From: Verrucomicrobiaceae bacterium
GTDB taxonomy: Bacteria; Verrucomicrobiota; Verrucomicrobiia; Verrucomicrobiales; Akkermansiaceae
Direction: 5' to 3'
Assembly: GCA_027485615.1 (NCBI GenBank)
Contig: JAIXQS010000017.1
Coordinates: 29,519 to 93,518 of the forward strand
DNA length: 64,000 nt
The notes below the pieces were generated by a model, which saw only the letters and a list, made by a program, of their open reading frames with translations, was not told where the DNA came from and did not search any database. This document shows, piece by piece, positions 1-64,000 of the stretch; positions within the stretch are counted from its first letter, which is position 1; each line of letters opens with the position of its first letter. A program made the translations under genes and the position numbers.

Positions 1-57
1 CACGTCCACGACCGCACCCTCATCGACGGCCACCGCGCCATCGTATTCCCGGATTGA
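1..57 (+). CDS. C-terminal end of an unidentified protein (partial, enters from the left edge)
   Basis: Open frame ...HVHDRTLIDGHRAIVFPD* ending in TGA at 55-57; the same peptide recurs at 830-886. Confidence 0.5.
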   Translation, partial: HVHDRTLIDGHRAIVFPD

Positions 58-66
58 TCGTTCCGC

Positions 67-474
67 TCAATCCTTGCGGTAATCAATCACCTTCAGGCCC
101 GGTATCCTGCCGAACTCTCCCGTGTTCGCCGTCGCCAGCGGCATTCCTGCCACCTTTGCAGCACAGCCGATCCACAGGTCGTTGCCTCCGATCAAACGCC
201 CCTCCAGGCGCAGCTTGCGGGTCACCTTCGCATACTCCGTCGCCGCTTCCTGCGAAACCTCAATGGTTTCCAGCAAGTCGATCCAATCCCGCGCCTCAAC
301 GGACTCCGGATCCGGGAAACCCTCCAGATACTCGCCCCTCGCGATCACCGGCAAAAAAAACACCGTATCCGCATGTTTCCTGAGGAAATCCAACGCCCCT
401 CTGGCAACCCCGCGCTTCCGCCGCTCGTTCTGCAGATCGATCAGAAAGGTCGTGTCGAGCGCGATCCGGTTCAT
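67..474 (-). CDS. vapC: PIN-domain toxin, VapC family
   Basis: N-terminal ALDTTFLIDL and later GGNDLWIGCAAKVAGMPLATAN are PIN-type acidic motifs; overlaps the upstream antitoxin ORF. Confidence 0.85.
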   Translation of the reverse strand: MNRIALDTTFLIDLQNERRKRGVARGALDFLRKHADTVFFLPVIARGEYLEGFPDPESVEARDWIDLLETIEVSQEAATEYAKVTRKLRLEGRLIGGNDLWIGCAAKVAGMPLATANTGEFGRIPGLKVIDYRKD

Positions 475-704
475 GGCCTTTGCGGGGGCAAATCCTCAAG
501 CTGTGCTTTCTCAAGCCGATCCAATATTTCATCGGAAAGCGGAGACGATCCTTCCAGCCGCTCCAGGAGCGCGGCTCCCGTCGCCGCCGGGGACGCCCAG
601 CACGCCCGCTTGATCACCCGCGAAAACGACTCACCCGGCTGCTGCCTGGCGCGCCGGAGACGCTCATAGGCATCCAAATCGACGGATATTGTTTTTGAAG
701 GCAT
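471..704 (-). CDS. vapB: VapB-like antitoxin (likely start at internal Met, MPSKTISVDLDAYERLRRAR)
   Basis: Small ORF overlapping vapC; SKTISVDLDAYERLRRARQQPGESFSRVIKRA resembles a ribbon-helix-helix/DUF217-type antitoxin. Confidence 0.75.
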   Translation of the reverse strand: MPSKTISVDLDAYERLRRARQQPGESFSRVIKRACWASPAATGAALLERLEGSSPLSDEILDRLEKAQLEDLPPQRP

Positions 705-779
705 ACACAGATCCATACACAGAGTTTCATAGGGTGTCAAATTGTACTCCGAAAACGGCACCGGAATCTCATCCGCCAT

Positions 780-886
780 GCACTGCCGCCAATGCGAGCG
801 CCATCGCCCTCGCCAAGGGCATCCGCTACCACGTCCACGACCGCAACCTCATCGACGGCCACCGCGCCATCGTGTTCCCGGATTGA
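780..886 (+). pseudogene. Second copy of the 3' end of the left-edge gene (remnant)
   Basis: 830-886 matches 1-57 at 55 of 57 positions (same frame, same stop). Confidence 0.65.
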
Positions 887-928
887 GTTCCGTTTTTTCG
901 TTTCCTGGCGATATGACATCGCGGCGGC

Positions 929-3900
929 TCAAAGCTTCTTCTCCAACGCCGCCGCGACCCGTTTCTCCGAGACTTTTCCCTTCACCTCCACATCGGGGGC
1001 AAAAGTCTGCACCCGCCACTCCTCCAAAAGCCAGCCCGCCTCCCAAAGCCGCGCGTCTTCCGGAGCGGCCATCCATTCCGTGAACCAACCCTGCCAATGG
1101 CGGCGGACGAAATCCATTTTGTCCAAATCCTTCACCAAAGGCAGGCCCGCCACGCGCCCCAGCCGTGAGCGGATCGCACGCAGCCGTCTCGGGTAATCGA
1201 CGAGCCTGTCGTAGCCCGCCCGCCATGCCCATTTCGCTCGGAAAAGCCACATGAGTTCCTCTTCAAGATCGGCGGCGATCTCGCCGTGGTTGCGGTCTTT
1301 CGCGTGCGCCGAAATCCAGTCTTGCACCTCTCTAACAGTTTCCACGATCCCATCCAGCGCCGCCCCGATTTTCACCGCCGCCTCATGCCAGTGTCCGCGC
1401 GTGGTTTCGTTGAGCTTCGCGAACGCCTCGGGGCTTCTCGGGAAATCTCCGCCCGCCACGCCCTCGGCTGTTAGAAGGATCAGCTCCTCGATGTCGATAC
1501 CCATCCTCCCCAGTTCCACCTTTGCGAGCATCCCCATCGGGAACTTTTTCCGCAGGTAATCCACCTCCCGCTCCGCCGCCAGAACCAGCAGCCGCGCCCC
1601 GCCCGCGCGATGCGATTCCCTAGCTTCCTGAAAAATCGTGAACGCCCGCACGCCCACGGTTTTCCCCTCATCCACCAAGGCCGGGAACGTGGGACCGCCT
1701 GCCGTCATCACTTCTTCCGGCAGGCTCTCGCCGTCCCAGCGGCTCATGCCGCGACGCTCCACATCCGCCGTCGCCGCCGCCTCGAAGCGCGCCTTCATCC
1801 GGTCGGCGAGCTGCAACTTTAAAACAGCCACATCGCTACCCATCGCCAGTTCCCCGCCCTCGTCATCGCAGACCCAGATTTTCGTGATGAGGTGCTCGGG
1901 AAATTTCCCCGCATCGAACTCGCCTGTCGGAATCACCGCACGCGTTCTTTCCGAAACATACTCCGCGAGGGCACGCTCGATGGACGTCTCTTTCGGCGCG
2001 CCCATCCAGAGCTCCGCGAAACCCCGCGCCACATCGCCAATGGGTTGGCAGGCTTTCCGGTAATCCTTGGGCAACCCGCGCAACAACAGCTCCGCACGCT
2101 CCTCCAGATTCCCATCCATCCCCCACCCCGGCAGCCACGCCGGCAACACCGGAAGCTGATCGACATGCACCCCGATCGTCACGCCATCGTCACGCTCGCC
2201 GGGCGCGCAATGGTAATAGACCGGATACTCCTCGCCCTCGTGACGCAGGGTGTCGGGAAAAAACTCCAGCCCTTTCAGCTCCTCCCAGACCACATCCGCC
2301 ATCCCAAGCATCAGCGAATCCTCGTGCGCCTCGCGCCACTTGTGAAACACCGCCGCCGTGCTGATTTCCAGCGGGATACGGTTTCCGAAAAACCTCACCA
2401 CCGCATCCTCGCTCCACAGCATCCCCGGCCTGCGGAGCTTGTCTTCCAAGCCCTTGATCTCCTCCCGCATCGCCTCCATGTGATCCAGGAAACGTGTCTT
2501 ACGCCGCAGCCCGCCGCCCAAAATCCCCTCCCGCAGGAAAACCTCATGTGCCGCCTTCTTGTCCACCCGCCCGTAATGCACCCGCCGCCCATCGACGACA
2601 TGCAGACCGCCGCAAATCACCGTTTCCTTGCCATACACCGCGCCCTGTTTCTCGTCCCAATGTGCCTCACCATAACGGCTGCGGCACAAATGCGGCGCCA
2701 CAATCTCCACCCACTCCGGCTCGATCCGCGCCACCCGCCGCGCCCACAGGCGACTCGTCTCGACCATCTCCAGCCCCATCACCCACTCGTTCCGTTTCTT
2801 CAGTGAAAACAAACCCGACCCCGGAAACACCGCAAAAAAACCGCCCGCCGCGCTCCGGTAAGCCTTGTTCTCCTTGTCCCACAGCCCGAACTGCCGCGGA
2901 GCCCCCGCGAGCAAAGCACGATGCAGCGCCCCATAATCCGGGCTCTTTCCGTTTTGGATTTCGTGCTTCGGATTTAGTGCTTGGAGTTCCTCGATCACAT
3001 TCCCCCACTCCGTCACCCTCTTCGCGTTGAGAAAATTCGCACCGCAGAATTTCCGGAGCTGGTTCCATTTCCACCTACGACCATCGTAGTAGTTGGAAAC
3101 GTCGCGCCACAGGTTGAGGATTGCCATGAAATCGCTGTCCGCATCGTTCCACTTCGCGTGCGCCGCATCCGCCTCGCGCTTCTTCTCCGCCGGGCGCTCG
3201 CGCGGATCGCTGGTCTCCAGCGCGGCGACGATCACCGTCACCTCCTCCACGCATTTCTCGTGATGCGCCTCGATCAGCATCCGCCCCATGCGCGGATCCA
3301 CCGGCAGCCGCGCCAGCTCCTGACCGATCTCCGTCAGCTCCCTGTCCTTGTCCAGCGCGCCGACCTCGCGCAGCGTCCGGTATCCCTCGGCCACCGCTTT
3401 CGGATTCGGCGGATCGAGAAACGGGAACTCGGAAATCTCCGGAAGCCCCAGCGATTTCATCCGCAGGATCACGCCCGCCAGCGAGCTGCGGCGTATCTCC
3501 GGCTCCGTGAAATCCGGCCGATCCAGCAAATCCTCCTCTGCGTAGAGCCGCAGGCAAACGCCGTCCCGCACCCGCCCGCAACGCCCCTTCCGCTGCCGCG
3601 CGCTCGCCTGGCTCACCGGCTCCACCTGCAAGCGCTGAACGCCCTTCGCCGCATTCCACCGACTCACCCGCGCCAGCCCGCTGTCCAGCACACAAGCGAT
3701 GCGCGGAATAGTCAGGCTCGTTTCCGCCACGTTCGTCGCCAGCACAATCCGCCGCAGCCGACCCGGCTCGAACACCCGTTGCTGATCTGCCATCCCCAGC
3801 CTCGCGAACAACGGCAGCACCTCCGTATTCCGATAACGCCTGCCTTCCAGCGCATCCGCGCACTCGCGGATCTCGCGCTCGCCCGGCAGGAAAATGAGCG

Positions 3901-4771
3901 TGTCGCCCATGGGATCGATGTCGTTGAGCTGATCCATCCCCCGCGCCACCAGCGACGCCAGTTCCTCGTCATCCTTGCCCGGCAGGAAAAATTCCGTCAC
4001 CGGAAACATCCGCCCCGGTGCCTCGATCACCGGCACCCGATTCCTAACCTCTTCATTTAGAATTTCATGCTTTGTGCTTCGTGCTTCGCCTTTGCCGAAG
4101 AATTCGGCAAAGGCGCCGGCGTCCAAGGTCGCCGAGGAAATCACCACCCGCAGATCCGGCCGCTTTTCCAAAAGCCGCTTCAGATACCCCAGCAGGAAAT
4201 CAATGTTCAGCGACCGCTCATGCGCCTCATCGAGGATCAGCGCGTCATATTTCGCCAACCCCGCATCCCCCTGTGTCTCCGCCAGCAGGATGCCATCCGT
4301 CATGAACTTGATCCGAGTCTCCCGTGAGGTCTTGTCATCAAACCTCACCTGATACCCCACGAAATCCCCCAACGGCACCGCCAGCTCCTCCGCCACCCGC
4401 TTCGCCACACTCACCGCCGCAATCCGCCGCGGCTGCGTACACCCAATGAGCCGCCGGCGGCGGAGACCGGAGAATCCAGAGTCCAGAGCCAAGACCGAAG
4501 AATCCTTTTCACCCCGCTGCTCCCCCGCCCCGCGTTTTCCCTCTTCTCTGGCCTCTGGCCTCTGGTCTCTGGTATCTTCGCCGAGTGCTTCGGCTACCAT
4601 CTTCGGCAGCTGCGTCGTCTTACCACTGCCCGTATCGGAAACCACCACCACCACCTGATTCTCCCGGATCGCGGCGATGATCTCCTCCCGCCTCTCCACC
4701 ACCGGCAATTCACCCGGATAATTCCACCTCCCCGAAAAACTCATCCGCGCCACTTTCACCGCCTCCGCCAT
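929..4771 (-). CDS. hrpA: ATP-dependent DEAH-box RNA helicase, HrpA type
   Basis: Motifs SDTGSGKTTQLPK, IGCTQPRRIAAVSVAKRVAEE, LILDEAHERSLNID, VISSATLDA, LATNVAETSLTIP, QRKGRCGRVRDGVCLRLY; 1280 aa. Confidence 0.92.
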   Translation of the reverse strand: MAEAVKVARMSFSGRWNYPGELPVVERREEIIAAIRENQVVVVVSDTGSGKTTQLPKMVAEALGEDTRDQRPEAREEGKRGAGEQRGEKDSSVLALDSGFSGLRRRRLIGCTQPRRIAAVSVAKRVAEELAVPLGDFVGYQVRFDDKTSRETRIKFMTDGILLAETQGDAGLAKYDALILDEAHERSLNIDFLLGYLKRLLEKRPDLRVVISSATLDAGAFAEFFGKGEARSTKHEILNEEVRNRVPVIEAPGRMFPVTEFFLPGKDDEELASLVARGMDQLNDIDPMGDTLIFLPGEREIRECADALEGRRYRNTEVLPLFARLGMADQQRVFEPGRLRRIVLATNVAETSLTIPRIACVLDSGLARVSRWNAAKGVQRLQVEPVSQASARQRKGRCGRVRDGVCLRLYAEEDLLDRPDFTEPEIRRSSLAGVILRMKSLGLPEISEFPFLDPPNPKAVAEGYRTLREVGALDKDRELTEIGQELARLPVDPRMGRMLIEAHHEKCVEEVTVIVAALETSDPRERPAEKKREADAAHAKWNDADSDFMAILNLWRDVSNYYDGRRWKWNQLRKFCGANFLNAKRVTEWGNVIEELQALNPKHEIQNGKSPDYGALHRALLAGAPRQFGLWDKENKAYRSAAGGFFAVFPGSGLFSLKKRNEWVMGLEMVETSRLWARRVARIEPEWVEIVAPHLCRSRYGEAHWDEKQGAVYGKETVICGGLHVVDGRRVHYGRVDKKAAHEVFLREGILGGGLRRKTRFLDHMEAMREEIKGLEDKLRRPGMLWSEDAVVRFFGNRIPLEISTAAVFHKWREAHEDSLMLGMADVVWEELKGLEFFPDTLRHEGEEYPVYYHCAPGERDDGVTIGVHVDQLPVLPAWLPGWGMDGNLEERAELLLRGLPKDYRKACQPIGDVARGFAELWMGAPKETSIERALAEYVSERTRAVIPTGEFDAGKFPEHLITKIWVCDDEGGELAMGSDVAVLKLQLADRMKARFEAAATADVERRGMSRWDGESLPEEVMTAGGPTFPALVDEGKTVGVRAFTIFQEARESHRAGGARLLVLAAEREVDYLRKKFPMGMLAKVELGRMGIDIEELILLTAEGVAGGDFPRSPEAFAKLNETTRGHWHEAAVKIGAALDGIVETVREVQDWISAHAKDRNHGEIAADLEEELMWLFRAKWAWRAGYDRLVDYPRRLRAIRSRLGRVAGLPLVKDLDKMDFVRRHWQGWFTEWMAAPEDARLWEAGWLLEEWRVQTFAPDVEVKGKVSEKRVAAALEKKL

Positions 4772-4793
4772 GCTTTCAAGCGAAACGTCTGCA

Positions 4794-5348
4794 TCACTTC
4801 CGCATGATCCTCAACACCGCCGGATCAAGGTGCGGGATCTCAGCTTCCCCTTTCGCTAGGGCGGCACGGATCGCGGTGGCGGAGGCGGGGTGCTCGCCTT
4901 GGACGGGGATCATTCGGTAGCCCTCACGCAGGAGAACCTCGGAACCGTTGCGGGCGAGGACGATGAACTCCACCAAGCCCGCGAGGATTTCCGGATGCCT
5001 CCATGTAGGCAGTGCCGCCCATTGGTCTCCACCCATGATCCAGAACCATTCGTTGCCGGGATATTGGGAAATGAGTTTCTCCATCGTGAGGTAGGAAAAC
5101 GAAGGGGCATCCGATTCCAGTTCGGTGAGATCGGTTTTCGCCCAAGGGATTCCGGCGAGCGCCGTTCGCAGCCACTCGGCGCGGGTGGCGCCGGGTGTAG
5201 GCGGGCGGTCGGTTTTATGCGGGGAAATCTGGCAGGGAAGGAACCACACCTCATCGAGCTGCGCCGCTTCCTTCGCGAGAGTGGCGAGATGGATGTGGCC
5301 ATGGTGGACGGGATCGAAGGAGCCGCCGAAAATCCCGATCCGTTTCAT
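4794..5348 (-). CDS. nadD: Nicotinate-nucleotide adenylyltransferase
   Basis: MKRIGIFGGSFDPVHHGHIHLA nucleotidyltransferase signature; WFIMGGDQWAALPTWRHPEIL. Confidence 0.92.
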   Translation of the reverse strand: MKRIGIFGGSFDPVHHGHIHLATLAKEAAQLDEVWFLPCQISPHKTDRPPTPGATRAEWLRTALAGIPWAKTDLTELESDAPSFSYLTMEKLISQYPGNEWFWIMGGDQWAALPTWRHPEILAGLVEFIVLARNGSEVLLREGYRMIPVQGEHPASATAIRAALAKGEAEIPHLDPAVLRIMRK

Positions 5349-5357
5349 GGCCGCAGC

Positions 5358-6572
5358 CTAGAACGGGGACTTGGGTATCGTCATCAGGAATTTCGTTTCC
5401 ACGCCGGGAACCGAGGTCACGGAGATGGTGCCGTGGTGCGCCTCGATGGCACGTTTCACGATGGAAAGCCCCAGTCCGGTGCCTTTCACCTCAAGCTGCG
5501 AGTGGTGCTTCTCCACCCGGTAGAACCTGCGGAAAATGTGCGGGAGATCCGCGCTGGGAATCCCGATGCCGTTGTCCTTCACCCAGATGAGGATGTTCCC
5601 GCCGCTCTCCGAACTGCCTACCTCGACCTTCAGATCCTTGTAGGGGTTCTGTTTCAGCGCGTTCTCGACGAGATTGAACAGCACCTGCGTCCAGTAGAAG
5701 CGATCGCCCTCAAGGGTGACATCGTCATCGTGAAGATGCATGGCGACCTCCGCCTTCTGGCTGCGAACGACGGATTCGAGGCGCTCCAAGACATCCTTCA
5801 CGCATAGGCGGAGCTTGAAGGGCTCGATCTTGATCGCGGAGGCCTCGCCGGATTCCAGGCGGGAAATCACCAGCATGTCCTCGACGATGCGCGAGATCCT
5901 TTCCGTGTGCTTTTTCATCACCGTGAGGAAGCGCTTCGCCATTTCCGTATCCTCGATCATCCCTTCGTCGAGGAGGTTTTCCAGGTAGCCGTTGATGATC
6001 GCGAGAGGCGTGCGCAGCTCGTGCGAGGCGTTCGCCACGAAGTCCTTGCGGATCTGGTCGAGCTGGTACTCGGGTGTCACGTCACGGATCACGACTCGGG
6101 TGTTGGGGTTGCCGTCAGGGGTGTCGGAGAGCTGGGCGGCGTCGATGATCCACGCGTTGTTGCCGCGGGTCTCGAGATCGCCGAGAGGCGAGGTCTGCTG
6201 GGGGAGGACGACGCGGGAGCGCACCGGCTCGCCCGTTTCCAGGCAGCGCAGCAAGGCCTCGGCGAGGCGGGGGTCGAGGAATGCTTCGCGCACCGGCCGA
6301 CCGGTGAGGGCGCGCCCGCGGAAAAGTTCCTGCGCAGCGGAGTTGGCGAAAAGGATGTTCGCCCGCGAGTCCACGATAAGGAATGCGTCCCCAAGGGCAT
6401 CGAGCAGGCGGTCGCGTTCATCTTTGGCTTGTTTGAGATCGAGTTCGAGTCGCAGTTTCCATGCCTTTACCTGCGATTCGTATTCCTTCCTTGAGTGCTT
6501 GAGCCGGATGACCTTAAGGAAAAGGGCGGCGAAAGCGGCGAGGGACGCAAGGATGGCAAGTTTCTCTGTCAT
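5358..6572 (-). CDS. Sensor histidine kinase, PhoR-like
   Basis: PAS region, H-box FVANASHELRTPLAIINGYLENL, N-box LFNLVENALKQNP, G-box GTGLGLSIVKRAIEAH; overlaps the response regulator. Confidence 0.9.
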   Translation of the reverse strand: MTEKLAILASLAAFAALFLKVIRLKHSRKEYESQVKAWKLRLELDLKQAKDERDRLLDALGDAFLIVDSRANILFANSAAQELFRGRALTGRPVREAFLDPRLAEALLRCLETGEPVRSRVVLPQQTSPLGDLETRGNNAWIIDAAQLSDTPDGNPNTRVVIRDVTPEYQLDQIRKDFVANASHELRTPLAIINGYLENLLDEGMIEDTEMAKRFLTVMKKHTERISRIVEDMLVISRLESGEASAIKIEPFKLRLCVKDVLERLESVVRSQKAEVAMHLHDDDVTLEGDRFYWTQVLFNLVENALKQNPYKDLKVEVGSSESGGNILIWVKDNGIGIPSADLPHIFRRFYRVEKHHSQLEVKGTGLGLSIVKRAIEAHHGTISVTSVPGVETKFLMTIPKSPF

Positions 6573-7252
6573 GTGACCGGGCTGGACACGCAGTAGCCCA
6601 CTCCTCGCACGGTTTCAATCAAAGCCCCGTGTTCGCCGAGTTTTCCGCGCAGCCGCTTCATGTGGGTGTCGAGCGTTCGACTGTGGACCTCGTCGCTGTA
6701 ACCCCAGACGGTGCGGAGCAGCTCGTTGCGATCCTGCGTCTTGCCGGAGCGCTCGCAGAGGAAAAGCAGGAGCTTGAACTCGGTTCCGGTGAGATCGACC
6801 GGTTCGTTGTCCAGATAGAAACGCACGGTGTTCTTGTCGAAACGGAACGGGCCGAAATCGTATTCCACGGCTCCGGGCGGCGCGTCGGTGCGCTTGAGGA
6901 TCGCATTCACGCGCAGTACCAGCTCCTTGGGGCTGAACGGCTTGGTCAGGTAATCATCGGCTCCCGCCTCAAGACCCTGTATGCGGTCTTCGGTCTGCGC
7001 CCGGGCGGTTAGCATGATCACCGGGATACGTGATGTTCTCGCGTCCCTGCGAATCTCGCGGAACACCGAGTAGCCGTCGCGTCCCGGCAGCATGAGATCC
7101 AGCACGATCAGGTCGGGTCTTTCCCTGATTGCAATCTCCGTTCCGGCGATCCCGTCGTGCGTCTTGAGCACCTCGTAACCTGCGCGCTGCAGGTTGAACA
7201 TGATCAGATCTGCGATGTCCACCTCGTCTTCGACAATCAAAACTCGTTGCAT
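6569..7252 (-). CDS. OmpR/PhoB-family response regulator
   Basis: Receiver VLIVEDEVDIADL...DLIVLDLMLPGRDG and C-terminal winged helix VWGYSDEVHSRTLDTHMKRLRGKLG. Confidence 0.92.
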   Translation of the reverse strand: MQRVLIVEDEVDIADLIMFNLQRAGYEVLKTHDGIAGTEIAIRERPDLIVLDLMLPGRDGYSVFREIRRDARTSRIPVIMLTARAQTEDRIQGLEAGADDYLTKPFSPKELVLRVNAILKRTDAPPGAVEYDFGPFRFDKNTVRFYLDNEPVDLTGTEFKLLLFLCERSGKTQDRNELLRTVWGYSDEVHSRTLDTHMKRLRGKLGEHGALIETVRGVGYCVSSPVT

Positions 7253-7312
7253 CTACGGGTTGTTTACGTTGGCGGTAGCCAGCTCAGGAACGGGCGGTGT
7301 GTGACGATTTAG

Positions 7313-8239
7313 TCACAGCAGATCCTTGTCAACATAGCTGCCGGGTTTCGTGGTGCGGGCCACACCGATCTTCACCCCTGCCTCAATGGATGTGTTTACA
7401 CCCGTCCGGACACCATCCCCGATGATTGTGCCGAATTTAAAACGGCCGGTATCGACGAGCTTGCCTTGAATCATTGATACGTGGTGCCTGCCGTCATGGC
7501 GGTGATTTTCCGTCCGCGTACCCGATCCGAGCGTCACATGGGAACCGATGATGGAATCGCCGACGTAACAATGGCGCGAAACATAGGTGTTGGGGTAAAT
7601 GATCGAGTTTTTGATCTCCGTCCCTTGCCCAATGTAGCAGTTCGCGCTGATGCTGGTCGCACCCCGGATGAGGGCATTCGGGCCGATCTGTGTTCCCGGG
7701 CCGATCACCACCGGCCCTTCGATCACGGTCCCTGGAAGGATGCGCGCCGTCGGTGAGATGCGGACGCAACCCGAGATCGTAGCCAGCGGGCTGATCTCCC
7801 CGGCAAGTGACGTCTCATCCATGAGCGCGACGACCTCCTCGTTCATCCGCAGCAGATCCCATGGATAGACGATGGGAAAACACCCCGCTTCCGTCCGCAG
7901 TTCCTGCTCGCAGTCTTCGGGTTTTTCGAAACCTTTCCATGCCAGAACCACCCCGTCGGAATCGCAGAGCCGCGCGGATTTCTCGTTGCGCCCCAGCAAA
8001 AGGAGCGCACCCAACTCGATCCAGGTGTCGATGGGAATCCTCAAAGTCCGCACACCGGCCTCGGCGTTCTCGACAAGCTGGAGTCCCGCGCGGGTCAGTT
8101 CCGCCGAGAGCAGATCGATCATCGGGACATTGGCAATCAGGCATTCCGCCAACTCGCGATTCGCTGTTACGGGAGCGCAGAACACGGAATTTTTCGGTGG
8201 CAAAAGCGTCGCTTGCATGGATTTGTAAGATAAAATCAC
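7313..8239 (-). CDS. Left-handed beta-helix acyl/nucleotidyltransferase-like protein
   Basis: Hexapeptide repeats: ISPTARILPGTVIEGPVVIGPGTQIGPNALIRGATSISANCYIGQGTEI. Confidence 0.75.
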   Translation of the reverse strand: MILSYKSMQATLLPPKNSVFCAPVTANRELAECLIANVPMIDLLSAELTRAGLQLVENAEAGVRTLRIPIDTWIELGALLLLGRNEKSARLCDSDGVVLAWKGFEKPEDCEQELRTEAGCFPIVYPWDLLRMNEEVVALMDETSLAGEISPLATISGCVRISPTARILPGTVIEGPVVIGPGTQIGPNALIRGATSISANCYIGQGTEIKNSIIYPNTYVSRHCYVGDSIIGSHVTLGSGTRTENHRHDGRHHVSMIQGKLVDTGRFKFGTIIGDGVRTGVNTSIEAGVKIGVARTTKPGSYVDKDLL

Positions 8240-8283
8240 CTATGCCGAACGGATACACGCAAAATTTCCGGAGGAGTGGATAT

Positions 8284-8523
8284 TCATCCCAACCTGCCGT
8301 TCCCGCGCCGCAGGTTGGGTTTGCCACACGAAGGGCATTGGCAAAGCTTTCCCGACTGGTCGGAGACAAAGCTGCTCCCGCAAAGCCTGCAAATGATTTT
8401 CATCCGCACCAGACGCTTCTCCGCACGCATGTTCAGGTATCTCGACAAAAATGAGAGGCCGGCAACCAGAACAAGGCTGACGGATAGCACCCCGGTCACA
8501 AATTCATTCAGGCTCAGATTCAT
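8284..8523 (-). CDS. Small membrane protein with C-terminal zinc-ribbon-like CxxC pairs
   Basis: N-terminal hydrophobic segment, then IICRLCGSSFVSDQSGKLCQCPSCGKPN. Confidence 0.55.
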   Translation of the reverse strand: MNLSLNEFVTGVLSVSLVLVAGLSFLSRYLNMRAEKRLVRMKIICRLCGSSFVSDQSGKLCQCPSCGKPNLRRGNGRLG

Positions 8524-9259
8524 TGCCCCTCCCGTTCACGAAGTCGACCCGCAGCCCGAACCAGCGTTCGCCGCTGCCTTCCTTGAAACGTATGCCCCGC
8601 AGCCAAACCTCCAGGGGTGCCAGTGCGGGATCCGCCGCGCCAGCCAAGGGGATTAGCTCCGCCAAGCTCCCGTCCTCACGCAGGCTCACGAGGAAACGAA
8701 GCGAATCCTCCCTGGCATCGGCGATGCCACCCAAGTCGAGCGCGGGCAGTTCCTCGGGAAGCCACTCGGTCGGCGCCGAATCGTAGGGTATCAGCATGGG
8801 CGACCTTACCGAAGACGCGGCGCCGGAAGCTGCACCCGACCCTTCCCCGGCTATCGCGGGAAGCACCGGAAACTCCAGCTTACCCCTTGGCGTGATATCC
8901 ACGCGATCCACGCCATCATGCGCCCTCATCGGACGCAGGCTCACTTCATAATCCCGCCACCATGCCAGTCCCTCTTGCCCGGAAAAAATCATTCCTTCGG
9001 GTTCCACGTCCTTAGCCAACCGTCCGGGGAATGGGCCGTTCTCCTCCGCATCCAGAGCCCAAGATCTGGCCATTTCCACGTCCACTAGCCGGATCAGCGA
9101 CCCCCGCTCCTCGGAGCGGGTTCGGTAAGAGGGTTCGCTCAGCTTGATCGTCCCAAAAAGGAAAATGGAAAGTAACCCCACGATGACCACGGAAAGAAGC
9201 TGATCCTTGCGGCTCGCTTCCGATTTGCTCCAATCAAAAATGAGATCGTGCCTTGTCAT
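8504..9259 (-). CDS. Hypothetical single-pass membrane protein in the exbB/exbD gene cluster
   Basis: One N-terminal TM (LLSVVIVGLLSIFLFGTI); near-contiguous with exbD. Confidence 0.6.
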   Translation of the reverse strand: MTRHDLIFDWSKSEASRKDQLLSVVIVGLLSIFLFGTIKLSEPSYRTRSEERGSLIRLVDVEMARSWALDAEENGPFPGRLAKDVEPEGMIFSGQEGLAWWRDYEVSLRPMRAHDGVDRVDITPRGKLEFPVLPAIAGEGSGAASGAASSVRSPMLIPYDSAPTEWLPEELPALDLGGIADAREDSLRFLVSLREDGSLAELIPLAGAADPALAPLEVWLRGIRFKEGSGERWFGLRVDFVNGRGNESEPE

Positions 9260-9711
9260 TCGGGAAGAGGGGCGACAAATTCACTTTCCTGCTCTGCCTT
9301 GTCCGGCTCGCCCACGAGCGCCAGACGGAAGCCCGCCCCCAGAACGACCTCGCTCACCTTTCGCTCCATGCCCACGGTGGTGCGTATGTCCGTCTTTAGG
9401 AGCACAACCGCCCGCCCCATGCGTTCGTCCAGTTTCAAGGCCGCAAGCTGTGCCGCAAGCTCCTCGACGGTCACGGCCTGTCTACCCAGATAAATCGGTG
9501 CCTCCTCACTCCCTGAACCCACGGTCACCACGATCGAATCCCCGTAGCGTTGCATTTGGAAACGCGAAGAGGGCACTTCCACGGAGATACCGCCCTGACT
9601 AAGGAACAATGGGCCGAGAAGCAGCAGCATCATAACCAGTGCGAAAAGATCGAACAATGGCATGGCGTGCAGGAAGCCCGGCCTATCCTCAAGTGTCGTC
9701 TCCAGTTTCAT
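9256..9711 (-). CDS. exbD: ExbD/TolR-family biopolymer transport protein
   Basis: Single N-terminal TM and periplasmic domain; overlaps the ExbB-like ORF. Confidence 0.75.
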   Translation of the reverse strand: MKLETTLEDRPGFLHAMPLFDLFALVMMLLLLGPLFLSQGGISVEVPSSRFQMQRYGDSIVVTVGSGSEEAPIYLGRQAVTVEELAAQLAALKLDERMGRAVVLLKTDIRTTVGMERKVSEVVLGAGFRLALVGEPDKAEQESEFVAPLPE

Positions 9712-10430
9712 TTCTCCGAGGTTGCCGGAGGTTTCGCTTTGGCCGGCAGGCGCTTCTTGCCGTGGATCACCTCCCCGCGGAACGGGGCAAACTCTTCCTC
9801 TTCACGCGCGTCCGCGATCATGTGAACGATCTCGATGCCGGCCCGCTCAATCCGGCCAACCAACCTCCGCGATCTCCCTACAAAGTAGAGGTAGAAAACA
9901 TACATCGGCACCGCGACCGTAAGCCCGACCACGGAGGTGATCAGCGCCGTCATGACACCGGCAGCGATCTCAGTCGGTCCCGAAACCCCGCCCTGCTCAC
10001 TCACCCTTTGGAACGCGTCCACCATCCCCAGCATCGTCCCCAGCATCCCCACGAGGGGAGCCAGCAGCGCCACCGCCAGGATGCCGCGGATGTTCTTCTC
10101 GATCCTTGGCACTTCAAGCTGGCCCGCCTCCCGGATCACATCCATCAAATCCCGTCGCTCCAGATAGTAACGAAGCAAACCCGCATGCGCCACGCGCCCC
10201 ACCGGCCCCGGAGCGCGGGCCGCCTCATGCAGGGCCTCCGCAAACGCCCGCCGCCTCACATGAACCCCGAGCCCCACCAGCAGCGAACTCACATTGATCC
10301 TCGCCCGGTGGAAATAGAAAAGCCTTTCCACCACGCATACCGATCCGAAAAAACCCAACGCCAAAAGCACCCATACGAGCGGCCCCCCCTTTTCGATCAG
10401 TCCCGATACCTCCCACTGCGCCAAGATCAT
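9708..10430 (-). CDS. exbB: ExbB/TolQ/MotA proton-channel family protein
   Basis: GILAVALLAPLVGMLGTMLGMVDAFQ... and ITSVVGLTVAVPMYVFYLYFV typical of MotA/TolQ/ExbB. Confidence 0.88.
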   Translation of the reverse strand: MILAQWEVSGLIEKGGPLVWVLLALGFFGSVCVVERLFYFHRARINVSSLLVGLGVHVRRRAFAEALHEAARAPGPVGRVAHAGLLRYYLERRDLMDVIREAGQLEVPRIEKNIRGILAVALLAPLVGMLGTMLGMVDAFQRVSEQGGVSGPTEIAAGVMTALITSVVGLTVAVPMYVFYLYFVGRSRRLVGRIERAGIEIVHMIADAREEEEFAPFRGEVIHGKKRLPAKAKPPATSEK

Positions 10431-10503
10431 CCTGTCAGCAACTTACCTCCCACCGCCCGTCCGTATCAATCCCGAAAATGCATCCCAAAAATGCGCGGGA
10501 AAC

Positions 10504-11115
10504 TCAGTTCCCCTCCTTGAGCTTGTGAAAAAAGCCGCAAATCAGGCTGATGCGCTCGCCCGGAGAAACGGTCTCAAGAAGTTTCTGGCGGAGATCCGGC
10601 TCATGCACCATCTGCTGTGCGACGAGATCCGCCATCAGGCCGGGGTCATTGGCCTGGTCAAGCAGGGCGGAGACTCCCGCGCGCACCTCCTCCGGAAGAT
10701 GGGCGATCCCATCCTCGACCGTACCCCTCAGGGTTTTCATGGCAGCCTCGCCTTTCCTGCCCTCCAAAGGCTCCGATAGCAACGGCTCGATGAGGGCACA
10801 GGGAAAGGGCGAGTCGTCAAGCCACTCGGTGAAACGCACCCGGATCACCCCATGCAGCAGCAGTTCCGAAGTTCCGTCATCCCTCTCCCGGGACGCGCGG
10901 ATCAAACCTGCAGTGCCCACGGGCGAGATGGTTTCATTTTCCCCATCGTCACGCACGCGTCCGACGGCGAACACACAATCCCCGGCCAGTGCCTCTGCGA
11001 GCATCAGTCGGTAGCGTTCCTCAAATATGAAAAGCGGCAGGCCGCCCTGCGGGAAAAGGGTGCAATCGGGCAGCAGCATCACGCCACATTTCTGGGGAAG
11101 GTTCAAACCAGTCAT
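10504..11115 (-). CDS. LON peptidase substrate-binding-domain protein
   Basis: MLLPDCTLFPQGGLPLFIFEERYRLMLAEALAGDCVFAVGRV is a Lon N-terminal (LAN) signature. Confidence 0.85.
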   Translation of the reverse strand: MTGLNLPQKCGVMLLPDCTLFPQGGLPLFIFEERYRLMLAEALAGDCVFAVGRVRDDGENETISPVGTAGLIRASRERDDGTSELLLHGVIRVRFTEWLDDSPFPCALIEPLLSEPLEGRKGEAAMKTLRGTVEDGIAHLPEEVRAGVSALLDQANDPGLMADLVAQQMVHEPDLRQKLLETVSPGERISLICGFFHKLKEGN

Positions 11116-11311
11116 CGCGTTGAGACTCGCACCGCCCCGGCCAGTTCGCAACCGCCAAGCTCACTCCCGCTCCGGCACGGGGATTTTAGCGCCGATCTCG
11201 GAGGTTTTCTGGAGGATCATACCTTCCATGGGGCGCGCGGTTTCCGAACGGACTTGTGCATCCTCCGGACTGACACTTGTCACCCGACGCCATCCGCTGC
11301 TAGATATTACG

Positions 11312-12157
11312 ATGCTTCGCGCCGTGTTCGCTCTTTCTCTGCCTGTCTTGGCTCTCTCTGCCTGCCGTCCCGCGGCTCCGCTTGATGCCATTCGGAGACA
11401 AGCCCCTCCCGCACCACCAGCCCATCCCGCCGTGGCTGCCGTCTTGGCTCCGCCAAATCCCCAGGCTCCCTTCTACCCGGTCAAGGCTCCGGCACTCACC
11501 CGGGTCTTGGTTCGAGGCATTCATTTCGAAGGCGCGTCCTTCGATGCCCGCAGCCACCGCCTGCTGGTCATCGACCAGCCAAACGGGCCTGCTTCCATGT
11601 TCGACACATCTCAGGAAGTGGCCCGTCAATATGATGCCCTGCTCGCTCTGAACGCTGGTTTTTTCACCCCTGATGGCGATCCCCTCGGACTCGTCATCTC
11701 CAAGGGTAAACGTGCGGGCACATGGAACTCAGCCTCTTCGCTCGGTTCCGGCATCTTCTCGGAGAGCGCCACGGGCAAGCTTTCCATCACCCGGCGAGGC
11801 TCTCCCACCGCCTTCTTGGATGCCCGCGAACTCATCCAGGCCGGGCCACTGCTCGTGGAAAACGGCGGAGCCGTCGGGGGGCTTGATTCGGGAAAATCGG
11901 CTGTCCGCTCCATTCTCATGACCGATGGAGGAACACGCTGGTGGATCGGAAGAACCTCCCTTTGCTCTCTCTCCGCCCTTGGCGAAGCACTTGCCTCGGT
12001 CTCCCCCACCTCTTGGCCAATCCGCCACGCGCTGAACCTCGACGGCGGGCGCTCCACGGATCTTTTCGTATCCACGAAAATCCCAGGCGGCCCCTTTGAG
12101 CGGCGCGGGATCCTCAACCGACCGGTTCGAAATTTCCTGATCCTCAATCCGAGATGA
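11312..12157 (+). CDS. Phosphodiester glycosidase (NAGPA-domain) family secreted protein
   Basis: Signal/lipoprotein-like N-terminus; LLALNAGFFTPDGDPLGLVISKGKRAG and HALNLDGGRSTDLF. Start moved to the internal ATG at 11312. Confidence 0.8.
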   Translation: MLRAVFALSLPVLALSACRPAAPLDAIRRQAPPAPPAHPAVAAVLAPPNPQAPFYPVKAPALTRVLVRGIHFEGASFDARSHRLLVIDQPNGPASMFDTSQEVARQYDALLALNAGFFTPDGDPLGLVISKGKRAGTWNSASSLGSGIFSESATGKLSITRRGSPTAFLDARELIQAGPLLVENGGAVGGLDSGKSAVRSILMTDGGTRWWIGRTSLCSLSALGEALASVSPTSWPIRHALNLDGGRSTDLFVSTKIPGGPFERRGILNRPVRNFLILNPR

Positions 12158-12266
12158 GGTGAATGACCCGGTGACAAATCCGTCACGGAAACGTGTTCTC
12201 GACAAAGGGCCACGAATGGGCGATATCTAACCAGTCAGAAATTCTTCCCCCGAGCGCCAACCAGCC

Positions 12267-12593
12267 ATGATCAAACCCATCTTAACCGGATGCGCCGCAT
12301 CCGTCCTGCTGGCTTCCTGCGGAGCCGTGGATGCCGTAAGGAGCAGCACCGCCAAGGCCACCGCCGGAATCAGCCAATTCTCCATAGCCGACCTTCGTCC
12401 CTCGAAGATCAATGTCGTCGAAGTCCGCGAAAAGGATCTGAAGGAAATGCCTCTCGGCAAAGACCGCGCCCTGGCCTTCGAGCGAAAGAAATCCTTCTGG
12501 TCTTTCATTCCCGTGGACTTCAAAGAACCCGCCCTCCCTGAGATCGAGGAAGGTGATCCGGACGGCGGACTGCTGCCTCCCAAGCCGCTCTGA
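12267..12593 (+). CDS. Hypothetical lipoprotein
   Basis: MIKPILTGCAASVLLASCGAVD signal/lipobox-like start. Confidence 0.6.
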   Translation: MIKPILTGCAASVLLASCGAVDAVRSSTAKATAGISQFSIADLRPSKINVVEVREKDLKEMPLGKDRALAFERKKSFWSFIPVDFKEPALPEIEEGDPDGGLLPPKPL

Positions 12594-12829
12594 AACCGGC
12601 CGACCACCTAACAGGCTGCCCCCCGCCAATCATTTTCCTGAGATCCACGCCCAGGCGGTTCGCCAGGAAAAAGACTGGTTCCACCACTTGCTGCGGTAGG
12701 TCGCCGCTCACCGAATAACGGAACTCCCATCCCGGCATTGGCTCGCGTCGAGCGACCACTCTTGGTTTGGCGAGACCGGTAACGATTCGCGATTTGCGGG
12801 CCGGTGACCGCCCCGAAACCCCGTCCCTC

Positions 12830-13291
12830 CTAAAACCCGATCAGCGTGACCAACTCCTGGTCGCTGAAGCGATCCAGATGATCGGCGGCAGCCGCAAGCA
12901 TCTCTTCCTCAGCGACAGCTTCGATCTCGACCCACTGATCCTCGTCATCGCTGACACCCGCGACGGCAGGAGAACGATTTCCCACCCCGGCGGGGTTCAG
13001 CAAAAGGAACACGGCCAACGCACCGCAGGCGGCGAGGGCAACCCACGGGGAAAAAGTGAGAGCTTTGGGCCACCAGGGATCGGCCTCGGGAAGCAGTTTC
13101 ACCGCGCGCAATGTCTTGTCCGCGAAACGCCCGCCCGCCTTCTTAGGCGCGGCTTTTCCAAGAAGCTCCCATGTGGCATCTTTTTCCCCCTGGTCTTTCT
13201 GCTCGCTCATTTTCATTGTCCTACATCTCCTGAAACACCCGATCCGCCCGAAAGTTTCGCAGAAATCCCTTCTCCTTGTCGCCCGGCCCAT
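12830..13291 (-). CDS. Hypothetical membrane protein
   Basis: One TM (ALAACGALAVFLLLNPAG), acidic C-terminus. Confidence 0.5.
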   Translation of the reverse strand: MGRATRRRDFCETFGRIGCFRRCRTMKMSEQKDQGEKDATWELLGKAAPKKAGGRFADKTLRAVKLLPEADPWWPKALTFSPWVALAACGALAVFLLLNPAGVGNRSPAVAGVSDDEDQWVEIEAVAEEEMLAAAADHLDRFSDQELVTLIGF

Positions 13292-13369
13292 CGGAAAGCG
13301 CTTGGTCCGCAGATACGACGTCCTCCAAGCTCCATTTTCCTTGAAGTTTGAAATTCAAAATTTGAAATT

Positions 13370-14137
13370 TTACACCCCGCGCCGGTCACCCCAGAGCCTG
13401 ACGTGCAGGCGGTCGGAAAAACGCACCCCGAGATCCCGGCACCGCTCTGCCAGCCAAGCCGCCGTGCTGTCCAAAGCCTCCACCGTCCTCCCCTCCGGCA
13501 TCAGGATCACCCGGTTTCCCGGAATCCCGGCCCTCTCCATCAGCGACCGGATCTCCGTGATATCCCGCTCATCCCTCACCACGAACTTGAACCACGCCTT
13601 GCCCGTCGCCGCCAGCCCGGCGAGCACCGTGGGTTTCAGCCGCAGTTCCTCGCCCATCCCGCTGTTGGCCAGCTTCGGGGAAACGTTTATCTGTCCGATC
13701 AGCCCGAGAAACCCAGCCCCCGGCATTTTCGTGCCGTTCGTCTCCACCTCGAAAAACCATTCCTCCCCGTCCTCGCTCAGAGCCGCCATCAATTCCACCA
13801 GCTCCGCCTCGTGCAAAAGCGGTTCCCCACCTGTCAACACCACCCTCCGGCGACAGAATCCCCTGACGATTTCCGCGACTTCGTTCGGAGACATCTCGAT
13901 GATCACATCCTCCTTACGGTGCTTCGCATAACCTTGGATCGCATCCTTCTCATGCTTCCAAGGCGTCCCCTCGAAATTCCATGTGTGATCCGTGTCGCAC
14001 CAGACGCAGTGCAGGTTGCATAGCGACAGCCTCACGAACACCGCGGGCTCACCCATGGATACTCCCTCACCCTGCAAGGTGTGGAAAATTTCTGCCCCGT
14101 CCCCCAGCCGCGCCAACTTCATGCCGCGAATCCTCAA
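13370..14137 (-). CDS. queE: 7-carboxy-7-deazaguanine synthase (radical SAM)
   Basis: FHTLQGEGVSMGEPAVFVRLSLCNLHCVWCDTDHTW (CxxxCxxC-type radical SAM), VVLTGGEPLLHE. Confidence 0.9.
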   Translation of the reverse strand: MRIRGMKLARLGDGAEIFHTLQGEGVSMGEPAVFVRLSLCNLHCVWCDTDHTWNFEGTPWKHEKDAIQGYAKHRKEDVIIEMSPNEVAEIVRGFCRRRVVLTGGEPLLHEAELVELMAALSEDGEEWFFEVETNGTKMPGAGFLGLIGQINVSPKLANSGMGEELRLKPTVLAGLAATGKAWFKFVVRDERDITEIRSLMERAGIPGNRVILMPEGRTVEALDSTAAWLAERCRDLGVRFSDRLHVRLWGDRRGV

Positions 14138-14202
14138 CCCTCTTCGTGGGTGTTTAAAGTTTAGAGTTTCATGTTTTCCCGTGTTTCTGCCAACCTGATC
14201 CC

Positions 14203-15813
14203 ATGGGATTGCACGCGCTCGGAGACTCGGCCTGGCTGTTCAAGGCCGGCGGCTCGTTTCCGGAAAAGAAGCTGGAGCTGATCCTCCGTCTGCGGCGGAT
14301 TCTGAACCAGAATCCCATCCCAGAGATCGTCGATATCGTATCTTCCTTCGACGCCATCGCGGTGCATTTCAATCCCGCCGACGGCCAGAGGGTGCTCGAC
14401 CACTTAACCTCACTCCACCTTGATGAAGGCGATGAGAGGAAACCCTTTCAAGGCCGCAGCGTCTCCATCCCCGTGGCCTACGGCGGTGATTACGGCCCTG
14501 ACCTGCAGGCTCTAGCGGATACCAAAAAACTCAACGTAACTCAAGTCATCGAACTCCACCGCAACACGGAATACACCGTCGCCGCGATCGGATTTTCGCC
14601 CGGTTTCCCCTACCTCCAGGGTTTGTCGCCGCAGCTCCATCTGCCGCGCCTTTCCAGCCCGCACAAAGTGGCGGCGGGTTCGGTGGCAATTGCCGGTGGA
14701 CAGGCTGGCATCTATCCCTTCGCCTCGCAGGGCGGGTGGCATGTGATCGGTCGCACGAGTCTGAAACTTTTCGATCCCCATCGCGAGCCTCCGGCTCTCC
14801 TGCAACCGGGCGACAAGGTGCGCTTCGCGGAAGTGGAAACGCTGCAAGAAGCCGAAACCCTGCCTCCAGAACCCGCAGATCTGACCGATGGCATCCGTGT
14901 AGTCGAGCCGGGTGCTCTCAGTTCCATCCAGGATCACGGCAGGTGGGGTCGCCAGCACTTCGGTGTCTCGCCCGGTGGAGCCGCCGATCCGGTGCTGGCA
15001 TCCATCGCCAACCGCCTCGTCGGCAATCCTGACCATGCCGCGGTCATCGAATGCACCATGACCGGCCCCGTTCTGGAGTTTGACAGCGATGCCCGCGTGG
15101 CATGGGTCGGTTGGGCCGATGAGCCCTCCGGCAAACTCCGCGAAATCAAGGCGGGCGAACGCATCGATCTCCGAGGCCGCATGTGCCATCTGCGCGGCTA
15201 TGTCGCCGTGGCGGGTGGCATCGATGTTCCGCAGGTGCTCGGCAGCCGCGCCACCGACCTGCGGGCGGTTCTCGGAGGCCATCACGGACGCGCCCTGCAA
15301 GCCGGTGATGTCCTGCCCATTGGCACGGCGAGCACCGCTCCTGTTTCCAAAAAATGGCACGTCTCCTGGCCCCACCCGGATGGACGCGTGATCGAACTCC
15401 GCTACCTCCGTGGGATGCAGGCGGATTGGTTCACCGGGGAAACCCTCTGCTTTTTCTCCGAAAAACTCTACGAAATCAGCCCGACCTTCGACCGCACGGG
15501 CACACGCTTCAAAGGGCGCCATCTCAAGCTCAAGGAACCCCGTGAAATGGTTTCCCAGCCGGTGGTCTTCGGCTCCGTGCAGGTTCCCCCGGATGGCCAG
15601 CCCATCGTCCTGATGAGCGAGCGCCAGACCATCGGCGGTTACCCGCAGATCGGCCACGTCATCTCGGCGGACATCCCAAAGCTCGCCCGCGCCTGGCCGG
15701 GGACGCAGGTGCGTTTCCGCGAAGTCGACCTGGACGAAGCCCGGCACGCATGGAACGAACTGCAGCGCGAACTCGGCCTTCTCAATACCGGCCTGATGAT
15801 GAAACTCACCTGA
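14203..15813 (+). CDS. pxpBC: Fused 5-oxoprolinase subunits B and C (biotin-dependent carboxyltransferase family)
   Basis: N-half KipI-like (GFSPGFPYLQGL...LPRLSSPHKVAAGSVAIAGGQAGIYP); C-half KipA-like (GRWGRQHFGVSPGGAADP). Confidence 0.88.
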   Translation: MGLHALGDSAWLFKAGGSFPEKKLELILRLRRILNQNPIPEIVDIVSSFDAIAVHFNPADGQRVLDHLTSLHLDEGDERKPFQGRSVSIPVAYGGDYGPDLQALADTKKLNVTQVIELHRNTEYTVAAIGFSPGFPYLQGLSPQLHLPRLSSPHKVAAGSVAIAGGQAGIYPFASQGGWHVIGRTSLKLFDPHREPPALLQPGDKVRFAEVETLQEAETLPPEPADLTDGIRVVEPGALSSIQDHGRWGRQHFGVSPGGAADPVLASIANRLVGNPDHAAVIECTMTGPVLEFDSDARVAWVGWADEPSGKLREIKAGERIDLRGRMCHLRGYVAVAGGIDVPQVLGSRATDLRAVLGGHHGRALQAGDVLPIGTASTAPVSKKWHVSWPHPDGRVIELRYLRGMQADWFTGETLCFFSEKLYEISPTFDRTGTRFKGRHLKLKEPREMVSQPVVFGSVQVPPDGQPIVLMSERQTIGGYPQIGHVISADIPKLARAWPGTQVRFREVDLDEARHAWNELQRELGLLNTGLMMKLT

Positions 15814-16541
15814 TGCAAACCATCGACCTCAATGCGGATCTCGGCGAAGGCGGCGCACACGATGAGGCACTGATGGCACTGGCCAGCTCGGCCAACATCG
15901 CCTGCGGCGGACATGCCGGTGACGGGGAAAGCATCCGGCGCGCGGTCGAATTCGCCATGCGGGCGCAGGTCGCCATAGGTGCCCATCCCGGTTACGAAGA
16001 TCCGGAGAATTTCGGCAGGAAGCCCATACTTCTATCCGCTGGAGAAATCCGCAGTCTCATCCTGCGCCAGCTCGAGCGCATGTTGCGTATCCATCCAGGG
16101 CTTCACCACGTCAAGCCGCACGGAGCCCTCTACAACCAGTCCAACCAAGACTCCGCCATGGCGAAAGCCTTGGTCGCCGCCATCGCCGAGGTGCAGCCGG
16201 ACACAATACTCTATTGCCCGCCCCAAGGCGAACTCATCAAAGCCGCCGCCGAAGTCAAGCTAGCCACCTGCGCGGAAGGTTTCATCGACCGCCGCTACCA
16301 GGATGACGGCAACCTTTGCCCACGTTCGGATCCCCGTGCGATGATCGAAGACGTCAACAAAGCGGTGTTACAAGCCTTCAAAATCGCCAATCAACAGGTG
16401 GTCAATACCCTCTCCGGAACCACCATCCTAATGAAAGCGAGAACCCTATGCATCCATGGCGACAGCCCCAACGCCCTGATCACACTCAAGCTCACCCGCG
16501 CATTTCTGGAAAGGGCAGGCATCGAGATCATAGCACCCTGA
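15813..16541 (+). CDS. pxpA: 5-oxoprolinase subunit A (LamB/YcsF family)
   Basis: MQTIDLNADLGEGGAHDEALMALASSANIACGGHAGD; ATG overlaps the pxpBC stop (TGATG). Confidence 0.92.
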   Translation: MQTIDLNADLGEGGAHDEALMALASSANIACGGHAGDGESIRRAVEFAMRAQVAIGAHPGYEDPENFGRKPILLSAGEIRSLILRQLERMLRIHPGLHHVKPHGALYNQSNQDSAMAKALVAAIAEVQPDTILYCPPQGELIKAAAEVKLATCAEGFIDRRYQDDGNLCPRSDPRAMIEDVNKAVLQAFKIANQQVVNTLSGTTILMKARTLCIHGDSPNALITLKLTRAFLERAGIEIIAP

Positions 16542-16871
16542 GTTTTTCCCCATGCCGCTTGCATGGTTCGCTCCTATCCGCGCGCACCGACTTTCATCCG
16601 TGGCCATCCCATCATCCGGACGGTTTTTCTCACCGGTGCAGGAACCCCGCCGGGAGAACCGGCCCCTGGCGAAATCAATGTTCCCGCAACCTCATCCCAC
16701 GAAACCCCTCACGGCGGCGCGCTTCGAGTGGAATCCGCGTTATTCTTCGGCGAGGCTGCGGCCTCAGCTGCGCAGCGTCCGGCGGGATGTGAAATTCCGT
16801 TTCATTGCCAACAGGGTGCGCGGCGCCGTAACACAGGCGCGGCCGGCATCTCGTCTGCGGCTCAGGGGCAA

Positions 16872-18266
16872 CTACCTGTCATCACCAAGGCGGGTCGGCT
16901 CACCGGCTTTCGGGTAGAGGTTGAATTCGATGCGCTTGAATGCGTCTTTCCGGAACCTGGCGGTGCCGAAGTTCTGGCTGAATCCGATGAGCGCGTTTTC
17001 CTCCACCCCGTCGAGACGGAAAACCATGCGCGAACCGTCCGCAAGCGTCGCGCGGACATCGGCGGCGTAGAGTTTCGCCTCCTCCATGGAATCACTGGAG
17101 AGGGAGATGTTCTTGAGCCGCGCGACAGGGAATTTCACCTCGGCGAAAGGGGTCTTGAGGGTGATTTCCTCGCCCACGATGCCCAGCACCTCGCCCTCGA
17201 TCGTATCGCCGTTGCGGAGCAGCATGCGGCCCTCGGGGATTTTCTCCTCAACGGGTTTTACCACCTCCCCGAAGCCGTCGCCCAACTGGAACCCGCCGCC
17301 GAAACCGCCCTGGAACCGCCCTCTCCGGTTCGGCACATTCTCCAGGTAACCGTCCCAACCGGAAACCTCGATATCGGAGATACGCAGCGGCGAATTGTCC
17401 TGCGCGATGATGTGAAAGCCTTTTCCCAGGCTGTCGCGATCCATCGCATCATCCTGCCAGGCATCGATGACCTGATCGTCCACACAGAGCGCGATCTTGC
17501 CACTCTTGAGGCTGACCTTGATCTCGATGCGCGCCTTTTCGTTTTCCCTGAGCACGCCTGCATTCGTCGAATTCCCGAGCCAATTGTTCGTCCCTGCCTT
17601 TTTCAAGTGAACCGCGTTGCCTTGAAAAGCCATTTCATAACCCGACCGCGGATCGGAGGGGCTGGTGATGTCCTTTGAGAAAAACACAATCTTGGGGCGG
17701 AAGGCTCCGCGCCAAGCCGCCTCGAACGAGATCACGCATTCGTCCGGGAAATCGACCTCGCGGGCGATGCCGCCGGGAGCCTCGGAGTGCAGGCTGCCGC
17801 CCCGGAAACGCCAACCGTCTTCACCGTCGCGGTGCGTCCATTCCTCGATGCTGTTCGGGCCGCGGTAGTGGATATCGGCGATACTGGAAATCTTGGCCGA
17901 TTTCACGTTCAAACGCCTCAGGACGAGCTCCTCGGAATACCAGGTCGAGAGCCGGATTTCCGTATCCGTGATGCCCGCGAGCTGACCCCGGATCGTGTCG
18001 CCGTTGGTCATGCCGATGATCGCCTCGTGCCCGGCGACCGGGCGGTCGGCAGGGGGCCGCCCCGCGGGAAGTTCCAGATCGATCACGTATCCCAGGTCGA
18101 ACTCGGCGGGATCCTTGAGCAATCGGGATTTCCAGGAAAGCTTCTTGCCGGTCAGGCCCAGCAGATCGCCGGTCAGCTTGTCGCCGTTGGAGAAACGAAC
18201 CACGGATTCATCCTGCTGGGCAAGGCAGGGGAACATCATCGCGAGAAAAAGGGCTGCGGTTTTCAT
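16872..18266 (-). CDS. Secreted protein with repeated 'NGD..G.l' modules, paralogue 1 of 3
   Basis: Signal peptide; VRFSNGDKLTGDLLGL, GMTNGDTIRGQLAGI, LLRNGDTIEGEVLGI. Confidence 0.75.
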   Translation of the reverse strand: MKTAALFLAMMFPCLAQQDESVVRFSNGDKLTGDLLGLTGKKLSWKSRLLKDPAEFDLGYVIDLELPAGRPPADRPVAGHEAIIGMTNGDTIRGQLAGITDTEIRLSTWYSEELVLRRLNVKSAKISSIADIHYRGPNSIEEWTHRDGEDGWRFRGGSLHSEAPGGIAREVDFPDECVISFEAAWRGAFRPKIVFFSKDITSPSDPRSGYEMAFQGNAVHLKKAGTNNWLGNSTNAGVLRENEKARIEIKVSLKSGKIALCVDDQVIDAWQDDAMDRDSLGKGFHIIAQDNSPLRISDIEVSGWDGYLENVPNRRGRFQGGFGGGFQLGDGFGEVVKPVEEKIPEGRMLLRNGDTIEGEVLGIVGEEITLKTPFAEVKFPVARLKNISLSSDSMEEAKLYAADVRATLADGSRMVFRLDGVEENALIGFSQNFGTARFRKDAFKRIEFNLYPKAGEPTRLGDDR

Positions 18267-19633
18267 CGGTCGTTCACGGGTTTCGCCTTGGTCACGGGTT
18301 TCGCCTTGGTTATCCGGATGCGCTCAAGGGAGGCAATTCCCCCGCGCCCAAATTCGAGCGGGCCGAGCAGGGGATGTTCAACCTTCAGGGAATCGCCCTC
18401 AAGGACGCAGGAGGAGACTCGCATCGAACCCTGCCCACGCAAGCCCAGGATCAGGCCGCCGGCGTTTCCGGATTTGGAAGGCTTGCCCTGTCCGCCGAGG
18501 AACAAGGTGGAAACCTCCTCTTCGGGAAGTTCCAGGGGTTCTTTCTGGAAATCGCTTTTGAAAACATACACCGTTGAAGCACCGTTCGCGCGTATTCCCT
18601 CCAGCTTTCCGCCGAACCTCTCGCCGTATCGCCCGATCAGGGAATCAGCCTTGCCGTTACCCCGCTCCTCGCTCCGGTGCCTGTCACCGCGGTCGTCCCA
18701 ATCGAGGATCGTTATATTTCGAACGTTTTGCCCGCTATCGCGCGAGGCGTTACTGACGATGGAAACGCAGGCTCCGCCCGGTATGGGCTCGAGCGGATCC
18801 GTGTAGCGCCCTTCGAGTTCCCCATCGATATGCAGTTCAAGCAGACCCCTCGTCCGATCCACCCGGATTTCCACTTCCATGCTCCGTTTCGCAATCTGAT
18901 CCGGGCTTCTCGCCAGCAGCATGACCGGGGTTCTCATGCGATCCTTGGATTCCCGGAAAACGCCGAATCCCAAGCCGCTGATCTCGGCGACGTATCTGTC
19001 GTGCATCGCTCCTTCAAGCACCGGCGGCTGGGCGAAGCAGAACTGGAAATTCGGATGGTTCTGCCATCCGAACGTGAACTTCAGGATGAATTTCCCCGGG
19101 AGGCCAACATCACGGGTGAGCGTCCCCTGCCCTGTCGCGAGAAAACGTCCGTTCTCATAATTCCAGGCCTGGGAACCGCTCTCGTCGCGTCTCCAGCCTT
19201 CCATGCCCTTCGGCCCCGAATAGACGACCCTTTTCGGAACGATTCCGAGTTGGAGCGAACTCACCGCATCGCGCGGGATGGCGAGGTTTCCGAGCACCGG
19301 GGATTCCGCGTTGATGAAGCCCGCATCCATCGAGGTGACCCTCACCGGAAGGGTATCGCCATTGGAAAGCTCTATCCTCTGATCGGGGATTTCGGGGCTC
19401 TTCCCGGCATTTCCGAAGGCGACCCGCTCGACCTGGTCGGCGCTCAGCAAGAGGGCTTTCTCCGAAATGGGAGAAATGAGCGTGATCGTACCGTCAACCG
19501 TCATTCCCGTGATCTCACCGGAAAGTTTTGCTTCGCCTTTCAGCGAAACATCGGCGGCCATCGCAGAGGAAGCCGACATGCAGAGGATCATTGCCGGGAG
19601 GCGCTGGAAACTAAAACTCTGCATCCCAGTCAT
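18263..19633 (-). CDS. Secreted 'NGD' module protein, paralogue 2 of 3
   Basis: ELSNGDTLPVRVTSM...LAIPRDAVSSLQLG...VVYSGPKGMEGWRR; overlaps neighbouring paralogues. Confidence 0.72.
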   Translation of the reverse strand: MTGMQSFSFQRLPAMILCMSASSAMAADVSLKGEAKLSGEITGMTVDGTITLISPISEKALLLSADQVERVAFGNAGKSPEIPDQRIELSNGDTLPVRVTSMDAGFINAESPVLGNLAIPRDAVSSLQLGIVPKRVVYSGPKGMEGWRRDESGSQAWNYENGRFLATGQGTLTRDVGLPGKFILKFTFGWQNHPNFQFCFAQPPVLEGAMHDRYVAEISGLGFGVFRESKDRMRTPVMLLARSPDQIAKRSMEVEIRVDRTRGLLELHIDGELEGRYTDPLEPIPGGACVSIVSNASRDSGQNVRNITILDWDDRGDRHRSEERGNGKADSLIGRYGERFGGKLEGIRANGASTVYVFKSDFQKEPLELPEEEVSTLFLGGQGKPSKSGNAGGLILGLRGQGSMRVSSCVLEGDSLKVEHPLLGPLEFGRGGIASLERIRITKAKPVTKAKPVNDR

Positions 19634-21119
19634 CCAAAAAGCTTTCCGTTTTCTGAAACTCCAGCATCACCGCGTAGCTCAGGTTGATATCGATTTCACC
19701 CGCCGCCCCGTTCAGGATGCGCAAGTTTCCGGCGTCCCCCGCGAGCGGACGGCCGCTGATCCTGCCGAGCGGATGGAGGCGGGCCCTGATCTCGTCCGAG
19801 GGCGCATCCGGAGCCTCGGCGATGCGCGATTTCGCGAAGCGGACTTCCGCGATCTCGCTGAGCGGAAACACGAAATCACCGTACCGCCCCTCCAGATTCA
19901 GCTTCCCGTCGCTCAGGCCGGTGACCTTTCCGGAAAAACGGTCGGTGCCATTGGAGAGGAGCACGATGTCCTCGTCGTCCACCTGCATGCTGCGCGCGGC
20001 GTCAGGCATTCCGTTCCATTCCGCGACGACCACTTCGGAGATGCGCACAGGGGATTCCTCGGATTGCACGAGGAATCCGAAGCCATCGCCTTTTCCGGCG
20101 TAACCCCCGCCCCCGTCCCCGCCGCCGGCCACCTCGCTCCACTGCACGACGAACTTGCCGTCGATGAAAATCGAGATTTCCCCGGTGGGGCGGTTGCAAC
20201 GGATCTCCACGGTGGCTTTGCCGGTATCACCCAGCCGCATGCTGCAGTCCGGCGTCTCCAACCGCTCCAGCATGGGCCTGCCATCCGCATCGAAGGATGT
20301 GCCGTGCAGCATCACGTAGTCCGAGTAAAGCTGCAGCACGTAGCTCTCCCCGAAGACATCCGGCAGGGAAGCGGAGTGGTTCGCCTTGCCGGCCATGACC
20401 ACCCGCTCCTGCGGCATCTCATCTTCACCCTCCTCAGCGGCTGCCTGCGCGGGTTGTCTGAAATTCGAGTGAAACGCGATCGCGCAGCACAGCCTGCTTT
20501 TCCATGCGATGTCGAACCGCAGGATCGCACGGTCCGGCATGCCGGCCTTTCTCACCAGCGCCGTGCCGGTTTCCTTGTTCTGCCAATACCAGGCGCTTCC
20601 CGAGTGCTTCCAGGCGGACATTTTCGCTTCCCCATCGACCTTCAACGCGGGAATGCCTTCCGGATGCTCGTTGTCGATCATCACCCACTCCTCCTGGTCA
20701 TACGGCCCATGGTAAAGCACCCTACCACCAAGCGGATTGGGGGCGAGCAAACCGACCTGATCGCGGGGGATCTGGATCATGCCTCCGAACGTCGTGTCGA
20801 GGACAAGGCGCTTGTCATCCATTTCCCTGACAACACCGGGGATGCGGTCGCCGTTTGAGGTTCCTATATGCGCAAAGCCCCCGGTGGATTTCTCCGGCCT
20901 GCCGCCGCGCAGGACGATGCGTCGCAGCTCGGAGGATTTGAATTTCACCTCTTCCCCCACATCGTCCCTCTTCCACTGGACCGATGGACCGGCCGTGATT
21001 CCGGAAAGCCGTCCATGCAACTGGTCGCCGTTCGCGAAGCTCAACAGATCCTGGCGCGGTTCCTCGCCATGGAGAAAGGGAGCCGCCGCGAATACTAGGG
21101 TGAGGGTCAGGTGTCTCAT
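19611..21119 (-). CDS. Secreted 'NGD' module protein, paralogue 3 of 3
   Basis: MRHLTLTLVFAAAPFLHG signal; SFANGDQLHGRLSGI, TSNGDRIPGVVREM, IPRDQVGLLAPNPLGGRVLYHGPYDQEEW. Confidence 0.72.
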   Translation of the reverse strand: MRHLTLTLVFAAAPFLHGEEPRQDLLSFANGDQLHGRLSGITAGPSVQWKRDDVGEEVKFKSSELRRIVLRGGRPEKSTGGFAHIGTSNGDRIPGVVREMDDKRLVLDTTFGGMIQIPRDQVGLLAPNPLGGRVLYHGPYDQEEWVMIDNEHPEGIPALKVDGEAKMSAWKHSGSAWYWQNKETGTALVRKAGMPDRAILRFDIAWKSRLCCAIAFHSNFRQPAQAAAEEGEDEMPQERVVMAGKANHSASLPDVFGESYVLQLYSDYVMLHGTSFDADGRPMLERLETPDCSMRLGDTGKATVEIRCNRPTGEISIFIDGKFVVQWSEVAGGGDGGGGYAGKGDGFGFLVQSEESPVRISEVVVAEWNGMPDAARSMQVDDEDIVLLSNGTDRFSGKVTGLSDGKLNLEGRYGDFVFPLSEIAEVRFAKSRIAEAPDAPSDEIRARLHPLGRISGRPLAGDAGNLRILNGAAGEIDINLSYAVMLEFQKTESFLDDWDAEF

Positions 21120-22102
21120 TTCTCGTAGATTGGGAGATAACGGTAGTTCAAGGCGAGCGACAAAAGCGCCCCTGACGTGCTGAACGCCTGTCCTTGGTTT
21201 CCGGGGAAAGATCCGTCCGGGGACTGGATCGTGGCGAGGTAACGGATGTTGCGGCTGTTCCATTCCACCCATGTCTCGGTGTCGGCGTGGAAAAGCGCCT
21301 GCGACATGTAGTACTCGTAGTAGTAAGGGTAATACCTGTCCCGGTAATCCATGTTCTTCTTCAGGTAAGCGAGGCTCGCGGCGTATCCCTTGGAGTCCTT
21401 TTCCTTCGCCAGGGAAAGGCACAGCGAGCCGATCGCGGTCAGGGTCGGCTTGCCGCCCGCCGCCGAGGTGTAGCCGTAGGAACCATCACCTCCACGGCAG
21501 CTCGCGAGGTAGGCGAGGGCTTTCTTGATCGCCTCGTCCGGCACCGACATACCCGCATTGCGCGCGGCGAAAAGACTCACGACCTGGCAGCCGGTGACCG
21601 TGGTGTCCGCATCGCGGCTGTCCGGCGTGTAGCGCCATGCACCGAAGCGGTTCCGCTTCTGCGAACTCAGGATCAGTTCCACCGCCTGCTCGAGAGCTTT
21701 CTCCACCTTCGGATGCTCGATGACCCCGTAGGACTCCGCCAGCGCCTTGGTGGCGAAGGCGTGGTTGTACATGCTCGATCCGATGTAGCCGTTCACCGAA
21801 CTCTGTTCGGCAATGATGTAATCGATCCCCTTGCGGATCACCTTCGCGTAAGGCCCGTTGTTCGGATCCTCGCCATGGGCGAGGAACGCCGCCACGCACA
21901 GGCCGACCACACCCGGCTCGTCGCCCGCACCGTCGTCCCAGCAACCTTCGGAGTTCTGTTTTTCGGCAAGGTAACGCAGGCCTCGCTCATAGATCAGGTC
22001 GACCTGCGCGGGGACGCTGTCGTCGCCGCGGCTGGGCAAGCCCTGGCCGTACGTCGCGGAAAGCGAAGCGGCGAAGAAGAAAAGGAAAGCCAGCTTTCTC
22101 AT
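21116..22102 (-). CDS. Secreted prenyltransferase/squalene-cyclase-repeat (alpha/alpha-toroid) protein
   Basis: MRKLAFLFFFAASLSATYGQ signal; repeats GLRYLAEKQNSEGCWDD, ALAYLASCRGGDGSYGY, YLATIQSPDGSFPG. Confidence 0.8.
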   Translation of the reverse strand: MRKLAFLFFFAASLSATYGQGLPSRGDDSVPAQVDLIYERGLRYLAEKQNSEGCWDDGAGDEPGVVGLCVAAFLAHGEDPNNGPYAKVIRKGIDYIIAEQSSVNGYIGSSMYNHAFATKALAESYGVIEHPKVEKALEQAVELILSSQKRNRFGAWRYTPDSRDADTTVTGCQVVSLFAARNAGMSVPDEAIKKALAYLASCRGGDGSYGYTSAAGGKPTLTAIGSLCLSLAKEKDSKGYAASLAYLKKNMDYRDRYYPYYYEYYMSQALFHADTETWVEWNSRNIRYLATIQSPDGSFPGNQGQAFSTSGALLSLALNYRYLPIYEK

Positions 22103-22103
22103 C

Positions 22104-22733
22104 TTACGGTGTCTTCCCTTCCAGTCCGCGGTTGTAGGCATCGAGAGCTTGCTGGAATTCGCGCGGCAAGCTCTTGCCCGCCGTCCCGGCCGCCTTGGGC
22201 ACCGTGCGTTGCTCAACATTGCCACCTGAGTTGCCGCCGTCAGCGTCGTTCGCGGCATCGGAGTCGCCCGTCTGGCCCTTACCCGCCTGATCGCCCGGCT
22301 TCTCGCCTTTCCCTTTGCCCTTGCCTTTCCCCTCGCCCTCTTTCTTGCCCATCATCCGCTCCATCATGTCCATCATCGCGCTGCTGGATTCGCACTTGCC
22401 GCCGCTTTGCTGCTTCGCCTTCGCCGCCTGATGGATTTTCTCGATGATTTCCGTCTGCGCGGCAATCGTATCGCCGCCGGTCTCCGTCTCGGCGAGATAG
22501 TCCGTGGTCTCGTCCATGATTCCCTCCACCTCGGTGAGTAGGTCGATGACCTGCTGCACGGTCTGCTCGATCACGAGTTGCTGCACGTCGGCGGAAAGCT
22601 CGTCCTGCTCGTCCGCGAGCTTTTCGGTGCCCTCGGCATGGCGTTCAAGCATCCCGGCGGCGTCCTTCGCCTCCTCGGCCTGGAGAGCCGGCATAACCAT
22701 GAGAAACAGGGATAAGTATCGGTGCGCTTTCAT
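22104..22733 (-). CDS. Secreted hypothetical protein, charged/low-complexity
   Basis: Signal peptide; KKEGEGKGKGKGKGEKPGDQAGKGQ; operon-like overlap with next ORF. Confidence 0.6.
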   Translation of the reverse strand: MKAHRYLSLFLMVMPALQAEEAKDAAGMLERHAEGTEKLADEQDELSADVQQLVIEQTVQQVIDLLTEVEGIMDETTDYLAETETGGDTIAAQTEIIEKIHQAAKAKQQSGGKCESSSAMMDMMERMMGKKEGEGKGKGKGKGEKPGDQAGKGQTGDSDAANDADGGNSGGNVEQRTVPKAAGTAGKSLPREFQQALDAYNRGLEGKTP

Positions 22734-25375
22734 TCGTTTGTTGGCGTGAGGGTTCCGGCGTCCCGCTTGAGTTGCTCCAGCACGCGTGTCCTGGCGCGCA
22801 GATCCTGTTGCTGCTGGATCATTTTCATCACGCGCAGCATGAATTCGAAATCCTCATCCTCTGGGCTGGATCCGCCGCCCTCTCCGCCGCCACCGCCGCC
22901 CTGCTTGTTCAGCTCGTCGCCGAGTGTGGCCGCCCATTCGTTGAGTTTCTTGGCCCAGAAATCGGCTCCCTCGGTGGCCAGGTAGGAGCGGTGGATCTGT
23001 AGCTTTGACCGGACATCCTCAAGCCCGATGTCGATCTTGGAGTCCCGCATCTGCTCCATGACCGTCATGAACATGGCATCGCCGGTGCGGGCGTGGTAGT
23101 GACCGAGATCTTCCTGGATCCAGCGCACGTCGGAGGCGGTGAGCGCCTGCTGCCGGGCCGTGTCGGTCATCTTCATCTGGTCGCTGGGGTTCAGCTTGTC
23201 ATAAAATTCACCGATCAGGTTGCGGGCAAATGTCTCGATCAATGTTCCCGAGATCCCGTTCTGTTCCGCGGCGGCCTTCTTGAGGCGGCTCACGAAAGTG
23301 CTGGCCTCGAAGCGCTTGTTCGCGTCGTTCGCCTGCTCCACCGCCTTCTTCATTTTCTCGACCACCTTCTTCTGCTTCTCGACGGCCTCCTTGACATCCT
23401 CCTTGGTCTTCTCGTCGGTGTTGGAGGGCTCCTGCGCTTCCTGCAATTTGTCGCGGACTTCGGGCACATCCTTGTCGGCCAGCTCCTGCATCGACTTCAG
23501 CGCCTCCGCCATCTTTTTCATCGTCTCCTTGTCGATCTCGCCGTTGCGCGTCGCGCCTTTCATCACCTCCTCCATCTTCTCCTTCAGCTCCTGCATCCGC
23601 TGGGCGCTCTCGCTTTCCGCCTGCTCCTGCGCATCAAGGCGCTTGCGGTTTTCCTCCTCCTTCATCTCCTCCGCGCTGAGGTCATCGAGGCGTTGGTTCT
23701 CGTCGAGGTTGTTCAGCTCCTTGCGGGCGAGATCCTCCAGCTCGCTGATCGCGCGGTCGAACTGGGATTTCAGCATCTGCTGGTGCTCCTCGCGGGTCAG
23801 GATGTACAGGATGACCGGCTCCGAATAGACCCGTCCGCGGCCCGGATAGAGATCTTCGGAAAAAGCGCGGAGCGCGAGACGCTGCGGGCCGATCCCAAAC
23901 GCGGCGGGTGAGAACACCACGGGCTTGGTGATGCGGCGCTCTTCGGGAGCGCCTTTGGCGAGGACAAGCTCGCCTTTCATTTCGGGAATCTCGCCAGGCA
24001 TGGCGACGAGGCTCTCCCACTCGATACCCGCTTCCTTCAGGCCGAAATCATCCTCACACAGGATTTCGAAATCCATGGCCTCCTCGGGTAAAATCGCCTT
24101 TTGTCGATCCATCCCCTGCGTGTAGGCCACGGGCGGCGCGTCCTTCACCGCGTCCACGCGAAGCCGGTAATCCGATCCGCCGATGAGGCCGAATTCATCC
24201 ACCCATGAGAAGGGAAGCTCGAAAGGCACGGTGCCGACCTCAATCTCGGCGGTCTTCGCCTTCTGTCCGGAAATTTCCAACGCGCCCTCCATCGGCTCAA
24301 AGGCGGCTCCGGCGGGGATCTCCCCGGAAGCCTTGCCCGGCCCGAACGCGCCCGAACGCACCTCGCGGCTCAGGTCCATTTCAAAAACAAGCCGACTGCC
24401 CTCGACGAGGCTCAGCTCGCCGGTGGTGAGTTCCACCGTGCGATCCGGCAAATTCATGTAGGCGGGCGATTTCACGAACGCCCTCGTGCTCAGCACGCCG
24501 GGACGTTGCAGCGGCTCGACCACCAGCCTGTGCCGCAAGTCTCCGATGCGGAAAATCACCGTGCCTTTGTCCTGCTGGCCGGGGAAACGGAAGGCATAGC
24601 GATCGCCCGCGAGTTTCACGCCGATCTGAGGTTGCAAGCCGTATTGGCCGAGGGCGTCCGACGGTCGTTGTTCCGAATTTTTCGCGAGTTTCAGCACCAC
24701 ATCGAACGCCTCGCCGTAAGGAACCGCGAGAAAGGACGGGGGGTTCTCAAGCTGCGTGAAAGTGTATCTCTCCACATCGGAAAACGGCTTCAGCCAGCGC
24801 TCCAACGCGTTGAGGCCGGCCTTGGGTGTTGCGAGGAAGGCTCCCGATGCCACGGCCATCAGGGCAAAGGCGGCCAGCGCCCACTTGCGGTGCCTCGGCA
24901 CGGGCAGCGCATCGTCGAGCATGCGTTTCCCCGCCTCTGCCGCGACCACCTCCATCGCCGCCGCGCGCAGCCTCGGGGAAAGCGAATCGCCCGCCTCCGT
25001 CTGGCCCTGGAGTTCGATCACGCCGAGCAACCTGTCGCCGAGGCCGGGATAACGTTTCGCAATGAGCCGCGCCAGCTGTTCCTCGCGGCGATGCCCCCAT
25101 ACCCAGCGGTGCAACCAATAGGGAGCGAAGCCGCCGAACAGCGAAACCCCGCCGAGCAGGATCAGCAGCCGGGCCCAGTTGGGCGTCTGCCAGATGCGGT
25201 CGAGGCCGTAGATCAGCAGGAAGGAAACCAGCAGCCCGATCAGCCCGGCCGCCACCGCCTCCATCACCTTGCGCCGCCAGAGCTGCCGCCGGAAATCCTC
25301 AAGCTGCTTGCGCAGGCTTTCGGGAATCGCGTTCCGGGCAGCGGGTGAATTTTCGGACATGGGGTGATGCGGCAT
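22730..25375 (-). CDS. Large membrane-anchored coiled-coil protein (DUF4175-like)
   Basis: Two N-terminal TMs, beta-rich middle, long coiled coil (EEMKEEENRKRLDAQEQAESESAQRMQELKEKMEEVMK). Confidence 0.65.
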   Translation of the reverse strand: MPHHPMSENSPAARNAIPESLRKQLEDFRRQLWRRKVMEAVAAGLIGLLVSFLLIYGLDRIWQTPNWARLLILLGGVSLFGGFAPYWLHRWVWGHRREEQLARLIAKRYPGLGDRLLGVIELQGQTEAGDSLSPRLRAAAMEVVAAEAGKRMLDDALPVPRHRKWALAAFALMAVASGAFLATPKAGLNALERWLKPFSDVERYTFTQLENPPSFLAVPYGEAFDVVLKLAKNSEQRPSDALGQYGLQPQIGVKLAGDRYAFRFPGQQDKGTVIFRIGDLRHRLVVEPLQRPGVLSTRAFVKSPAYMNLPDRTVELTTGELSLVEGSRLVFEMDLSREVRSGAFGPGKASGEIPAGAAFEPMEGALEISGQKAKTAEIEVGTVPFELPFSWVDEFGLIGGSDYRLRVDAVKDAPPVAYTQGMDRQKAILPEEAMDFEILCEDDFGLKEAGIEWESLVAMPGEIPEMKGELVLAKGAPEERRITKPVVFSPAAFGIGPQRLALRAFSEDLYPGRGRVYSEPVILYILTREEHQQMLKSQFDRAISELEDLARKELNNLDENQRLDDLSAEEMKEEENRKRLDAQEQAESESAQRMQELKEKMEEVMKGATRNGEIDKETMKKMAEALKSMQELADKDVPEVRDKLQEAQEPSNTDEKTKEDVKEAVEKQKKVVEKMKKAVEQANDANKRFEASTFVSRLKKAAAEQNGISGTLIETFARNLIGEFYDKLNPSDQMKMTDTARQQALTASDVRWIQEDLGHYHARTGDAMFMTVMEQMRDSKIDIGLEDVRSKLQIHRSYLATEGADFWAKKLNEWAATLGDELNKQGGGGGGEGGGSSPEDEDFEFMLRVMKMIQQQQDLRARTRVLEQLKRDAGTLTPTNE

Positions 25376-25484
25376 TGTTCATGCCGCTGGAAGGTTGCGC
25401 AAATCTGACAGGGATACGCGGCAACTCCAGCAGTTTTCTCGCCATGCGGCGGTGAATTTACGGTCCCTTTACCCCGGATGCGGG

Positions 25485-26561
25485 TCACTCGTCCTTGAAA
25501 GGCTCCGCCCTGCGCGCTTCGATGCAGTTCGTCAGCCAGCGCATCAGCTTGTCGGCCTCCTCGGATTCCGTGCGCATCGAGCCCAGCGCCGCCCAATCGA
25601 GGTGCGGGCGGGACTGCACCGGCGCGATGCGGTGGATCTCGAGCTTCGACATGATCGCCTCCGTCTCCTTGGGGTGGGCATTGAGGATCTGGGCCGGACG
25701 CGGCAGATCATCGAGCACCTCCGCCGTCAGCCCGAACGACACCACGCCCACCCCGTAGGTCGAGCTGAGTTTCCGCAAACCGTCCGCCAACGCCTCATCC
25801 TCCACCGGCCCCGCATAGATCAGCTCGCCGCCCTGGGCCCACATGGACACGGAGAGTGCCTGGAAAAAATCCTCGCGGTAGGTCGTCAACGAGGGCAAGA
25901 GCCGGAGCCGCGCCGAGTGCAGGCGGAAGGGCGCGAGCCCCAGCCGTTGCTTGAGGGCCAGCATCGAATCATCGAGCGACATCTCCTCGTCCGGCGATCC
26001 GCCCGTTTCCCAATCGACCAGCACCAGCTCCGGATATTTCCAGAGATTGCCGATCGGCGAGGTGGCGGCGAAGGGATCACGGAAGGCGAAGGGGAAACGC
26101 CCGTTGATCTCATAGTAGCGGGTCACCACCGCGCGGAATTTGCGGATGCGCAACATCGCGTTGTCCACGGTGGTCTCGTCTCCGCTGAGGTCCTCCAGCC
26201 GCCCCTGCGTCCACGCCAACAGCTCCTGAGCACTGGAAAGCGCGGGCAGCGGCTCGCTGCGGCGGTAGTAGCCCTGGCCCTTCTCCACCTTAGCGATCGC
26301 GGAGGCAGGATCGCAGGACATGATCGAGAAATGATACCTGAGAGAGGCGTCCGAGTAGTTTCCAGCGAGGTTGCGACGTGCCAGGCGGATCAACTCCGTG
26401 CCCTTGATCGCCTCTGCGGGATTGTTTGGCAACAGTGCGGGCAAAATATCGTTCAACTGCTTTCGGAGGCTCATAAGCGGAAAGATTCGGGAATCTCCCT
26501 TCATCCAATCTCCCTGCAAACCGGCCATCAAGCGCTTTCTTCGGGCGCGTTGCCGCATCAC
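25485..26561 (-). CDS. Hypothetical protein with N-terminal putative DNA-binding-like region
   Basis: Long ORF, divergent from the SNF2 gene. Confidence 0.5.
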   Translation of the reverse strand: MMRQRARRKRLMAGLQGDWMKGDSRIFPLMSLRKQLNDILPALLPNNPAEAIKGTELIRLARRNLAGNYSDASLRYHFSIMSCDPASAIAKVEKGQGYYRRSEPLPALSSAQELLAWTQGRLEDLSGDETTVDNAMLRIRKFRAVVTRYYEINGRFPFAFRDPFAATSPIGNLWKYPELVLVDWETGGSPDEEMSLDDSMLALKQRLGLAPFRLHSARLRLLPSLTTYREDFFQALSVSMWAQGGELIYAGPVEDEALADGLRKLSSTYGVGVVSFGLTAEVLDDLPRPAQILNAHPKETEAIMSKLEIHRIAPVQSRPHLDWAALGSMRTESEEADKLMRWLTNCIEARRAEPFKDE

Positions 26562-26655
26562 CAGACCCGAAACTTCCTATTGCGCGAATCCATTTTTCCA
26601 CATTAAACTGCTCGCCCGGCATTTTAGCCGCATTTACACCCATCTCCACGAGCCA

Positions 26656-29600
26656 ATGAATCCTGATCGAGCCACCCTCAATTTCCTCAACTCCTTCCCG
26701 GAGGAAGCCCGCAAGCGCGGTGACATGCTCCAGAAGGACGGAGCCGTCACCCAGATTTTCGGAAACCACCTTTTCATCCAGGGCCGCGTCGAAGACGAGA
26801 CCGGCACCCACCGCACCTCCCTCCGCCTCCAGGGCAACCGCTGGTTCGGCTCCTGCACCGCCGAGGACGAGCTCGTTTCCGGCGCCTGCCAATACGCCAC
26901 GATGATGGAGCGCATGCACCGCGGGGAGGATCTCCCGGAATCGCCCAACGAATTCGACGACACACCCGTCCTCGACATCATCGAGGAAAAGCTCGGCCGC
27001 GAGCTCGACGACAAGGAAGCCGACTACGTCACGAAAATCGAGAAGCGCTACCGCCGCTACGTGATCGAGGGCGAGCTCCACGACCACGACATGGTCCGCA
27101 TCAACCCGCGCTGGGATATCACCACCTACGAGCCCCTCGAACTCTGGCCCGTGCCTCCCGGCGACATCCTTGAGTTCTGGAACTTTCTCGCCTACGCCTT
27201 TTACAAACGGAAACTCCCCTATCCCGAGTTCATGTCCGTCATCACGGATCTCGCCTCGGTGCAGAAAAAAATGGCCGAGTGGGAGCAGGAGCGTGAGGTC
27301 GCTTCCTGGTATGACCGCATCGAGCAGGTCAACGAGCGCCCGCCGCAGGACGCACCGCTGACCGTCTCCTTCCGCCTCGTCGCCACTATCAACGAGGCGC
27401 GCATGGAAGTCCGCGAGAGCCGCCCCAACGCCCAATACATCCAGCTCCGCGAGAAATCCGATATCGAGAAATACATCTCCCTTCACCAGGAAGGCGCGCT
27501 CCTCATGGACGCCTCCTCACAGACGCTCTGGGAGCATTACCTCGCCTTCTACCGCAAGCACGGCGACACCACCCTTGATTTCGACCAGGAGGAATCCTGC
27601 CGTTTCATGAACCGCGTGTTCCAGCAACCCGCCCTCACCGGCTACCTTGTCAACCTCGACGAAAGGCCGTTCCGCGTCTCCGAGGAAGCCCTTTCATGGG
27701 TCTGCGAAGACGAGGCCTACGATCCCAACTCCTTCGCCCTCCAGCTCGTCACGGCAAGCGGCGAAAACGTTTCCCACTCCGTCCGCCTCCTGCCCGGCCG
27801 GAAGGAACTCTATCAGTCGGATGAAACCGTTTTCCCCGGCCCCCCACGCTGGCTTGAGGAGACCGAGGTCATGCCCCGCTACCTCATCCCGCGGAAAGTC
27901 ATCGACTCCCTGGAAGGCGTGGAGTTCCTCCGCAAGATCGGCGCTTCCCTGCCAGAGTCCCTCGTGAAGCGCGTTGTCGATCTCGAACTCAAGCCCAAGC
28001 TTGAAATGAAACTCATCGCCGGCCTCACCGCCGCGGAAACGGAGCATTTGGTGGTCGATGTCACCGCCATCGAGACCAAAGGCCGCCGCACCGAGCGCCT
28101 CACCAAGGACGGCTGGGAACTCGTCGAGCAGCAGGCCGTCAAAGGCAAGCAGCTCCTCCGCTTCGCCCGCGAGCCCCTCCATCCCGTCCCTCCCATCCTC
28201 GATGAAATGGCTCTCGCCTATGACGAGAAACTCATCTCCTTCAAGTCCCGCATCACCAAGCAGTTCCCCGAGAAATTCGCGGAATGGGTGCGCGCCATGC
28301 CCCCTGAGATCGAACTCGATATCGACCTCCGCCTCAAATCCATCCTCAACGATCCGGTCACCGCCGCCGTCCGCTTCGAGGTCGTCGGCCAGGACATCGA
28401 CTGGTTCGACCTTCGCATCGTCATCGACGTCCAGGGTGCAAACCTTTCCAAAGCCCAGATCCGCCAGCTCGTCGCAGCCCGTGGCGGTTACGTCCGAATG
28501 GACGACGGCACCTGGATGCGTTTGGAAATCAAGCTCGATGCCGACCAGCGCGAGGCCGTCACCCGACTCGGGCTCGATCCCTTCGACCTTTCCGGCGAAA
28601 CCCACCGCATGCACGCCCTCCAGCTCGCCGATCCGAAGGCCGCCGAGGTCTTCGACCCCAAGGCATGGGAGCGCATCAAAAACCGTGCCAACGACATCAA
28701 GCTAGAGGTCACGCCCGATCTCCCCGCCGGCCTCAACGCCACGCTCCGCCCCTACCAGATCGACGGCTTCCATTTCCTCGCCTACCTCTCGGAAAACAAC
28801 TTCGGCGGTATCCTTGCCGACGACATGGGTCTCGGAAAAACCATCCAGTCCCTCACCTACCTCCTCTGGCTTTTCGAAAAGCACAAGGACAGCGGCGCCC
28901 CCCACAAGCCCGCCCTCATCGTCTGCCCGAAATCCGTGCTCGATGTCTGGTATTCCGAGGCCGAGAAATTCTGCCCGCAGCTCCGCGTCAAGATCCTGAA
29001 AAACCGGGACGACATCAACGTGAAGCACATCCAGAACAACATCGACATGCTTGTCCTCAACTACGCCCAGCTCCGCGTATGCGGCGAGGAACTGGGCGGC
29101 ATCAAATGGCTCACCACCATCCTCGATGAGGGACAGCAGATCAAGAACCCGGACTCCAAGGCCGCCAAGTGCGCCCGCGAGCTCGACTCCCAGAACCGCC
29201 TCGTCCTCACCGGCACACCCATCGAGAACCGCCTGCTCGACATGTGGTCGCTCATGGCCTTCGCCATGCCCGGCGTGCTCGGATCCCGCGCCTACTTCAA
29301 GAAGCGCTTCGACAAACGGAAAGACCCCCTTTCCCAACAACGCCTCGCCTCCCGCCTCCGCCCCTTCCTGCTGCGCCGCACGAAACTCCAGGTCGCCCAG
29401 GATCTCCCTCCGCGGACCGAAGAAGAGGTCTATTCGAAAATGGAAGGCGTCCAGCTCGAACTCTACAAGAACGAGCTCAAGCGCATCCAGAAAGCCCTGC
29501 TCGGCCTCGATTCCGATGAGGCGGTGAAGAAAAACTCCTTCGCCATCCTCCAGGGCCTCATGCGCCTCCGCCAGATCTGCTGCCACCCCGGCCTCATTGA

Positions 29601-30234
29601 TCCGAAATACCTCAAGGAGGAATCCGCCAAGATGGAATCCCTCTTCTACCTCCTCGACCAGCTCCACGAGGAAGGCCACAAGGTGCTCGTCTTCTCCCAG
29701 TTCGTCTCCATGCTCGACCTCATCAAGGCGCGCCTTGAACTGGAAGCCCGCCCCTTCCATTACCTCACCGGCCAGACCAAGGACCGCAAGGGCGAGATCG
29801 AGCGTTTCCAGACCACCAAGGATCCGTCCGTCTTCATGCTATCGCTCAAAGCCGGCGGCGCGGGACTCAACCTCACCTCCGCCTCCTACGTCATCCTCTA
29901 CGATCCGTGGTGGAACCCCGCCGTCGAGAACCAGGCCATCGACCGCACCCACCGCATCGGCCAGAAGAACAAGGTCATCGCCTACCGGCTCCTCACCCGC
30001 GAGACCGTCGAGGAGAAGATACGTATCCTTCAACACCAGAAGACCCAGCTCGTCACCAACGTGCTCGGCGACGAAGGCTTCGCCTCCAACCTCGGCGTGG
30101 ACGATCTCCAGTTCATCCTCTCCCACACCATCGACGACGACGAGATGGACGAGGAAAAGGAAAAGGCCAAGGCCGCCGCGAAGCCCGCCAAGAAAGCAGC
30201 CCGCAAAAAAGCCGACAGCAAGGACAACCTCTGA
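26656..30234 (+). CDS. SNF2-family DEAD/DEAH helicase
   Basis: LRPYQIDGFHFLAYLSENNFGGILADDMGLGKTIQSLTYL, LDEGQQIKNPDSKAAKCAREL, LVLTGTPIENRLLDMWSLMAF, LKAGGAGLNLTSASYVILYDPWWNPAVENQAIDRTHRIGQ. Confidence 0.93.
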   Translation: MNPDRATLNFLNSFPEEARKRGDMLQKDGAVTQIFGNHLFIQGRVEDETGTHRTSLRLQGNRWFGSCTAEDELVSGACQYATMMERMHRGEDLPESPNEFDDTPVLDIIEEKLGRELDDKEADYVTKIEKRYRRYVIEGELHDHDMVRINPRWDITTYEPLELWPVPPGDILEFWNFLAYAFYKRKLPYPEFMSVITDLASVQKKMAEWEQEREVASWYDRIEQVNERPPQDAPLTVSFRLVATINEARMEVRESRPNAQYIQLREKSDIEKYISLHQEGALLMDASSQTLWEHYLAFYRKHGDTTLDFDQEESCRFMNRVFQQPALTGYLVNLDERPFRVSEEALSWVCEDEAYDPNSFALQLVTASGENVSHSVRLLPGRKELYQSDETVFPGPPRWLEETEVMPRYLIPRKVIDSLEGVEFLRKIGASLPESLVKRVVDLELKPKLEMKLIAGLTAAETEHLVVDVTAIETKGRRTERLTKDGWELVEQQAVKGKQLLRFAREPLHPVPPILDEMALAYDEKLISFKSRITKQFPEKFAEWVRAMPPEIELDIDLRLKSILNDPVTAAVRFEVVGQDIDWFDLRIVIDVQGANLSKAQIRQLVAARGGYVRMDDGTWMRLEIKLDADQREAVTRLGLDPFDLSGETHRMHALQLADPKAAEVFDPKAWERIKNRANDIKLEVTPDLPAGLNATLRPYQIDGFHFLAYLSENNFGGILADDMGLGKTIQSLTYLLWLFEKHKDSGAPHKPALIVCPKSVLDVWYSEAEKFCPQLRVKILKNRDDINVKHIQNNIDMLVLNYAQLRVCGEELGGIKWLTTILDEGQQIKNPDSKAAKCARELDSQNRLVLTGTPIENRLLDMWSLMAFAMPGVLGSRAYFKKRFDKRKDPLSQQRLASRLRPFLLRRTKLQVAQDLPPRTEEEVYSKMEGVQLELYKNELKRIQKALLGLDSDEAVKKNSFAILQGLMRLRQICCHPGLIDPKYLKEESAKMESLFYLLDQLHEEGHKVLVFSQFVSMLDLIKARLELEARPFHYLTGQTKDRKGEIERFQTTKDPSVFMLSLKAGGAGLNLTSASYVILYDPWWNPAVENQAIDRTHRIGQKNKVIAYRLLTRETVEEKIRILQHQKTQLVTNVLGDEGFASNLGVDDLQFILSHTIDDDEMDEEKEKAKAAAKPAKKAARKKADSKDNL

Positions 30235-30498
30235 CGCCCATCAAGGAGAGCCGCGCCTCCGGCCTACTTCTCTCCCCTGGCCGCCGCAAAGCCCCGGACT
30301 GCGGAAGCCTGCTGCGCTTCCATCGCCTTCACCGCGGTGTGACGGCTCCGGGTCCGCGGGCTGGTCCGGGCCCGGGCGCGTGGGATTGTCCCGGCGCGTA
30401 GAATTTTGATCGGCGGGGTTTGGGGCTTGGATCGGGTGCCGCAGGGTTCCTTCACTAGGGACACTGCACGAGAAAATTGATACGAGTGGGCAGAAAAT

Positions 30499-30622
30499 GA
30501 ACTGCCAAGACGCCAAGTTCGCCAAGGAAGACCAATATGAGGGTTCAGAAGCCGGTTTCCACGCCTCATTATTACGGTTTTCCATCCGATTGGCTTGGCG
30601 CACTTGGCGTCTTGGCGGTGAA
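30499..30622. repeat. Imperfect inverted repeat, REP/MITE-like
   Basis: Left arm aactgccaagacgccaagttcgccaagg (about 30499-30526) and near-reverse-complement arm gcttggcgcacttggcgtcttggcggtg (about 30593-30620). Confidence 0.7.
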
Positions 30623-30743
30623 CATAGGTTTTCATCCGGGATTTCCCAATGATTCCTCCCTAATGGAGGAACCCTGTCGGGTGCCGGCGAAAAATTACCG
30701 TGACATTCCCCGACCCGTCGCCCCGTATCGTGGATACAACGCC

Positions 30744-31619
30744 ATGAAAGGATATTTCCTCGCGCTCTTCGCCGCCGCATTTGCAGTCCAGGCTTCCGCA
30801 CAGGGCAAATTCGAAGGCCCGGCCGGCAAATCCTACACCTACAAAATATCAGCCGGCAAGGAACGGCGGATGGAGATCTTTTTCCCGGAAGGTCATGATC
30901 CCGCGAAATCCAAGGCACCGGGCGTGATCCTGTTCCACGGCGGAGGCTGGCAAGGCGGGGATCTTTCGCAATTCCGTTTCGCCTGCGCTTACTTCGCCAG
31001 CCGCGGCCTGGTTTGCGCCACCGCCGAGTATCAGATGCTGGGAAAGAAAGCCAAGCTGCCCGCGGGAGAATCCATCAAACGCGTCTGCGTCACCGACGCG
31101 AAGAGCGCGATCCGCTGGTTCAAGGGCAAATCCGGCGAACTCGGCATCGACCCCTCACGTGTCATCACCGGCGGCGGCAGCGCGGGCGGCCACATCAGCG
31201 CCCTCGCCACCATGAACCCCGGCCTCAACGACCCCGGCGACCCCAAGGACATCGATACATCCGTCGTCGCCTACCTCTGGTTCAACCCCGCCTTCGCGCC
31301 CCACGACAGCAAGGATCCCGAAATCGACATCCTCACCCACATGAAGGCCGAGCTGCCGCCCACCATCGTTTTCTTCGGCGACAAGGACACCTGGAAAAAA
31401 GGCTGGGACACCGCCCACTCGAAGTGGAGGAAACTCGGTGCGAAAAGCATCGGACTCCACATCGCGGAAGGCCAGGCGCACAGCTTTTTCAACAAGGATC
31501 CGTGGCGCTCCATCACCCTCATCAAGGCGGACAGGTTCCTCGTGAAGCACGGTCTTCTCAGCGGCGAGCCGACACTCGTCATGCCCGGCTCCGGCAAAAA
31601 GCTGGTAGCGGCGCCTTAG
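30744..31619 (+). CDS. Secreted alpha/beta hydrolase (esterase/lipase-like)
   Basis: Signal peptide; VILFHGGGWQGGD oxyanion motif; VITGGGSAGGHISAL nucleophile elbow; EGQAHSFFN. Confidence 0.85.
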   Translation: MKGYFLALFAAAFAVQASAQGKFEGPAGKSYTYKISAGKERRMEIFFPEGHDPAKSKAPGVILFHGGGWQGGDLSQFRFACAYFASRGLVCATAEYQMLGKKAKLPAGESIKRVCVTDAKSAIRWFKGKSGELGIDPSRVITGGGSAGGHISALATMNPGLNDPGDPKDIDTSVVAYLWFNPAFAPHDSKDPEIDILTHMKAELPPTIVFFGDKDTWKKGWDTAHSKWRKLGAKSIGLHIAEGQAHSFFNKDPWRSITLIKADRFLVKHGLLSGEPTLVMPGSGKKLVAAP

Positions 31620-31837
31620 GAACCCACCCCTGCACCCGCTCCGCGCAAATGATCCGTCGCGTCGTCATCGCCGGGATGCTGGGAGGAACGCGCCGGATTT
31701 CCAAACGGGTTTTGCGGAAGGGGCGGCTCCGATTTTTCCTTCATTAGCGACCATTGGCGTCAATTCGCGGTTTGATCTTCCGGAACGGGGTGGCCCCGGA
31801 GAAAGAGGATTTCCAACTTCCCTTCCGCCCGCATGGA

Positions 31838-32212
31838 TCAAAGGCCTACAACAGCTCCATACGCCTCGTTCATGTGCCGGAGCCGGTCGACGAGCACTTT
31901 CATTACGTGCCGTGCGAAGAAGGGATTCTGTTGGATGATGAAATGGAAGCGCCTTTCATCTACACGGGCCAGTCGCGACGGTTCGGTGGCGACGACCGTG
32001 GCGACGCGCGGTGTGCCGTCGATGAGCGCCATTTCGCCGAGCAACGCCCCGCGCGCGGATTGTTCCACCGTTTTGCCGCCGACCCTAACCTCCACCGCAC
32101 CCTCCAGGAGGACGAACATGCAGTCGCCCTTTTCACCTTCGCTGAAAAGGATTTCGCCAGCGGCAAGATCGGTCGTTTCGGTTTCGTGCTTGAATAGGTC
32201 GGCAGCGTTCAT
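31838..32212 (-). CDS. Cyclic-nucleotide-binding-domain protein
   Basis: ETTDLAAGEILFSEGEKGDCMFVLLEGAVEVRVGG...ARGALLGEMALIDGTPRVATVVATEPSRL. Confidence 0.88.
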   Translation of the reverse strand: MNAADLFKHETETTDLAAGEILFSEGEKGDCMFVLLEGAVEVRVGGKTVEQSARGALLGEMALIDGTPRVATVVATEPSRLARVDERRFHFIIQQNPFFARHVMKVLVDRLRHMNEAYGAVVGL

Positions 32213-32289
32213 ACCCTGTTATGTCTGTTCCGCAGATTGTGTCAACACGGCGGTTTTCGCAGCGGAAAAATCATACGGACCACGCGCGC

Positions 32290-32345
32290 GCGGGACTTTG
32301 GCGTTTACGCGGCGGAGGGGACTTTGGCGTTTACGCGGCGGAGGC
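32290..32345. repeat. Two-copy tandem repeat (ggactttggcgtttacgcggcggag)
   Basis: Adjacent near-identical about 25-26 bp units read directly. Confidence 0.8.
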
Positions 32346-32459
32346 GAGGTTCAGGAGATCGCCGCCGATCAACAAGGCGTCGAAACCGCGGGCGTTGGCA
32401 ATCAGCCAGTCGAACTGCTTCAGGGTGTAATGAAGGTCGGCGACGGATAACAGCTTCAT
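32331..32459 (-). pseudogene. Truncated metallophosphoesterase N-terminus
   Basis: MKLLSVADLHYTLKQFDWLIANARGFDALLIGGDLLNLASAA*: D-x-H and GGD motifs, then a stop after 42 aa within the tandem repeat. Confidence 0.7.
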
Positions 32460-32514
32460 CGTCCTGGTAGCCTGCCGTAATCCCTTGCGGCGCAAACACG
32501 AAAACGAATCCACC

Positions 32515-33768
32515 TCAATCCCTCTCCACCCCCACATCCGGCACGTGGTTGAAGCTGATCCTCATCGGCGCGGACTCCCGGCTTTCCTGAATGCCTCCAA
32601 AATAGACCACCTTGCGGCCGTAGCGGGCGCGGAGCTTGTCGATCGTTTCATCCAGGCGCTTGTGTTTCTCGCTGTCGAACGAGGCCATGGTTTCCGCCAC
32701 CGTTTCGAAAAGGGAGGGAGTATGGTTCGTTTTCTCGCAGAGCCGAGAGAACACCACACCGACCTGAAGCAACGGCCTGCCCGGCTCCGGGCGCTCACGC
32801 CAGAGGCGATCCAACATGCGCATGAGGGAGAGGGTGGAATCGGTCTCCCCGGCGCGCGCCTCGGCAGCCCACGGGTCGGAGCGCAGGAAGGCGAGCTGCA
32901 TGGTGAGCGAACCGGCGAGGAGCTCGTGGGAGCGGAGACGCTCACAGGCTTTGTGCAGCAACTTGCAGAGGATGGGCCAGGCTTTGTCGGGGTGGCGGCT
33001 GTCCGGCGGCAGGACGTGGCTGTGGCCGATGGTTTTCCGCGCGGAAACCAGATCCGGGATTTCCTCCCCCCGCAGCAAGTGCCAGAGCCGATCCCCCAAC
33101 ACCCCGCCCCACACGCGACGCAGCACCGGCTTCGACGCCGCGCAAAGCTCCGCGACGGTGTGGACTCCGGCGGCGTGGAGGCGCGTCTCCATGCTGCGGG
33201 CGATGCCGTTGAGATCACGGAGCTTGAGCGGATGGAGCACCTGCGGAAGGTCTTGGTCCTCGATGATGAACAGCCCGTCCGGCTTCTTCATCTTGCTCGC
33301 GGTCTTGGCGAGAAACCGGTTCGGCCCGGCTCCCACGCTGACCTTGATGAACGGCGAAACATCACGCGCCACGGTTTCCTTGATCCGGCGGCCGATGGCC
33401 TCGACGGTCGCCGGTTCGCGGAGATTGTAGGGCAGCCACGCCCACATCTCGTCGATGCTGAGCACCGCCTCCACATGGATGCAATCCTCCACCGCCTCGA
33501 TGACGCGGTGATGGTAGCGGATGTATTCCGGCGGCTTTGATTCCACGATGGCGATCCCCGGGCACATCACCCGCGCGTCGCTGATCCGCGTGCCGGTTTT
33601 CACCCCGAAAGCCTTCGCCTCGTAGCTCGCGGCGATGCAGCAGGAACTCTCCACCATCACCGGAGCCACCCCCACCGGCCTGCCCCGCAGCGCGGGATCC
33701 AGGTGCTGCTCCACCGATGCGAAATACGAATCGCAATCGACAAACAGGGCGGTGAGAGGCTTCGGCAC
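32515..33768 (-). CDS. Y-family DNA polymerase (DinB/UmuC-like)
   Basis: ALFVDCDSYFASVEQHLDPALRGRPVGVAP, EAVLSIDEMWAWLP, VSVGAGPNRFLAKTASKMKKPDG. Confidence 0.88.
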   Translation of the reverse strand: MPKPLTALFVDCDSYFASVEQHLDPALRGRPVGVAPVMVESSCCIAASYEAKAFGVKTGTRISDARVMCPGIAIVESKPPEYIRYHHRVIEAVEDCIHVEAVLSIDEMWAWLPYNLREPATVEAIGRRIKETVARDVSPFIKVSVGAGPNRFLAKTASKMKKPDGLFIIEDQDLPQVLHPLKLRDLNGIARSMETRLHAAGVHTVAELCAASKPVLRRVWGGVLGDRLWHLLRGEEIPDLVSARKTIGHSHVLPPDSRHPDKAWPILCKLLHKACERLRSHELLAGSLTMQLAFLRSDPWAAEARAGETDSTLSLMRMLDRLWRERPEPGRPLLQVGVVFSRLCEKTNHTPSLFETVAETMASFDSEKHKRLDETIDKLRARYGRKVVYFGGIQESRESAPMRISFNHVPDVGVERD

Positions 33769-33932
33769 GGCGATAAGCGATGCACTTGAAAACCCAGCCG
33801 GTCAACCCGCAAAATGTTCTTTTGAACAGTTTTTCGATTAAGCGAGCGACGAATCCTTTGCCGGAAAACTGCTGGAAAGAAAATTCCAAGGAGACCGCTT
33901 GACTCGGTATCATTAAGTGATATTATATCCCG

Positions 33933-34187
33933 GTGGACAACTGTCAGAAAAAGACCCTTGAACTCATTTTCAGGGATCCGGTAGCTGTGAAGGTTCCCTG
34001 GAAAGACATTGAATCGCTTCTGCGTGCTCTCGGCTGCGAAATCAGCGAGGGCAACGGATCTCGGGTCAGGCTCGCCCTCGGCGGAGTGCGGGCTGTCTTC
34101 CACAGACCCCACCCGAATCCCGAGACCGACAAGGGAGCCGTGAAATCGATGAGGAAATTCCTAACCAACGCCGGACACCAACCATGA
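33933..34187 (+). CDS. hicA: HicA-family mRNA interferase toxin (GTG start)
   Basis: VPWKDIESLLRALGCEISEGNGSRVRLALGGVRAVFHRPHPNPETDKGAVKSMRKFL; overlaps hicB. Confidence 0.85.
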   Translation: MDNCQKKTLELIFRDPVAVKVPWKDIESLLRALGCEISEGNGSRVRLALGGVRAVFHRPHPNPETDKGAVKSMRKFLTNAGHQP

Positions 34188-34510
34188 TGAACTACAAAGG
34201 ATACCACGGAACCGTAAGTTTCGATGAAGAGGCGGAAATCTTCCACGGGGAGGTCACCGACCTGCGCGACGTCGTAACCTTCCAAGGCCGCAGCGTCGAT
34301 GAACTAAAAATCGCCTTCCGGGATTCGGTGGACGACTACCTCGAATTCTGCGCCGAGCGCGGGGAAAAACCGGACAAACCTTACTCCGGAAAATTCCTCC
34401 TCCGCATCGACCCGCAGCTCCACCGCAAGCTGGCCGCGTTGAGTAGCGAGGAAGGTGCGAGCTTGAACAAGTGGGTGGAGTCGAAACTCTCGAAGCTGGC
34501 GGAGTGTTGA
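34184..34510 (+). CDS. hicB: HicB-family antitoxin
   Basis: YKGYHGTVSFDEEAEIFHGEVTDLRDVVTFQGRSVDELKIAFRDSVDDYL plus C-terminal RHH-like LHRKLAALSSEEGASLNKWVESKL. Confidence 0.88.
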   Translation: MMNYKGYHGTVSFDEEAEIFHGEVTDLRDVVTFQGRSVDELKIAFRDSVDDYLEFCAERGEKPDKPYSGKFLLRIDPQLHRKLAALSSEEGASLNKWVESKLSKLAEC

Positions 34511-34603
34511 GAAATTGCTGCACGATCTCAACAACGCGGATTCAAACCTCTACAACCTCCATCTGCTGATGATTGACGATACAAGACCCAACGAGACAGA
34601 AAC

Positions 34604-35281
34604 TTGGTATCTGATAGCGAGAGCGCCTCAGGATCACCCCCGTTCCTACAGCCAAAATTTTGTAACCTATTCGCCAAATTCACCGAACATAGGATAATCG
34701 GGATTTACACGGGCCGAATCCCATATGACCCGGGTGGGCAGGTTAGTCCGGCTAGAATTTTGGAATCTCCCTATTTTTTGAATCACCTTGAGAAATGCGG
34801 GGGATCTTGGTTTCTACCAATGATTCAACGGATGGCTCGTGGAGAAATCATTCCTTTGGATGAAATCGCAGCAGCGTATCGGTTTGAGAACGGTACGGAG
34901 ATGGAAAACGCACAGCTAGGAAGTCATTTCCCCTGTGAGATGACATCACTGAAATGGCTGGCAGATCGGCACGGGACAATGATCGTCGATAAAGCCCCGC
35001 CTGAAGAAGCCAATGAAAAATTCGCCCAGTGGTTCAAGGAAAACGAAGCAATGGCAAGCACGCTGGATAGCACGGAAATCGTTAAGAATATTTTCCGTGA
35101 AGAGGACGGATCTGAATTGCATAAATACATCATCTACAGATTGAAGCACCGCGAACCAGGCGCTCAAATATCAACGATCGACTTCGCTCAACAGAGTTAT
35201 TTCCAAACTCCAGTGGTGCCTTCCCTTACCTTTTCCGCGTCTTTTTCCCAGGATATTTCACCTTCTGCTGCGGCGGCATGA
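34604..35281 (+). CDS. Hypothetical protein, tail-to-tail overlap with uvrB
   Basis: ORF 225 aa; the true start may be internal. Confidence 0.4.
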   Translation: MVSDSESASGSPPFLQPKFCNLFAKFTEHRIIGIYTGRIPYDPGGQVSPARILESPYFLNHLEKCGGSWFLPMIQRMARGEIIPLDEIAAAYRFENGTEMENAQLGSHFPCEMTSLKWLADRHGTMIVDKAPPEEANEKFAQWFKENEAMASTLDSTEIVKNIFREEDGSELHKYIIYRLKHREPGAQISTIDFAQQSYFQTPVVPSLTFSASFSQDISPSAAAA

Positions 35282-37403
35282 CCGGGGTCGCGTTTTTCAG
35301 CGTGGCGATCTGGTCGCGGAGGTGGGCGGCTCGTTCGAACTCGAGCTTGGAGGACGCATCGCGCATTTCCTGCTCGAGTTCGGCGATCACTCGGAGCTTG
35401 TCGTAGGCGGTCTCGTCTTCGGCGACGAGGGAGGCGTTGAGTTGATCGGCGTGCTGCCTGCCTTTTTCGTAGGAATGCAGACTCTGCTGGACGGAGCGGA
35501 TGACGGATTGCGGGGTGATGCCATGCTCTTCGTTGTGCGCGATCTGGCGGGCGCGGCGGTATTCGGTGACGTTGATCAGGGTCTGGATGGAATCGGTGAC
35601 GACATCCGCGAAAAGCACGCACTCGCCGTTGAGGTGGCGGGCGGCGCGGCCTGCGGTCTGGATGAGGGAGGTTTCGTTGCGGAGGAAACCTTCCTTGTCG
35701 GCGTCGAGGATGCAGACGAGGGAAACCTCCGGGAGGTCGAGGCCTTCGCGGAGGAGGTTGATGCCGATCAAAATGTCAAAGGTCGCGGCGCGGAGCTGGC
35801 GAAGGATTTCCACGCGCTCAATGGCGTCGATGTCGGAGTGAAGGTAGCGGCACTTCAGGCCGGTGGAGGAAAGGTATTCGGCGAGGTCTTCGGCGGTTTT
35901 TTTCGTGAGCGTGGTGACAAGGACTCGCTCGCCTTTCTCCACCCGCTGGCGGCAGAGCTCGATGGTCTCGTCGATCTGGCCTTTGAGCGGGCGGATGGTG
36001 AGTACGGGATCGAGCAGGCCTGTGGGGCGTATGATTTGTTCCACTACGAGCGGCGTGCCCCGTTTCTCCGGATGGAAATCGGCGATGGACTCCTCATTGC
36101 CCGAGGGCTTGACCTTGATTTTCTTGAAATCGAAGGGAGTCAGCCCGTCCTCGCCGAGCCTGCCTTTCGTGGCGATGAACTTCTTGTTTTCCGGACGGGA
36201 GTTGACGATGTCGAACGGCCCCGGCGTGGCGGAGACGTAGACGCGCTGGTTCGTCATTTCCATGAACTCGTCGAAGCGCAGCGGGCGGTTGTCCATCGCC
36301 GAGGGCAGGCGGAAGCCGTGCTCGACCAAGGTCGTCTTCCGCGATTTGTCGCCCTCGAACATGCCGCCGATCTGCGGGATCGTGGCGTGGGATTCATCGA
36401 CGAGGAGTAGGAAATCGCGGGGAAAGAAATCGAGCAGCGTGTGCGGGCGCGAGCCGGGCGGGCGGCCTGTTAGATGTCTGGAGTAGTTCTCGATTCCCTG
36501 GCAGAAACCCATTTCCGACATCATCTCCAAGTCATATTCCGTCCGCATCCGCAGGCGCTGCGCCTCGATGAGCTTGCCGCCCTTTTCCAGCTCAGGGATG
36601 CGCGTGTCGAGTTCCTCTCGGATCTTTGTGATCGCGGTCTTCATCTTGTCCCCGGCTGTGACGAACTGCTTGGCGGGGTAGAGCGTGTGCGTTTCCAGAA
36701 TCTCGATCACTTTCCCGCTGACCGTGTGGATGGAGGAGATGCGCTCCACCTCATCGCCGAAGAATTCGATGCGGATCGCGGTTTCATCGAGGTAGGCGGG
36801 ATGCACCTCCACCACATCGCCGCGCACCCGGTATTTCCCGCGTCCGAAGGCGATGTCGTTCCGCTCGAAAAGCATTCCAACGAGGGCTGTTAGAAACTCC
36901 TCGCGGGTGATCCTCTGCCCGACCCAGACGGGGAACATCATGTCCTTGTAATCCTCCGGCGAGCCCAAGCCGTAGATGCAGGATACGGAGGCAATGACAA
37001 TGGTGTCCTCGCGGGTGAGCAGCGAGCCCATCGTCGATAGCCGCAGCCGCTCGATCTCCTCGTTGATCGACGAATCCTTCTCGATGTAGGTGTCGGAGCG
37101 CGGGATATAGGCCTCGGGCTGGTAGTAATCGAAGTAGGAAACGAAATACTCGACCGCGTTGTGCGGGAAAAAGTTTTTGAACTCGGAGTAAAGCTGCGCG
37201 GCGAGGGTCTTGTTATGGCTCATCACCAGCGCGGGCTTGCCGTGGCGCGCGATCAGGTTCGCCATGGTGAAGGTCTTTCCCGAACCGGTGACACCGAGCA
37301 AAGTCTGGTGCTTGTTCCCAGCCTCCAGCGATTTCACCAGCTTCTCGATCGCCTGATGCTGGTCGCCCTGGGGATTGTATTCGCTGGAAAGACGGAACGG
37401 CAT
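35226..37403 (-). CDS. uvrB: UvrABC system protein B
   Basis: MPFRLSSEYNPQGDQHQAIEKLVKSLEAGNKHQTLLGVTGSGKTFTMAN, YFDYYQPEAYIPRSDTYIEKDSSINEEIERLR, GRAARHLNG, C-terminal UVR motif. Confidence 0.97.
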   Translation of the reverse strand: MPFRLSSEYNPQGDQHQAIEKLVKSLEAGNKHQTLLGVTGSGKTFTMANLIARHGKPALVMSHNKTLAAQLYSEFKNFFPHNAVEYFVSYFDYYQPEAYIPRSDTYIEKDSSINEEIERLRLSTMGSLLTREDTIVIASVSCIYGLGSPEDYKDMMFPVWVGQRITREEFLTALVGMLFERNDIAFGRGKYRVRGDVVEVHPAYLDETAIRIEFFGDEVERISSIHTVSGKVIEILETHTLYPAKQFVTAGDKMKTAITKIREELDTRIPELEKGGKLIEAQRLRMRTEYDLEMMSEMGFCQGIENYSRHLTGRPPGSRPHTLLDFFPRDFLLLVDESHATIPQIGGMFEGDKSRKTTLVEHGFRLPSAMDNRPLRFDEFMEMTNQRVYVSATPGPFDIVNSRPENKKFIATKGRLGEDGLTPFDFKKIKVKPSGNEESIADFHPEKRGTPLVVEQIIRPTGLLDPVLTIRPLKGQIDETIELCRQRVEKGERVLVTTLTKKTAEDLAEYLSSTGLKCRYLHSDIDAIERVEILRQLRAATFDILIGINLLREGLDLPEVSLVCILDADKEGFLRNETSLIQTAGRAARHLNGECVLFADVVTDSIQTLINVTEYRRARQIAHNEEHGITPQSVIRSVQQSLHSYEKGRQHADQLNASLVAEDETAYDKLRVIAELEQEMRDASSKLEFERAAHLRDQIATLKNATPVMPPQQKVKYPGKKTRKR

Positions 37404-37456
37404 GTGGTGGGGAAGATGGGGCTTCTCCGGGATATTTCCAGCGGGGAAATCCCACC

Positions 37457-38617
37457 TCACTGCGGCAAGCCATCGCCTGCCGTTACACCGACGCGGGCGA
37501 ACCCTTTTGTAGCTCCCTCCGGAACCGGACGGCGGGACGTCACTTTTTCCCAAGCAGCATTCAGCGCCGCCTGCTCGGGCGGAAAATCACTCGCTGCGGT
37601 TGTCACTGAGGCGGAACTCCACGTACCATCGAGAGCATCGGAAAACCAAGGCTGATAGATCTCCGGCAGAAGGCGCGAGCCGGCGCGGCGGCGGGGATAG
37701 GTGAGCGTCTGATAGAGTGTGCCCCCTTCATTCACGAGCGAGAAAACCGGCATGCCCAGGCCGTCGGCGGCGGGAACGGGGCCGCCATGGAGCGGTTTCG
37801 TGCCGAAGGCGTATTCGAGGACGTTCGGGATGTCATCCCCATCCGGATCGGCGGCGAGCGAACTGATTTCCGGATCGGCCAACTGGACGGCTTCGAACGA
37901 CTCACCCTGCCAGCGGGCGGTGGTGCCGACGGCGAAAATCAGCGTGAAAGGCTCGCTCAAACCGGTGGGATTCGTCGCGCCCGGGCCGAGAAACGCCGAG
38001 GCACGGAGGGTTACGCGGTGGATGCCTTGGGCGGTGAAACCGAACGATGCGTGGGTATGCGAACCGGCCGCGAAATAATAGGAATTTTCCACCGCCGTAT
38101 TGAATGTGCTCATCCAGACTGTCGGCTGACCCGACACGGTGTTCCAGAGCGAGAAATGAGAGGTGGTTCCGTGCGGGGGCTGGTAATCCACTAGCTGGAT
38201 CCGGATCCACGGGCGGGCCGTGCCCTGTGGCACCCGGGGATCGCTCGGGATGTAACTCCCGAAGGTGCCTTCGGCTTGGTCGTTCCTGAAACCCGGCCAA
38301 GTCTCGCCGATACCGGGTGTGCCCTGTACCGCAATCCAAAGCGGCTGCCCGGCAGGAGCGCCGGTGAAAGAGAAAGCGGTGTTCGCAGGCTGCGTGTGGC
38401 GGGCTCCGGCTATCGCGGGATTGCCGTTCACGTAGGGCTTGTCGGCCAGAGGCAGGAAGGCGGCCGAGGATTCATAAGCTGCGGAATCCGTTTTCAACAC
38501 GCACTCCCATTCACCTGCGGCGAATTGGCAACGGATATCCACGTGCTCTCCCAGCGGCTGGAGACCCGCTTGGGTGAGAACGGAAGTGAGGATTACGAGG
38601 GATAAAATGGTTTTCAT
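37457..38617 (-). CDS. Secreted choice-of-anchor-M-like domain protein
   Basis: Signal peptide MKTILSLVILTSVLTQAG; His-rich motif GSHTHASFGFTAQGIHRVTLRASA. Confidence 0.65.
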   Translation of the reverse strand: MKTILSLVILTSVLTQAGLQPLGEHVDIRCQFAAGEWECVLKTDSAAYESSAAFLPLADKPYVNGNPAIAGARHTQPANTAFSFTGAPAGQPLWIAVQGTPGIGETWPGFRNDQAEGTFGSYIPSDPRVPQGTARPWIRIQLVDYQPPHGTTSHFSLWNTVSGQPTVWMSTFNTAVENSYYFAAGSHTHASFGFTAQGIHRVTLRASAFLGPGATNPTGLSEPFTLIFAVGTTARWQGESFEAVQLADPEISSLAADPDGDDIPNVLEYAFGTKPLHGGPVPAADGLGMPVFSLVNEGGTLYQTLTYPRRRAGSRLLPEIYQPWFSDALDGTWSSASVTTAASDFPPEQAALNAAWEKVTSRRPVPEGATKGFARVGVTAGDGLPQ

Positions 38618-39342
38618 CAGAGTCCGGGAGGCAGGGCGATGTTGGTGCCCGAAGAGGTTTTTCGTTTCAGCACGTCGGCCGCTATGGATTCCACCCGGCC
38701 ATCTGCATAGAGATAATTGGAGCGACCTGCGCCGGCGCTCCCGAAACGGCTGACAGCGACGTCCGCTGTGACCGCGCTCCAACTCGACCATAGGTTCGAG
38801 TGCGTGTGGTCATTGCCGGAGCCCGGGCCGAACTTATCGGAGCAAACGAATGCCAGTAGAGTCCGAGTCGGGTCGGGAATGGACGCGGGGCGGTTCAACG
38901 CCGGGCCGATCGGCTCCCCGAACGCATCGGTTTCAGGAACGAAAAGGAAACTGTTGAGGATGTAGCTCGTTCCCCCGGCGGCAAGCCGCTCCTTGGCGCG
39001 CGGATCGGCGGGGCAAATCCGGGTTTCATCGTATTCCCCCAGATATCCCTCCAGAGCGGCGATCCAGGCATGATCCAGCGAAACGGTATGGGAAGTCTCC
39101 GGATATTTCCCACCGTTGTCTGCGGCATAGGACTGCAACGCGATACCCACATGACGCATGTTTGACATGCATCTCGACTCCTTGGCCCTCAGCACAAACG
39201 AGCCGGAAACCGTGGCGGTCAGAGTGGCGAGGATTGCCAGGATCGCGATGACAGCAAGCAACTCCACCAAAGTGAAACCGCCGCGCGTGGAAAACCGGGC
39301 TTTACTGTCGTGTCCGCTCACGCCGCACAGGTGCCACATCAC
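38617..39342 (-). CDS. Type II secretion/prepilin-like protein (N-terminal methylation motif)
   Basis: RGGFTLVELLAVIAILAILATL; CMSNMRHVGIALQSYAADNGGKYP. Confidence 0.88.
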   Translation of the reverse strand: MMWHLCGVSGHDSKARFSTRGGFTLVELLAVIAILAILATLTATVSGSFVLRAKESRCMSNMRHVGIALQSYAADNGGKYPETSHTVSLDHAWIAALEGYLGEYDETRICPADPRAKERLAAGGTSYILNSFLFVPETDAFGEPIGPALNRPASIPDPTRTLLAFVCSDKFGPGSGNDHTHSNLWSSWSAVTADVAVSRFGSAGAGRSNYLYADGRVESIAADVLKRKTSSGTNIALPPGL

Positions 39343-39409
39343 GAAAAAACAGCAAGAACTAAAATATTGTTATTGCAAATAGATCGCGTTTGTTGATTCT
39401 TGCGGTGCC

Positions 39410-40132
39410 ATGAAACACATCACCGCATTTACCTTGCCACTCGCGCTGGCCATGTCTCAGCCCGTTATCGCCGCCTCCTTGCTGACAGGCGGTCACATCG
39501 ACGGGCCTGCCTTCGGCTACATCTCCGACGCTGACGTTATATCCGATCCCCTGCTCACCCAGGGCTTCGAACCGCATTTCCACAACGAAGGCGGCCCTGA
39601 TGGCGCGATCATTGATGGAGTCCGCCAGGAGACCGCATCGGAGTTCGAGCCTGACGAGTTGATCGTGGTGGTAGGTTTGACCTCGACCACAACCCTGGGA
39701 GCCACCAGCTATTTCTGGCTGCCAGAAACCGAAACGGCGGCGGCAACCAACAACGTGCCGTTTCTTGGCATAGGGCTTGAGGAGTTGACCGCTGCGGACT
39801 GGACGGGCGGCATCGTGACCATCACGCTGCTCAACCATGTCGGCCCGGGTGAATTTCGCCTGTGGCAAGACGACGGATTCGGTGGAGTGATCGACTTCAT
39901 CCATACGGATGGCGGAGCGATGAGCTTTGACATCGCTGCGGGCACCCACACGCACTACAACTGGGGCTTCACCGAGATTGGCACCCACGGACTCGAATTC
40001 CAGATTTCCGGCACGCATGTCTTGGACGGCGCGCAGGTCGGAGCGGCCACATACACCTTCGCCGTCCCGGAACCATCGACCGCGCTGCTCGGCGCACTAG
40101 GAGCCCTCGCACTGCTTCGTCGCCGTCGTTGA
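39410..40132 (+). CDS. Choice-of-anchor-M-like protein with PEP-CTERM sorting signal
   Basis: GTHTHYNWGFTEIGTHGLEFQISG and C-terminal VPEPSTALLGALGALALLRRRR. Confidence 0.8.
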   Translation: MKHITAFTLPLALAMSQPVIAASLLTGGHIDGPAFGYISDADVISDPLLTQGFEPHFHNEGGPDGAIIDGVRQETASEFEPDELIVVVGLTSTTTLGATSYFWLPETETAAATNNVPFLGIGLEELTAADWTGGIVTITLLNHVGPGEFRLWQDDGFGGVIDFIHTDGGAMSFDIAAGTHTHYNWGFTEIGTHGLEFQISGTHVLDGAQVGAATYTFAVPEPSTALLGALGALALLRRRR

Positions 40133-40155
40133 GAACAGCGAAACAGAGTCCCCCC

Positions 40156-40186
40156 AATCCGTCGGCATGATCCATGCCGGCGGATT
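40156..40186 (+). terminator. Hairpin terminator after the PEP-CTERM gene
   Basis: AATCCGTCGGCATG-atc-CATGCCGGCGGATT, 14-bp stem with one wobble. Confidence 0.6.
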
Positions 40187-40285
40187 CATTCCTATCTTTG
40201 AATCGGATACCTTATCCCGAAAATTCTCCATCCTACATACCGATTCCCGGTTGACGGAAACAACATTTGCCACCACCTATCGCGC

Positions 40286-40684
40286 GTGCGGTTTCTTCGC
40301 TTCATCTTCGTCTTCGGAGCCCTCCTCCATCTGGGTGGCGGGCACTGGGGCGTTTTGCAAGGCATCGCATGGGCAAAAATGTTGGTCGAATACTCGCAGG
40401 CCGACGGTCTTCGGGACGGAATCGTGAAAACCTTCGACGGCGAACATCCCTGCGAGATGTGCGAGTCGATCACCAAAGGCCGAGAATCTGAAAAGCAGGA
40501 TCCTCTCGCTCCCGTCCGCGCCGATGGCTTCAAGCTCAAGGAGCTGCTGCCGATGAGCGTGATCCACATCCAACGGCGAGATTTCCCCCTTCCCTGCCAG
40601 CCGGTCGTTTGGCCGGTTACCCGAGTCGTGGCGCAGTGGTCGCCATCCACGGACACGCCCCCGCCGCGAACCGCGATTTCCTGA
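40286..40684 (+). CDS. Small Cys-motif protein, DUF2946-like
   Basis: Hydrophobic N-terminus and HPCEMCESI motif; located upstream of the TonB receptor. Confidence 0.5.
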   Translation: MRFLRFIFVFGALLHLGGGHWGVLQGIAWAKMLVEYSQADGLRDGIVKTFDGEHPCEMCESITKGRESEKQDPLAPVRADGFKLKELLPMSVIHIQRRDFPLPCQPVVWPVTRVVAQWSPSTDTPPPRTAIS

Positions 40685-40959
40685 TCTGGAATCCATATGC
40701 TTCATTCATCACCCTGGGGTGATGGATCGGCCATGGTGCTTGCGGAAAAGCCGTACGTTTCGACTGTCCGCGACGTCTCGCCGATCCATTGAGATCATGC
40801 GCAAACGATGCGATTCCAGAACCGTGCCGACTCATTTCGGCTGATTCCATGGGGTGCTGGAAAAAGCACTCCGCCTCCGATTTCACGTCGCAAATGAATG
40901 CGCTGATCGGACGCGTTTTTCTAATTTCAAAAAATCAAACAACAACAATTCAACGACAT

Positions 40960-43131
40960 ATGAAACATCATCAACAGACCAAACATTTGCCTATACACAG
41001 GATGGGAGCAGCCGCATCCCTGCTCGCTCTGGCTCCAGCCCTCGCATATGGCCAGACGGATGAGGAACCTACTGAGCGCAAGACGCTCGCGCCTCTGGTT
41101 GTCACTTCGGAGGAGGATACCCAGGCTGCCATTCAGGAGGCCTCCACCTCGGTCGATGCATTGACCAGCCAAGCGCTCGAAGATCGCGATATCCGCCGGA
41201 TTCCCGATATCTTCACGGCCATCAGCAACGTCGATGTGAACGACATCACGGAAATCGCCAGCGTCCCCACGTTCACCGTGCGCGGAACGGCGGAGGACAT
41301 CAACATCGATGCCTTCGGCGGCACTCCCTCCGTGGCGTATTACATGGACGACATCCCGGCGCTGAGCGTCTATGGCCGCAGTTTGCCCATCTTCAATCTG
41401 GACACCGCGTCATTTTACAAAGGGCCGCACGGCACACGGTTCGGGGCACCCGGATCAGCCGGGGTCTTGCGCCTCGCTTCGTTGTTGCCGGGCAATGAGT
41501 TGAACGGCGACATCGGCTACACCTACGGATCATACAACCGCCATCAGATCGACGGCAGCGTCAGCGGCCCGATCATCAAGGACCGCCTCGCGATCGGCTT
41601 CGGAGGTCTTTTCGAAACCCGCGAAGGCTATGTTCACAATGCGGTGCTCAACGATTCCTACGGGGACATCGAGGAAGTGTCCGGGCGCATGCAGCTGGTC
41701 TATACGCCATCCGCCGATCTGGAAATCCTGTTCACGCTGGGACTTGCCAACCAGGACAACGGCGGACCCAACTTCACCTCGAACAACGGGGGCGACCTGT
41801 TCACGGTTCTCCAGGGTATCGAGGGATTCCAGAAATACGACAGCGATGTGGAAGCCCTCCGCATCACTTCGAGGAGGGATGGATACCGCATCGTTTCGGC
41901 CACCTCGCGCCAATCCAATGACGGCGACATCCTCTACGACTTCGGAACCTTCTTCTTTGCCAACCCCTTCACCCTGGAAACCGTTTACGGCACCTACAAA
42001 GTGAGCGAGGAGTCCTACACCCAGGAATTCCGCGTGGAATCGGACGACGAGAGTTCCCCTTTCCAATGGTCGGCCGGTGCTTTCTTCGGGACGCGTGAGA
42101 ACAAGACCACCGGTGAGTTCACTTACAGCAACCTGCAGTTTCCCGGATTTGGAACTGTAAACGGTGCCAGCACGTTTCCCAACAACGCCAAGCAGGACAC
42201 CTACGCCATCTTCGGCGAGGCATCCTACACGTTCTGGGACCGCGTGGAAATCACAGGCGGCCTGCGCGCGGAAACGGTGGAAAGCAAACGCAACAGCGAG
42301 CTGATCGACCCGCTCTTTTTCTTCGGAGGGAATTCGACAAACTCCGGCAAGAAAACCACCTCGGGGATCAGCCCGATGGCGGGGATTTCCTGGAAATGGG
42401 ACGACGACCACCGCACCTATTTCCGTTTCTCCACGGGCTTCCAGCCGGGTGACATCGCCTCAGCTTCCCACCTCAACGCGGGTGCTCCGACGGAATACGA
42501 CGAACAGACATCCTACCATTTCGAACTCGGCCACAAGGCCACATACCTCGACAAACGCCTGACCGTGAACCCGACGGTTTTCTACACCAAATACGACGAC
42601 TACCAGGCTTACGTGGACATGGGCTTGCCGGGGCTGCCCGTCAGCGCCGTCTTCAACGCGCAGTCGGCCCACGCCATGGGAGTGGAACTCCAGATCGTGG
42701 CGGAGCCGTTCGAAGGGCTGCGCATCGCTTCCAATCTCGGCATCCAGGAGGCCGAGTATGATCGCTTCCGCAGCGGCGCGGGGACATACGATGGCAACGA
42801 CATCCCCAACATCCCGTCCTTCACGGCGCGCAACAACATCACCTACCGCCATGCGCTCGATGGCGGAAACGCGGTCATGGGAATGGTTGAGTGCAACGTA
42901 ACCGGCGATTACAAATACGATCAGAAAAACACCGGCGGTCAGGACGCCTACACGATATGCAACGCGCGGATCGGCTACGAATGGGCACAGTCCGCCGTGT
43001 ATCTGTTCGCTGCGAATCTTCTCGATGAGGAATACCTGCCCAGCGGTTACGCCGCCTTTCCGGCCGGGACTTTCCGCGGAACTCCCGGTGCGCCGCAAAC
43101 CTTCGGCGTGGAATTCCGTGCGAACTTCTAA
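40960..43131 (+). CDS. TonB-dependent outer-membrane receptor
   Basis: Plug region APLVVTSEEDTQAAI...TFTVRGTAEDINIDAFGGTPSVAYYMDDIP...FYKGPHGTRFGAPGSAGVL and terminal beta-signal FGVEFRANF. Confidence 0.9.
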   Translation: MKHHQQTKHLPIHRMGAAASLLALAPALAYGQTDEEPTERKTLAPLVVTSEEDTQAAIQEASTSVDALTSQALEDRDIRRIPDIFTAISNVDVNDITEIASVPTFTVRGTAEDINIDAFGGTPSVAYYMDDIPALSVYGRSLPIFNLDTASFYKGPHGTRFGAPGSAGVLRLASLLPGNELNGDIGYTYGSYNRHQIDGSVSGPIIKDRLAIGFGGLFETREGYVHNAVLNDSYGDIEEVSGRMQLVYTPSADLEILFTLGLANQDNGGPNFTSNNGGDLFTVLQGIEGFQKYDSDVEALRITSRRDGYRIVSATSRQSNDGDILYDFGTFFFANPFTLETVYGTYKVSEESYTQEFRVESDDESSPFQWSAGAFFGTRENKTTGEFTYSNLQFPGFGTVNGASTFPNNAKQDTYAIFGEASYTFWDRVEITGGLRAETVESKRNSELIDPLFFFGGNSTNSGKKTTSGISPMAGISWKWDDDHRTYFRFSTGFQPGDIASASHLNAGAPTEYDEQTSYHFELGHKATYLDKRLTVNPTVFYTKYDDYQAYVDMGLPGLPVSAVFNAQSAHAMGVELQIVAEPFEGLRIASNLGIQEAEYDRFRSGAGTYDGNDIPNIPSFTARNNITYRHALDGGNAVMGMVECNVTGDYKYDQKNTGGQDAYTICNARIGYEWAQSAVYLFAANLLDEEYLPSGYAAFPAGTFRGTPGAPQTFGVEFRANF

Positions 43132-43149
43132 CCATCACCTCCGAGACCT

Positions 43150-43998
43150 ATGAACGACAACATGCACCGCAAGGATTTCATCAAAACGGCCATCGCCGCG
43201 CTCGCCACCGTCCCGCTCTTCGGCGGCGCGGCACGTGCGCAGGAGGCAGACCGCCCCAAGGACGATGCCTCCGAGCCGACCCATGACATGAGCCAATTTC
43301 CGGAAAACTGGACGCGGCCCGATGTGATCATCATGATCCTCTATCCGGGCTTCACGGCGCTGGATCTGATCGGCCCGCAGTATTTCTTCGGCTCCCTGAT
43401 GGGTGCCAAGGTGCATCTTGCCGCGAAAACCCTCGAGCCTGTGCTCACAGACACCGGAGTATCCATCATGCCCACCATCAAGTTCCAGGACTGCCCGAAA
43501 AGCTGCGATGTGCTTTTCGTGCCGGGAGCTTGCCAGGGCATGTTGGATGCCATCGATGACAAGGAAACCATGGATCTGATCCGCAGCCGTGGTGAAGCCG
43601 CGCGCTACGTCACCTCCGTGTGCACAGGCTCGATCATCTTGGGAGCCGCCGGCCTGCTTGAAGGCTACAAGGCCACCTCCCATTGGGTAACCCGGCCCAT
43701 GCTCCACCATTTCGGAGCGGTGGAAACGGATGAGCGTGTCGTCATCGACCGCAACCGCATCACAGCGGCGGGAGTTTCCGCCGGCCTGGATCTCGGCCTG
43801 CATTTGACGCTCAAGCTGCGCGACGAGTTCTACGCGCGCACCATGCAGTTGTTAGCCGAGTATGCCCCGGCACCGCCCTTCGATTATGGAACGCCAGACC
43901 GCTTCAAGAAAGAGGAGCTGGATATGATTCGCGGCATGTTCGGCGGCTTCGTCAAGAAAACCGACGCATTGGGTCAAAAGCACGCCAAAGAAAAATAG
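43150..43998 (+). CDS. DJ-1/PfpI family protein with N-terminal export signal
   Basis: VIIMILYPGFTALDLIGPQYFFG ... VTSVCTGSIILGAAGLLEGYKATSHW (nucleophile-elbow Cys). Confidence 0.88.
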   Translation: MNDNMHRKDFIKTAIAALATVPLFGGAARAQEADRPKDDASEPTHDMSQFPENWTRPDVIIMILYPGFTALDLIGPQYFFGSLMGAKVHLAAKTLEPVLTDTGVSIMPTIKFQDCPKSCDVLFVPGACQGMLDAIDDKETMDLIRSRGEAARYVTSVCTGSIILGAAGLLEGYKATSHWVTRPMLHHFGAVETDERVVIDRNRITAAGVSAGLDLGLHLTLKLRDEFYARTMQLLAEYAPAPPFDYGTPDRFKKEELDMIRGMFGGFVKKTDALGQKHAKEK

Positions 43999-44147
43999 CG
44001 AAGATTATCACGAAGACACACAGCAAGTTATGCGAGCGGAGCCATCGGTGAATTCTTAACCGGTGGCTACCACCAGATTAACCTCGGTGTTCAAGTTGGG
44101 CTGGGAGCGAGCGCCCATATCGGAGGCGCTTGGCTGGTATGATTCGC

Positions 44148-45353
44148 TCAGAACGCCTTCACGCCCATCTCCCATTTCGGGAAGGGATCGGGAAATTGCT
44201 CAGGCCAGAGCGCCGCATCGGAAGCGATCTCGGCGCGGGTGAGCAGGCAGGACTCGAACATGGCGGTGAGGGCTTCGCGATCCATGTTGCGCCCGATGAG
44301 GACGATCTCCTGGCGGCAATCGCCGTTGTTGCCTTTCCAAGCGCGGAGGATGTGGGCGTGGTCTTCCGGCCAGTGCTCGCGCGGCACGGCGGCCCAGAAA
44401 TGACCGGCGCATTGGTGGCGGGTGACGGCTCCGGCCTGCGACCAGAAGCCCGCGTATTTCAGGCGGGTGGCGAGCCAGAAAATCCCTTTCGAGCGGATCA
44501 CGCCGGGCCACTCTTTCTGGAGGCAGTCGTAAAAACGCTGCGGGTGGAACGGGACGCGGCGCTCGTAGATGAAATTCGAGATGCCGTATTCCTCGGTCTC
44601 CGGCGTGTGCTCGACGAGCGAGTCGAGCCAGCCTTCATGCTGCGCCGCACGGTTCGCATCGTAGAGCCCCGTGCCGATCACTTTTTCGAGCGGGACGCGC
44701 GATTCGACGGTGTCGTGAATCACCGCCTGCGGGTTTAGGGCGCGGATCATGCCGTGGACTGTCTTGAGTTCCTCTTCGGAAACGAGATCCGTCTTGTTGA
44801 CGAGGATCACGTCGGCGAAGTCGATCTGGTCGTTGAGGAGATCCACGATGGTGCGCTCGTCGCCCTCACCGACGGCCTGGCCGCGGTCGTCGAGTTTCTC
44901 GGTGGTGGCGTAGTCGCGGAGGAAATTCGGGGCATCCACTACGGTGACCATCGTATCAATGAAGGATACGTCGGAGAGGGATTCACCCGTCTCGTCCTGG
45001 AAGGTGAAGGTCTCCGCGACGGGCATCGGCTCGGAAACGCCGGTGGACTCGATGACGAGGTGATCGAAGCGCCCCTCGCGGGCGAGCTTGCCGACCTCCT
45101 TGAGCAGATCCTCGCGCAGCGTGCAGCAGATGCAGCCGTTTGACATCTCGACCATCTTTTCCTCGGTGTGCGAGAGCGCGGCATCGCCGTTGCGGACTAG
45201 ATCGGCGTCGATGTTGACCTCGGACATGTCGTTGACGATGACCGCCACCTTTTTCCCCTCGCGGTTGCGGAGGATGTGGTTGAGCAGAGTGGTTTTTCCC
45301 GATCCGAGGAAGCCGGAAAGGACGGTGACGGGGAGTTTGCGGGTGGTTTGCAT
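44148..45353 (-). CDS. COG0523/CobW-family GTP-dependent metallochaperone (ZigA/YciC-like)
   Basis: [20 protein letters not shown]; metal motif [29 protein letters not shown]. Confidence 0.92.
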
Positions 45354-45371
45354 GGGATCGGAAAAAGTTTT

Positions 45372-45965
45372 TCAGCGGGAGAATCGCTTCGCGGCGGGCG
45401 CGGCGGCGGGATTTCTCAGGAACATCCGCAGCCATGCCTCGCCATCGGCGGGTGCGAGCCAGGGACTGCTTTTGGGCAGCGAGCGGTATTTCCGGTGGCA
45501 GGCCGCGCGGTAGGCTTCGCCCATCTCGCGCCTGATCGTTTCCTCGTGATCCAGCAGCCATGAGAGAAAGGGCGCGAAGGCGGAAACGTGATCGACAGGG
45601 TTCACCGGGGCGATCAAATCGCGAGGCCACTTGCCGGGCACGGGCAGATCATCGCCCTTCCAGATGTGGCACCTACCCGACGGCCTGATGAAAAGGAAGC
45701 CGCCGTCATTTCCGGGCGGAAACCAACCCACGCACGCCCCGTGAAGGAAGATTTCCCCGCCTTGCCACGGCAACGAATAACAGCTCGTTCCCTTCAACCC
45801 CGTCGATGCGCTTTTGCCGAATCCGCGTTTCTGGAAAACGTTTCCGCCGGAATGGGCTGCATCCATCCCCCAGTAGAACATCTGCTGGATCAGCGCGGCG
45901 GAGAGGTCGCGCATGATCGCGGAAGGTGGGCGGGCGTTGCGGTGCTTGGCTTGCGCGACGGACAT
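45372..45965 (-). CDS. Hypothetical protein, same orientation and upstream of the COG0523 gene
   Basis: 197-aa ORF; adjacent to the COG0523 gene; contains CHIWKGDDLPVPGKWP. Confidence 0.55.
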   Translation of the reverse strand: MSVAQAKHRNARPPSAIMRDLSAALIQQMFYWGMDAAHSGGNVFQKRGFGKSASTGLKGTSCYSLPWQGGEIFLHGACVGWFPPGNDGGFLFIRPSGRCHIWKGDDLPVPGKWPRDLIAPVNPVDHVSAFAPFLSWLLDHEETIRREMGEAYRAACHRKYRSLPKSSPWLAPADGEAWLRMFLRNPAAAPAAKRFSR

Positions 45966-45988
45966 AAACGCAACTTATTCGCATAACA

Positions 45989-46015
45989 AACTAACGCAAG
46001 TCAATTGCGTTAGTT
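45989..46015. promoter_or_regulatory. 11-bp perfect inverted repeat, candidate operator
   Basis: AACTAACGCAA-gtcaa-TTGCGTTAGTT in the divergent intergenic region; a TTATTCGCA direct repeat flanks it. Confidence 0.6.
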
Positions 46016-46058
46016 ATTCGCAGATGAAGAAAACGTCGGAGACAAAACCCGCAATCAG

Positions 46059-47663
46059 GTGTTCATTGGGCGGATGGAAAACCGAAAGGATATGGCGAAA
46101 CACCTGTTCATGCTCGCATTGCTGGGCGGTGTGGGCTTGTTCGCGTATCTCGCCACCAGCTTCACCATTTTCGAGGCCACCGAGAAACCGGAGCAGCCGT
46201 CACAGGCAACGAAACCGAAATCCTCTCTTCAGGATGATCCAGCTCTGAAAACGAAAACCGGTGAGCGCGGAAAATCCGGACGCCTCGACATGACGGCGAT
46301 CAACAACGGCGCGATCCCGAACCAGCGCGTGCTCGTTTTCAAGGACAAGGCCGCGCTCGAGGCATTTCTCGCGAAGCTCGGCAATGGCATGAACCTGCTC
46401 GGACGGCTCGACAAGCTCAACGCACTCCTCGTCGGTTTCGGCAACGAGGACGACCTGCTCGCAATGCTGGATGGCACGGAGGAAACGGGTTTCATCTACC
46501 CGGTCAATATCCCGGAGTTCAGCACCGGGGCTCAGGCGGGCGCTGTTCCGCTCGGCAACGGCCTGTTGGATTGGCTGGGTGTGACGGGCGACAACTCGCT
46601 GTGGGGAAAAGGAATCAAGATCGCCATCCTCGACACCGGCATAGCGGATCACATCGCGTTCAAGAACGCCATCGAGCGCATCAACCTCGTCCCGCTGCCC
46701 GCTAACGCCGCCGACCTGAATGGCCACGGCACCTCCGTCGCGTCGCTCATTTTCAGCTCGAACCGGCTCGCCCCCGGGATCGCGCCGGGAGCCACTCCCC
46801 TTTCCGTCCGGATCGCGGATGACAACGGCTCTTCTAACAGTTTTCTGATCGCGCAGGGGATCATCGCGGCGGTGGACGCCGGAGCTCAGCTCATCAATAT
46901 TTCGCTCGGCGGAAACGGTCGCAGCAGCCTGGTGGAAAACGCCCTCGAGTATGCGCAGCAGGCCGGTGTGATCGTTGTCGCCGCGGCGGGAAACAGCGGC
47001 ACCGAAGGCGTGATGCAACCTGCTGCCAGTCCATCGGTAGTGGCGGTCGGCGCGGTGGATGCGAAGAACCAACCCATGGCTTTCTCGACAACCGGCAAGC
47101 AGGTGGTGGTGGCCGCACCCGGATATCAGGTGAATGCCGCCTATCCGGGAAACATGGCGGCCTCCGTGTCCGGGACCTCGTTTTCCTCGCCCATTGTGAC
47201 CGGCGTGATCGCCGCGACGATGAGCCACGGCAGCACGCAAAACCTCAGCTCCACTAACGCGCTCGGCGCGATGAACTCGAACCTAATCGATATCGGCACG
47301 CCCGGCGGAGATAAGGCAACAGGAGCGGGCGTGCCCGACATGTGGGGCATACTCAACGGCAACACCCCCGGCATCCACGACGCGGCCGTCACCTCTATTA
47401 CCACCTCCGGCGGCCAGGTGCAGGCGCTCGTCCAGAACTTGGGTACGGAAACTCTGGTCAACGCGGGCGTATCGGTCCGCGTCAACGGCGTCACCACCAA
47501 CGCCAACATCACCACCCTCGCCCCCGGTGACACCCGCGTAATCAACGTGCCCACCGGCGGCGCTGAAAACTTGAACATTAAGGGCAGCGTGCGGCTTTCA
47601 ACCGGCCAGACCGACCAGCGCCCCTCCAATGATTCCCTTTCGCAGAGCAGCCCCGCTCCTTAG
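46059..47663 (+). CDS. Subtilisin-like S8 serine protease
   Basis: Catalytic motifs IAILDTGIADH, NGHGTSVASLI, VSGTSFSSPIVTGVIA. Confidence 0.92.
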   Translation: MFIGRMENRKDMAKHLFMLALLGGVGLFAYLATSFTIFEATEKPEQPSQATKPKSSLQDDPALKTKTGERGKSGRLDMTAINNGAIPNQRVLVFKDKAALEAFLAKLGNGMNLLGRLDKLNALLVGFGNEDDLLAMLDGTEETGFIYPVNIPEFSTGAQAGAVPLGNGLLDWLGVTGDNSLWGKGIKIAILDTGIADHIAFKNAIERINLVPLPANAADLNGHGTSVASLIFSSNRLAPGIAPGATPLSVRIADDNGSSNSFLIAQGIIAAVDAGAQLINISLGGNGRSSLVENALEYAQQAGVIVVAAAGNSGTEGVMQPAASPSVVAVGAVDAKNQPMAFSTTGKQVVVAAPGYQVNAAYPGNMAASVSGTSFSSPIVTGVIAATMSHGSTQNLSSTNALGAMNSNLIDIGTPGGDKATGAGVPDMWGILNGNTPGIHDAAVTSITTSGGQVQALVQNLGTETLVNAGVSVRVNGVTTNANITTLAPGDTRVINVPTGGAENLNIKGSVRLSTGQTDQRPSNDSLSQSSPAP

Positions 47664-47820
47664 CGCGCCCTAGAACCAAGAGTCACGCCCTCATCACACC
47701 TTGGATTCGCCACTCATTTGCTAGGCCTTTCACGCAAGGACTTTAGATAAAAAAGTCTACCCAGGCCCGCCCCTGTAGTCAGGGCGTTCGTCACATTTTT
47801 GAGAGGGGCTAAAAAGGAGA

Positions 47821-47852
47821 AAGCCGCTCAACTCGTTGGAGCTAAGCGGCTT
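47821..47852. terminator. Hairpin between the subtilase and the tRNA fragment
   Basis: AAGCCGCT...AGCGGCTT, 8-bp stem, followed by T-rich sequence. Confidence 0.55.
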
Positions 47853-47856
47853 TCAT

Positions 47857-47910
47857 TGGTTGCGGGAGTAGGATTTGAACCTACGGTCTTCAGGTTATGA
47901 GCCTGATAGC
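47857..47910 (-). tRNA. 3' half of initiator tRNA-Met(CAT): anticodon arm to CCA, 5' half missing (attachment-site remnant)
   Basis: Reverse complement: CAGGCTCATAACCTG (anticodon loop CTCATAA), GTAGGTTCAAATCCTAC (T-arm), TCCCGCA-A-CCA. No recognisable D-arm or matching 5' acceptor strand. Confidence 0.8.
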
Positions 47911-47964
47911 ATTTCATACAAAAGCACATTCTAACAGATTACCGCGCAACAGACCGTGCAATAG

Positions 47965-49299
47965 ATGCTTGCAATACCCCGTGAGATGCCCTTGGATGCA
48001 GGTATGAGCAGGACAGCAAAGCGAACAAGGATAACTGCAAAAAAGACGGCGGCCACTGAAATTACCATCCGGCCAATTACCCGCGAAAAGGACGGCAGCG
48101 TCTGGGTTACCCATCTTGTTCAAGGTTGGCAGGAAAACGGGAAGTGGATGAGGAGGCAATTCAAAGAGCGCTCAGAGGCCGAGAGCTTCGCCGCCATCAA
48201 GCGGGTGGCAATGGAGAACAAAGGGCGGGCGCAGCAGATGATCCTAAGCACACTCACTCAGGAACAGCATGACCGGGCGGCGGATGCATTCACCCGCTTG
48301 GGAACGACCTACACGCTCCCCGAAGTGGTGGAGTTCTTTCTCAAGCACCATCGCCCGCCGGAGTTCACCATACGTGCCAAGGCCGCATTCGATCTCTACA
48401 TCGACGACAAGGAACGCGATGGCGTTCGCAACCGGACACTGGTTGCCATCAAGAGTGTCCTCAACCAGTTCATCACGGAAACTAACGATCCTTGGATTCA
48501 CGAAGTCACCCCCTCCAGCGTGGAATCCTACTTGCGAGGACTCCGTGCGAAGAACAAAACGGACAAGGCCACTCTGAAAACATGGAACAATTACCGCAAC
48601 GACCTGAACGGATTTTTCTCATGGTGCGCTACTCCCGACGCCGGAACTAACCGACCGTTCACGTTCGAGAACCCGGTGGAAGGCGTCCGCAAGTTCAGTG
48701 CCCGACAAGTGCGCGAGGGACAGAAAGCGAAGCCCGTAACTACCTCAACCCAAGACGTAATCCGGATCTTCTCCACCCTCATGCGGTGGCGTGGTGGAGT
48801 GATGACGCGCTATTTCGCCTACCTCTACTTCGCCGGAATCCGCCCGGATGAATTGAAGCGGATGTCAGCCCGTGAAGCGGAACTGGTGAACCTGAAAACC
48901 CGAACCATCAACATTCCGGCTAACATATCGAAAACGAGACACGAGCGCAGCGTTAGCATTTCCGACAACCTCGCCGCTTGGCTGGCCGTCTCCCCTGCCC
49001 CAATCGTCCCGCCGAACTTCGACCGGTTTGCCAAGCTCACCCGGAAGCATTTCAACCTCTCCCATGACGAGGCGCGGCACAGCTTTATTTCCTACCACGT
49101 CGCAGCACATCGCTCCATCGGCGATGCCGCGCTCCAAGCGGGCAATTCGGAGAGCATTGTGAAGCGCCACTATCTGAGCACCCACACCCGCGAACAGGGC
49201 GATGAATTTTACCGAATCGTTCCAGACCGCGCAGCTAGGAGAGCCGTATTGAAACCTGCTCCAAAGAAAACCAAGACTTCCCACCTGAGAGTGATCTGA
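47965..49299 (+). CDS. int: Tyrosine recombinase/phage-type integrase
   Basis: C-terminal EARHSFISYHVAAHRSIGDAALQAGNSESIVKRHYLS (R..HxxR-like/Y region); FAGIRPDELKRM (catalytic R box). Confidence 0.88.
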   Translation: MLAIPREMPLDAGMSRTAKRTRITAKKTAATEITIRPITREKDGSVWVTHLVQGWQENGKWMRRQFKERSEAESFAAIKRVAMENKGRAQQMILSTLTQEQHDRAADAFTRLGTTYTLPEVVEFFLKHHRPPEFTIRAKAAFDLYIDDKERDGVRNRTLVAIKSVLNQFITETNDPWIHEVTPSSVESYLRGLRAKNKTDKATLKTWNNYRNDLNGFFSWCATPDAGTNRPFTFENPVEGVRKFSARQVREGQKAKPVTTSTQDVIRIFSTLMRWRGGVMTRYFAYLYFAGIRPDELKRMSAREAELVNLKTRTINIPANISKTRHERSVSISDNLAAWLAVSPAPIVPPNFDRFAKLTRKHFNLSHDEARHSFISYHVAAHRSIGDAALQAGNSESIVKRHYLSTHTREQGDEFYRIVPDRAARRAVLKPAPKKTKTSHLRVI

Positions 49300-49302
49300 G
49301 AC

Positions 49303-50145
49303 ATGAAACGAGAAGAACTACTTGTACAAATAGAGAAACTCAACGCCGAGTTCAAGGAGTTGCTCGATAATCCGCGAGCCGATGAGATTTTGTCCAATGA
49401 CTGGCTGCACGATGAAACGCTGTCCATTCCTTCAATAGCACTCATCCAACTAGTGTCCGTTCAGCTTCTCCACATTCAACGTGGCTGGCGCTGGTGCTTA
49501 GTGGCGGGGAACCAAGGCCTATTGGAAGCTATCAGATTATTTTTGAAGGAGTCACGGGGCTACAGCAATGAAATTCGCGAACGTCAGGTCAAAGTGTCGG
49601 TAGCGCGTATGCACATTGCATCGTTTGCCTTCGGACTCAATCAAGACACGCTTGGCTGGTGGCTCGCTAAACAATCATTCCAATTCGATGCCTTTCAAGA
49701 GACGGTGGATCCGCTAGGCAAAAGCCGCCTGGCACGGTATATGTTAGAATTACTGACTCTACGCGCATTTTACTTCAACGATCTCCAACAACTAGAGGGG
49801 CTCTGTGCCATCACCCGAATAGAAAAAGGAAATCGCGAATATCCACTTACATCATCTCAGCGGATCGCAAGAGAGATCTTCGTATGGCTCTCCTTCTTGA
49901 GTGAGAAGCTTGGAAGAAGTCCCTCTATATCGGAAATGAAGATGTTTTTACTACAGATAAATCGAGACTTATCGGATAACGATGTCACATGGTCTCAGGC
50001 TACGAAATTCTACATTAAATGGGATTTAGTCCCCCGATCCAGAAAGACAGACCCCAACCAAATTTTGAAGATTGCCCGAGATGCCAAGAAAGAAGGGCCA
50101 ATGGTGAAAGTGGTTCCAAGCTGGCGGAGAGATCCCAAGTGCTAA
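49303..50145 (+). CDS. Hypothetical protein
   Basis: 280-aa ORF directly after int, lower GC than flanks. Confidence 0.55.
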   Translation: MKREELLVQIEKLNAEFKELLDNPRADEILSNDWLHDETLSIPSIALIQLVSVQLLHIQRGWRWCLVAGNQGLLEAIRLFLKESRGYSNEIRERQVKVSVARMHIASFAFGLNQDTLGWWLAKQSFQFDAFQETVDPLGKSRLARYMLELLTLRAFYFNDLQQLEGLCAITRIEKGNREYPLTSSQRIAREIFVWLSFLSEKLGRSPSISEMKMFLLQINRDLSDNDVTWSQATKFYIKWDLVPRSRKTDPNQILKIARDAKKEGPMVKVVPSWRRDPKC

Positions 50146-50206
50146 AAAAAATAATCTATTCGCTGTAGGTCATCTGACTGCATCTGTCGGTATTTACTCT
50201 CCCCCT

Positions 50207-50431
50207 ATGAGTAACTTACCAACATCACCCGCATACATCGGCATCGAGGAGTGCCGGAAAGCTGTCTTTGGAACTGGCCCTGAAGCCCCGAGCAAGCGGT
50301 CCTGGGACTCCTGGAGAGCCAAAGGCTACTACCCATTCATCCGTGTGGGTAAGAGAATCTTCGCGAACCCTGACGAAGTGAGCCGTGCATTAGCCCGCCG
50401 CTTCAAGGTGAACGCAATCGACACCAAATAA
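50207..50431 (+). CDS. Small excisionase/HTH-like protein
   Basis: YIGIEECRKAVFGTG...SKRSWDSWRAKGYYPFIRVGKRIFANPDEV resembles MerR/Xis-type domains. Confidence 0.55.
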   Translation: MSNLPTSPAYIGIEECRKAVFGTGPEAPSKRSWDSWRAKGYYPFIRVGKRIFANPDEVSRALARRFKVNAIDTK

Positions 50432-50434
50432 AAG

Positions 50435-50463
50435 CCCCTTGCCGATTGGGATCGGACAAGGGG
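50435..50463 (+). terminator. Hairpin after the excisionase-like gene
   Basis: CCCCTTG(c)CGAT-loop-ATCG(g)a-CAAGGGG pairing. Confidence 0.5.
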
Positions 50464-50763
50464 ACTCTCGAAGGTTTGGACACCGCCAGAGTAACACGAC
50501 GATCCCACCGCGCAAGGCCGATTCATTTAATCGCCATGCCAAATAGAAACCATCACGAACACTGTGACGTAAAGCAAGGGGTGCGCGCCATCCTTCAAGA
50601 GCGAGGTTACTTCATCGAATACGAGGAAGGCTACGGTCATGAGATAGAGAACCCGCCAGCCCGCAAGTCATACCGGGAACTAGATCGCCTGATGCAGATC
50701 CTCGATGAAATCGCCGTCGAGAAACATCGTTGTGAAAATTACGAAGAGAAGGGATCACAGTGA
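50446..50763 (+). CDS. Small hypothetical element protein (start uncertain, possibly 50536)
   Basis: Overlaps the following ATPase ORF by 4 nt. Confidence 0.4.
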   Translation: MGSDKGTLEGLDTARVTRRSHRARPIHLIAMPNRNHHEHCDVKQGVRAILQERGYFIEYEEGYGHEIENPPARKSYRELDRLMQILDEIAVEKHRCENYEEKGSQ

Positions 50764-52340
50764 ACGGATCAACCCGAAATGATAGAGGCGGAACAGTTGA
50801 AAATCCGACCCTTGCCGCCATGGAGGATGCTGCCGTCTATGCCGCGCAATCCCTGATTTATTCATGCGCGGAATACGGATTTCACGAAGGGAACTGGATT
50901 TCCCCAGATGCAATGCCCACAGCCCCCTTGCGGAGCGTGGCACAAGTAGTCTGGGAGCAAGTGACCGCAGGAGTGAAAAAATGGGGGAATATCGTTCCCG
51001 CTTTCGGTGACAACGAACCTATGAGGAGGGCTTTCATCGAGTGTTGCTCGGAAATGGGCTATGCCACGGAGCCGCCCCATTGCGCCCGATACGTGGAGAG
51101 GGTGAAGGGATACCAACTGACATGCCGCCGCCGCGAACTTGGGAGTAAGCTCGTATTGGCCGCATCCGACCCGGAAGAGTGGGAAGCCATCACAGCAGAA
51201 ATCGCCAAGATCGAGAATGAAGCCCACGGCGCATCCCGTTCTCTCATGGAACGGGGAGTGAACCACTACCCCACCGAGACACCGCCGGAAACGATCTTGC
51301 TTGGCAATGGCTGGATGCGCCGGGGAGACGTTGCAACATTCATATCCACAGCCGGAGCTGGGAAGTCGGTTGCCGTCACTCAGGCCGCGATGTGTTGGGG
51401 GCTTGGGTTGCCGTATCTGGGAATCGTGCCGCCGCGCCCGCTCCGTGTGATTTTATTCTCAGGGGAGGATGACGGGGTTACAATCGGGCAATGCCGCGAG
51501 GGCTTGCTTGAACACTCCGAAGCCATCACCGGGCGCAAGCTATCAGCGAAAGACCTGGAGCCGCTCTATCGGATGCTAAGGACGGAATTTATCCGTGAAC
51601 ACGTCGGGCATTCCTTCCATCCCCACCTTGCCACGATGCTACGCGAAGAAGCTGCCGACCTTATAATCGTCAACCCGCTTCTTTCTTACCTTGGCGGGGA
51701 GGTTGTAGGTTGTGTTTCGGAATGGATACGCGCCGGACTTATGCCTATCCTGCAATCCAACGGTTGCGCCAGCCTGCTTGCCCATCACACCCCAAAGCTT
51801 GCCAAGGATGGATGGGAGAACACCGACGACACCTATTCAGGAATCGGAGGGGCGGAAATCGCCAACATTCCCCGGAGTATCCTGACAATGCGTCCAACAG
51901 CGGCCAAGGGGCTTTTCGTGGTGAACGTCTCGAAAAGGCAGACAACCGGATGGAAGGATGATTCCGGGAGCTATTGCGCCCACTACTTCGTAAAGCGCAC
52001 CGATAACCCTGAGCGTCCTGCATGGCTTCCAGTAGGCACGGATGAGGCCGAGGACATGATCGCTGAAGGCAAACCCGCACAGAGCAAGCGACAGGCAGGA
52101 GCAACTAAGAAGGTACAGCACGGCGACGTGGTGAATATCGTCCGCCCCCGCCCGGTGGCACAGCAAGACCTGATTGCCCGTCTCGTCGCCCTTCGGGGAT
52201 GCAGCGAGCGCACAGCCCGCGATGCCATCATCGAGGCCGAGGTTGACGAAATCGAGAGCTTCGATGAACGGAACCCGAAGGGCGGAAAAGCTATCAAATG
52301 GCTACGGATGAACCCCGAACACCCACAACTGGCAAAATGA
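50760..52340 (+). CDS. RepA/RecA-like AAA ATPase (replication helicase-like)
   Basis: FISTAGAGKSVAVTQAAMCWGLGLPYLGIVPPRPLRVILFSGEDD; DLIIVNPLLSYLGG; LLAHHTPK. Confidence 0.75.
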   Translation: MNGSTRNDRGGTVENPTLAAMEDAAVYAAQSLIYSCAEYGFHEGNWISPDAMPTAPLRSVAQVVWEQVTAGVKKWGNIVPAFGDNEPMRRAFIECCSEMGYATEPPHCARYVERVKGYQLTCRRRELGSKLVLAASDPEEWEAITAEIAKIENEAHGASRSLMERGVNHYPTETPPETILLGNGWMRRGDVATFISTAGAGKSVAVTQAAMCWGLGLPYLGIVPPRPLRVILFSGEDDGVTIGQCREGLLEHSEAITGRKLSAKDLEPLYRMLRTEFIREHVGHSFHPHLATMLREEAADLIIVNPLLSYLGGEVVGCVSEWIRAGLMPILQSNGCASLLAHHTPKLAKDGWENTDDTYSGIGGAEIANIPRSILTMRPTAAKGLFVVNVSKRQTTGWKDDSGSYCAHYFVKRTDNPERPAWLPVGTDEAEDMIAEGKPAQSKRQAGATKKVQHGDVVNIVRPRPVAQQDLIARLVALRGCSERTARDAIIEAEVDEIESFDERNPKGGKAIKWLRMNPEHPQLAK

Positions 52341-52440
52341 TTCTGCCACTTGCCATTTACCACTTGCCACTTGAACCGGGAGCAACTGGCAAGCAACCCC
52401 CATATACTAATATGGGGTTGCCACTTGCCACTTGTGACCA
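52322..52440. repeat. Cluster of TTGCCACTTG-type repeats with an ATATGGGG hairpin (possible origin)
   Basis: Repeated GCCACTTG/GCCATTT units in direct and inverted orientation; CCCCATAT-ACTA-ATATGGGG at 52398-52417. Confidence 0.55.
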
Positions 52441-52509
52441 GCCCACGCATGAAACACGAACTCAACATTCGCTAGGAACTCTTCGCCCAATTCTTCGCTG
52501 GCGGTATGA

Positions 52510-53238
52510 TTGCCACCCAAAGTTCGGCCTAGCGATCTGTTCGACGTTGCGCCCGTATCAAAAATGTTTGATGCGCCCTATTTAAATCAAGCGAAGCAAA
52601 TGGTGAACAATCGTCATACGGCCATGAAAGACTCCACAACCAAGACGAAAGGAAAAAAGCCCAATGCGCCTGCAAAGCCACGAGAATTGAGCGTCCGAGT
52701 CCAACGGTTTTGCGAAATACATGTGAGCGGATCAAGTCAGGCAGATGCCTACATTCAAGCCGGGTATAAGGTAAGCAAAGAGGATGCTCGCAAGCACGCT
52801 TCTCGCTTGATGACAAATGATGACGTGAAGAGACACATCGCCACCCTGCGCCAGCCACAGACCAAAGCAGCCCTACGAAAGAAGGAGGACAACCTCCGTT
52901 ACCTCGCGGATGTCATCGGGACGGCACTCGTCAACATCGGCCCGGATAGCCCCCTTTGCGTGGAATTTTCCGAGGAACTTATCGGCGGCGGCAACCGTGG
53001 CAAGCTGCGCCGTGGCAAGGCAGCCAGCGGGAACGAGATCACCGAGGTGCCGATCCTGCGCCGCCGGGTGAAAAAGCCATGCCCTCTCCGTGCCATCGAA
53101 ATTTACTCGAAGCTCCTTGGACACTTCGAGCCTGACCGGGTGGAGATCGAGGCGGGGCCAAAGACGCTCCTGAGCATCAAAGAGCGAGCCGCGCAAGTAT
53201 CGTCCGCTCTCATTAGGAAATACGAATCCGGCCAATGA
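52510..53238 (+). CDS. Terminase small subunit-like protein (Terminase_2 type)
   Basis: RFCEIHVSGSSQADAYIQAGYKVSKEDARKHASRLMTNDDVKRHIATLR; C-terminal AIEIYSKLLGHFEPDRVEIE. Confidence 0.7.
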   Translation: MPPKVRPSDLFDVAPVSKMFDAPYLNQAKQMVNNRHTAMKDSTTKTKGKKPNAPAKPRELSVRVQRFCEIHVSGSSQADAYIQAGYKVSKEDARKHASRLMTNDDVKRHIATLRQPQTKAALRKKEDNLRYLADVIGTALVNIGPDSPLCVEFSEELIGGGNRGKLRRGKAASGNEITEVPILRRRVKKPCPLRAIEIYSKLLGHFEPDRVEIEAGPKTLLSIKERAAQVSSALIRKYESGQ

Positions 53239-53438
53239 TCGAGATCCCAGAAATCGTCCAGCGATTCCGCCACATGCTCGATACGAGCAGCGAGGAAGAA
53301 CTGGAGGCACTGGACTACAACTCGCCGGCAGTTCGCTTCGCGCTTTGTCTGGAGATCAAGGAAAAGAACGCCAAGTGGATCCGGCCAGAGCCGAACGTCC
53401 TCCAGTTCCTAATCGAACGTAGCAAATACGACTGTTGA
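53235..53438 (+). CDS. Small hypothetical protein
   Basis: 67-aa ORF overlapping both neighbours by 4 nt. Confidence 0.45.
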   Translation: MIEIPEIVQRFRHMLDTSSEEELEALDYNSPAVRFALCLEIKEKNAKWIRPEPNVLQFLIERSKYDC

Positions 53439-54004
53439 ACAACGGCCAATCCACAATGAAAGCTAAGACTTCAAAGAAAATGACAGCAGACAAGAAGCCA
53501 GCAACTGGCCAACCAACTGCGCGGAAAAGAGGCCGAGAGTTCACATGGACTGACGAGAACATCGCCGAGTATTGCGGACTGATAGCATCAGGTCTTGGAA
53601 TCATAAACATCGGCAAAGAGCATGGATTCCCGCACCCAACAACCGTATACCGCAAGATGGCCGAAGACCCGCACTTCGCTACACGTATCGCGCGTGCGCG
53701 GGAGTGCCAGCAAGAGCGCGAAATGGATCACTGCATCGAACTTGCTGATTCCGCAACCCCGGAGAATTACAACGTCAAAAAGCTCCAAATTTGGGCGAGG
53801 CAATGGAGAGCGTCCAAACTCGCTCCGAAGCGGTATGGCGACAAACTCGACATGACCACCCGCGCCGAGACGCCGCAAGTCACGCGGGAGGACATGATCG
53901 AGATGATGCGGAAATCTCCATCATACCTCGCCCAGATCGAGGAGATGATTGCGGATGCTAAGAAACCAGTCGCCCAGCAGGATACAAAGTCACAAGAGAC
54001 GTAG
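53435..54004 (+). CDS. Second terminase small subunit-like protein
   Basis: IAEYCGLIASGLGIINIGKEHGFPHPTTVYRKMAEDPHFATRIARARECQQ...APKRYGDKLDM. Confidence 0.65.
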   Translation: MNNGQSTMKAKTSKKMTADKKPATGQPTARKRGREFTWTDENIAEYCGLIASGLGIINIGKEHGFPHPTTVYRKMAEDPHFATRIARARECQQEREMDHCIELADSATPENYNVKKLQIWARQWRASKLAPKRYGDKLDMTTRAETPQVTREDMIEMMRKSPSYLAQIEEMIADAKKPVAQQDTKSQET

Positions 54005-54027
54005 CCCAACGCAATGCTGCCGAGTCC

Positions 54028-54315
54028 ATGACAAAACCTGACATTGCGGCACGGGTGGCAGATCTGAGAATGCCGCACACCGCCTCCGCAGCACTCACCA
54101 AGGCTCGCAAGCACGAGTTGCTTATGCAGATTGCCGAAAACCCCCAAGCCCCCCTCACAGCCCGTATCAGCGCAATGGCGGAGGATTCCAAACTCGCCGG
54201 CCACTACGCTCCAGAAAAACACGAGATCGATGATGCTAGCGCCCGAATCAAAAGCGCACGGGAACGCGCCCTTGACATCGCCTCGCCGCTCAACCTGCTC
54301 GCCAAGAAAATCTGA
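54028..54315 (+). CDS. Small protein resembling a terminase-small-type segment
   Basis: ELLMQIAENPQAPLTARISAMAEDSKLAGHYAPEKHEI. Confidence 0.45.
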   Translation: MTKPDIAARVADLRMPHTASAALTKARKHELLMQIAENPQAPLTARISAMAEDSKLAGHYAPEKHEIDDASARIKSARERALDIASPLNLLAKKI

Positions 54316-54512
54316 CCAGTATCATGCGTTGCCAAAACATTGGGATTCGAAAACCTTCGGATTGGCCAGAAAGAAGTTTGAGGGGATTCCCTTGCTATGT
54401 CATGCCGACGCCGTGCAGATGGAGGTGAGTCATGCAGAAGCGCTCAGAGCACAAGGCTGCGCGGTCTGGCAGAAATGAGGCCTACTGGTCGGGTCAGACG
54501 CGGTGTCCATGC

Positions 54513-55061
54513 CTATCGGGGCGTGCCGTTTGGTGGAGTCGGCACACGCACCGGACTCTGACACTTCCCGCTGCCTGAGCTACTGCTAACCACGCGACCC
54601 GAAGCATCGCGTCGAGTGGTGGTCATGGTGCCGGTGCCTTGGGTGCTTTCGGTTCCGGTCAACCGCCCTGAAGCGTCGCGATACTGGGTGCGGCTGCCAT
54701 TGCCCGAGGATTTGCTCGTGGTGGCGCTGCCCGACGTGCGACCGCTCGCATCCCGGTATGTGGTGCGGGACGAACCGGATGAACTGCCCTGCGTGGTCGC
54801 CGATCCTGTAGCCCTTCCGCTGGCATCACGGTAAGTGGTTTGCCCACCGCCGCCCGCGCTTACCTGGGTCGTAGCAGTTCCGATTACACGCCCGGAAGCA
54901 TCGCGGATCACCGCTCGCTCCGTGCTGCCTGCCTGCTTTTGGCGCTCGATGGTCTGAACCACGCGCCCCGAAGCGTCACGAACCACCTCCCGGCAGGTCT
55001 GTGCGCGTGAAACTGTGGAGAGAACGAATAACAACAGGGTAGGGAGCAGGATGGCCTTCAT
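54513..55061 (-). CDS. Secreted RDASGR tandem-repeat protein
   Basis: Signal MKAILLPTLLLFVLSTVSRA, then about six YRDASGR(x)(x)GSATT repeats. Confidence 0.7.
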   Translation of the reverse strand: MKAILLPTLLLFVLSTVSRAQTCREVVRDASGRVVQTIERQKQAGSTERAVIRDASGRVIGTATTQVSAGGGGQTTYRDASGRATGSATTQGSSSGSSRTTYRDASGRTSGSATTSKSSGNGSRTQYRDASGRLTGTESTQGTGTMTTTRRDASGRVVSSSSGSGKCQSPVRVPTPPNGTPR

Positions 55062-55371
55062 GCAGGGATGGACGGGCGGGAAGGGGATTTATTCGATCTT
55101 GGGAAGAAATAAGCAGCCTTCGATTCAACTCCATCTTCGGCTTCCGCTCGGACGACAAAGGTATCCACACCAGCCGCACGATGATACTGGCGGAACTAAG
55201 CGCTCTTCTGGCTGAATAACCTTGAGAGAACCCCCGCTTGTTTGGTCAACTGGGCCAGAGGTGGAATTTCGGGTTCACTGGAAAATCTCATTTTTTCGTA
55301 GCCTGACCCCGTAGATGTCCCACCCCGCCTGCTACAGCTGGCCGCAAGAACAGCAATCTCCGTAACTCCCC

Positions 55372-55644
55372 ATGGGCCTTTTCTACCGCAAATCCGTCAA
55401 ACTAGGACCGTTCAGGGTGAACCTGAGCGGCTCTGGCATCGGCTATTCCGTGGGCGGTCGGGGATTCCGGGTCGGCAAGAGTTCGCGCGGCCGGAACTAC
55501 ACGGCTTTCAGCATCCCCGGCACCGGCGTAGGCTACCGCAGCAGCAGCAAAGGCAGCGGCAAAGGCTGTGGCTGCCTGATTCTCATCACGGCCATCCCCT
55601 CCTCACTCGCACTGTCCCACTGGATCCTCACCTCACTGATATGA
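55372..55644 (+). CDS. DUF4236-like protein
   Basis: MGLFYRKSVKLGPFRVNLSGSGIGYSVGGRGFRVGKSSRGRNYTAFSIPGTGVGYR. Confidence 0.75.
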   Translation: MGLFYRKSVKLGPFRVNLSGSGIGYSVGGRGFRVGKSSRGRNYTAFSIPGTGVGYRSSSKGSGKGCGCLILITAIPSSLALSHWILTSLI

Positions 55645-55943
55645 ACCTCACCTGGAAACGCACCCTCCGCACACCCTCGTCCGAACGATTTCTCGCCCAG
55701 CGCGGCGGGAATGATGTCGCGGCGGTGGATCTCCACTACCTCGCCAATGGCACGATCGCCGGCACGGTCATCATCCTCAAAGGCTCCGGCCTCGATGAAT
55801 CGAACATCCAGCCCCTTCTCTCCTCCTTTGACGACGAGTTCCTCCCCGATGTAGACCTTGAGCACGGCAACCTCACCTACACCGTCGTCCTCGGCGAGGT
55901 GCTGGGAAACTGGGAGGCGGAAAAACCGTCGATGGGGGCTTGA
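55641..55943 (+). CDS. Hypothetical protein translationally coupled to the DUF4236-like gene
   Basis: Overlapping ORF, 100 aa. Confidence 0.5.
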   Translation: MNLTWKRTLRTPSSERFLAQRGGNDVAAVDLHYLANGTIAGTVIILKGSGLDESNIQPLLSSFDDEFLPDVDLEHGNLTYTVVLGEVLGNWEAEKPSMGA

Positions 55944-56141
55944 TCATTCCGCCCGTCAACCAATGCCTATGAAAAATCAATCTCAGCCATTTGGAAAAAA
56001 ACCGGCCTCTGCGATCCCTCCGACGTCCTCAACCTCCACGCCCACCGATCTTCCACTTCATAGCCGTCAGCCGCGCCCGGCAGTTGCTGGCGGTGGTCGA
56101 AAATGGCGCATTTTGTCCTAATCGCTTAACGCCTACAAACC

Positions 56142-56720
56142 ATGGAAACATTTGCCCCCGGCGATCGTGTTGTCGCCATCAATACCGACTTATCAGCCCC
56201 GATCTGCCGAATGGAATCCTTGCCGGATGCGTACTCCTTCCCCGACGGGCCGCTGAATGAAAAAACCGTCTACCACGTGGAAAAAGTCAGGTCGGCGGCG
56301 GATGGACATCAGGGTCTCTTCATCACGGGTATCAGGGTCTTCGTTGGAAAACACCACGTGCCCTGGGATAGCAGCCGTTTCCGCAAGGTGGATTTCCTCA
56401 AAGGCCACGTGCCGAAGAAGCGCCGCCGGAAAGTTCCCGAAGCCCAAGGTCATCCCCCGCATCTCCGAGTTCTGGAAGGATCCCGAAGCATTCCGGGGAA
56501 CGGTCGGATGAAAAGCGACTGTAGTTCCCCAATTACAATCATGGATTTGACCTTTGGTGGGAATCATCACTTGCGGGTCATTCATCCGTTTCGCTATGTA
56601 TGGCAGTGGAAAATCAACCGAAAGCCCCATCGAAATTCGCGAACCCAGTATTTTCTAAATCCGGCCTCGAACTCTATGGTCACACCGCAAATCCCAGTTT
56701 CCCTAACGAACCATGAATGA
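56142..56720 (+). CDS. Hypothetical protein, possible frameshift near 56430
   Basis: Plausible N-terminal half; another frame (56257..56511) continues with PKPKVIPRISEFWKDPEAFRGTVG. Confidence 0.35.
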   Translation: METFAPGDRVVAINTDLSAPICRMESLPDAYSFPDGPLNEKTVYHVEKVRSAADGHQGLFITGIRVFVGKHHVPWDSSRFRKVDFLKGHVPKKRRRKVPEAQGHPPHLRVLEGSRSIPGNGRMKSDCSSPITIMDLTFGGNHHLRVIHPFRYVWQWKINRKPHRNSRTQYFLNPASNSMVTPQIPVSLTNHE

Positions 56721-57219
56721 CCTGATCCACCAACTGATTCAGCTCAGGCTCTGTGTGGCGTCCCTTGGCCAAAGGGACAACGCTGGCTGGTGGGATTGCG
56801 AGTTTCTCGACGAAGCAGGCCTTGAATCCCTCGACTACAACTTTCCCAAGTCACCTTTGGCCGCCGGATTCACCGCCACCTGCCTGGCCGCCAAGGGCTT
56901 GCATGACGAGCGGATCGGACGCACTGGTGTCACCCACTTGTTCCGCCTGGAGCCGGAATTGGAAATGCTGGTTCAGCGGGCAGCCTCCCGGGATGCTGGC
57001 GAGATGCTCCGCGGACTTCCATTGGATCGTGCCTCGCGCATGGCAGACTTGGCCGGATTGGCCGGCGAGGAGATCGACACACCGGAAGGCCCTGTCCAGA
57101 TCGGCCTGCTTCCGGAACTCGCCACCCAGCGCGGCGTTGCCGAAATGGCACGGCATTATAAGGCGGGTTTTCGTCTGGGGCTTCGAGTTTTCCCTTATTT
57201 TGCCGCCCGCAGGCCATGA
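56713..57219 (+). CDS. brxE: BrxE-family BREX protein
   Basis: LIQLRLCVASLGQRDNAGWWDCEFL...LEPELEMLVQR; first gene of the coupled BREX operon. Confidence 0.7.
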   Translation: MNDLIHQLIQLRLCVASLGQRDNAGWWDCEFLDEAGLESLDYNFPKSPLAAGFTATCLAAKGLHDERIGRTGVTHLFRLEPELEMLVQRAASRDAGEMLRGLPLDRASRMADLAGLAGEEIDTPEGPVQIGLLPELATQRGVAEMARHYKAGFRLGLRVFPYFAARRP

Positions 57220-58010
57220 CCGATTCCCATCTCGCCCCCTACACCACCAACCTGTCCAAGGCTCAGGGACTGGTTTCAGAAACCATGGAGTTGCTGCCCC
57301 TCTGGCAGCCGGGAATGAGTGCGGCGGATCTGAAGAATATCGTCAAGCAAACCGGCGCGCTCGGACGCGCCACGGATACCCGGATCACCGACATCGTCAG
57401 CCGCGGGTTCGCCCAGCGTTACCTCATCGAGGACGGCCGGCCAGCTACATGGCTCAAGCGCCTGGTGGAAGCTGGCTTGAACCGTAGTGCCGTACATCAG
57501 ATCCTCTTCCTCTACACAGCACGCCACAATGAGGTCTTTCATGATTTCGTAACCGGCGTTTTCTGGCGCAAGGCGCTTTCAGACACCGGTGAGGTGACCA
57601 AGGAGGATGCCCGGGATTTCCTCGAACGCGCCACAGCCTCTGGGCGGATCGCCCCGCGTTGGGCGGACAGCATGATGGAGCGGGTGTCCCGTTACCTTTT
57701 GGGAACGCTCGAAGACTTCCGGATGATCCGTGAGAACCGTCATGGTCGCCGGCAGGCGCAACCCCCGGTCATCATGTCGGAAACCGCGCTTTTCCTCGCC
57801 CACGACCTCCACTTTCATGGCGTCGAGGATCGCAACATCCCCGTTCACAAGGACTGGCTCTTGTTCGGCCTGATGCCTGCGGATGTGATTTCTATCTTGG
57901 AAAAGGAGGCATCCCGCGGCCACCTGGAGATCCAGAACGCCGGCCAACTCTTGCGGATCGAATGGAAATACCCGGACATAGAACAAGTCATCGATGCACT
58001 CACTCACTGA
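57216..58010 (+). CDS. brxA: BrxA (DUF1819-type) BREX protein
   Basis: YTTNLSKAQGLVSETMELLPLWQPGMSAADLKNIV; start overlaps brxE stop by 4 nt. Confidence 0.82.
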   Translation: MTDSHLAPYTTNLSKAQGLVSETMELLPLWQPGMSAADLKNIVKQTGALGRATDTRITDIVSRGFAQRYLIEDGRPATWLKRLVEAGLNRSAVHQILFLYTARHNEVFHDFVTGVFWRKALSDTGEVTKEDARDFLERATASGRIAPRWADSMMERVSRYLLGTLEDFRMIRENRHGRRQAQPPVIMSETALFLAHDLHFHGVEDRNIPVHKDWLLFGLMPADVISILEKEASRGHLEIQNAGQLLRIEWKYPDIEQVIDALTH

Positions 58011-58569
58011 AAAATTCAACGAGCTTCGGCAACACCTCAAAGGCGGCGTCAGCTCCATGAAACAGACGGGCTTTGATCCGGTCTATTACATCGTTTTCCC
58101 GGCGGAGGAGATCCTGCAGGCCAAGCTCATGCTGCCCCAGATCATTGCCCAGCTGAAGCTCGATGGCTACCAGCCGCGAGTCCTGTCGCTCACCGTCATG
58201 CTCAACGAGTGGTTCCGCTCCCACAAACTGCGGGCCGCATGGCAGGCAGGACTGCAGGATGCGGATGATCCCCGCCAGCAATTCCAGCAAACCTTTTCCA
58301 CCAAGCTGGAAAAGGAGCGCATCGTGGCAGACGCGATCCTGGCCGAGTTGGAGTCCTCGCGCAACGAACCCGGAGGCATGCTCATCATCACCGACATCGA
58401 GGCGTTGCACCCATTTCTCCACATCAGCGGCATTGAGCAGCAGCTCAACGGCAAATTCTGCGTGCCCACCGTGGTGCTCTATCCCGGCACTCGCGGAGGC
58501 TTCCACAGCCTACGGTTCCTCGGTATCCACAAGGAAAACGGCAACTACCGCTCCATTCACATCGGCTGA
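57994..58569 (+). CDS. brxB: BrxB (DUF1788-type) BREX protein
   Basis: PVYYIVFPAEEILQAKLMLPQIIAQL...CVPTVVLYPGTRGGFHSLRFLGIHKENGNYRSIHIG. Confidence 0.85.
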   Translation: MHSLTEKFNELRQHLKGGVSSMKQTGFDPVYYIVFPAEEILQAKLMLPQIIAQLKLDGYQPRVLSLTVMLNEWFRSHKLRAAWQAGLQDADDPRQQFQQTFSTKLEKERIVADAILAELESSRNEPGGMLIITDIEALHPFLHISGIEQQLNGKFCVPTVVLYPGTRGGFHSLRFLGIHKENGNYRSIHIG

Positions 58570-58578
58570 TCCACCATC

Positions 58579-61500
58579 ATGAAAATCATACGCGAACTCT
58601 TCGACCAAAAGCGCCCGATTGACCGGCAGATCGTCGCCGTCATCAACTATGCGGCGGATGATGAAAAACTGATCCGTCAGGAAGTCGCCGAATACGAGAT
58701 CACCGACAGCCTCGCCCACCATTACGAGCGCTTCATGAACAATCTCGATGCCGGCTTCAAAGGCGGCGGCGGTCACGAGGTAGGCGTGTGGGTCTCCGGC
58801 TTCTATGGTTCGGGCAAAAGCTCCTTCACGAAATATCTCGGTTTCGCGCTCGATCCCGGCCGCAAGGTCGGCAGCGAGTCCTTTCTGAAATGTTTCCAGG
58901 ATCAAATCCCGGCTGCGCCTTTACGCGCACAACTTGGCACACTCGCGAAGAATTTCCCGGCTACCGTGATCATGATCGATCTCGCGTCAGTGGCATCCGC
59001 CAACGCGGCCAACGATGGCATCTCCCGCATCGCCTATCACAAGGTGCTGGAGTGGGCTGGCTACTCGAAGGACGAGAAAATCTCGTTGCTCGAACTCATG
59101 GTCGAGCGCGACGGCCTCAAGGACGGGTTTATTGCCGGCATTGAGGAGGCCGGTTACACATGGGACGAACTCCAGAACGACCTGCTCGCCGCCAATGCGA
59201 TTGTGAGCCAGGTGGCTTGCAAGCTCTACCCCAAGCTGTGGGCCGACAGCGCCTCCTTCTCCCGCACCAAGGTCGATTCGATCTACGGCGAGGACGAGCG
59301 GCTAAAGCAGATGCTCGATCTCATCGAGCGCCGCACCGGCAACCGGCGTGTCATTTTCATCCTTGATGAGGTCGGCCAGTTCATCGAGGGCACCAACCGT
59401 CTCATCCTCAACCTCCAGGGATTCGCCGAAAACCTCAAGAATATCGGGCAGGGACAGGCATGGATCATAGCCACCGCCCAGCAGACATTGCCGATGGCCG
59501 GCCCGCTCTTCAAACTCAAGGATCGGTTCCCCGACCCGCTGCGCGTTGACATCGAATCCACCGACATCCGGGAAATCACCTACCGGCGTTTGCTCAAGAA
59601 ATCCCCCGAGGCGATCACCTTGCTCAAGAAGATCTTCGGTGATCACTCCGGAGCCATCACCGCCGCCACCCAGCTCAAGAACACCAAACACATCCAGACC
59701 CATCTGGATGCCGATGAGTTCTCCCGGCTCTATCCCTTCCTTCCGCAGCATTTCAATATCCTGATGGAGTTGCTCCGTGGGCTGGCCCGCTCCACAGGCG
59801 GCATCGGACTGCGTTCCACTCTAAAGGTGATCCAGGATGTGCTGGTGGACATCAAGGGCCAGCAAACGGGCACCCACCTCGCGGATATGCCGGTCGGCAT
59901 CCTCGCCACCGCAGACATATTCTACGACACCCTGCGCGCCGACATCGAGCGTGCCAACCGCCCTCTGGTGGAGGCCGTTGCCAAGGTCGCCACCGCTTAT
60001 GGTGCCGGCTCACTACATCACCGTATTGCCAAGACTGTGGCAGTTCTGCAGCTCGTCGAAGGCTTTCCCGTGAGTTCGGAAAACGTCGCCGCAATGCTGC
60101 ACTCCGCTGCCGACGCAACGCCCTTGTTCGAAACCGTGGCCAAGGCTGCCACGGAGATGTGCGACGACAAGGAACTGCCTCTCGAACTCGTGGATGGTTC
60201 CCTGCGCTTCATGAGCGAGGCCGTGGCGCAGATCCTCATCGACCAGGGATCGCTCGTCCCTTCATCGAGCGACCAGCTCACCATCCTCAATGAAATCCTG
60301 CGTGAGCAGATCTTCTCCCCGGAGCCGGCGGCTCGCTTGGAAAACACCAAGAATGTCAAAGCCCAGGTCAAGCTGCTCCACGGCACCATGCCCGTGGCCG
60401 TCACCCATTCGAAGGAGGATGTGGAACTCCATTTGGAGCTAGCGCCTGCCGCAGAAGTGCCTAACCGCATCAAGGATCGCATCAACGATTCACGGGTTCC
60501 TGCCAACCGCAATGTCCTCTATCTCCTCGGCGAGGACACCCGTGAGATCCGCGACACCATCACCCGGATCTACCGCTGTGAGGAAATCCACCGCCGCCAC
60601 CGCACAGAGGCTGCCGAGAAGGAGGTTTCCCAATATATCATCGCCCAGAAAAGCCGCGCAGAGGTTCTGAAGCGCAACCTCGATACCATCCTGCAAAACG
60701 CCTTTCTCAAGGGTTCCTTCGTCTTCCGTGGCACCAACACCGCAGTTGCCACCCGAGGCACCGAGCTGCGCCAAGCCTGCAATGGCCAGCTTGCCCACGT
60801 CGCGGCGGAGGTCTTCCCATCCTACAAGCAGGCTCCGCAGAACCTTGACGCCAATATCGCCGAAAAGCTTTTGCTCGCTCCTGATCTATCAGTGGTTCCT
60901 TCGGCCACCGATCCGCTCGGCATCGTGGACAAAGCCGGCGCGGCCACCAAGATCCGCACCGACCATGCGGCGCTGGTGTCCTTGCTCGACTACCTGCGCT
61001 CCCGTGGCGAGGTGGATGGGCGCAAAATGCTCGATGACTTCAACCGTGCCCCCTACGGCTGGTTCAAGGACACCACCCGCTACCTCGCCGCCGGCCTGCT
61101 CATTTCCCAGTCCATCCGCATCAAGGTGGGTGGCCAGTGGCTCGAAGCGGTCGGCCCCAAGGCTACCGAAGCGCTCAAGAACAACAACAACTTCGCCAAG
61201 ATCGACGTCGCCACCAACGACAAGCAGATCCCGCAGGAAACCCTCAACCGCGCCGCCAAGCGCCTGCTGGATCTCACCGGCGAGAAAGTCCTGCCCATGG
61301 CACCGCGCATCAGCCAGGCGGTGCTGAAACACTTCCCGGCTTTCCGCAATGAATACGCTTCGCTGGCTGTCGAACTCACCTCGTCGAGTTTACCCGGCTC
61401 GCCGCGTGCGCAGTCCCTGTCCAAACGTCTCACCCAGGTGCTCGACCGCGATGCCTCCGACGCCCCTGTCACCCTCGGCGCGGAAGAGGCCTCTCTGGTG

Positions 61501-62199
61501 GATGATCTCTCATGGGCACGCGAAGTCCGCAAGGCGCTCGACAACGAACTCGGCAGGGATGCCGGGGAAGCCGCGACTCTCTCGTCCTCCATCGGGGGTC
61601 TGCCGAAAGTCGGCATACTCGAACAGCTTGTCAGTTCCACCACGATCCTGCGCGATGAGTTGCAGGAATGCCTCGCCCGTGAGGACTTCTACACCGTCGC
61701 ATCGGACATCCGGAATCGCCTGACCGCCCTGCGCGAGCAGGTCAAGTCGGCCGCCAGCGGGCTGGGACAGGAAATCGCCGCCCACCTTGATGGCCAACGC
61801 GAGTCCATCATGAACATGCCAGAGTGGAGCGAACTCCCGGCGGATGACCGCTCCGAGTTTTCCGGTCAACTGGATGGAACAACCCTGCCCGAAGCCACCG
61901 ACATCGCCGGCATCCGCAACCTGCTCAACCGCCGTATGGAGTTGGATTCCAACCTCTCCCAGATCCGCAGCTCCGTCCTTGATCGCCACAAGAAACGGCA
62001 GGAGGTAAAGATTCTCCCTCCGCCCCCAGAACAGGATCCCACAAAGCTAAGTTCAAACACTCCCGCCAAAGTCCGCTTCCGTAAGTCCTACCTCAAACAA
62101 GACTTGCCTCACCTCGAAAAATCCCTCGCCCAACTCGACGAGGCCGTCACCTCCCTCAAGAAGGAGGATGTCGTCGAGATCCAACTCAATCTCGACTGA
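58579..62199 (+). CDS. brxC: BrxC, BREX P-loop ATPase
   Basis: VGVWVSGFYGSGKSSFTKYLGFAL Walker A; RRVIFILDEVGQFI Walker B-like; 1206 aa. Confidence 0.92.
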   Translation: MKIIRELFDQKRPIDRQIVAVINYAADDEKLIRQEVAEYEITDSLAHHYERFMNNLDAGFKGGGGHEVGVWVSGFYGSGKSSFTKYLGFALDPGRKVGSESFLKCFQDQIPAAPLRAQLGTLAKNFPATVIMIDLASVASANAANDGISRIAYHKVLEWAGYSKDEKISLLELMVERDGLKDGFIAGIEEAGYTWDELQNDLLAANAIVSQVACKLYPKLWADSASFSRTKVDSIYGEDERLKQMLDLIERRTGNRRVIFILDEVGQFIEGTNRLILNLQGFAENLKNIGQGQAWIIATAQQTLPMAGPLFKLKDRFPDPLRVDIESTDIREITYRRLLKKSPEAITLLKKIFGDHSGAITAATQLKNTKHIQTHLDADEFSRLYPFLPQHFNILMELLRGLARSTGGIGLRSTLKVIQDVLVDIKGQQTGTHLADMPVGILATADIFYDTLRADIERANRPLVEAVAKVATAYGAGSLHHRIAKTVAVLQLVEGFPVSSENVAAMLHSAADATPLFETVAKAATEMCDDKELPLELVDGSLRFMSEAVAQILIDQGSLVPSSSDQLTILNEILREQIFSPEPAARLENTKNVKAQVKLLHGTMPVAVTHSKEDVELHLELAPAAEVPNRIKDRINDSRVPANRNVLYLLGEDTREIRDTITRIYRCEEIHRRHRTEAAEKEVSQYIIAQKSRAEVLKRNLDTILQNAFLKGSFVFRGTNTAVATRGTELRQACNGQLAHVAAEVFPSYKQAPQNLDANIAEKLLLAPDLSVVPSATDPLGIVDKAGAATKIRTDHAALVSLLDYLRSRGEVDGRKMLDDFNRAPYGWFKDTTRYLAAGLLISQSIRIKVGGQWLEAVGPKATEALKNNNNFAKIDVATNDKQIPQETLNRAAKRLLDLTGEKVLPMAPRISQAVLKHFPAFRNEYASLAVELTSSSLPGSPRAQSLSKRLTQVLDRDASDAPVTLGAEEASLVDDLSWAREVRKALDNELGRDAGEAATLSSSIGGLPKVGILEQLVSSTTILRDELQECLAREDFYTVASDIRNRLTALREQVKSAASGLGQEIAAHLDGQRESIMNMPEWSELPADDRSEFSGQLDGTTLPEATDIAGIRNLLNRRMELDSNLSQIRSSVLDRHKKRQEVKILPPPPEQDPTKLSSNTPAKVRFRKSYLKQDLPHLEKSLAQLDEAVTSLKKEDVVEIQLNLD

Positions 62200-62236
62200 T
62201 TTGCTGCCGTTTAATCAGAACATCTTCGATTTTCAC

Positions 62237-63079
62237 ATGTTCCATTTACTTGTTAGTGCGAGAGGTTGGCGGCCTACAGGAGATTCGTTGGGGCATGATC
62301 GGATCTTCGAATATACGGAAGACGCGTTGGTAACCCGGTTTAAACCGGACGGCAGGCTGAACATGGAGGAGGTGAGAGTTCACCCAGCCGTATTCGTCGC
62401 TGAAACCAACGGAAGTGGTGATGACCTCGCGAGGGTTGGATACATACAGCGAGTCACCCCACTGGGCAGAGAAGTCAGAATTGAATACGCCTTTGATTCC
62501 AACGTGCCTCCCATTACGCACGATGAGTTCAGGTCGCTTGCTGCCGACCTTCAGATTTCGTCATTCGAACTCAATCGCACTCACTGGGCTATCAAGGATG
62601 TTGATCTTTTCAAAGTCCTGCACGCGAAACGAATTGGCCGGCCGCTTTCTCCGACCGTCTTTTCCTTTGCGGATTTGACCCGTCCCCAAGACGATCTCAT
62701 CTCCGTTATGATGCCTTTTGCGCCGCAATTCACGCAGGTGTATGAGGCGCTAAAGGCCGTCGCGTCAGAACTCGATTTGAAATGCCTCAGAGCTGACGAC
62801 ATTTGGGAGAATGCCGCTGTCATTCAGGATGTCGTCTCTCTGATCTGCCGTTCAAGAATCGTTGTGTGCGACTGTAGCGACCGGAATCCCAACGTTTTCT
62901 ACGAAGCCGGAATTGCTCACTCACTTGGCAAGGATGTGATTCTGATCGCGCAATCGAAAGGTGACATTCCATTCGACCTCCAGCACTTGCGCTACGTCAC
63001 CTACAAGAACAACGGTGAGGGGGTGCAACAGCTCCAGGCTGAGCTTCGACCAAAGATCAACCAACTCATTGGTTCGTGA
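62237..63079 (+). CDS. TIR/nucleoside-2-deoxyribosyltransferase-like protein embedded in the BREX operon
   Basis: LISVMMPFAPQFTQVYEALKAVASELDLKCLRADDIWENAAVIQDVVSLICRSRIVVCDCSDRNPNVFYEAGIAHSLGKDVILIAQ. Confidence 0.78.
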   Translation: MFHLLVSARGWRPTGDSLGHDRIFEYTEDALVTRFKPDGRLNMEEVRVHPAVFVAETNGSGDDLARVGYIQRVTPLGREVRIEYAFDSNVPPITHDEFRSLAADLQISSFELNRTHWAIKDVDLFKVLHAKRIGRPLSPTVFSFADLTRPQDDLISVMMPFAPQFTQVYEALKAVASELDLKCLRADDIWENAAVIQDVVSLICRSRIVVCDCSDRNPNVFYEAGIAHSLGKDVILIAQSKGDIPFDLQHLRYVTYKNNGEGVQQLQAELRPKINQLIGS

Positions 63080-63132
63080 ACCGAACCTGAAAACGAGCAA
63101 ACCACTTCTCTGATCACTTTCCGCTTCTCCCA

Positions 63133-64000
63133 ATGTCCTTCGACCAAAAAACCCGCAACCTGCTCCAGCGCACCGTCAGTGCCTGCCGCAAGATCCTCGA
63201 CGACGAGTTCGCCTCCCAGCGTCGTGAGATCTTCGGTATCAATGACGACGGCACCGCCGCGCCGCTGGAATTGCTCGGGCACTTGCCGGATGAGGACATG
63301 CAGACCGCCAAACTCTTGCGCGACCGGCTCGACCACCTCGTCGTCGGCCTCACCGCACACGGGAAAAAGGAAGCGGATGCCCGCAAGGAATCCGTCGGCC
63401 GCCTGACCCGCGAGCTGGCCTTCACCGTGCTGAACCGCCTCGCCGCCCTGCGCATGGCGGAGGAACGCGAAATCGTGCTCGAATGCGTGCGCCACGGTCT
63501 CCAGTCCGAGGGCTTCCTGCTCTTCCAACAATCCGCCGGCGGTGCCTTCGGCGACAGCTACCACAGCTACCGCGCCTATCTGTTCGTGCTCTTCGATGAA
63601 CTCGCCATCGACCTCGGCGGCCTCTTCAGCCGCTGGGATCCCGCTGGCCTCTTGTTCCCCGGTTCGGAGGCATTGGAAGCCGTGCTCCACGAACTCAACG
63701 GCTCCGGCAGCGCCGCCGCCCGCGACAACCTCACGCCGGATCAGTTCAACGCCATCTGGAGCGAGGACGAGACCATCGGCTGGATCTATCAGTATTACAA
63801 CGATCCCGCCGAGCGGAAGAAGATGCGCGATGAATCCGCCGCCCCGCGCAACAGCCGGGAAATGGCCGTCCGCAACCAGTTCTTCACGCCCCGCTACGTC
63901 GTCGAGTTCCTCACCGACAATAGCCTGGGCAGGCTCTGGTATGAGATGACCAAGGGCAAGACCGCACTAAAGGATCGCTGCCGCTACATGATCCGGAGAC
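63133..64000 (+). CDS. pglX: PglX, BREX adenine-specific DNA methyltransferase (N-terminal part; runs off window)
   Basis: Open frame from ATG 63133 with no stop: MSFDQKTRNLLQRTVSACRKILDDEF...NQFFTPRYVVEFLTDNSLGRLWYEMTKGK. Absent from the ORF track because it has no stop in the window. Confidence 0.85.
   Translation, partial: MSFDQKTRNLLQRTVSACRKILDDEFASQRREIFGINDDGTAAPLELLGHLPDEDMQTAKLLRDRLDHLVVGLTAHGKKEADARKESVGRLTRELAFTVLNRLAALRMAEEREIVLECVRHGLQSEGFLLFQQSAGGAFGDSYHSYRAYLFVLFDELAIDLGGLFSRWDPAGLLFPGSEALEAVLHELNGSGSAAARDNLTPDQFNAIWSEDETIGWIYQYYNDPAERKKMRDESAAPRNSREMAVRNQFFTPRYVVEFLTDNSLGRLWYEMTKGKTALKDRCRYMIRR

Follow-up and report, generated by a model that had tools for sequence, protein, structure and literature searches.

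The 64,000 nt stretch of DNA analysed here (the window) includes part of a BREX operon, in which brxE, brxA, brxB, brxC, an additional gene and pglX follow one another in that order, all on the forward strand. The additional gene encodes a protein here designated P0001. The features discussed below are:

56713-57219, + strand, brxE (BrxE family model NF033447, 7e-33)
57216-58010, + strand, brxA (5e-72)
57994-58569, + strand, brxB (1.5e-41)
58579-62199, + strand, brxC, the upstream neighbour (PADLOC BrxC, E=0; NF033441, 698 bits, cut-off 400)
62200-63132, + strand, 933 nt insert from the brxC stop to the pglX ATG (brxC and pglX are near-contiguous in the related locus L080)
62237-63079, + strand, open frame for P0001, 280 aa plus stop, a two-domain candidate abortive-infection effector
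62237-62641, + strand, N-terminal domain of P0001 (residues 1-135), a proposed sensor or regulatory module shared with other effector proteins
62696-63076, + strand, predicted C-terminal NDT/TIR-like N-glycosidase domain of P0001 (residues 154-280; Foldseek, PADLOC and hhalign)
62903-62905, + strand, codon of Glu223, the candidate catalytic residue, in NPNVFYEAGIAH (invariant in 21/21 sequences and aligned to the NDT Glu)
63133-64000, + strand, 5' part of pglX, the downstream neighbour (PADLOC PglX, 1.4e-119; continues on contig C70)

The P0001 gene is separated from brxC by 37 nt (62200-62236) and from pglX by 53 nt (63080-63132). This arrangement had been proposed in an initial annotation of the window, and the matches of the neighbouring genes to curated models confirmed it. 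The start at 62237 was retained over a longer alternative that begins at an ATG at 62168, because the latter lies within brxC and because, when aligned, relatives of P0001 start with MF(N/H)L at the residue encoded at 62237. Neither a promoter-like site nor a forward-strand terminator-like site was found in 61900-63400 and, as there is no promoter-like site in this interval, the P0001 gene is probably transcribed together with the BREX operon. The gene also has a lower GC content than the genes around it, as had been noted initially. Its GC content is 52.1% and its GC3 58.6%, below all of the neighbouring genes (58.5-63.5% and 67.9-85.1%, respectively). When brxC was examined in stretches of 840 nt, GC3 was 73-81%, never falling below 73% and exceeding that of the P0001 gene in every stretch.

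Upstream of brxE, a tyrosine-recombinase-like gene (47965-49299) is followed by genes for a RepA-like ATPase and a terminase-small-subunit-like protein (to 54004). Read by eye, 47965-54004 gives the impression that the BREX operon lies within a phage-derived or mobile island. The protein encoded on the reverse strand at 54513-55061 begins with what resembles a signal peptide and consists of RDASGR-type repeats.

The window ends where its contig ends, and the other parts of the BREX system were located on further contigs of the same genome. The 3' part of pglX is on contig C70 and pglZ is on contig C127, where it adjoins brxL (BrxL match 9.7e-248). We join these pieces into one system on the basis of the genes that they carry rather than of overlapping sequence. 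The initial annotation had set the system against the core order of BREX type 6, but the BrxE-family protein in the window scored just 24.5 bits against the BREX_6_BrxE model NF033448, for which the cut-off is 80. With BrxE below the type 6 cut-off and BrxL encoded beside pglZ, the system is type-1-like rather than type 6.

Upstream of pglZ on C127, a HEC-05 gene (L091:12465-14264) is present as two frames of 121 and 469 aa, the first of which has, by eye, a DUF262/GmrSD-like start. In L080, a BREX locus from another genome of the same order, the HEC-05 gene is a single 606 aa frame (L080:12663-14483), and the copy on C127 is possibly a pseudogene. The genome that contains the window also carries a second BREX locus (L082:677-17648, on contig C9) with brxC, pglX, pglZ and a brxL-like gene. 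Between pglX and pglZ of this second locus are a gene pair encoding a PDC-M38A ATPase (AriA/AbiL-like) and PDC-M38B, and a Fic-like (SoFic/PDC-S04) gene.

P0001 could be aligned over its full length with 20 relatives that were 40-54% identical to it. The closest (54%) was from a Chloroflexi MAG and the next were mostly from Proteobacteria. The initial annotation had described a C-terminal NDT/TIR-like fold with the motifs VMMPF, RADDI and DRNPNVFYEAGIAHSLGK, and all three are present, at residues 157-161, 185-189 and 215-232, respectively. Across the alignment, the motif NPNVFYEAGIAHxLG(K/R) is near-invariant and E223 is found in 21/21 sequences. When an AlphaFold2 model of P0001, built with the 21 sequences (pLDDT 87.6, pTM 0.77), was used to query the PDB with Foldseek, the top match was an NDT (8qc0, E=2.6e-4), followed by SPARTA TIR-APAZ (6.5e-4) and the SARM1 TIR (8.9e-4), with DNPH1 and the CMP N-glycosidase BcmB lower down. 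The TM scores were modest (approximately 0.35 by query length), as just half of P0001 aligns, and do not separate NAD+ from deoxynucleoside substrates. The PADLOC TIR effector model also matched P0001 (E=7e-9), and hhalign aligned the C-terminal half with the NDT family (P=5e-4), placing E223 on the NDT Glu. The Glu with the following ExGxAxxxGK that marks the NDT/TIR/DrHyd class is present. Judged by the model and these alignments, the C-terminal half is predicted to have the Rossmann-like fold of the NDT/TIR/DrHyd class, with the Glu in the anticipated position.

P0001 had no Pfam match at E<=1, including to the NDT (PF05014) and TIR models, and no Pfam match to DUF4062; a C-terminal relative in L022 matched PF05014 with E=0.004, which is below the cut-off. 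Sequence-only searches of the PDB with either half of P0001 returned nothing meaningful. We rejected the idea that the C-terminal half is a canonical TIR_2 or SEFIR domain, as hhalign was negative. This half is itself portable, as in L022, where it is preceded by an AbiJ_NTD5 domain.

In NDT and DNPH1, an active-site Tyr sits at strand 1. This Tyr is hydrogen-bonded to the catalytic Glu and is tied to a preference for 2'-deoxy substrates, and in TIRs that cleave NAD its place is usually taken by Phe or Ala (PMC11204291). There is no Tyr in residues 152-161 of any of the 21 sequences, which favours, but does not prove, a ribonucleotide such as NAD+ as the substrate of P0001. The C-terminal domain could instead be a nucleoside or nucleotide N-glycosidase of the dNMP/CMP type (cf. 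DNPH1 and BcmB), which would deprive phage of DNA precursors and would not be an NADase. The rank of NDT as best Foldseek match, the presence of DNPH1 and BcmB among the further matches and the hhalign result are all consistent with such an enzyme. However, we consider it unlikely, as the putative strand 1 has no Tyr, which sets it apart from NDT and DNPH1 (PMC11204291), and as the proteins that share the N-terminal domain of P0001 carry NAD-type domains.

No Pfam or NCBIfam model matched residues 1-135, which include the motif (S/N)R(T/N)HWA(I/V)KDVDL, seen as RTHWAIKDVDL in relatives. The same domain was found joined to FRG (L024, L039, L040 and L042), to a CAP12/PCTIR (PycTIR-type) TIR (L025 and L027), to TIR_2 (L026 and L038) and to SEFIR (L037). 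An independent phage family, phrog_4962, matches the N-terminal region of P0001 and of the proteins in L027, L037, L038 and L042, which differ in architecture. In IMG/VR, 33 contigs include the domain. One copy is truncated, and in the 32 that are complete and readable the partner is always one of five effector classes, namely FRG, PCTIR, TIR_2, SEFIR and NDT-like (32/32). A further 299 plasmid records matched the domain.

When 73 copies of the N-terminal domain were placed in a tree, the five classes required eight label changes, where the minimum possible is four. The NDT class has at least two origins on well-supported branches, and the NDT-like proteins of L019 and L020 group, also on well-supported branches, with TIR_2 proteins. 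Thus, the N- and C-terminal halves have been exchanged between proteins, which amounts to effector swapping. TIR and DrHyd domains have been described as consuming NAD+ in immunity, and FRG as a possible NADase (PMC9503650). As the N-terminal half is common to NAD-type effectors, it is, judging by these architectures, probably a portable sensor, and NAD+ is, by analogy, the likely common target of the effectors joined to it; for FRG and SEFIR, NADase activity is in part a prediction. Alternatively, the domain may be an oligomerising or localising module. Its occurrence in four further effector classes was missed in the initial annotation and is the strongest clue to the mechanism of P0001.

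Modelled separately, the N-terminal half had a pLDDT of 93.9. Its top Foldseek matches in the PDB were nearly all PUA-like barrels (Lon-N, ASCH and cereblon Lon-N), and ASCH/DUF3850 proteins ranked high in a viral library. The PUA-like matches were weak, all with E>=0.04 and TM scores of approximately 0.3. An EVE domain was rejected, with an hhalign probability of 2.3%. From the model, it is possible that the domain has a PUA-like fold and recognises modified bases or nucleotides. Modification-dependent nucleases have PUA-superfamily domains as their sensors (PMC7897488), and with such a reader P0001 would be a modification-dependent (type IV-like) suicide system. This reading is compatible with a sensor-effector role for P0001 and would specify what the sensor is, but with matches as weak as these, and with EVE so poorly aligned, we give it a low probability.

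The site occupied by the P0001 gene is empty in L080. The L080 brxC is 77% identical to that in the window and the brxE-A-B-C-pglX order is kept, but just a few nt, and no gene, separate brxC from pglX. A search of 387 further genomes from the phylum gave C-terminal relatives only and no full-length copy of P0001. Taken with the low GC content, the empty site and the absence of a full-length copy elsewhere in the phylum uphold the later insertion that had been suggested initially. No target-site duplication or insertion-sequence signature was found flanking the insert.

A further 11 loci from the same phylum show both brxC and pglX. The junction between these genes is empty in five (L080, L081, L082, L191 and L192), and extra genes are present in the other six (L185, L186, L187, L189, L190 and L193). 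These extra genes are mutually unrelated, save for one pair. The junction proteins in L185 and L187 are AlbA_2/Schlafen-like by eye and have one relative in the PDB, which is of unknown function. In L186, the gene for an ABC-type ATPase is next to a nuclease-like gene, and four-helix and other genes are also found among the cargo. In L188, a Fic protein gene follows brxC, but no pglX was seen and this locus is not among the 11. In this phylum, the brxC-pglX junction is a variable cargo slot. As stated initially, the canonical order lacks such a gene here, but the junction often holds other cargo (6/11). The P0001 gene itself is absent from L080-L082 and from nine other BREX-type loci, and its presence in BREX is a single case.

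Auxiliary nucleases embedded in BREX loci, Schlafen, OLD/TOPRIM and GmrSD among them, are covered by a 2026 survey, whose main text says nothing of TIR, DrHyd or deoxyribosyltransferase (PMC12839542). Lying inside the core operon, the P0001 gene is in the position of a BREX-embedded backup effector of the published kind (PMC12839542). The second-layer effector role put forward in the initial annotation is therefore plausible by analogy, given the cargo slot and the backup effectors embedded in published BREX loci (PMC12839542).

We examined the surroundings of 73 loci that encode the N-terminal domain, the C-terminal domain or both, in stretches that vary in length, some of them short. None (0/73) has BREX genes, which does not bear out the specific partnership with BREX that had been envisaged. 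Of the two associations by which the initial annotation was to be judged, with BREX and with other defence genes, the second was found, in or beside restriction-modification (RM) operons (L019, L020 and L031) and at other loci. In L019 and L020, the gene is between the methyltransferase (MTase) and UvrD helicase genes of type III RM operons, and in L031 it directly follows a dcm-vsr-type II restriction endonuclease (REase) operon. Further relatives adjoin AriA-like or PDC genes, and L036 has TIR and caspase genes as neighbours. In L032, L033, L035 and L037, the gene is beside plasmid rep/par genes (ParA, RepABC, RepB and ParM). Mobile settings of the relatives include plasmids, prophage contigs and RM operons.

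In the RM operon in L020, an extra gene of the PDC-S11 family (L020:5977-6897) separates the type III REase gene from the MTase gene, whereas the two are adjacent in L019, and so the L020 operon includes two cargo genes (PDC-S11 and NDT-like). A toxin-antitoxin pair was considered and rejected, as the short ORFs found upstream of many copies have no similarity to one another. No conserved partner gene was found among the relatives and, with contexts this varied, the gene content points to a single-gene system that would travel alone and sometimes be taken up by DNA-modification operons.

P0001 could still be coupled to BREX as a fail-safe, its N-terminal domain keeping watch on BrxC, on PglX or on a BREX inhibitor made by phage, and firing the NDT/TIR-like domain only if BREX is blocked. 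PARIS, which responds to Ocr, is the model for this arrangement. The same-strand site between two core genes, with no promoter-like site, would suit it, as would the other cargo held in the brxC-pglX slot and the PARIS-like and other backup effectors known in BREX (PMC12839542). However, the lack of BREX genes at all 73 related loci, the non-BREX settings of the closest relatives and the 77% identical BREX in L080 that does without the P0001 gene make such coupling quite unlikely. It is very unlikely that the gene is a passenger or plasmid-stability gene, inserted by chance and tolerated with no role in defence, as its sporadic distribution, the several plasmid copies beside rep/par genes and the single BREX case could suggest, because the active site is conserved across 40-54% identity, swapping takes place among immune-type effectors and several loci have defence or RM neighbours.

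NAD+ hydrolysis has been reported for the NDT-like effector of Retron-Eco1 (Ec86). Like P0001, that effector combines an NDT-like toxic domain with a second domain for targeting or sensing (PMC8989520). Its NDT domain is N-terminal and its DNA-binding domain C-terminal, and it needs the RT and msDNA, whereas P0001 has the reverse domain order, an unrelated partner domain and an operon with no RT. Single-gene TIR effectors and those of CBASS and Pycsar (CAP12/PycTIR, SpbK) share with P0001 a fold of the TIR/DrHyd class and a catalytic Glu, and CAP12/PCTIR and TIR_2 domains are found on the sister architectures that share its N-terminal domain. P0001 differs from these effectors in having no CD-NTase partner and a different sensor, and its C-terminal domain resembles NDT more closely than it does canonical TIR. 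The FRG proteins of P2-like phages (phrog_4962; Escherichia virus P2_2H1 gp44) have the N-terminal domain of P0001, but their C-terminus is FRG (ART superfamily) rather than NDT-like. The Swarozyc/DUF4062 TIR-like NADases resemble P0001 in having a distant TIR/NDT-like domain, a conserved Glu and auxiliary domains, though they belong to a different family with different partners (PMC13174449). Finally, the BREX-embedded backup effectors (PARIS AriA/AriB, GmrSD/BrxU, Schlafen and HEPN) are, like the P0001 gene, accessory genes within the operon that are interchangeable between loci; those listed in the survey are nucleases, whereas P0001 is predicted to be NDT/TIR-like (PMC12839542).

We conclude that P0001 is probably a semi-autonomous abortive-infection effector, with NAD+ its probable substrate, that rides as BREX cargo. 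We put the probability that it is a self-contained, single-protein effector of this type, with an N-terminal sensor and a Glu223 N-glycosidase, carried as cargo by BREX, at roughly 60%. Before infection, residues 1-135 would keep the C-terminal domain inactive. Binding of an infection-related ligand to the N-terminal half would then release or assemble the C-terminal half, and Glu223 would attack the ribosyl C1 of NAD+, or of a related nucleotide, and cleave the N-glycosidic bond. With NAD+ or another ribonucleotide cofactor lost, the infected cell would stop growing or die before phage release. Probably produced from the BREX transcript, P0001 would act when BREX is overrun, probably with no need of the BREX proteins.

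The gene is well conserved and real, and its sensor-like domain and the cargo slot are of more interest than a BREX-specific link, which the evidence opposes. More tentatively, the N-terminal domain may be a new general sensor of phage infection that is wired, in bacteria, plasmids and prophages, to five kinds of NAD-attacking enzyme, and the brxC-pglX junction may be a loading dock of BREX that here has received its first NAD-type module. If so, an NAD-type effector would join the list of BREX backup systems, those listed in the 2026 survey being nucleases (PMC12839542). A previously undescribed domain, found in the 299 plasmid records and in prophages, would also gain a name and, probably, a role as the common trigger of five effector classes. 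As the same N-terminal domain is present on FRG, TIR and SEFIR proteins of Escherichia coli plasmids and P2-like phages, what it senses can be addressed in laboratory E. coli, and identifying its trigger once would account for the whole set of effectors.
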